NCBI GenBank assembly: GCA_030429865.1
Contig: JAUIFX010000023.1
Location: 1-34,258, forward strand
Source of the DNA: Gammaproteobacteria bacterium
GTDB taxonomy: Bacteria > Pseudomonadota > Gammaproteobacteria > Ga0077536
Reading direction: 5' to 3'
Length of the DNA stretch: 34,258 nucleotides
Shown: positions 1-34,258 of the stretch, one piece after another
How the letters are laid out: each line of letters begins with the position of its first letter
How positions within the stretch are numbered: position 1 is the first letter of the stretch
The notes under the pieces: generated by a model
Databases searched by the model: none
What the model saw: the letters and a program-made list of their open reading frames with translations, nothing else
What the model was told of the DNA's origin: nothing
Made by a program: the position numbers and the translations under genes

Positions 1-249
1 GATCGGGTTGGCGGCGCCGTCGAAATCGACCGGCGCACGGTGCAGCAGGCGCACGAGGCGATAGGAGACCGCGTCGCTCGCGTAACGCGGGTCGAGCGTG
101 ACCGGCGCCGTCGGCAGGCCGAAGCGCAACGCGGTGGACGCCGGCTCCGCGCCGCGCGCGGCGAGCGCGAGCAGCAGCAGGCACGCGAGCGCCGCCGGGG
201 CGAGGCGGACCCGCGCGCCGCGGCGCGCCGCTGCGCCGCGGCCGCTCAC
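1..249 (-). CDS. Family 5 extracellular solute-binding protein, N-terminal part
   Basis: Only the first 83 codons are present; the gene runs off the left edge in frame. The GTG start (249-247) overlaps the rlmD stop as GTGA, so it is probably translationally coupled to rlmD. The product opens with an arginine-rich stretch and a hydrophobic Ala/Leu segment (about residues 18-33), like a signal peptide. The mature start, LRFGLPTAPVTLDPRYASD, is typical of periplasmic peptide/oligopeptide-binding proteins of ABC importers (SBP_bac_5), in which the phrase 'LDP' followed by a segment on the target ligand lobe is conserved. Substrate cannot be inferred. In related genomes relA often follows rlmD, so this neighbour is somewhat unexpected. 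The family call rests on the N-terminus only. Confidence 0.6.
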   Translation of the reverse strand, partial: MSGRGAAARRGARVRLAPAALACLLLLALAARGAEPASTALRFGLPTAPVTLDPRYASDAVSYRLVRLLHRAPVDFDGAANPI

Positions 250-1556
250 CCGCGCGTGAACAGCGACAGCGACTCGACGTGCGCGGTATGCGGAAACATG
301 TCGAGGATCCCCGTTTCCGCCAGCCGGTAGCCGTGACGCGCGACCAGGACGCCGGCGTCGCGGGCGAACGTGACCGGGTTGCAGGAAACGTAGACGATGC
401 GCTCGATGCCGGAAAAATCGAGTGCTTCGACCACCGCCGCAGCGCCGGCCCGTGGCGGGTCGAGCAGCAGGTGAGACGGGTTGCCCAAGGCAAGGCCGGC
501 GACCGCCTCGGCCGACGACAGGTCGCAGACCGCGAACTCGCAGTTCGCCAGCCCGTTACCGCGTGCGTTCTCGCGCGCCCGCGCGACGAGCGCGGCGGCG
601 CCCTCCACGCCGACGACCTGTCCGGCGCGCCGCGCCAGCGGCAGGGTGAAGTTGCCGATCCCGCAGAAGAGGTCCGCCACGCGCGCGTCGGCGCCCGGCG
701 CCAGGTGCTCGAGCGCCCGGGCGACCATCTGCTCGTTGATGGCCGCGTTGACCTGGGTGAAGTCGGCCGGCTCGAAATGCAGCGTGACGCCGTCGACGCC
801 GTAGCGCAGCGGCGTCGACGGCGCTGCCAGCGGCGTGATCGTCTCGAGCCCGCCGCTCTGCAGGTGGATTTCGATCCCGCTGCTGCGCGCGAAGGCGGCC
901 AGCGCGGCGCGGTCGTCGTCGTCCAGCGCCGCGAGGTGCCGCACGACGATCGCGGCGACGTCGTCACTGCACGCGATCTCGAGCTGCGGCACGCGGTCGC
1001 GTATCGACAGGCCGTCGAGCAGCGCACGCAGGGCCGGCAGCGCGCGCGCGACGCGCGCATCGAGCACATCGCAACCCTGGCAATCGGTGACGTAGGGCGA
1101 GGCGCGCTCGCGGAACCCGACGATCACACCACCCTTCTTGGCGACGTGCTTTGCCCCGAGCCGCGCCTTGCGCCGGTAACCCCATTGCGGGCCGCGGATG
1201 GGCGCAGCGAGGTGCGCCGGTTCGACCTGGCCGTGGTGGGCGAGCAGTTCCAGCAGCACGGCCTGCTTGTGCTCGAGCTGGTAATCCTCGTCGACGTGCT
1301 GCAGGCTGCAACCGCCGCACACGCCGAAGTGCGCGCAGCGCGGCGTGATGCGGCGTGGCGAGGCGCGCAGGACCTCGAGCGTCTCGGCTTCGTCATAACG
1401 GCCATGCCGGCGCGTGACGCGTGCAACGACCTGCTCACCCGGCAGGGCGCCGTGCACGAAGACCGTCTTGCCGTCGACACGCCCGACGCCGCGTCCCTCG
1501 TGGGAGAGGCTGTCGATCTCGAGCGTGACCGGCTCGCGCCGGCGCGGACGGCTCAC
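246..1556 (-). CDS. rlmD: 23S rRNA (uracil-1939-C5)-methyltransferase RlmD (RumA)
   Basis: SAM-dependent enzyme that makes m5U1939 in 23S rRNA. Visible parts are an N-terminal TRAM RNA-binding domain (residues ~8-60), four cysteines for a 4Fe-4S cluster (C74, C80, C83, C162), the SAM loop DLFCGIGNFTLPLA, the LLLDPPRAG motif and the catalytic Cys near residue 392 in YVSCNP. I chose the GTG at 1556-1554 because GAGG lies 8 nt upstream; it gives 436 residues, close to the usual length, and the Cys spacing fits the family. An in-frame ATG at 1586 would add ten residues, but it lies within the upstream exonuclease gene and has a poor ribosome-binding site. The gene overlaps the end of neither neighbour in frame and closes with a GTGA overlap into the solute-binding protein gene. 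Confidence 0.93.
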   Translation of the reverse strand: MSRPRRREPVTLEIDSLSHEGRGVGRVDGKTVFVHGALPGEQVVARVTRRHGRYDEAETLEVLRASPRRITPRCAHFGVCGGCSLQHVDEDYQLEHKQAVLLELLAHHGQVEPAHLAAPIRGPQWGYRRKARLGAKHVAKKGGVIVGFRERASPYVTDCQGCDVLDARVARALPALRALLDGLSIRDRVPQLEIACSDDVAAIVVRHLAALDDDDRAALAAFARSSGIEIHLQSGGLETITPLAAPSTPLRYGVDGVTLHFEPADFTQVNAAINEQMVARALEHLAPGADARVADLFCGIGNFTLPLARRAGQVVGVEGAAALVARARENARGNGLANCEFAVCDLSSAEAVAGLALGNPSHLLLDPPRAGAAAVVEALDFSGIERIVYVSCNPVTFARDAGVLVARHGYRLAETGILDMFPHTAHVESLSLFTRG

Positions 1557-1566
1557 CGCGTGCGCC

Positions 1567-2355
1567 TCATGGCGCGCCCGCGGCATCCCAGGCAGCGAGG
1601 AAGGCCTGCAGGTGCGCCGCGTCCGCGGCCTGCAGGAACTCGCGCACCCGCGCGAACTCGGCGGCGAGTGCGGTCTCGCCGAGGGTGCCGCGCAGGTGTT
1701 CGAAACGCAGGTAGACGAGCCAGGTGTTGAGCACGTCGGTCTCGCAGTAATCGCGGATGCCCTTGAGATTGCCGGCGCAGTATTCGTCCCACACCGCCGC
1801 ACCGCTCATGCCCATCTTGCCGGGGAAGCCGAGCAGGCTGGCCATCTGGTCGAGCGGCACGAACGCGCGCGGCTGGTAGGCGGCGAGCACGTCCATGAGG
1901 TCGATGTGGCGCCAGTGGAAACGGCCGAGATAATTGTTGTAGCGGAAGCTGCGATCGTCGTCGCCGGTATCCCAGTAACGCGGCGCACTGATGCCGTGCA
2001 ACAGCGCACGATAATGCAGTACCGGCAGGTCGAAACCGCTACCGTTCCACGACACGATCGTCGGCGTGTAACGCTCGATGCCTTCGAAGAAGCGCCGCAG
2101 CAGTTCGGCCTCGTCGGCCGACTCCTCACCGAGCGACCAGACGTTGAAGCGCTCGCCTTCGCGGAACACCGCCGAGATAGCGACCACCCGCTGCAGGTGG
2201 TGACGCAGGAAGTCGCTGCTGCCACCGGTCTCCTGCAGGCGCTTGGAGAACATCACCTCGGCGACGCCGGCGTCGTCGAGATCGCCGAGATCCCACAGGC
2301 GGCGTGCACCGGCAACGTCGGGCACGGTCTCGATATCGAACACGAATACGTTCAT
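1567..2355 (-). CDS. DEDDy 3'-5' exonuclease, PolB exonuclease-domain type (PF10108-like)
   Basis: Stand-alone exonuclease resembling the proofreading domain of family B DNA polymerases, 262 residues. Exo I is FDIET (D7, E9), Exo II is WNGSGFDLP (D109) and Exo III is DYCETD (Y203-x3-D207), so the DEDDy metal ligands are intact. The start is the ATG before NVFVFDIETVPD; the open frame extends further upstream, but that part lies in cysM and has the composition of a shadow frame. It begins 16 bp after the cysM stop and its end lies near the rlmD start, so cysM, this gene and rlmD look co-transcribed. The physiological DNA or RNA substrate is not known to me. Other members of this family are often annotated only as 'predicted 3'-5' exonuclease'. 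Confidence 0.85.
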   Translation of the reverse strand: MNVFVFDIETVPDVAGARRLWDLGDLDDAGVAEVMFSKRLQETGGSSDFLRHHLQRVVAISAVFREGERFNVWSLGEESADEAELLRRFFEGIERYTPTIVSWNGSGFDLPVLHYRALLHGISAPRYWDTGDDDRSFRYNNYLGRFHWRHIDLMDVLAAYQPRAFVPLDQMASLLGFPGKMGMSGAAVWDEYCAGNLKGIRDYCETDVLNTWLVYLRFEHLRGTLGETALAAEFARVREFLQAADAAHLQAFLAAWDAAGAP

Positions 2356-2371
2356 GGCAGGCGTTGCAGCT

Positions 2372-3283
2372 TCATGCGGGAAACACGCCGGTCGAGAGAT
2401 AGCGATCGCCGCGATCGCAGACGATGGTGACGATGACCGCGTTCTCGACCGCTGCCGCGACACGCAGCGCCGCGACCAGTGCGCCGCCGGAGGAGACGCC
2501 GGCGAAGATGCCCTCCTCGGCGCCGAGCCGGCGCGTCATCGCTTCGGCTTCGTCCTGGCTCACGTCGATGATGCGGTCGACCGCCGACGCGTCGTAGATC
2601 TTCGGCAGGTAGGCTTCGGGCCAGCGGCGGATCCCCGGGATGCGGGCACCGTCGGCCGGTTGCACGCCGACGATCTCGATGGCCGGGTTGCGGCTCTTGA
2701 GGTAGCGCGAAGTGCCCATGATGGTGCCGGTGGTGCCCATGGAGGCGACGAAATGCGTGACCCGGCCGTGCGTGTCGCGCCAGATCTCGGGACCAGTATC
2801 ACCGTAATGCGCGAGCGGGTTGTCGGGGTTGGCGAACTGGTCGAGCACCACGCCCTCACCGCGCGCGGCCATGGCCTGGGCGAGGTCGCGCGCGCCCTCC
2901 ATGCCCTGGTCCGCCGTGACCAGGACCAGCTCGGCGCCGTAGGCTTTCATCGTCGCGCGCCGCTCGCTCGACATGTTCTCCGGCATGATCAGGACCATGC
3001 GGTAGCCTTTCATGGCCGCGACCATGGCGAGCGCGATACCGGTGTTGCCGCTGGTCGCCTCGATGAGGGTATCGCCGGGCCGGATGTCGCCTCGCGCCTC
3101 GGCCTGGCGGATCATGCTGAGCGCGGGGCGGTCCTTGACCGAGCCGGCCGGGTTGTTGCCTTCGAGCTTGCCGAGAATGACGTTGCTCGTCTCGCCCGGA
3201 ATGCGTTGCAGACGCACCAGCGGCGTGTTGCCGACGAAGTCTTCGAGCGTCGGCCAGCTCGTGGTGCTGCGCTCCTCGTTCAT
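2372..3283 (-). CDS. cysM: Cysteine synthase B (O-acetylserine sulfhydrylase CysM)
   Basis: PLP enzyme that makes cysteine from O-acetylserine with thiosulfate or sulfide. At 303 residues it equals the length of the E. coli enzyme as I recall it. The Schiff-base lysine is K50 in NPAGSVKDR, and the substrate/phosphate loop ATSGNTG is at 76-82. The phrase RIPGIRRWPEAYLPKIYD is characteristic of CysM rather than CysK, as is the C-terminal GGALVAALR/IVCDRGDRYLS region. The ATG at 3283 has AGGA 8 nt upstream; longer frames reaching 3385 lack support. It is the first gene of a likely minus-strand operon with the exonuclease and rlmD. CysM next to RlmD is also seen in Pseudomonas. Confidence 0.93.
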   Translation of the reverse strand: MNEERSTTSWPTLEDFVGNTPLVRLQRIPGETSNVILGKLEGNNPAGSVKDRPALSMIRQAEARGDIRPGDTLIEATSGNTGIALAMVAAMKGYRMVLIMPENMSSERRATMKAYGAELVLVTADQGMEGARDLAQAMAARGEGVVLDQFANPDNPLAHYGDTGPEIWRDTHGRVTHFVASMGTTGTIMGTSRYLKSRNPAIEIVGVQPADGARIPGIRRWPEAYLPKIYDASAVDRIIDVSQDEAEAMTRRLGAEEGIFAGVSSGGALVAALRVAAAVENAVIVTIVCDRGDRYLSTGVFPA

Positions 3284-3430
3284 GGCCGGTGTCCTGTGTT
3301 GTCGCGGATCAGCCGGCGTCGCGCGGCCGGCGGCGAGGCGCCGCGGTCGCGCGGCAGGGCTGGAATCGGTCCCAGACTCATTCACGGCTGCGCCGATGCA
3401 ACCACGAACGATTTTTGAGACCAGTTCTAA

Positions 3431-3991
3431 TCAGAAATGATAGCCGAGCTGCAGAACGTGGAAGTTGATGCCGGGGTTGTCGTCGCCGAGCCCTGCATTG
3501 GAGAGATGCTGGAAGCGGTACACCAGCTCGTAACGGCCACCGGCGCCGAAACGCGCTCCGGCGCCGATGTGGCTGCCGAACGCGAACGGGATGTCGAAGT
3601 CCTTGTCGCCGATGCCGTCCTCGGTATGACCGTGCACGCCCAGACCGAACTCGAGGAACGGCGCCAGCCCGACCTTGCTCGGATCGCGCTGCCAGCGCAA
3701 CACCGGCGTGAGACCGAAGTCGACGAGGTCGTCTTCGCCGGTGCGCCCCTGCTCGCCGTCCCAGTAGGTGACGGAGAGTTCAAGGTAGCTCGCCACGCTC
3801 CAGTCGCCGGTACGCCACCAGTGGCCGCCGAGGTTCCAGCGCACCGCGCCGCCGTAGCGCTCGGCATCCTCGTCGCTCTCCGTCATGCCGCCTTCGAGGA
3901 GCACGGTATCCACCGCGCCGGCGGGCGCAACGAGAAACAGTGCGCCGAGCACGGCCATGGTACGCAGTGCGGCGAGAATGTTCGCAGTCAT
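3431..3991 (-). CDS. PagL-like lipid A 3-O-deacylase (acyloxyacyl hydrolase), outer membrane barrel
   Basis: 186-residue outer-membrane protein with a signal peptide (residues 1 to ~26, ending AGA) and amphipathic beta strands, finishing LQLGYHF with the terminal Phe typical of barrel proteins. The active-site segment HLSNAGL supplies H162 and S164, as in PagL, which removes the 3-O-linked acyl chain of lipid A. In P. aeruginosa PagL the third catalytic residue, Glu, follows 'GI' twelve residues after the Ser; here that position is N176 (NPGIN). Related proteobacterial proteins may also differ there, so activity is uncertain. The gene is monocistronic, with a plausible promoter 30-60 bp upstream and no strong Shine-Dalgarno sequence. 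Confidence 0.8.
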   Translation of the reverse strand: MTANILAALRTMAVLGALFLVAPAGAVDTVLLEGGMTESDEDAERYGGAVRWNLGGHWWRTGDWSVASYLELSVTYWDGEQGRTGEDDLVDFGLTPVLRWQRDPSKVGLAPFLEFGLGVHGHTEDGIGDKDFDIPFAFGSHIGAGARFGAGGRYELVYRFQHLSNAGLGDDNPGINFHVLQLGYHF

Positions 3992-4026
3992 GAGCGGGTA
4001 CTACCGGGTGGTTGCACAGGGCGGCT

Positions 4027-4055
4027 AGGCTAGCCGGTAACGCGCGTGCGTTCAA
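4027..4055 (-). promoter_or_regulatory. Candidate sigma-70 promoter of the pagL-like gene
   Basis: On the minus strand, TTGAAC (4055-4050), a 17-nt spacer and TAGCCT (4032-4027) lie in the 125-bp gap between rimI and the pagL-like gene. The predicted start of transcription near 4020 gives a leader of about 30 nt. Matches are partial at both hexamers. Confidence 0.42.
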
Positions 4056-4116
4056 CTTCGCATGCGGTGCAGCGCGCAGCGCTCGTGCCGCCCGGGGACG
4101 GCGCGTCGCACGCACC

Positions 4117-4605
4117 TCATTCGCAGTGTTCCGTGCGCGGCTCGAGCGGCATGCTGAGCACGTAGGCGTCCTCGCGGCCGTCGACCGCCGGGTAGTAATC
4201 GTGGCGCGTGCCGACGTGTTTGAAACCGAGCGTCGCGTAGAGCCCGCGCGCGACATCGTTCGACGGGCGCACTTCGAGAAACGCGACGCGTGCGCCGTGG
4301 TTGCAGGCGGTTTCGAGCAGGTGCCGCATGAGCCCGCGCGCATACCCCTGGCCGCGCGCGGCGGGGTCGATGCAGATGTTCAGGATATGACTCTCACCCG
4401 CCGCCACCGACATGATGCCGTAACCGGCCAGTCGCTCGCCGGTGTCGAGCACCCAGCAGCAATAGCCCACGCGAAGACAGTCGGAGAATATCGTCGCCGA
4501 CCATGGGAAATCGTAGGAGCGGTTTTCGATCTCGAGCACGCTGGCGATGTCGTCGTCGCCCATCGGGCGGATATTGGGCGAGCCCTGGCGCAACACGGCG
4601 CTCAT
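4117..4605 (-). CDS. rimI: Ribosomal protein S18-alanine N-acetyltransferase RimI
   Basis: GNAT enzyme that acetylates the N-terminal Ala of ribosomal protein S18 using acetyl-CoA. The 162-residue product has the RimI entry motif ENRSYDFPWS (27-36), the acetyl-CoA loop RGQGYA (84-89), FLEVRPSN with the catalytic Glu (E111), LYATLGF with the general acid Tyr (Y123), and the RimI-typical HDYYP...GREDAYVLSM end. The ATG at 4605 overlaps the stop of the uracil-DNA glycosylase gene as ATGA, which fixes the start and suggests translational coupling. Frames extending upstream to 4917 lie inside the glycosylase gene. Adjacency of rimI to a uracil-DNA glycosylase gene is known in other proteobacteria. 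Confidence 0.92.
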   Translation of the reverse strand: MSAVLRQGSPNIRPMGDDDIASVLEIENRSYDFPWSATIFSDCLRVGYCCWVLDTGERLAGYGIMSVAAGESHILNICIDPAARGQGYARGLMRHLLETACNHGARVAFLEVRPSNDVARGLYATLGFKHVGTRHDYYPAVDGREDAYVLSMPLEPRTEHCE

Positions 4606-5318
4606 GCGTCCCCCGCCGCGTCGAGCAGGCGTTTGGCACGCTGCAGGTCCGTCCATGCCTTGCGCTTCTCGCCAGGGGAGCGCAACAGGTAGGCCGGGTG
4701 GTAGGTGACGACGACCGGAATGCCGGTCCCGGCATAGACGTAGTCCTGGCCGCGCATGCGCCCGATCGGCGTCTCCACGCCGAGCAGGTTCTGCGCCGCG
4801 ACACGCCCGACGGCGAGGATCACGCGCGGCGCGACGAGCGCGATCTGCCGGCGCAGGAAGCTGCTGCAGGCGGCGACTTCCGCCGGCTGCGGGTCGCGGT
4901 TGTTGGGCGGCTGGCACTTGAGGATGTTGGCGATGTAGACGCTCTCGCGGGCCAGCCCGATGGCCGCCAGCATCGCGTTCAGCAGCTGCCCGGCGCGGCC
5001 GACGAAGGGTTCGCCGCGGCGATCCTCCTCGGCGCCAGGCGCCTCGCCGATGACCAGGCAGCGCGCCGTGGCGGCGCCCACGCCGAAGACCGTCTGCGTG
5101 CGTGTTCCGGCAAGCGGGCAGGCGGTACAGGCGGCGACCTCCCGCGCCAGCGCGGATAGTTCGGCCACGGCATCGCCGCCGGAAGCCGGCATACCCGCCG
5201 GCGCCGCGTCCGCCGCGGGCGCGACAACCGCATCACGACGTACCCAGACGTCGATGCCCATCGCTTCCAGCAGGGCGTGCCGGCGCGCATCGAGGGCGGG
5301 CTCCATCGCTTGGCTCAC
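4602..5318 (-). CDS. Family 4 (4Fe-4S) uracil-DNA glycosylase
   Basis: Removes uracil from DNA as the first step of base excision repair. Four Fe-S cysteines are visible: C64 and C67 (CTACPL), C135 (NILKCQPP) and C151 (CSSF). The water-activating motif GEAPGAEED is at 91-99 and the C-terminal motif TYHPAYLL (H207) is intact. The length is 238 with the GTG start at 5318; an ATG four codons in (5306) is equally possible, and neither has a good Shine-Dalgarno sequence. The first ~55 residues are Ala-rich and poorly conserved, as is usual in the family (some members carry a phage DNA polymerase-related N-terminus). It starts about 12 bp after the pssA stop and is coupled to rimI. Confidence 0.9.
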
Positions 5319-5330
5319 GGCGCGGCGTGC

Positions 5331-6143
5331 TCAGTCTTCGTCGCTGCTGGCCGCCCGCGCCTCGCGCCGTTCGGCCTTGCGCCGGCGGCGCTGCCACCAG
5401 GTCTGGACGATGCCCGAGACGGCATAGGAGCCGAACATCACGAGCAGCACGCTGGCCGGTTCCAGCGAGATGAGCACGAACACCAGCACGACGGCGAGCA
5501 CGGTGACGAACGGCACGCGCCCGCGCAGGTCGAGATCCTTGAAACTGTAGTAGCGCACGTTACTGACCATCAGCAGGGCCGCGGCAACCGTGACCAGCAG
5601 GTTCGTACCGAGCAGCAGCAGGCCGTCCTCGAGTTCGAAATGATGTCCGACCCAGACCATGGCCGCGACCAGCGCGGCGGCCGACGGGCTGGGCAGACCC
5701 TGGAAATAGCGCTTGTCGGCATTGCCGACCTGGGTGTTGAACCGCGCCAGGCGCAGCGCGGCCCCCGCCGTGTAGACGAATGCCGCCAGCCAGCCGAGCT
5801 TGCCCAGCCCCTGCAGCGACCACTCGTAGACGACCAGCGCCGGCGCCAGGCCGAAGGAGACCATGTCGGCGAGACTGTCGTACTGGGCGCCAAAATCGCT
5901 CTGCGTGTTCGTCATGCGCGCGATGCGGCCATCCATGCCGTCGAGCACCATGGCGACGAAGATGGCCACGGCGGCCGCCTCGAAGCGATCGTTGATCGCC
6001 GCGACAATGCCGTAGAAGCCGGCGAACAGCGCGCCCGTCGTGAACAGGTTGGGCAACAGGTAGATGCCGGCGCGGCGGCGGGGGCTACTCACCGCGGCGG
6101 TCTTGCGCGGTTCGCCCCGCGTCTCGGAATGCACGACTCGCAT
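5331..6143 (-). CDS. pssA: CDP-diacylglycerol-serine O-phosphatidyltransferase PssA
   Basis: Integral membrane enzyme that makes phosphatidylserine from CDP-diacylglycerol and serine, the first committed step to phosphatidylethanolamine. The CDP-alcohol phosphotransferase signature D-G-x2-A-R-x8-G-x3-D-x3-D is complete (D71, G72, A75, R76, G85, D89, D93). About six to eight hydrophobic helices follow a basic N-terminus, and the tail is highly charged. The ATG at 6143 has AGGAGG 5-6 nt upstream, by far the best ribosome-binding site in the frame, giving 270 residues; the longer frame from 6224 is rejected. It lies directly downstream of the psd-like gene, as in the ilvBNC-psd-pssA arrangement of many beta- and some gammaproteobacteria. 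Confidence 0.94.
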
Positions 6144-6281
6144 GAACGCCTCCTCGCGCTTGAACGTGGTCACCGTGGCAGGTGGCGAAGCCACGTGCGC
6201 GGTTGATGCCGGAGCGACGGGCACCGCGGTCCGGCGTCCATCGGCGCCGGCCCGCTGCCGCGTCTCGTGCAGGGCTCGTCT

Positions 6282-6309
6282 ATGGTACTGCGCGCAGCAT
6301 GGCGTGCAA
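6282..6309 (-). promoter_or_regulatory. Weak candidate promoter for pssA
   Basis: Minus-strand TTGCAC (6309-6304), 16-nt spacer, TACCAT (6287-6282) in the 180-bp gap between the psd-like gene and pssA. Only half of the bases match each consensus hexamer, so pssA may instead rely on readthrough from ilv/psd. Confidence 0.25.
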
Positions 6310-6323
6310 GCCGCGTGCGGGCC

Positions 6324-7010
6324 TCAGCCGGCCTCCTCCGCCTGCTCGACCGCGCTCACCGGCTGCTCGTGGATGAGCGTCATCAGCACGCTGCAGGCGC
6401 CGACGACGCGGCTGCCGCTCTCCACCTCGATGCGCGTCGGCTGGCCGCAGTAGATGGTCAGCGTAGCGCCGAAGGGAATGAAACCGATGCGCCGGCCGTG
6501 GCCGATGCGCTCGCCCGGCTGGTAGGCGACGTGCAACGGGCCGCGCAGCGTGCCGCGCGCGATCTCGAGCACGACCTCGTCGCCCTCGTCGGTACGCACC
6601 AGGTAGGCGATGCGCGGTTCCGGCTGCGTCGGCCACGGCGACGGGTGCCGTGGCTGCGACCATTGCTCGACGATCTTGCCTTCGATGGGGCTGAACAGGC
6701 TGTGCACATCGAACAGCCCCATGCGCACCGTGACGCACTCCGCATCGCGGCCGCACCAGGGATCGAAGGTGGTGCCGGCCGCGATCACCTGGCCGTCGGC
6801 GGGCGCGACCAGCGCCAGCGGCAGCGACGGCGAGTCGCGGTGCGGATCGCGGTAGAACCACGCGACGCCGGCGACCGCGGGTACGCCGACGAGCAGCGCC
6901 AGCGTCCCGTACAGACCGACCGCCAGCGCCGCGAGAGCGATCGCGACGGCGAACACCGTGCGGCCCTCGGCCGCAATCGGTGGATGCTTGGTCGATGGAA
7001 CCCGTGGCAT
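6324..7010 (-). CDS. Phosphatidylserine decarboxylase-like membrane protein lacking the pyruvoyl-precursor Ser
   Basis: Homologue of the short, membrane-anchored phosphatidylserine decarboxylase proenzymes. Residues 9-16 (HPPIAAEG) and two hydrophobic helices (19-52) match the family N-terminus; RDPHRD (54-59), APADGQV with D72, and FDVHS with H103 keep two members of the Asp-His-Ser triad. The expected self-cleavage motif, usually FGSR, reads FGAT (G181-A182), so the Ser that becomes the pyruvoyl group is Ala. The usual Lys/NERN-like middle segment is also not recognisable (it is replaced by a Pro-rich stretch near 123-132). It therefore may not decarboxylate anything, although its place between ilvC and pssA is that of true psd. 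The ATG at 7010 gives 228 residues; longer frames lack support. Confidence 0.75.
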   Translation of the reverse strand: MPRVPSTKHPPIAAEGRTVFAVAIALAALAVGLYGTLALLVGVPAVAGVAWFYRDPHRDSPSLPLALVAPADGQVIAAGTTFDPWCGRDAECVTVRMGLFDVHSLFSPIEGKIVEQWSQPRHPSPWPTQPEPRIAYLVRTDEGDEVVLEIARGTLRGPLHVAYQPGERIGHGRRIGFIPFGATLTIYCGQPTRIEVESGSRVVGACSVLMTLIHEQPVSAVEQAEEAG

Positions 7011-7201
7011 CCTGCCCCCGCCCGGCCTCAGGCAGCCCCACCCGGCCGCGGTGCGCGGCCGGCGCGGCCGCGGCAGGCTGCCGCCCGACGCACGGCATTC
7101 CCGCTGCGCGGCACAAGCGTGCGCCTGCAATTGACGGACATGGGGTTCGGTCTCCCGATCGGCCGCAGCCCCCGGCTACCAGCCGAAGGGCCGGCCCCCG
7201 A

Positions 7202-8815
<1,614 letters not shown>

Positions 8816-8819
<4 letters not shown>

Positions 8820-10549
8820 GCGAGCTCGCGATCGTTGGGCGCGAGATGCATCTCGTGCTGCCCCTTACCGGCGGCGATCATGGGATAGACGTTCTCCGAC
8901 TGGTCGGTGATGAAATCCATCAGCACGAGGCGATCCTTGAGGGCGAAGGCCTCGGCAAACGCCGCGTCGACGTCGCCCGGCTTCTCTATACGCATACCGA
9001 CGTGGCCGAAGGCCTCCGCCATCTTCACGAAGTCCGGCAGCGCGTCCATGTAGGAATGCGAATAGCGGCGGTCGTAGAAGAATTCCTGCCACTGGCGCAC
9101 CATGCCCATGTAGCGGTTGTTCAACGACACGATCTTGATCGGCAGCCCGTACTGCAGCGCGGTGGAAAGCTCCTGCACGCACATCACGAAGCTCGCCTCG
9201 CCGGTGACGCAGGCGACCTGCGCATCCGGAAACGCGAGCTGCACGCCGATCGCGGCCGGCAGACCGAAGCCCATCGTGCCGAGACCGCCGGAGTTGATCC
9301 AGCGGCGCGGCTGGTCGAACGGGTAGAACTGCGCCGCCCACATCTGGTGCTGGCCGACGTCGGAGGTGACGTAGGCATCTCCGTTGGTGGCGCGGTAGAG
9401 CGACTGGATCACGGCCTGCGGCTTGATGCGATCGCTGTCGCGGTCGTAGCGCAGGCAGTCGAGCTTGCGCCACTCGACGATCTGCTGCCACCAGGGGTCG
9501 CTTGCGCGGTCGGTCGGCCGGTGGTCGCTGGCCTCGATGATCTCGATGAGATCATCGAGCACGTTCGACACGCTGCCGACGATCGGCACATCGACCGGCA
9601 CGTTCTTCGAGATCGACGCCGGGTCGATGTCGATGTGGACGATCTTGGCTTCGGGGCAGAACTTCTCGAGGTCGCCCGTGACACGGTCGTCGAAGCGCGC
9701 GCCGATCGCGATGAGCACGTCGCAGTGGTGCATCGCCATGTTGGCTTCGTAGGTGCCGTGCATGCCGAGCATGCCGACGAACTGGGGGTCGGTGCCGGGG
9801 AAGGCGCCGAGCCCCATCAGCGTGTTCGTGACCGGGTAGCCGAGCAGGTGCGCAAAGCGCGTCAACTGCGGCGCGGCGTTGTCGAGCACGACGCCGCCGC
9901 CGGTGTAGATCATCGGCTTGCGCGCCGCGAGGATCAGCTGGGCGGCGCGCTTGATCTGTCCCGGGTGCCCTTTCACCGTCGGCCGGTAAGAGCGCATGTC
10001 GACGCTCTCCGGGTAGTGGTAGTCGGCAACCTCGGCGGTGACGTCCTTGGGGATGTCGACCACGACCGGGCCGGGGCGGCCGGTCGAAGCGACGTAGAAC
10101 GCCTTCTTGACGGTCTCGGCGAGGTCTTCCACGCGTTCGACGAGGAAATTGTGCTTCACGCACGGCCGCGTGATGCCGATGCAGTCGACTTCCTGGAAAG
10201 CGTCGTTGCCGATCAGCGCGGTCGCGACCTGCCCGGTGAACACGACCAGCGGAATCGAGTCCATGTAGGCGGTGGCGATGCCGGTAACGCAGTTGGTCGC
10301 GCCCGGCCCGGAGGTCACGAGGACCACGCCCGGCTTGCCGGTCGCGCGGGCATAGCCGTCGGCAGCGTGCGTGGCGCCCTGCTCGTGGCGTACGAGGATG
10401 TGCTTGACCTTGTCCTGCTTGAAGATCTCGTCGTAGATATGCAGCACGGCACCGCCGGGATAGCCGAAGACGTACTCGACGCCTTCGTCCGCCAGTGCCC
10501 GAACGAAGATTTCTGCACCACGCAGCCGTTCAGTCACGTCACTCACCAC
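8816..10549 (-). CDS. ilvB: Acetolactate synthase large (catalytic) subunit
   Basis: ThDP- and FAD-dependent enzyme that condenses pyruvate with pyruvate or 2-ketobutyrate, the first step of branched-chain amino acid synthesis. The catalytic Glu is E56 in RHEQGA; the biosynthetic-AHAS phrases VTSGPGATN, GLGAFPGTDPQ and SLNNRYMGMVRQWQ are all present. The ThDP/Mg motif reads GEAS where GDGS is the classical form; GE variants are known in this family, the Ala less so. No ATG is available: starts are GTG at 10549, 10546 or 10537, and the last has GGTGAG just upstream. The length is 577 from the first. The symbol ilvI would fit equally well. Confidence 0.95.
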
Positions 10550-10730
10550 TAAGCTTATTGAAAGGATTTACGCCCCGGCGGGCACGCCCCGAGCGCAGCC
10601 GCCTGAGAGCCTGCCTGGCCGGAAGCCGGGTGCGAGCGGACGCCTGTCGCGTGCCTTTGAGGTGTGTGCGAATCGGACGGCCCATCGCGGCTGGCCGCCT
10701 GCGCGCATCCACCGCGCGGGGGGACCGGGC

Positions 10731-10759
10731 ACGTTACTGTCAATCCCCGAACCGGTCAA
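10731..10759 (-). promoter_or_regulatory. Candidate sigma-70 promoter of the ilvBNC operon
   Basis: Minus strand: TTGACC (10759-10754), exactly 17 nt, TAACGT (10736-10731). A second TTGACA lies inside the spacer but has no suitable -10. The leader to ilvB would be about 175 nt. Confidence 0.48.
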
Positions 10760-10826
10760 GGGAGCACGCACGTCCAGGCCGGCCGTGTCGGCGCGGCGCC
10801 GCGAACCACCTGCGGCCGTCGCCGGC

Positions 10827-10855
10827 TTGCAGCCCCCGGCCGATGTGACCAGAAT
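10827..10855 (+). promoter_or_regulatory. Candidate sigma-70 promoter of proS
   Basis: TTGCAG (10827-10832), 17-nt spacer, CAGAAT (10850-10855), about 90 bp upstream of the proS ATG. Partial matches at both hexamers. Confidence 0.38.
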
Positions 10856-10944
10856 GCTCGCGCCGCGCGCGCGGTGCCGGCATCCCGCCTGGCCAGGCCG
10901 CGCCGCGCAGGCTTCCCGCCCCATTCCGGATCGCACGACAGACC

Positions 10945-12657
10945 ATGAGAATTTCCAACCTGCTCGTTCCCACCCTCCGCGAAGCGCCGGCCGATGCCGA
11001 GGTCGTCAGCCACCGGCTGATGCTGCGAGCCGGCATGGTGCGCCAGCTCGCCTCGGGCATCTACACCTGGCTGCCGCTCGGGCTGCGCGTGCTGCGCAAG
11101 GTCGAGGCCATCGTGCGCGAGGAAATGAACCGGGCCGGCGCGCAGGAACTGTTGATGTCGGGCGTGCAACCGGCCGAGCTGTGGGTCGAGTCGGGCCGCT
11201 GGGACGCCTATGGCCCCGAACTGCTGCGCTTCGAGGATCGCCACCAGCGCGGCTTCTGTCTCGGCCCGACGCACGAAGAGATCATCACCGACCTGATCCG
11301 TGGCGAGCTGCGCAGCTACAAGCAGCTGCCGGCCAACTTCTACCAGATCCAGACCAAGTTCCGCGACGAAATCCGCCCGCGCTTCGGCATCATGCGCGCG
11401 CGCGAATTCCTCATGAAGGACGCCTACTCCTTCCACCTCGACCAGGACTCCCTGGAAGCGACCTACCAGGACATGTACCGTGCGTATTCACGTATGTTCG
11501 ATCGCATCGGCCTGAGCTACCGCGCAGTGCTCGCCGACACCGGCAACATCGGCGGCTCGACCTCGCACGAGTTCCACGTGCTCGCCGACTCCGGCGAGGA
11601 CCTCATCGCGTTCAGTTCGAGCGGCGACTACGCCGCCAACGTCGAGATGGTGCCCTGCCCGCCGCCGGCCGGCGTACGGCCGGCGCCGGCCGCCGAGCTC
11701 GAGCGGGTCGCGACGCCGAAGCAGCACAGCATCGAGGAAGTCTCGGGCTTCCTCGGCGTAACGCCGGCGCAGTGCGTCAAGACGCTCGTCGTCGCGGGCG
11801 CCGACGGCGGACTGGTCGCGCTGGTGCTGCGCGGCGACCACGAACTCAACGCCGTCAAGGCCGCCGCGCACGCCCTGGTCGCCACGCCGCTGCGCTTCGC
11901 CAAGGCGGACGAAATCGCCGCCGCGGTCGGCTGCGGCCCGGGTTCGCTGGGCCCGCTCGAGCTGCCGTTCCCGGTCGTCGTCGACCATGCCGCCGCCCAG
12001 CTCGCCGACTTCGTCTGCGGTGCGAACGAGGCCGGCTTCCACCTGCGCGGCGTCAACTGGGGCCGCGACGGCACCGAACCGCTCGCCGCGGACCTGCGCA
12101 ACGCAACGGTCGGCGAAGCGAGTCCCGCCGGCGCGGGGACGCTGGACATCAAGCGCGGTATCGAGGTCGGCCACATCTTCCAGCTCGGCACCAAGTACAG
12201 CGACGCGATGAAGGCGCGCGTGCTCGACCAGCTCGGCAACTCGGTGACCATGTTGATGGGTTGCTACGGCATCGGCGTATCGCGCATCGTCGCCGCAGCC
12301 ATCGAGCAGAACCACGACGAGCGCGGCATCATCTGGCCGGCTTCGATCGCGCCCTTCGAATGTGCCATCGCGCCGATCAACATGCACAAGTCCGAACGCC
12401 TGCGCGAGGCGGCGGAGGCGCTCTACGCCGAGCTCGCGGACGCCGGCATCGACGTGCTCCTGCACGACGGCCGCGAGCGGCCCGGGGTAATGTTCGCCGA
12501 TCTCGACCTGGTCGGCATACCGCACCGTTTCGTGCTCAGCGACCGCGGTCTCGATGCCGGGACCCTGGAGTACAAGGCGCGCACCGCGAGCGACAGCGAG
12601 GAGATCCCGCGCGGCGACGCGGTCGCGTTCCTGCGCGAGCGGCTCGGGCGGGCCTGA
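10945..12657 (+). CDS. proS: Prolyl-tRNA synthetase, bacterial type with editing domain
   Basis: Class II synthetase charging tRNA-Pro. The N-terminus [19 protein letters not shown] and motif 2 ([19 protein letters not shown]) are typical of bacterial ProRS; motif 3 is [17 protein letters not shown]. Between motifs 2 and 3 lies the YbaK-like INS editing domain (roughly residues 225-400) that removes misacylated Ala, and the C-terminal anticodon-binding domain follows (APINMHK onwards). The length, 570 residues, is close to that of the E. coli enzyme. The ATG start has only a weak Shine-Dalgarno sequence. It is transcribed alone; a minus-strand gene converges on its end 29 bp away, and I see no terminator with a T run between them. 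Confidence 0.97.
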
Positions 12658-12686
12658 GCCACGTCACGGCCCGCGCACGGCCGCGC

Positions 12687-12971
12687 TCAACGCACCTCGA
12701 AGCCGGACCCGGTCTGCTCGCTGCAGACCTCGCTGGTCACCGCGCTGACAAGCGCGCGCGGCGGTCCCTCGGCGAGCCAGCTCTCGAACGCCGCGAGCGC
12801 CTCGGGGCTGCCGCTCGCGACCGCCTCGACGCTGCCGTCGGCGCGGTTCGCGACCCAACCGCTGAGCCCGAGGGCACGCGCCTGCTCGCGGGCCGAGGCG
12901 CGGAAGAACACGCCCTGCACGCGACCACTGACGCGGTAGCGCCGGCAGGCGTTCGCTGCCGCGTCGTTCAT
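12687..12971 (-). CDS. Acylphosphatase
   Basis: Small enzyme (94 residues) hydrolysing acyl-phosphates such as carbamoyl phosphate or 1,3-bisphosphoglycerate. The signature GRVQGVFFRASA gives the phosphate-binding Arg (R24), and GWVANRADGSVE gives the catalytic Asn (N42). The ATG overlaps the stop of the YihY-like gene (ATGA), so it is translated from the same mRNA. The much longer open frame reaching 14345 runs antisense-like through the YihY gene in another frame and is not coding. The C-terminus SGFEVR is slightly shorter in its final strand than usual but within range. Confidence 0.92.
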   Translation of the reverse strand: MNDAAANACRRYRVSGRVQGVFFRASAREQARALGLSGWVANRADGSVEAVASGSPEALAAFESWLAEGPPRALVSAVTSEVCSEQTGSGFEVR

Positions 12972-14290
12972 GCGGCCCCCTTCCCCGTCGTGGCTGGCAC
13001 CGCTTGCGGCGGGCCTGCCGCCGCGGCGTCGAGATAGAGGTCGGCGAGCGCGGCCTCGAGCCGCCGCTCGGCGAACGCGTCGAGCTCGGCCAGCGCGGTG
13101 CGCAGCGCGGCATCGGCCGGATCGGCGTTCAGCACCGACACGCTTCGCGCCGAGGCGAAGCTCGGCGCGATTCGCAGCAGGTCGCGCAGCGTGAGGCGAT
13201 GCAGGTCGCCCATCACCATCCACAGGAAGTTGTCGTTGCGACAGATCCAACCGGCCTCGTCGAGCGTGGCCAGCGCGCGGTTGATCGCCGCGTAACCGAA
13301 ATCGGGTTCGGCGCGCAGCAGGTCCTTCTCCGACATGCCCTGCCCCGCCTGCTGCGCCTCGAACAGCCGGTAGAGCACGCGGTAGGCACAGAACATCGGA
13401 TCGTCGCCGAGCGCGTGCGCGTGGCGTCGCCGGCTGACGCGGAAGGTGGTCAGGCACTGGGTGATCTCGGCGCCGAGCAGCACCACGACCCAGGACAGGT
13501 AGATCCACAGCAGGAAGATCGGCAACGTCGCGAACGTCCCGTAGATCGCCTGCTGGGCCGGAAAGTGGGTGACGTATAGCGCGAAGCCGCGCTTGGCCAG
13601 CTCGAACAGGACGCTCGCGACGATGCCGCCGGCGACCGCGTGGCGCAGCGGCACGGGCCGGTAGGGGATCAGCTTGAAGAACAGCACGAAGGCAAGCGTC
13701 GTCGCGATCAGCGGCGACCAGGCGATGAGCGTCGTGCGCAGGCTGCCGGCGACGCCGCTGCCGCCGGGCAAGGGCAGGGAGACGACGTAGGACGTTGCCA
13801 CCATGCCGGCGCCGATCAGCACCGGCCCCAGGGTCAGCACCGCCCAGTAGACGAGAAAACGCGTCATCATGGGGCGACGGCGCTGCACGCCCCAGATGAC
13901 GTTGAAGGTCGATTCGATGGTCGACATCATCGCCAGCACCGTCGCCAGCAGCACGATGATGCCGGCCGCGCGCAGCCCGCGCGCCTTGTCGGCGAAATCG
14001 AGCAGGTAGGCGCGGACCTGGTCGCCGAGCGCCGGCACGAAATTCTGGAACACGAAACGCTCGATGCCTCCGCGCCAATCCTGGAAAGCCGGAAAGGCCG
14101 ACAGCGTGATGAAGACCACCGTGAGCAGCGGTACGAGCGCGAGCAGCGACGTGTAGGCGAGCGACGCGGCGGCGCGCAGGCAGCGATCCTGTTCGAAGCG
14201 TGCGGCCAGGTAGCGCGCGAACTCGAATGCCCGGCGCGCGCGCTCGAAGACATCGGCGACGGCGGTGTCGACATCCCGCCCAGCGCTCAT
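12968..14290 (-). CDS. YihY/BrkB-family inner-membrane protein with C-terminal winged-helix-like extension
   Basis: Multi-spanning membrane protein of the YihY/virulence factor BrkB (formerly 'RNase BN') family, 440 residues. The first ~290 residues carry about six hydrophobic helices with family phrases AASLAYTSLLALVPLLTV, STIESTFNVIWGVQ, AIYGTFATLPIFLLWIYLSW and LLGAEITQ. The remaining ~130 residues are soluble; SEKDLLRAEPDFGYAAIN to DEAGWICRN looks like a winged-helix fold. Such extensions occur in pseudomonad members, while E. coli YihY ends after the membrane part. Its biochemical role is unknown; the old RNase BN assignment belongs to another gene. Its stop overlaps the acylphosphatase start. 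Confidence 0.88.
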   Translation of the reverse strand: MSAGRDVDTAVADVFERARRAFEFARYLAARFEQDRCLRAAASLAYTSLLALVPLLTVVFITLSAFPAFQDWRGGIERFVFQNFVPALGDQVRAYLLDFADKARGLRAAGIIVLLATVLAMMSTIESTFNVIWGVQRRRPMMTRFLVYWAVLTLGPVLIGAGMVATSYVVSLPLPGGSGVAGSLRTTLIAWSPLIATTLAFVLFFKLIPYRPVPLRHAVAGGIVASVLFELAKRGFALYVTHFPAQQAIYGTFATLPIFLLWIYLSWVVVLLGAEITQCLTTFRVSRRRHAHALGDDPMFCAYRVLYRLFEAQQAGQGMSEKDLLRAEPDFGYAAINRALATLDEAGWICRNDNFLWMVMGDLHRLTLRDLLRIAPSFASARSVSVLNADPADAALRTALAELDAFAERRLEAALADLYLDAAAAGPPQAVPATTGKGAA

Positions 14291-14389
14291 CGCACCGGCC
14301 CGTCGCCGCGTGGACGCGCTGCCACGGCGGGCGGCGCGCTACCATAGCGCCCGCCGCACCACCCCCGACCGACTCGTGGAGCCCCGTTC

Positions 14390-15311
<922 letters not shown>

Positions 15312-15313
15312 AC

Positions 15314-16042
15314 TCAGCCGCGCCGCTCGAGGACTTCGCGCACGAACGGCACCGTCAGCGCGCGGCGCTGCTGCAGTGACGCGCTGTCCAGCCGCTCGAG
15401 CAGCGCGACCAGCGCCGCCATGTCGCGCCGTTCGCGGCGCAGGATGAATTCGAGCACGGCGTCGCCCAGCTCGAGGCCGCGCCGGCGTGCAAGCGCGACG
15501 AGCGCCGCCGCCTTGTCGCCATCGTCGAGTTCGCGCAGCTGGAACACCAGGCTCGCGGCGAGGCGCGAGGCGAGGTCGCCGAGCGCGATCGCGCAGCCGG
15601 CCGGCGCGCGCGCGCCGCTCCACAGCAGGCGCCCGCCCGCCGCCTGCAGCGCGTTGTAGAGGTGGAACAGGCGTTGCTCCCAGGACGCGTCGCCCGCACA
15701 GGCGTCGAGATCGTCGAGCGCGATCGCCTCGAGCGTATCGAGTCCGTCGAGGATCGCGGGCCCGGCCTCGCGCAGCTCCGCCAGCGGCAGGTACATCGCG
15801 CGCGCGCCGCGCTCGGACGCGGCGCGGATCGCCGCCTGCAGCAGGTGTGACTTGCCGCTCGCCGGCGCACCCCACAGGTAGATCACCGGCGGCCCCGCGC
15901 CGGCACTCCAGCGTTGCAGCGCGGCGAGCGCCGCCGCCTGCGGGCCGGCGAAGTAGTCGGCGAACTCGTGGCGCGTCGCGCTGAAGAGGTCCAGCGTGAG
16001 CTGGGCGCCGGCCGGCAACGGCCGGCCCTCGGGATGCTTCAT
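15314..16042 (-). CDS. hda: DnaA regulatory inactivator Hda
   Basis: AAA+ DnaA homologue that, bound to the DNA sliding clamp, stimulates hydrolysis of DnaA-ATP after initiation (RIDA). The clamp-binding motif QLTLDLF is at 14-20. Walker A is GAPASGKS (58-65), Walker B is AIALDDLDA (~106-114), and the Arg-finger region LGDLASRL is present. No DnaA domain IV follows, which separates it from DnaA; 242 residues is the normal length. It starts 17 bp after the PerM-like gene and is the last gene of the DUF2066-PerM-Hda unit, an order shared with pseudomonads. Confidence 0.93.
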   Translation of the reverse strand: MKHPEGRPLPAGAQLTLDLFSATRHEFADYFAGPQAAALAALQRWSAGAGPPVIYLWGAPASGKSHLLQAAIRAASERGARAMYLPLAELREAGPAILDGLDTLEAIALDDLDACAGDASWEQRLFHLYNALQAAGGRLLWSGARAPAGCAIALGDLASRLAASLVFQLRELDDGDKAAALVALARRRGLELGDAVLEFILRRERRDMAALVALLERLDSASLQQRRALTVPFVREVLERRG

Positions 16043-16059
16043 GCGCGCCGCGCCCCGGG

Positions 16060-17124
16060 TCAGCCGTAGAGGTTGCTGGCCAGGTACTCGTCGCGCGAAT
16101 GGCGCAGCAGCACCACGATCACCGCGGCGACCGGCAGGGCCAGCAGGATGCCGAAGAAGCCGAACAGCTGCCCCCCCGCCATCACGGCGAAGATCACGGC
16201 GACCGGGTGCAGGCCGATGCGATCGCCGACCAGCAGTGGCGAGAGCACCATGCCCTCGAGCACCTGGCCGACGCCGAACACCGCGGCGACGAACACGAGA
16301 TGGATGACATCATGGAACTGCAGGAACGCGGCGATGCCGGCGACGACGATACCCACGATCACGCCGAGGTAGGGGACGAAGCTGACCAGGCCCGCGAGCA
16401 TGCCGATGAAGAAAGCGAGATCCAGCCCGACCAGCCACAACCCGGCGGTATAGATCAGTGCCAGTGCGGCCATCACCGTGAGCTGGCCGCGCAGGAACTC
16501 GGCCAGCACCTGGTCGATCTCGTGGGCGAGCTTGGACACCGTCGGCTCGACCCGCTTGGGCAGCAGCGCGCGCACCGCGGCGACCAGGTGGTCCCAGTCG
16601 CGCAGCAGGTAGAACGTCACCACCGGGATCAGCAGCAGGTAGGTGATCCAGCCGAGTACGAGTGCGCCCGAGCGGCTGATCTGGTCGATCACGCGACCGG
16701 CCAGCGAACCGACCTGGCGCCAGTGATCGACAATCGCCTTGCGCACACCCTCGATGTCGAATTCCAACAGCTCCACCCCGAGCAGGTCCGACACCGCCGG
16801 CGCCAGGCTCTGCTGCATCCACTCGAGCAGCTGCGGCACGGCGTTGAGCAGCGCCACTGCCTGGCGCTGCAGCAGCGGCACCAGCACCAGCACGCCGACG
16901 ATGCCGGCGAGCATCATGGCGACGAAGACCACCATGACACCGGGCGTGCGGCCGAGCCCGGCCGCCTCGAGGCGGTCGACCAGCGGATCGCCGAGGTAGG
17001 CGAGCAGTGCGCTGACCAGGAAGGGCGTCAGTACCGGCGCCAGCAGCCAGGTCAGCCAGCCCGTCAGCACCAGGCAGGACAACACCAGCCATTTCTGCGA
17101 ATCGGTCAGGGCGGGCGCGCTCAC
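16060..17124 (-). CDS. PerM / AI-2E transporter family permease
   Basis: Inner-membrane protein of 354 residues with about eight hydrophobic helices: two near the N-terminus, a soluble amphipathic insert (about 100-160), then four to five more. Family phrases are YLLLIPVVTFYLLRDWD, LAGLVSFVPYLGVIVG and VFGVGQVLEGMVLSPLLVG. The family includes PerM, TqsA and Na+/H+ antiporter-like members, and the substrate cannot be read from sequence; the PerM subgroup is suggested mainly by context between DUF2066/purM and hda. The ATG at 17124 fits a cytosolic N-terminus. It is followed 17 bp later by hda. Confidence 0.88.
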   Translation of the reverse strand: MSAPALTDSQKWLVLSCLVLTGWLTWLLAPVLTPFLVSALLAYLGDPLVDRLEAAGLGRTPGVMVVFVAMMLAGIVGVLVLVPLLQRQAVALLNAVPQLLEWMQQSLAPAVSDLLGVELLEFDIEGVRKAIVDHWRQVGSLAGRVIDQISRSGALVLGWITYLLLIPVVTFYLLRDWDHLVAAVRALLPKRVEPTVSKLAHEIDQVLAEFLRGQLTVMAALALIYTAGLWLVGLDLAFFIGMLAGLVSFVPYLGVIVGIVVAGIAAFLQFHDVIHLVFVAAVFGVGQVLEGMVLSPLLVGDRIGLHPVAVIFAVMAGGQLFGFFGILLALPVAAVIVVLLRHSRDEYLASNLYG

Positions 17125-17155
17125 GCCGGCCGCTCCGTGGTCTGGCGGGCCGTCA

Positions 17156-18253
17156 TCACGGCAACAGCCGGTAGGCGTCCGGCAGCGGCAGGGGCGTCAG
17201 CACACGACCGAAGGCGATGGTCTGGGCGAGGCCGGCGCGGCCGCCGCGCGCGCTGATCTCGATGTGCACGCGGTCGGCCTCGACCGCGCGCACGAACAGG
17301 CTCGTGACCGCGTCCAGCCCGTCGAGATAGGTCACCACGCGTGCGTAGTCGGCGGCACTGCCGAGCCCTTCGACGTCAATGGCGAATGCTTCCGCGGTAC
17401 CCAGCAGGCCCGGGTCGGCGTAGCGGCTCGCGAGCGTGTCGGCGAGCCGGTCGGCGGCGCCTTCGAGCATCAGCGCCGCGATATCCCCCTCGTCGTGCCA
17501 GCTCGTCGCCTCGGCGCCGACCTGCATGCGCCAGTTCGACTCCCACAGCCCCGGCGCACTCTCGCGCAGGTAGCCGACCAGCACGCCGGTGGTACCGTAG
17601 CGCGACGCGAGCGCCAGCGCGGTCGTCGCGATGCCGTTCCAGTCGGCCGCGTACGCGAGGTGCTGCGTCTCCTCGATATCCATCAGCGGCAGCAGCAGAG
17701 GGATGCCGCGCTGCGCCGCCCGCGTGAGCAGTGCCTCCCCGCGCAACCCCGGCTCGTCGCCGCCGAGCACGCTGCGGCGGCCGGCTTCGTCGATGACGAT
17801 GAAGGCGACGGTATCGGGGCGCTGCCGGCCCCACAGGGGAACACCGAGCGCGTTCAGCTCCGCGCTGACCGCCGGCTCGTCGAACTCGGCGTCGAGCAAC
17901 AGGCCGGGTCCCTCGGGCAGCGGCGCGTAGGCATACTTGAACATCAGCCTGGAGGCCTTGCCGAGCAGGTCGCCTACCCCCTCGCGGGCAGCGGCGCGGC
18001 GGTCGCCGGTCAGCTTGACCAGCACCGCGGCGAGCGCCGCGCGAGCGCCGCGCGCGAGCTCACCCGGCGAGCGATCGGCCACCTCGACCTCGGCGCTGTA
18101 GAGGTTGCTCACGTCTCGCGCGAACGCGCCCGGCGCGGCCAGGGCCAGCGCGAGCAGTACGGCGAGACCGATGCCGCGCAGGAAGATACCGCCCGGGGCG
18201 ATGTCACCCGGGCTGCGGGAGGCCGCCGCTGCGGCGCCCTCGGATTTGTCCAT
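17156..18253 (-). CDS. DUF2066 domain protein, secreted or membrane-anchored
   Basis: Protein of unknown function, 365 residues. A signal-peptide or anchor-like hydrophobic segment (about 24-43, ending AFA) precedes [16 protein letters not shown], the typical DUF2066 beginning, with [10 protein letters not shown] and FKYAYAPLP as further family markers. The rest has an alpha/beta pattern without catalytic residues I recognise. The start at 18253 places the hydrophobic segment near the N-terminus; the frame extends to 18361 without support. Divergent from purM and followed by the PerM-like permease and hda, the arrangement found in Pseudomonas, so a link to these genes is conserved even though its role is not known. 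Confidence 0.82.
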
Positions 18254-18460
18254 GCCCACGTTGCGTCCTGAACTCGTCGATGGCGATAAAGTACCTGCCA
18301 CGGCGCAGTATGCACGCAAGTGTGGCTCGTTTGTCACGCCCGTCGTGCGGCGCGCGGGCACGCTATGCCAATCGTCGAAATCAAGTCAAGGACGGCGGTG
18401 GCCGCCGCGCCGGGTCCGGCGCGCGCGCGGCGCCGGCGCATGCGACCGCGCCCTTCGGTG

Positions 18461-18466
18461 TAAACT
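18461..18466 (+). promoter_or_regulatory. Candidate -10 element of purM
   Basis: TAAACT in the context GGTGTAAACTGCGCGCC, about 60 bp upstream of the purM ATG in the 272-bp divergent region. No recognisable -35 is at the right distance, and no clear PurR-like operator was seen. Confidence 0.3.
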
Positions 18467-18525
18467 GCGCGCCCCGCGGCGCACGCCTGGCGTGCCCGAT
18501 GCGCCCACCACGGAGAGCTCCTGCC

Positions 18526-19581
18526 ATGAGCAATGACCAAGCCAAAGGCCTGTCCTACCGCGACGCCGGGGTCGACATCGAGCGCGGCGAGGAGCTCGTG
18601 CGGCGCATCAAGCCGGGCGCCGCCGCGACCTCGCGCGCCGGCGTGATGGGCGGCCTGGGCGGCTTCGGCGGCCTGTTCGACCTCGCCGCCTGCGGCTACC
18701 GCGACCCGGTCCTGGTCTCTTCCACCGACGGCGTCGGCACCAAGCTGCTGCTCGCCATCGAGAGCGGGCAGCACGACACCATCGGCATCGATCTCGTCGC
18801 CATGTGCGTCAACGACGTCGTCGTGCAGGGCGCCGAGCCGCTGTTTTTCCTCGACTACTTCGCCACCGGAGCGCTCGCGCTCGACACGGCCGAGGCGGTC
18901 GTCAACGGCGTCGCCGCCGGCTGCCGCGAGGCCGGCGCCGCGCTGCTCGGCGGCGAGACGGCGGAGATGCCCGGCATGTACCCGGCCGGACACTACGATC
19001 TCGCCGGCTTCTGCGTCGGCGTCGTCGAGCGCGCACGCCTCGTCGACGGCAGCGCGGTGGCGAGCGGCGACGTCGTCCTCGGCCTCGCCTCGAGCGGCGT
19101 GCACTCGAACGGCTACTCGCTGGTCCGGCGCGTGCTCGAAGCGAGCGGCGCCGGCCTCGGGGATGTGCTCGACACGGATGCCGACAGGCGCACCCTGGGC
19201 GAAGTCCTGCTCGCCCCGACGCGCATCTACGTCCAGCCCCTGCTCGCCGCGCTCGGTGCGCACGACATTCATGCCATGGCCCACATCACCGGCGGCGGGC
19301 TGACCGAGAACCTGCCGCGCGTGCTGCCCGAGGGTCTCGCTGCGCACATCGACCTCGATGCCTGGGCGCTACCGCCGGCATTCGCCTGGTTGCGCGAGGC
19401 GGGCGGCATCGCCGAATCCGAGATGCTGCGCACGTTCAACTGCGGCATCGGCATGGCCGTGGTGGTGCCCGCGGCGGCGGCCGACGGCGTCAGCGCAACC
19501 CTGGCCGCGGCCGGCGAGACGGTGCATCGCATCGGCACCATCGGCGCCGGCGACGGCGTGGCCTATCGCGGCACGCTCTAG
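18526..19581 (+). CDS. purM: Phosphoribosylformylglycinamidine cyclo-ligase (AIR synthetase)
   Basis: Fifth step of purine synthesis: ATP-dependent closure of the imidazole ring to give AIR. 351 residues. Family markers are [63 protein letters not shown] and [13 protein letters not shown]. The ATG at 18526 has GGAGAG 8 nt upstream; the frame is open further left but the family start is here. purN, usually the next gene, is absent: 69 bp downstream the convergent trmJ begins. No terminator with a T run is visible between them. Confidence 0.96.
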
Positions 19582-19650
19582 CCCACGCCAGGAACCTCGG
19601 ACGCGGCGACCCGCACGATGCCGGGTGCCACCCGCCGGCAGGCCCCTCGC

Positions 19651-20403
19651 TCAATCATCGCGTGACATGCGCTGCTCGATGGCGGCGAGAAAGCCGCGCA
19701 GGATCTGGCTCTCGGAGTGCAGCAGCCCGGCGCGGTTGAACAGGCGCTGCAGGCGCCGCTCGAGCAGCTTGGGCTGCGCCGGGTCGTAGTAGCCGACCGC
19801 CTCCATCACCGCCAGCGTGTGCGCGCGCAAGCCCTCGAGCTCGGCTGCCGCGGCCGGCGGATCGCGGCCCTCGCGAACCGCGGCCGGCGCCCCGGCGGCG
19901 TGGGCGAGGCGCAGCTCGTAGGCACAGATCTGCACGGCCTGGGCAAGATTGAGCGAGCGAAACGTGGCGCTGGTCGGAATGTGGATCGCGCGCTGGCAGC
20001 GGTCGAGTTCCTCGTTGGTCAGCCCGGAACGCTCGCGGCCGAACACGATCGCAACGTCCTCGCCGTCGGCCGCGATGGCCGCCGCGGCTTCGCGCGGACT
20101 CTGCGCCGGCCAGTCGATGTGGCGCTCGCGCGCGGTCGTGCCGTAGACCGTGCGCACGCCGCTCAGCGCCTCCTCGAGATGGGTATGCACGTTCGCACGG
20201 GCGAGGATGTCGTCGGCGCCCGCAGCGCGCGCGGTCGCCTCGGCACAGGGGAAGCGCGCCGGCGCCACCAGGTGCAGCGCGGACAGCCCCATCACCTTCA
20301 TCGCCCGCGCGGTGGCGCCGATATTGCCAGGGTGCGTGGTGCCGACCAGCACGATGCGCACGTGACCCAGTGGCGCCGCTCCGGACTCGGTGTTGCTGCT
20401 CAC
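19651..20403 (-). CDS. trmJ: tRNA (cytidine/uridine-2'-O-)-methyltransferase TrmJ
   Basis: SPOUT methyltransferase modifying ribose 32 of several tRNAs with SAM. The product begins near RIVLVGTTHPGNIGATARAM, includes IVFGRERSGLTNEEL and the knot segment IPTSATFRSLNLAQAVQICAYEL. A C-terminal helical domain (LERRLQRLFNRA) follows, as in E. coli TrmJ. I chose the GTG at 20403 (250 residues, GGAGG 11-12 nt upstream) because the upstream GTG at 20454 would lie at or above the apparent -10 element TACACT (20451-20446). Divergent from suhB, a conserved pair. A start at 20454 remains possible. Confidence 0.92.
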   Translation of the reverse strand: MSSNTESGAAPLGHVRIVLVGTTHPGNIGATARAMKVMGLSALHLVAPARFPCAEATARAAGADDILARANVHTHLEEALSGVRTVYGTTARERHIDWPAQSPREAAAAIAADGEDVAIVFGRERSGLTNEELDRCQRAIHIPTSATFRSLNLAQAVQICAYELRLAHAAGAPAAVREGRDPPAAAAELEGLRAHTLAVMEAVGYYDPAQPKLLERRLQRLFNRAGLLHSESQILRGFLAAIEQRMSRDD

Positions 20404-20445
20404 GATGGCCGTGTTCCTCCGCTGTTCGGGCCCGCCCGGCGCGGG

Positions 20446-20451
20446 AGTGTA
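20446..20451 (-). promoter_or_regulatory. Candidate -10 element of trmJ
   Basis: Minus-strand TACACT in GGTGTACACTCCC. The -35 is not recognisable. If correct, transcription starts near 20440 and excludes the GTG at 20454 as trmJ start. Confidence 0.25.
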
Positions 20452-20491
20452 CACCGTGGCGCACGGCCCGCCCCGTTCGCCACCGCCAGCC

Positions 20492-20500
20492 TGCTAGAAT
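20492..20500 (+). promoter_or_regulatory. Candidate extended -10 promoter of suhB
   Basis: TGCTAGAAT: a TG dinucleotide one base before TAGAAT (20495-20500), followed by CGCGCGC. The -35 is poor, as is usual for extended -10 promoters. The predicted leader is about 25 nt to the suhB ATG at 20533. Confidence 0.42.
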
Positions 20501-20532
20501 CGCGCGCATCGCTCCACACCATCGGGCCCTTC

Positions 20533-21345
20533 ATGCACCCCATGCTCAACATCGCCGTGCGCGCCGCGCGGCGGGCCGGCACCATCATCTCGCGCGGGCA
20601 GAACCGGCTGCATGAGCTCAAGATCGATCGCAAGGGACACCAGGATTACGTCTCGCAGATCGATCGCGAGGCCGAGGCCGCCATCATCGAGACCCTGCTC
20701 GGCGCCTACCCCGGCCACGCGGTACTCGCCGAGGAATCGGGCGGACAGGGCGAGTCGGAATTCGAATGGGTCGTCGACCCGCTCGACGGGACGCTCAATT
20801 ACCTGCACGGCTACCCGCAGTTCGCCGTCTCCATCGCGCTCAGGGTGCGCGGCCGTCTCGACCAGGCCGTGATCTACGACCCGGTACGCGACGAGATGTT
20901 CACCGCCTCGCGCGGCGGCGGCGCACAGCTCAACGGCCACCGCATTCGCGTCGGGCGCTGCCAGCACCTCGACAACGCCCTGCTCGCGACCGGCTTCCCG
21001 GTGCGCCGCGCCGAACAGCTCAAGGATTACATCCCGTCGTTCGCCGCGATGCTCGCGCAATGCGCCGACGTGCGCCGCGCCGGCGCCGCCGCGCTCGATC
21101 TCGCGCACGTCGCCTGCGGCCGTCTCGACGGCTTCTGGGAGTTCGGCCTCAAGCCCTGGGACATCGCCGCCGGCGCCCTCATCGTGCTCGAATCGGGTGG
21201 CCTGGTCGGCGATCCGCAGGGCGGCGAAACGCATCTCGCCTGCGGCCACGTGGTCGCGGCCAACCCCAAGCTCTACCGCCAGCTGCTCGGCGTGCTCTCG
21301 CAGCACCGTACGCCGATGAAGCGGCCGGGCGCGGACGGCGGCTGA
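20533..21345 (+). CDS. suhB: Inositol-1-monophosphatase family protein SuhB
   Basis: Mg-dependent phosphatase, also known in E. coli as a component of rRNA transcription antitermination complexes. 270 residues, starting MHPMLNIAVRAARRAG exactly as in the enterobacterial protein. Metal ligands are in LAEESG (E67/E68) and VDPLDGTLNY (D82, D85), with the later WDIAAGALI motif. The start codon follows the apparent extended -10 by about 30 nt. The glycosyltransferase gene begins 25 bp after the stop and probably shares the transcript. Confidence 0.95.
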   Translation: MHPMLNIAVRAARRAGTIISRGQNRLHELKIDRKGHQDYVSQIDREAEAAIIETLLGAYPGHAVLAEESGGQGESEFEWVVDPLDGTLNYLHGYPQFAVSIALRVRGRLDQAVIYDPVRDEMFTASRGGGAQLNGHRIRVGRCQHLDNALLATGFPVRRAEQLKDYIPSFAAMLAQCADVRRAGAAALDLAHVACGRLDGFWEFGLKPWDIAAGALIVLESGGLVGDPQGGETHLACGHVVAANPKLYRQLLGVLSQHRTPMKRPGADGG

Positions 21346-21370
21346 GGCCCGCCGGCGCCGCGGCAGTACG

Positions 21371-22270
21371 ATGAGCCAGGTCTCGATCATCCTCCCGGCC
21401 CGCAACGAGGCCCGCAACCTCGAGAAGCTGCTGCCGGAAATCCGGCACCACCACCCGGATGCCGAGATCATCGTCGTCAACGACGGCAGCACCGACGATA
21501 CCGCGGCGGTCTGCGCGCGCTTCGAGGTGCGCTGCATCCACCATCCCTACAGCATGGGCAACGGCGCCGCGGTCAAATCGGGTGCGCGCCAGGCGAGTCA
21601 CGACGTGCTGGTGTTCCTGGACGCCGACGGCCAGCACGACCCGGCGGTCATCGCGAGCCTCGTCGCCAAGCTCGAGGAAGGTTACGAGATGGCGGTCGGC
21701 GCGCGCACCTGGGGCAGCCATGCCTCGCCGCAGCGCCTTGCCGCGAACTGGATCTACAACCACCTCGCGAGCTACATGGCCGGCCACCGTATCGCCGACC
21801 TGACCTCGGGTTTCCGCGCCGTGCGGGCGCGGCATTTCCGCCGCTTCCTGTATCTCTACCCGAACGGCTTCTCCTACCCGACGACCTGCACCATGGCGTT
21901 CTTCCGCTCCGGACTGCCGGTCGCCTACGTGCCGATCGCGGCGCGCAGCCGCAGCGGCAAGAGCCACATCCGCCTGCTCGAGGACGGCGTGCGCTTCTTC
22001 ATGATCATCCTCAAGGTCGGCACGCTGTTCTCGCCGATGCGCCTGTTCCTGCCGGTCAGCCTCGCCCTGTTCATGACCGGCGCACTGTACTACCTCTACA
22101 CTTTCATCAACTTCCACCGCTTCACCAACATGTCGGCCGTGGTGTTCCTGTCCGCCGTGCTGACGTTTCTCATCGGCATCCTCGCCGAACTCGTCTCTGC
22201 GCTGCATTACAAGGAGGCCGATGCCGAGCGGCGCCTGGTGCGTCGTGACGACGACCCCGATGCGCCGTAG
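21371..22270 (+). CDS. Family 2 glycosyltransferase, DPM1/polyprenyl-phosphate-sugar synthase-like
   Basis: 299-residue GT2 enzyme. The nucleotide-sugar domain starts VSIILPARNEARNLEKLL; VNDGSTDDT (36-44) and DADGQHDP (84-91) carry the metal and sugar-nucleotide acids. The segment SGFRAVR...YPNGFSYPTT, then RSGKSH, resembles dolichol/polyprenyl-phosphate mannose or glucose synthases. Two hydrophobic helices near the C-terminus (about 220-275) would anchor it in the membrane, as in DPM1-like bacterial proteins. The probable role is loading a hexose onto polyprenyl phosphate; donor sugar is unknown. It follows suhB by 25 bp and is convergent with the two GT-C genes, which would need such a lipid-linked sugar. 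Confidence 0.85.
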   Translation: MSQVSIILPARNEARNLEKLLPEIRHHHPDAEIIVVNDGSTDDTAAVCARFEVRCIHHPYSMGNGAAVKSGARQASHDVLVFLDADGQHDPAVIASLVAKLEEGYEMAVGARTWGSHASPQRLAANWIYNHLASYMAGHRIADLTSGFRAVRARHFRRFLYLYPNGFSYPTTCTMAFFRSGLPVAYVPIAARSRSGKSHIRLLEDGVRFFMIILKVGTLFSPMRLFLPVSLALFMTGALYYLYTFINFHRFTNMSAVVFLSAVLTFLIGILAELVSALHYKEADAERRLVRRDDDPDAP

Positions 22271-22348
22271 GCACCGCGCCGCGCGGACCGCAAGCCGCGG
22301 CCCCGGGCCGTGTGCGCCGGGCGGCCCGCGCGCGGCGGCATGCCGTGC

Positions 22349-24208
22349 TCAGGGCGCCGCGCGCGCAGCGGCAGCAACGAGTTCGGCGACGCCCTCGTCG
22401 AGCATGGCGTAGCGCCCGCTGCGGTCGACCGCGCGCGCACGCTCGAGCGCGGCGCGGGCCGCCGCGGCATCCCCAAGCTCGGCGTGCCACTCCGCCGCGA
22501 GGTAGTGCGCGAAGGCATCGCTGCGCTGGTGGCGGGCAGCGGCGTCGAGCCAGGCGAGCGCCGTTTCCCGCTCGCCGGACTGCCACGCCAGCCGCGCGGC
22601 ATACATCCGCACCCGGTAGCGGGTGGGCGCGTTGGCCGGCTGCTTGCTCATCGCCCAGAGCATCTCGCGCATGGTCGTCACCGGCACGGCGCAGCTGCCG
22701 TTCATCGTCGCCTCGGCCAGATAGAGCAATACCTGGGTGGCGAAGCGCTCCAGGCGGGGCGCCGCCGCGACACGCTCCGCGAGCGCTCCGAACGCATCGC
22801 TCGGTTGGCCGGTAGCAAGGCAGACGATGCGTTCACGCTCGGCGGCGAACGTCAGCACGCCGTCCTCCGGAAGCAGCGCCATGGCCCCCGCGGCATCACC
22901 GTTCGCGAGGCGCCACTCGACGAGCATCACGCGTGCGCGCAGGGATTGTGGGTGCGCCGCCAGCGCCGCGGCGTGCAGCTGCCCCGGGTCGCCCCACACC
23001 AGCGCACGGGTCGCGGTCAGCAGCAGCAGCACGCCGACCACGGCGCCCGCGGCGAGGCGCCGTACGCGGGGTCGGCCGCACCGCGCCAGCGCCGCCGCGG
23101 CAATCAGCGTGATGCCGGCGAGCGGCAGGTAGGTGCGGTGTTCGTAGGCGAGATCGAGGCCGATGAAGCTCGACTCGAGCGCCAGGCCGACGAGGAACAG
23201 TGCTGCCCCGAAGGCGAGCAGGGGCGCGCGGCGGCGCAACCACAGCGTGGCCGCGGCCAGTGCGGCGAGCAGCGCAAGCGCGGCACTCGCGGCCGGGTCG
23301 CCGGCAAGACTCTCGCTGACGCGGATGTCGTCGTGGTAGAAGCCGTAGTCCTGGCGGCGCGGCAGCAGGATCCAGCGCAGGTAGGTCACGATCACGCGCG
23401 GCTCGGTGAGCAGGCGCTCGAGCGGGCCGAACTCGCGCAGCCGGTAGCCGCGCGCCAGCAGTGCGGCGTCGTTGCGCAGGAACAGCCAGGCGCCCGCCGC
23501 GGCCGGCAACACGGTGAGGGCGAGCAGCACGAGCACCAGCCAGCGCGGGCGCCGCGTGCCGGCGAAAACCGTCAGCTCGAGTGCGGCGGCGAGATAGGGC
23601 AGCAAGGCGCCGTTCTCCTTGCTGAGCGCGGCCAGCGCGGTGCACGGCAGCAGGCCGAGCAGGATCGCCGGGATACCGCCCCGGCCGGCATCGAGTGCGT
23701 TGCGGCCACGCGCATAGAGCCACAGTCCGAGCAGCATGAACAGCGTGGCCAGCTCGGTCATGCGCTGCACGGTGTAGAGCACCGTGCTGACCTGCAGCGG
23801 ATGCACCAGCCACAACACCGTGGCGATGAGCGCGATCTCGCGCACGCGTGCCACGTCGCGCAACACCCGCTGCGTAATCTCGATCAGCGTCGCGTAGAGC
23901 ACGAGACCGGTCAACAGGTGAAGCGCGAGGTTGGTCGCCTTCCATGCCCCCCATGCGTCACCGTGCGCGAGCGCGTTGGCGGCGAAACTCAGCATCGCAA
24001 CGGGCCGACCGAGCATACCGCTGTGGCTCATCATCTGTGCCGGGTCGAACAGCAGCGAACGCGGCAGGCCGATGAGCGGTTCGAGCACCTCGGAATCATC
24101 GAGCAGCAGGGGCCCCGCCAGACCCGGCAGGTAGACGAGCGCCGTCGCGAGTACCGCCGAGATCAGCAGGCCGAAACAGGCCAGGGCGGTCCAGCGTGCA
24201 GACGTCAC
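22349..24208 (-). CDS. TMTC-like GT-C membrane glycosyltransferase with helical-repeat tail (second of tandem pair)
   Basis: 619-residue protein: about ten or more hydrophobic helices (residues ~6-395), then a soluble, Ala-rich helical region resembling TPR repeats (~400-619). An acidic pair, LLLDDSE (37-40), in the first external loop is where GT-C enzymes hold their catalytic acids. Other marks shared with TMTC / bacterial protein O-mannosyltransferase-like proteins are HPLQVSTVLYTVQRM (136-150), ALSKENG (194-200), LLTEPRVIVTYLRWILLP (a DUF1736-like segment) and YEHRTYLP (355-362). The GTG at 24208 overlaps the upstream paralogue's stop (GTGA); the longer frame to 24283 is unlikely. The substrate is inferred from context to be pilin; this is not proven. 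It ends convergent with the GT2 gene. Confidence 0.78.
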   Translation of the reverse strand: MTSARWTALACFGLLISAVLATALVYLPGLAGPLLLDDSEVLEPLIGLPRSLLFDPAQMMSHSGMLGRPVAMLSFAANALAHGDAWGAWKATNLALHLLTGLVLYATLIEITQRVLRDVARVREIALIATVLWLVHPLQVSTVLYTVQRMTELATLFMLLGLWLYARGRNALDAGRGGIPAILLGLLPCTALAALSKENGALLPYLAAALELTVFAGTRRPRWLVLVLLALTVLPAAAGAWLFLRNDAALLARGYRLREFGPLERLLTEPRVIVTYLRWILLPRRQDYGFYHDDIRVSESLAGDPAASAALALLAALAAATLWLRRRAPLLAFGAALFLVGLALESSFIGLDLAYEHRTYLPLAGITLIAAAALARCGRPRVRRLAAGAVVGVLLLLTATRALVWGDPGQLHAAALAAHPQSLRARVMLVEWRLANGDAAGAMALLPEDGVLTFAAERERIVCLATGQPSDAFGALAERVAAAPRLERFATQVLLYLAEATMNGSCAVPVTTMREMLWAMSKQPANAPTRYRVRMYAARLAWQSGERETALAWLDAAARHQRSDAFAHYLAAEWHAELGDAAAARAALERARAVDRSGRYAMLDEGVAELVAAAARAAP

Positions 24209-26124
24209 GGCGAGGCTCCCGGGGTGGCGACAACCCGGCGCAGGCGCCGCAGGTAGGGTCGCAGCGTTACGGATGCGTGCCACGGCAGGCTTGCGCGAAC
24301 GCTGCTTGCCTGGCGCCGCGCCGCATCCGGTTGGCCATGGGCGGCGAGCGCTTCGGCGAGGCGCACGCGGTGATCGAGCCGCGCGCCGGGTTGGGCATCG
24401 AGTTCGCGCAACAGCCCGATGCCTGCCGGCCCGTCACCGAGGATCCGCAGGTAGTAGATGGCCAGCCACGCCGTGGTCTCGCGACGCCAGTAGCCGCCAC
24501 CGGCAGCGCCATCGAGCAGCGTGCCGGCGAGTGCGAAGACCGGCGCGGGATCGGCACGGCAGCCCTGTGCGACCTGGCAGCGTACCAGTTGGCGAAAGAC
24601 CTTGGCGCGCAGCCGCGTGCCGTGGCCGGCGAGTACGTCCAGCAATGCCGCGACGCGCGCTTCGTCGCCAGCCTCGCTGGCGAGCTGCAGCAGGGTACCG
24701 AGTGCGAGCGCGGGATGCGCTGCAAGCGCGGCGGCGCGCTCGATGGCGGCGATACCCGCGGCGTAGTCCTGCCGCTCCCCGTTGGCGCGCGCTCGCTCGA
24801 CCAGCAGCCGTCCGAGCTCGTAATGGCTCCGCGCGGAGCGCGGATGGGCGGCGGCGTCGTAGGCCATCATGCTGAGCGGATCGCTCCAGCGATCGGCGCG
24901 CAGGCCGCTCGAAACCGCGAGCGCGATCGACGTTGCGGCGGCCAGCGGCAGCCCCAACCGCCGGGCGCCCGCGCGCCTGAGCAAGGCCGCCACGCCGAGT
25001 ACCATCACCAACAGGGGCCCGAGGCTTGCCAGGTAGTTGCGATGCTCGTGCATCAGTTCGAGCGGCAGCACGGTCGATTCGAGCGCGTGGCCGGCCAGGA
25101 ACCAAGCCAGGCCGAAGGCGAGCCAGCGCGGACGTCCTCGCCACGCGAGCGCGCCGAGGGCGGCGACCGCGAGCAGTGCCGGCAGCGTCGTGAACGGTGT
25201 GAACAGGCCGCGCGAGACCACCACGTCATCGTGGAACAGCGCAAAAGCCGAAGGCTGCGGCCAGGCCAGCATGCCGAGGTAGCGCAGCAGCACGCGCGCC
25301 TCGGTAAGGAGGCGTTCGACCAGCGTGAAATCGCGCGCGCCGTAGCGCATGCCGACGCTTTCGGGAACGCTGACGGCGGCCACCGCAAACGCGGCTGCGG
25401 CAAGCAGGGCGACGCCGGCGAGACGCCGCCACGTCCGCCGGGTCCCGCCGAAGCGAAACGCGTGCGCCTCGATCGCGGCCACCATCAGCAGCATGACGAT
25501 GGCCGTCTCCTTGCTCGCGAGACCGCCGAGCAGGCACAACGCGAACGCGGGCCAGGTCCAGCGCGCCGTGCGACCGCCGCCGAGCTGGCGCAGCCGCGCG
25601 CGCGTGTAGACGATGAGACCGAGGAGCATGAAGGTGCCAGCGAGCAACGTCATGCGCTGCACCACGTAGAGGACCGGCGAGAGATTCAGCGGATGTACCG
25701 CCCACAAGGCCACCGCCAGCCAGGCCAGCGCGGCAGCATCCGGCGCCGCGATGCCGAAACGCGGCATCAGCAGGCGTACCAGCCACAGCAGCAGCAGCGC
25801 GTTGATCCCGTGCAGGACCAGGTTGACGCACTTGGCGGTCGTCGCGTCGAGCCCGAAAAGGCTGCGTTCGAAGGCGAAACTCAGCAGCGCGAGCGGGCGC
25901 CGCGTCGGGCCGGTGTGGGTAGAGAACGCGGCGTCGAGCAGTGCGGTCGCGCCGTAATCAGGCAGCGCCAGCGCCCCGTTGTCGACGACAACGTGGTAAT
26001 CGTCGAACAGGAAGCCGCCATCGAGCCCCGGCCAGAAGACCAGCACGACCAGGGCAAGCAGCGCGAGTGCCGCAGCGCCGGGGCCGGCGCGGACCCCGGG
26101 GGCGACGGACGGGTCCGTGCTCAC
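24205..26124 (-). CDS. TMTC-like GT-C membrane glycosyltransferase with helical-repeat tail (first of tandem pair)
   Basis: 639-residue paralogue of the following gene, aligning through most landmarks: FLFDDYHVVV with D41-D42 in the first external loop, RRPLALLSF, HPLNLSPVLYVVQRM (144-158), LASKETA (202-208), LLTEARVLLRYLGMLAWP (a DUF1736-like segment) and HEHRNYLAS (359-367). About ten helices are followed by a soluble helical tail from ~420. The family transfers sugar from polyprenyl-phosphate carriers to Ser/Thr in TMTC proteins; here the acceptor is unknown. The GTG at 26124 is chosen because the frame above it runs into the pilA terminator (26144-26179). Directly downstream of pilA and translationally coupled to the second paralogue by GTGA. 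Expression needs readthrough or an internal promoter. Confidence 0.78.
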   Translation of the reverse strand: MSTDPSVAPGVRAGPGAAALALLALVVLVFWPGLDGGFLFDDYHVVVDNGALALPDYGATALLDAAFSTHTGPTRRPLALLSFAFERSLFGLDATTAKCVNLVLHGINALLLLWLVRLLMPRFGIAAPDAAALAWLAVALWAVHPLNLSPVLYVVQRMTLLAGTFMLLGLIVYTRARLRQLGGGRTARWTWPAFALCLLGGLASKETAIVMLLMVAAIEAHAFRFGGTRRTWRRLAGVALLAAAAFAVAAVSVPESVGMRYGARDFTLVERLLTEARVLLRYLGMLAWPQPSAFALFHDDVVVSRGLFTPFTTLPALLAVAALGALAWRGRPRWLAFGLAWFLAGHALESTVLPLELMHEHRNYLASLGPLLVMVLGVAALLRRAGARRLGLPLAAATSIALAVSSGLRADRWSDPLSMMAYDAAAHPRSARSHYELGRLLVERARANGERQDYAAGIAAIERAAALAAHPALALGTLLQLASEAGDEARVAALLDVLAGHGTRLRAKVFRQLVRCQVAQGCRADPAPVFALAGTLLDGAAGGGYWRRETTAWLAIYYLRILGDGPAGIGLLRELDAQPGARLDHRVRLAEALAAHGQPDAARRQASSVRASLPWHASVTLRPYLRRLRRVVATPGASP

Positions 26125-26143
26125 GTGACCAAGAATCGGGGAC

Positions 26144-26179
26144 AAAAAAAAGAGCACGCCGCGGGAAGCGGCGTGCTCT
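26144..26179 (-). terminator. Rho-independent terminator after pilA
   Basis: A 12-bp perfect stem (26151-26162 with 26168-26179; loop 5 nt) is followed on the minus strand by eight Ts (26151-26144, the first pairing in the stem). It starts 28 nt after the pilA stop and is the cleanest intrinsic terminator in the window. It should cap abundant pilA mRNA while letting some polymerase through to the GT-C pair. Confidence 0.92.
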
Positions 26180-26206
26180 CGTTCGTCTCGTGCCGTGAAG
26201 CGGTGC

Positions 26207-26659
<453 letters not shown>

Positions 26660-26765
26660 TCAAAACGTCGTTGGTATCCGCGCGGCCGGTGCTCAGCTGC
26701 CTGCCCCGCGGTCTCCCGGGGTGCCGGTGGTCTGGAATGACCCGCCTGCGACTGCCGTCAGTACA

Positions 26766-26781
26766 TGCAGCCCGCGTGCCA
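26766..26781 (-). promoter_or_regulatory. Sigma-54 (RpoN) promoter of pilA
   Basis: Minus strand reads TGGCACGCGGGCTGCA: the -24 element TGGCAC (26781-26776) and the -12 element CTGCA (26770-26766) with the exact spacing of the consensus TGGCAC-N5-TTGCA, one mismatch. Transcription would start near 26755, giving a leader of ~113 nt. PilR, the expected activator, is encoded just upstream. Confidence 0.82.
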
Positions 26782-26889
26782 ACTTGCCTCGATACCGCTT
26801 ATTCCTTGATGAGACGGGCTTTTGCGCGCGAATCGTGCCTGGCAAGCCGGCCTGGCAGCAGGTGACCCCGGGGCGATGCGCGGCACAAT

Positions 26890-26906
26890 GTGACGTTGAG
26901 CGTCAC
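26890..26906. promoter_or_regulatory. Perfect dyad upstream of the pilA promoter
   Basis: GTGACG-TTGAG-CGTCAC, about 110-125 bp upstream of the -24 element, a normal distance for an enhancer-type activator site. It does not match the CRP spacing (TGTGA-N6-TCACA). I cannot assign a binding protein; PilR is one possibility. Confidence 0.3.
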
Positions 26907-26998
26907 TAGGCGACGGGCACGACGCCTCGAAGCAGCGCCGGGGCGGACCGCGACGGGCGGAACGGGGTCCGCGTGTCGTGGTCCGTCCGCTGGCGACC

Positions 26999-28387
26999 TC
27001 ATTCGATGCCGAGCTTCTCCAGGCGGTAGCGCAGCGCACGGAAGCTGATGCCGAGCAGCTTCGCCGCCTGGGTCTTGTTCCAGCGCGTGCGCTCCAGTGC
27101 CTCGACGATGCGCTGACGCTCGACGTCGTCGAGGTAGGCCTGCAGTTCCGCACCGCCGGCCGGCGGCACGGCCGGATTGGCGGCAGCCGGCGGCGCCGCG
27201 GCGCTGGCCGGGCTGCCGGCGGTGGCCGACGGGGGTGCCGCGGTGTCCGCCGCTGCGCCGTTCAGGCGCAGGTCGGCTGCGTGGATCTCGTCGTTCTCGC
27301 ACAGCGTCAGCGCGCGCTCGAGAATGTTCTCGAGTTCGCGCACGTTGCCGGGGAAGTCATAGGCCGCCAGCGCATCGCGCGCGGCGCGTCCCAGGGTCGG
27401 CGTCGGCACGCCGAACTCGGCCGCTTTCTGCCCGAGGAAATGGTCGATGAGCAACTCGACATCGTCGCGCCGCTCGCGTAGTGGCGGCACGTTCAGCTCG
27501 ATGACGTTCAGGCGATAGTAGAGGTCCTGGCGGAACGCGCCGCGCTCGACCAGCGCCGCCAGGTTCTTGTGCGTGGCGCACAGGATACGGCAGTCGACCG
27601 GGACCTCCTCCTCGGCGCCGACCGGGCGCACGCGCTTTTCCTGGATCGCGCGGAGCAGCTTGACCTGCATGTGCAGCGGCAGCTCGGCGACTTCGTCGAG
27701 GAACAACGTGCCGCCGTCGGCGGCCTGGAACAGCCCGGGCTTGTCGGCGACCGCGCCGGTGAAACTGCCCTTGCGGTGCCCGAACAGCTCGCTTTCCATG
27801 AGTTCGTCGGGGATCGCGCCGCAGTTGACGGGCACGAACGCGGCTTCCGCGCGCGCCCCCTGCTCGTGAATGAGCCGCGCGACGAGTTCCTTGCCGGTGC
27901 CGGACTCGCCGCTGATGTAGACCGGCGCCTGGCTGCGGGCGAGCTTGGCGACGGTCGCGCGCAGGCGCTCGATCGGCGCCGATTGCCCGATCAGCGCGCG
28001 CGAGGACTCGGCCGGCGTGCCGCGCAGGCGCAATGCCTGGGCGACCAGGTTGCGCAGATCCTTGAGATCGACCGGCTTGGTGACGAAATCGAACGCGCCG
28101 GACTTGAGCGCCTGGATCGCCGATTCCATGTTGCCGTGCGCGGTGATGACCGCGATCGGCAGGCGCGGATAGCGCCGCGCGACGAGCGCGACGAGGTCTA
28201 GCCCGTTGCCGTCGGGCAGGCGCATATCGGTCAGGCAGAGGTCGAAGTGCTCCTCGCGCAGCAGCGACTCGGCCTCGTTCATGTTGGCCGCCGCGGCGCT
28301 CGCGACATCCATGCGTGCGAGGGTGATGGACAGCAGCTCGCGGATATCCGGTTCGTCGTCGACGATCAGGGCGCGATGTTCGCTCAT
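26999..28387 (-). CDS. pilR: NtrC-family sigma-54 response regulator PilR
   Basis: Activator of pilA transcription, 462 residues. Receiver domain: acidic pair D10-D11, phospho-acceptor D54 (CLTDMRLPDG), and K104 in FVTKP. AAA+ domain: Walker A GESGTGKE (160-167), the sigma-54 contact loop GSFTGA (207-212), Walker B LFLDE (228-232). A Pro/Ala-rich linker (about 395-425) leads to a Fis-type helix-turn-helix (NKTQAAKLLGISFRALRYRL). The ATG at 28387 overlaps the pilS stop (ATGA). Phosphorylated by PilS, it should act at the pilA sigma-54 promoter. Confidence 0.95.
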   Translation of the reverse strand: MSEHRALIVDDEPDIRELLSITLARMDVASAAAANMNEAESLLREEHFDLCLTDMRLPDGNGLDLVALVARRYPRLPIAVITAHGNMESAIQALKSGAFDFVTKPVDLKDLRNLVAQALRLRGTPAESSRALIGQSAPIERLRATVAKLARSQAPVYISGESGTGKELVARLIHEQGARAEAAFVPVNCGAIPDELMESELFGHRKGSFTGAVADKPGLFQAADGGTLFLDEVAELPLHMQVKLLRAIQEKRVRPVGAEEEVPVDCRILCATHKNLAALVERGAFRQDLYYRLNVIELNVPPLRERRDDVELLIDHFLGQKAAEFGVPTPTLGRAARDALAAYDFPGNVRELENILERALTLCENDEIHAADLRLNGAAADTAAPPSATAGSPASAAAPPAAANPAVPPAGGAELQAYLDDVERQRIVEALERTRWNKTQAAKLLGISFRALRYRLEKLGIE

Positions 28388-30015
28388 AGCTCGCCCGTCC
28401 GTTGCTGGCGATTGGGATGGGTGAAGGTGATGCGAAAGCGGCAGCCACCCGAGCCCGGCACGAGCTGCAGGGACGCCTGGTTCGATTCGCACATCTCGCG
28501 CGCGATGTAGAGGCCGAGACCGGTGCCTTCGGCCTCCGAAGTCGCGAACGGCTCGAACAGGCGGTCGGCGATGGCCGGGTCGAGGCCGGGGCCGGAATCC
28601 TGCAGGTCGATGAACGGGCGTCCGTTGCCGGCATTGATGCCGGCCTCGAACAGCAGCCGCGGCCGCTCGCGCGCGTAGCGCAGCGCGTTCTCGCTCAGGT
28701 TCCACAACACCTGGTGCAGCTGGGTCTTGTCCATCCTGACCACGATCGGCTCCTCCTGCCAGCGCGTCTGGATGTCCTCATCGGCCAGTTCGAAGCGTTG
28801 CTGAAGTTCCTGCCGGAAGCCGGCGAACCAGGCAACGAGGTCGAAACTCTCGGGCACGACGTCCTTGCGCCGGCCGAGCGTGAGGATGTTCTCGATGATG
28901 GTGTTCACGCGCTGCGTGTGCTGCAGCATGATCTCGATCAGGCGCCGGTCCTCGGCGGCCAGCGCGGGCGACTCGGAGAGCAGCTGCCCGGCGTGGCTGA
29001 TTGCACCGAGCGGGTTGCGGATCTCGTGCGCGATGCTCGCGGTCAGCCGGCCGAGCGAGGCGAGCTTGAGCTGCTGCGCGCGCTGGCGCGTCTCGGCGGC
29101 GTCCTCGAGGAACACCAGCGTGCCGGTATGGCCGGCTGCACCGAGTTCGGTGAACGAGACCAGGGCGTTGATATTGCCGCGCCCGGTGATGGTGTTCTCC
29201 GGATTCTCGCCGGTTCGCACCCAGCCCTGGTAGGCGTGCTCGAGCTGGCGCGACAGGTTGCCGAGCGCGACGCCCGGCCCGGGCGGCGCATCGCGGCCGA
29301 GGATCTCGCTCGCCGCGTCGTTCATCAGCACGACGCGGCTCTCGCCGTCCAGCGCCATGATGCCGGCACGCATGCGCCTGACGATGTGCTCGTTGAGCAA
29401 CGACAGGTTCTCGATATCGATGGCGCGGCGCGCCGCGAGCGCCTCGCCCCGGCGCGCCCGCTCGGCCAGCGCCGAGGCCAGGATGGCGGTACCGAAGCAG
29501 GCCGCGCCGAGCAGGCCGGCCTGGGTATAGTTGGCGCTCGCGTAGCCGAGGTAGAGCGTGCCGAAAACGGTCTCGCCGAGAAACGCGAGGCTCGCGAGCG
29601 CGGCGAAGAACACGCCGGCGCGGCCCGAGGCCAGCAGGCAGGTTCCGGCGACGGCCACGACCAGCAGCATACCCAGCCCGCTGGCAACGCCGCCGGCGGC
29701 GTGCATCATTACCGTGATGGCGATGACGTCGACTACCGTGAGGCCGTAGACCAGCACGCGATACGGGAACGTGCGCTGCTCGACGAAGAACTGCGCGACG
29801 ACCGCGCCGACCGCGTAGGCGACGGCCGCGGCGGCGAACAAGCGGGCGTCGAGCTGCATGAGGCTCGGCGGCATCTTGCCCGAGAGCACCAGCACGGCGA
29901 ACAGGCCCGATATGACGATACGGTAGAAGTTGAAGTAGCGCAGCGCGCTCCAGTTGGTCAGCGCCACGCGCTGGCGGACGTCCGCCTCGCGCACGGCGGG
30001 CAAAGCCGCACTCAT
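28384..30015 (-). CDS. pilS: Membrane sensor histidine kinase PilS
   Basis: Sensor partner of PilR, 543 residues. About six transmembrane helices (30-185) are followed by a PAS-like domain (about 205-310, including [18 protein letters not shown]), then the HisKA domain with the phospho-acceptor H330 in [16 protein letters not shown]. The ATPase domain has the N box [16 protein letters not shown] and [16 protein letters not shown]. In pseudomonads PilS senses pilin in the inner membrane through its helices. The ATG at 30015 overlaps the stop of the small upstream gene (ATGA), and pilS in turn overlaps pilR, so the three are translated as a chain. Confidence 0.94.
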
Positions 30016-30233
30016 GCGCGCGATTGCTCCGCGTGCTCGCGCGAGCAGTAGCTGCGGCCGTCCGCTACGACGGCTTCGTCGCGCGGCAGGTAGACCTGGC
30101 AGTGTGCACAGCGCACCGTGCGCGCATCGACGGCCCGTCGCTCCGCCGGTGCCGCGGCACGCCCGCGCATACCGCGCACGAACATGACGATGGCGCCGAT
30201 GACGACGAGTCCGATGAGAAGCCGAGCAACCAT
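30012..30233 (-). CDS. PP0621-family small membrane zinc-ribbon-like protein
   Basis: 73 residues: one N-terminal transmembrane helix (about 4-21), a short basic linker, then a putative metal-binding knuckle, CAHC (C42, C45) and CSREH (C63, H67), around [13 protein letters not shown]. This matches the PP0621 family, also found directly upstream of pilS in pseudomonads. Its function is unknown; conservation next to pilS and the ATGA overlap hint at a role in PilS signalling or pilus biogenesis. The start is the ATG at 30233; the frame is open to 30605 but without family features. Confidence 0.78.
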
Positions 30234-30579
30234 GTACGAGCCTGCGATTGGAGAAGATGCGCCGGCGGTAAGCAGGCAAGGCGCACGACGCTCGCCGGAA
30301 AGCCCGGCGGCTGCCGCCGTTGTTGCCGCTTTCACCGTATTCGTCCGGCCGGCCGTATGTTCGCCCGCAGACCGCCGCGACTCAAGGCGGTTAATGATAA
30401 GCTTTCGCGTCGGAACCCGACGCCGGCTCCGTCGGTGCGCACCCACGCCGGTCCGCGCGGCAGCATGCCGCGGCGGCACGTGCTGCTGCGCGCCCGGCGC
30501 CATGACCGCAGCCGGCCCGCGGCGCAGTCCGCGCGGGTCATCGATCACTATGCTTACCCGGACGTAGACAGGGGGAACC
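30234..30579. other. Divergent PP0621-pilSR / sucCD intergenic region
   Basis: 346 bp between oppositely transcribed operons. A small AT-rich island, TTAATGATAAGCTTTCG (30391-30407), stands out; its minus strand offers TATCAT, a fair -10 for the pilS side. TATGCT (30549-30554) is a possible -10 for sucC. Neither has a recognisable -35. No gene or repeat was found. Confidence 0.4.
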
Positions 30580-31745
30580 ATGAATCTGCACGAGTACCAG
30601 GCCAAGCGGCTGTTCGCCGACTATGGCATTCCGGTCCAGGACGGCGACGTCGCGACCAGCGCACAAGAGGCGGTCGAGCGGGCCCGCACGCTGGGCGGCG
30701 ATGCCTGGCTGGTCAAGGCCCAGGTCCACGCGGGCGGGCGCGGCAAGGCCGGCGGCGTCAAGTTCACGCGCGATCTCGCCGAACTCGAGCAAACCGCCGC
30801 CAGCCTGCTCGGTTCGCAGCTCGTGACCAAGCAGTCGGCGCCCGACGGCCAGCCGGTCAACTGCGTGCTCATCGCCGCCGCCGCCGACATCGCACACGAA
30901 CTCTACCTCGGCGCGGTCGTCGACCGCGGCACGCGCCGGGTCTCGTTCATGGCCTCGCGCGCGGGCGGCATGGACATCGAGGAAGTCGCCGCGACGACAC
31001 CCGAGAAGATCATCACCTTCAGCGTCGACCCCGTGCTCGGGCTGCAGGACTACCAGTGCCGCCAGATGGCCTTCGCGCTCGAACTCGACAAGGACCAGCG
31101 CAAGCAGCTCCAGGGGATCCTGGCCGGGCTCTACCGCCTGTTCTGCGCGCGCGACCTCAGCCTGGTCGAAATCAATCCCCTCGCCATCCTCACCGACGGC
31201 TCGCTGTGCGCGCTCGACGCCAAGATCAACGTCGACGACAACGCCCTCTACCGGCAGGACATCGCCGACTGGCGCGACGCCAGCCAGGAGGACGAGAAGG
31301 AACGCCGCGCCAAGGAGTTCGACCTCAACTACGTCACCCTCGACGGCAATATCGCCTGCATGGTCAACGGCGCCGGCCTCGCCATGGCAACGATGGACAT
31401 CATCAAGCTGTCCGGCGGCGAGCCGGCCAACTTCCTCGACGTCGGCGGCGGCACCACGGCCGCGCGCGTCGCCGAGGCGTTCAAGATCATCGTCTCCGAC
31501 GGCAACGTCAAAGCGATCCTGGTCAACATCTTCGGCGGCATCGTGCGCTGCGACCTCATCGCCGAGGGCATCATCACGGCGGTCAAGGAGGTCGGCGTCA
31601 ACGTGCCGGTGGTGGTGCGCCTCGAGGGCACCAACGTCAACGAGGGCAAGGACATGCTGGCCTCGAGCGGGCTGGCGATCCTGAGTGCCGAAAACCTCGC
31701 CGACGCCGCAGCCAAGGTCGTCGCGGCAGCCAAAGGGAGCAACTG

Positions 31746-31746
<1 letters not shown>
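30580..31746 (+). CDS. sucC: Succinyl-CoA synthetase (ADP-forming) beta subunit
   Basis: ATP-grasp subunit of succinate-CoA ligase, which couples succinyl-CoA cleavage to ATP formation in the TCA cycle. 388 residues, the E. coli length. Starts [19 protein letters not shown]; the nucleotide-binding [14 protein letters not shown] is at 47-60; [10 protein letters not shown] and [15 protein letters not shown], then [10 protein letters not shown], mark the ATP-grasp and ligase domains. The ATG follows GGGGGAACC. The stop overlaps the sucD start by one base (TGATG), as in many sucCD operons. Confidence 0.97.
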
Positions 31747-32618
<872 letters not shown>

Positions 32619-32630
32619 GCGTGCCCGGAG

Positions 32631-32661
32631 TCACCCGTGCCGCCCCGCGCGGCACGGGTGA
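32631..32661 (+). other. Strong hairpin between sucD and nadE
   Basis: A 13-bp perfect inverted repeat (32631-32643 with 32649-32661, 5-nt loop) just after sucD. It has no T run and is followed immediately by the AGGA ribosome-binding site of the next gene. It could stabilise the sucCD mRNA end or reduce expression of nadE rather than act as an intrinsic terminator. Confidence 0.75.
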
Positions 32662-32673
32662 GCAGGACATTCG

Positions 32674-34029
32674 ATGACGGCATCCCTGCGACTGGTGCTG
32701 GCCCAGGCCGACTTCTGCGTCGGCGACATCAGCGGCAACACGGCGCGCATCATCGACCTGGCGCGCACCGCGCGGGTCGAACACGGCGCCCACGCGGTCG
32801 TCTTCCCGGAACTCGCGGTGACCGGCTACCCGCCCGAGGACCTGCTCTTCCGCCCGGGACTGCATCGCCGCGTGCGCAGCGCCCTCGACGCCATCGCGGC
32901 GGCCGAGCCGGGCATCCACGTCGTGCTCGGCTACCCGGAGCGCGACGGCGCGAACACCTTCAACAGCGCCGCGGTGTTTCACGGCGGCCGCCAGGTCGCC
33001 AACTACCGCAAGCAGCGCCTGCCGAACTACTCGGTGTTCGACGAAAAGCGCTACTTCGAGCCCGGCACGGCGGCGACGATTATCGAGCTCGGCGGCGTGC
33101 GCGTCGGGTTGAGCATCTGCGAGGACATCTGGTCGCCGCAAACCGCGGTCCAAGCGGCCGCGGCCGGCGCCGAACTCATCTGTAACCTCAACGCCTCGCC
33201 CTACCACATGGGCAAGGCGGTGGAGCGCACCAATGCCGTCACGGAAGCGGCGCACGCGGCCGGCCTGCCGGTGGTCTACGTCAACACCGTCGGCGGGCAG
33301 GACGAGCTCATTTTCGATGGCGGCTCGTTCGCGCTCGACGCGCGCGGCGTGGTCACCGCGCTCGCAGCGAGCTTCGTCGAGGACCTGCTCGTGGTCGACG
33401 TCGACCGCGCCGCCGACGGACTCGTGCCGCGCGGTGCACTCGCGGCGACACCCGACGCCGACGCCGCGGTCTACCAGGCGCTGGTGCTCGGCATTCGCGA
33501 TTACGTGCGCAAGAACCGCTTCAAGGGCTGCGTGCTCGGCTTGTCCGGGGGCATCGACTCGGCGCTGACGCTGGCACTGGCGGTCGACGCGCTCGGCGCC
33601 GAGTGCGTCACGGCGGTGTCGATGCCGTCGCGCTATACCGCCGACATGAGCATCGACGACGCACGCGAGGAAGCCGCGCGGCTCGGCTGCGCCTTCCACG
33701 TGGTGCCGATCGAGGGACCGGTCAAGGCCTTCGGCGAGGTCCTGACACCGCTGCTCGGCGGCGATGCCGGCGGCGTGACCGCGCAGAACATCCAGGCGCG
33801 CAGCCGCGGCGTCATCCTCATGGCGCAATCGAACGCCACCGGCAATATCGTCATGGAAGACCTCGTCTTCCTGCTCGAAGGCGCCGGGCTGAAAACCGGC
33901 GTCGATATCGACAAGCTGGTCGCGATCCGCGAGATCATCGCGCGCAACCTGCCCGATGAAACGCTCTACGGCATGTATGCCCGCGCGGGTGCGCCCAAGG
34001 GCTTCGTGCCGGCCAGCGCCGCGGCCTGA
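32674..34029 (+). CDS. Chimera: glutamine-dependent NAD+ synthetase truncated and fused in frame to an HMG-CoA lyase-like C-terminus
   Basis: Residues 1 to ~387 are a NadE enzyme: a nitrilase-type glutaminase domain with E46 (FPELAVTGYP), K113 (NYRKQRLPNYSVFDEKRYF) and C149 (SICEDIW), then the ATP-pyrophosphatase P-loop GLSGGIDSALTLALA (289-303) and ENIQAR-like NIQARSRGVILMAQSN. The family would continue with LTTGNKSE and ~150 more residues; instead, from residue ~388 the frame reads ATGNIVMEDLVFLLEGAG, then KTGVDIDKL and an AGAPKGF tail. That fits the end of HMG-CoA lyase-type enzymes. NAD synthesis would need the missing part, so this product is probably not a working NadE. The protein has 451 residues against the usual ~540. 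The open frame is unbroken. Either a true fusion or a misassembly at a short shared sequence near ACCGGCAA. Confidence 0.85.
   Translation: MTASLRLVLAQADFCVGDISGNTARIIDLARTARVEHGAHAVVFPELAVTGYPPEDLLFRPGLHRRVRSALDAIAAAEPGIHVVLGYPERDGANTFNSAAVFHGGRQVANYRKQRLPNYSVFDEKRYFEPGTAATIIELGGVRVGLSICEDIWSPQTAVQAAAAGAELICNLNASPYHMGKAVERTNAVTEAAHAAGLPVVYVNTVGGQDELIFDGGSFALDARGVVTALAASFVEDLLVVDVDRAADGLVPRGALAATPDADAAVYQALVLGIRDYVRKNRFKGCVLGLSGGIDSALTLALAVDALGAECVTAVSMPSRYTADMSIDDAREEAARLGCAFHVVPIEGPVKAFGEVLTPLLGGDAGGVTAQNIQARSRGVILMAQSNATGNIVMEDLVFLLEGAGLKTGVDIDKLVAIREIIARNLPDETLYGMYARAGAPKGFVPASAAA
33835..34026 (+). other. HMG-CoA lyase-like C-terminal segment within the chimera
   Basis: The last ~64 codons. 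I recognise the pattern ATGN-x-x-x-EDLVF-x-L-E-x-x-G-x-x-TG-x-D, then DKL, LYG and AG-x-PKGF, as the C-terminus of hydroxymethylglutaryl-CoA lyases of the short-chain acyl-CoA catabolic type. The aldolase-like barrel that forms the active site is absent, so it cannot be a lyase by itself. What follows it (terminator, then an acyl-CoA dehydrogenase gene) suits that family's neighbourhood, whereas sucCD before the junction suits nadE. The exact breakpoint is uncertain by a few codons. Confidence 0.7.
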
Positions 34030-34038
34030 TAACCGATC

Positions 34039-34067
34039 CGGGTGGCGGCCTCCGCCGCCCGCTTTTT
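34039..34067 (+). terminator. Rho-independent terminator after the chimera
   Basis: A 10-bp GC-rich stem with one G-U pair (34039-34048 with 34052-34061, 3-nt loop) is followed by CTTTTT (34062-34067), 10 bp after the stop codon. Confidence 0.85.
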
Positions 34068-34125
34068 CTGCAAGACCGACGGGCCGGGGATTCCCCGCCG
34101 CCCGCAGCGAATGGAGACCGTCCCC

Positions 34126-34258
34126 ATGTCCGACATGCTGCCCACCATCGACTTCGAGGAAGACGATTACCCCGAAATCCGCGAAGCCGTGGCCAAGATC
34201 TGCGAGGGCTTCCCCGGCGAATACTGGCGTGGGCTGGAGGACCAGTCGGTCGAGGGCA
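34126..34258 (+). CDS. Acyl-CoA dehydrogenase-like protein, N-terminal part
   Basis: Only 44 codons, running off the right edge. The translation MSDMLPTIDFEEDDYPEIRE continues into an AVAKICEGFPGEYWR motif; this matches the first helices of acyl-CoA dehydrogenases, where 'IREAV...C..FP.EYWR' is common. The ATG at 34126 has GGAG about 9 nt upstream; the in-frame ATG at 34111 is less well placed. Being next to an HMG-CoA lyase-like tail suggests a catabolic acyl-CoA cluster to the right. The active site lies outside the window, so the family call is tentative. Confidence 0.6.
   Translation, partial: MSDMLPTIDFEEDDYPEIREAVAKICEGFPGEYWRGLEDQSVEG

Follow-up and report, generated by a model that had tools for sequence, protein, structure and literature searches.

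An apparent pseudoenzyme of the phosphatidylserine decarboxylase family retained beside PssA in Gammaproteobacteria

Most Gram-negative bacteria have phosphatidylethanolamine (PE) as their main phospholipid, and its synthesis takes two steps, the first by PssA and the second by phosphatidylserine decarboxylase (PSD). The window, by which we mean the whole stretch of 34,258 nucleotides analyzed here (contig JAUIFX010000023.1 of assembly GCA_030429865.1, Gammaproteobacteria bacterium), encodes on its minus strand (7010-6324) a PSD-like protein of 228 amino acids plus stop, hereafter called X. Pfam analysis of the neighboring genes agreed with the preliminary description of the locus in placing X between ilvC and pssA, with all three genes on the minus strand. 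The features of the gene and its product are collected in Table 1. The hydrophobic N-terminus extends to the relatives described below, as hydropathy exceeds 1.6 over 19 residues at the N-terminus of 96% of the degenerate copies.

Table 1. Position of X, its neighbors and the main features of its product in the window.
Feature	Position	Strand	Basis or remark
X gene, PSD-like pseudoenzyme	6324..7010	-	ATG start at 7010; the same Met opens relatives
ilvC, ketol-acid reductoisomerase	7202..8224	-	Pfam KARI_N + KARI_C
pssA, CDP-alcohol phosphatidyltransferase-type phosphatidylserine synthase	5331..6224	-	PF01066 (CDP-OH_P_transf) + NCBIfam TIGR00473, over cut-offs
N-terminal hydrophobic membrane-anchor region, residues 17-53	6852..6962	-	hydropathy
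D72 (APADG), triad Asp equivalent to E. coli D90	6795..6797	-	alignment; D in 89% of degenerate copies
H103 (FDVH), equivalent of E. coli His-144	6702..6704	-	alignment; kept in window, lost in most relatives
E110-G-K...W117, within the degenerate conserved set	6660..6683	-	E110 in 99%
Pro-rich variable stretch, residues 118-136, replacing canonical K-A-S-x-x-NER	6603..6659	-	alignment
T-D141-E142-x-D144-D/E motif	6576..6593	-	D141 + E142 in 102/102 degenerate copies
GERIGHGRRIG, residues 166-176, conserved G-x-R-x-G-Q-G-x-R-x-G motif	6483..6515	-	alignment
F-G-A182-T, former cleavage/pyruvoyl site (canonical FGSR)	6462..6473	-	alignment

X belongs to the PSD family by homology, scoring 50 bits against PF02666 (cut-off 22), and falls under the cut-off of every NCBIfam PSD/AS_decarb equivalog model (183-377 bits), the best of them giving 93 bits against 262. 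Translation and alignment bore out what had been read from the sequence at the outset: the D72 and H103 regions of the proenzyme are kept, the cleavage motif is FGAT and not FGSR, with A182 encoded by GCT (6467-6465), and the central segment, K-A-S-x-x-NER in active PSDs, is missing from X and replaced by a Pro-rich stretch; the N-E pair of this segment is found in 20/20 canonical and 0/102 degenerate copies. In E. coli PSD, self-cleavage depends mainly on D90/D142-H144-S254 and takes place at a Gly-Ser pair (PMC7952604), so that X, which carries Ala there, would not be expected to mature in this way. Of the D-H-S triad, both Asp and His are present in the X of the window, from which the Gly-Ser cleavage site is absent; among the relatives, His is gone in most, and Ser is absent in 88 of the 102 degenerate copies. 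The possibility that close relatives carry Ser, with the Ala reflecting a sequencing error or a point change, was rejected, as a species of the same genus, 95% identical (L003/L008), also carries Ala. An AlphaFold2 model of X built from a five-row alignment gave no confident fold (pLDDT 40.8, pTM 0.27), and a profile search of PDB sequences returned no match at E 0.01.

A first search of relatives detected X in 11 of 58 genomes, and in the resulting 11-row alignment the former active-site positions vary and another set of residues is invariant. With this alignment as query, a match was obtained in 129 of 370 genomes of the class, and one copy per genome was read for 122 genomes, most of the loci being fetched. 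Canonical short copies, with D, H and S, account for 20 of the 122 and represent 11 family codes; the remaining 102, without the full D-H-S set and referred to here as degenerate, span 50 family codes and 72 genera, and no family code holds both kinds. The Ser column of the degenerate copies is occupied by G (26), A (26), R (24), S (14), C (5) and further residues including Q, and at the His column Tyr is the commonest residue (58%). D, H and S are found together in 0/102 of these copies, as are Ser and His; accordingly, His is kept in 0 of the 14 members with Ser, which are distant ones. Conservation of Ala thus holds between species of the genus but not across the wider family, where it is the loss of the D-H-S set that is conserved, not Ala itself.

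Other positions are under strong constraint in the degenerate copies. In addition to the residues listed in Table 1, R168, G166, G170 and G172 are present in 98-100% of them, and D144 in 94%. The TDExDD and GxRxGxG motifs are also found in sister copies that are still canonical, for example L041 and, partly, L066, which is consistent with a second role that may be older than the catalytic loss. Moreover, the dN/dS ratio of the window pair, counted from the Met, is 0.11, and in other pairs it is mostly 0.03-0.3; selection on X is purifying. X therefore combines homology to an enzyme, an incomplete catalytic set and purifying selection, which together define a pseudoenzyme.

A second canonical psd, the search for which the preliminary description had proposed as a check, was found in the same genome as one further PF02666 match on another contig (G000:C13). 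This long-type PSD matches PF02666 at E 1.1e-57, with its CPADG, YHRVH and NMGST motifs intact, and its presence means that X need not be the cell's source of PE. Taking as second PSD any PF02666 match with E below 1e-48 in the same 370 genomes, one more full-scoring PSD was found alongside the degenerate copy in 97 of 102 genomes, vs. 0 of the 20 genomes with a canonical copy, figures that do not represent 122 independent observations, because the degenerate copies amount to one event on the tree. The long PSDs fetched from X genomes have YHxxH and GST in 49/49 cases, and a simple PADG pattern in 47/49. With the own-genome long PSD as query, none was found in five X genomes, which are metagenome-assembled and fragmented (150-410 contigs); these genomes with X but no other PSD are G207, G227, G312, G248 and G113 (L063, L078, L077, L094 and L139), G227 and G312 being two species of one genus. 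Either gaps in the assemblies or the loss of this route to PE may explain them. In L137 and L138 (genomes G344 and G170), yet another PSD-like protein was noticed, which contains FWDVHVQRS and LLGST and differs from both X and the long PSD.

The origin of X was approached through a 141-row tree. Its 104 degenerate rows group in one clade with an SH-aLRT of 100, which is nested within the canonical copies of Gammaproteobacteria; when five long branches and the columns of the active site and the substrate segment are left out, the clade retains an SH-aLRT of 97. Convergent degeneration and long-branch grouping were both considered and rejected, given that the clade held after the active-site columns and the longest branches were dropped. 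Outgroup genomes from the wider phylum carry canonical short PSDs, mostly flanked by ilvC and pssA, indicating that this arrangement is ancestral. Just outside the degenerate clade, L057 (genome G377) has lost His and the NER segment and keeps FGSR and much of the LAGLxARRILCY segment; judging from these residues, it appears to be a natural intermediate between active and dead copies. Genome G377 also carries a full-scoring PSD elsewhere. Altogether, we consider it very probable that X is genuinely a pseudoenzyme of the PSD family, and an ancient one.

The order ilvC-X-pssA, on one strand, was observed in 95 of the 95 degenerate loci with both neighbors seen. X is gone, however, from many genomes that keep PssA, and a search of 20 genomes without X for undetected remnants found none; where both ilvC and pssA are in view in genomes without X, the gap between them is 4-452 bp in 15 of 16 genomes and 819 bp in one. 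On a PssA tree including the 20 genomes without X, approximately 10 changes in X presence were counted. In at least four genomes (G185, G217, G102 and G178) X lies away from pssA. In G217 (L222, 5293-5922), ilvC and X are followed by dedD/cvpA/purF-like genes, and pssA is on another contig. In G185 (L221, 5159-5782), the genes flanking X are prfC-like and proS-like, and ilvC and pssA are found on other contigs. As proS is also near the cluster in the window, the genes around X seem to have been removed in G185 while X stayed. The isolated X of G185 speaks against X as an operon passenger.

We then compared the evolution of X with that of its potential partners. Partial correlations of distance matrices, from 48 genomes with all four proteins, are 0.56 for X and PssA (5-95% range of subsamples, 0.40-0.66), 0.24 for X and the long PSD and -0.01 for X and ilvC. 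Without PSD, the 95 loci give 0.45 for X and PssA given ilvC, and 0.02 for X and ilvC given PssA. X thus covaries with PssA beyond both ilvC and the long PSD, which favors a link to PssA. Part of this co-variation could stem from joint transfer of adjacent genes, but ilvC, on the other side of X, shows none. No PssA residues convincingly tracking X presence were found, and this, together with the loss of X from many genomes with PssA, indicates that PssA does not generally require X. The survival of X apart from pssA in several genomes likewise counts against the link.

The preliminary description had offered, as one of two readings, a pseudoenzyme retained beside PssA, and this is the reading strengthened by the intact long PSD, the old clade, the purifying selection, the constant gene order and the co-variation with PssA. 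In the ancestral proteobacterial operon ilvC-psd-pssA, the short PSD would have been active. Decarboxylation would have been provided, in one gammaproteobacterial lineage, by a long E. coli-type PSD encoded elsewhere in the genome, after which the copy in the operon would have lost its NER segment together with the D-H-S set and been retained as a membrane-anchored, presumably unprocessed and non-catalytic protein. X would most likely bind PssA, or the phosphatidylserine (PS) made by it, and might tune PssA output or pass PS on to the long PSD. On balance, we lean slightly towards this account of X as an ancient pseudoenzyme acting as a membrane-anchored, non-catalytic partner of PssA or its product in the PS-to-PE branch. 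More tentatively, the short PSD may have had a PssA-directed second role before the catalytic loss, and this role alone may have kept X once the long PSD took over; X would then represent a class of bacterial pseudoenzymes controlling or channeling the flux from PS to PE.

It is also conceivable, if rather unlikely, that the pseudoenzyme partners the long-type PSD and not PssA, activating or stabilizing its active paralogue. There is a precedent in T. brucei, where a paralogue without catalytic activity activates AdoMetDC, likewise a pyruvoyl enzyme (PMC5201418), and both the long PSD in 97 of the 102 X genomes and its partial correlation with X agree with such a role. Nevertheless, X covaries with PssA at over twice this strength, in most of the sampled genomes the long PSD functions in the absence of X, and the five X genomes mentioned above show no long PSD, though their assemblies are fragmented. 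The Trypanosoma AdoMetDC prozyme resembles X in being a dead relative of a pyruvoyl-dependent decarboxylase that was kept in evolution (PMC5201418). The pathway and the protein family are, however, unrelated, and the partner of the prozyme is its own active paralogue, whereas for X the strongest co-variation is with PssA, the enzyme of the preceding step. Furthermore, the prozyme activates its enzyme, while X is known here from its sequence, its link to PssA being one of co-variation.

Less likely still, X could be a new enzyme, in which the fold is re-used for another reaction or ligand and E110, D141, E142, D144 and R168 form the new site. The near-invariant polar set, unlike the canonical one, would suit this explanation, but it may instead be structural or used for docking, some of its residues are already present in the still-canonical L041 and L066, and no cofactor motif was recognized in X. 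That X is a decaying relic, kept solely by its position in the operon, appears very improbable: its frequent loss would be expected of a relic, but the reading frames are open, dN/dS is low, near-invariant residues extend across 50 family codes, and X survives in G185 after both neighbors moved away. Finally, the decarboxylase with a new mechanism put forward in the preliminary description, in which X would still act on PS through a different nucleophile or cofactor, is hardly credible, since the fold family and D72 (89%) are kept but the putative catalytic positions change freely from one relative to the next, with a variable cleavage residue and mostly Tyr for His, the NER segment is gone and a second, intact PSD is present.

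Coming back to X as a probable pseudoenzyme beside PssA, one of its closest known counterparts is the short-type PSD/archaetidylserine decarboxylase (PF02666; NCBIfam PRK05305 series, TIGR00164), with which it shares homology over the whole length, the position in the operon, the N-terminal membrane anchor and the RDP and PADG landmarks; unlike it, X has neither the D-H-S set nor the NER segment, and its conserved set is a different one. The E. coli-type PSD, on which the residues compared here were defined, belongs to the same Pfam family as X, is active and cleaves itself at LGST (PMC7952604), and in the organism of the window is encoded by a gene separate from X. Neither an inactive bacterial PSD nor a PSD-PSS complex was found in our literature search, which covered few subscription journals, and no description of the X clade was found in the literature searched or among family models, an earlier description elsewhere being possible. 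That an ancient and apparently inactive PSD is widely encoded next to PssA suggests that the PE pathway has a component not yet described. In addition, the putatively active, intermediate and dead copies provide a traceable series for the change from enzyme to pseudoenzyme, and automatic annotation as PSD from PF02666 would be wrong for the X clade.

In the window itself, one further open reading frame deserves mention. The ORF at 32674-34029, near the contig end, starts as a glutamine-dependent NAD synthase (CN_hydrolase and NAD_synthase), the NAD_synthase match ends at profile position 125 of 242, and the last approximately 65 residues resemble, by eye, the C-terminus of HMG-CoA lyase, which is likely the result of a misjoined assembly.
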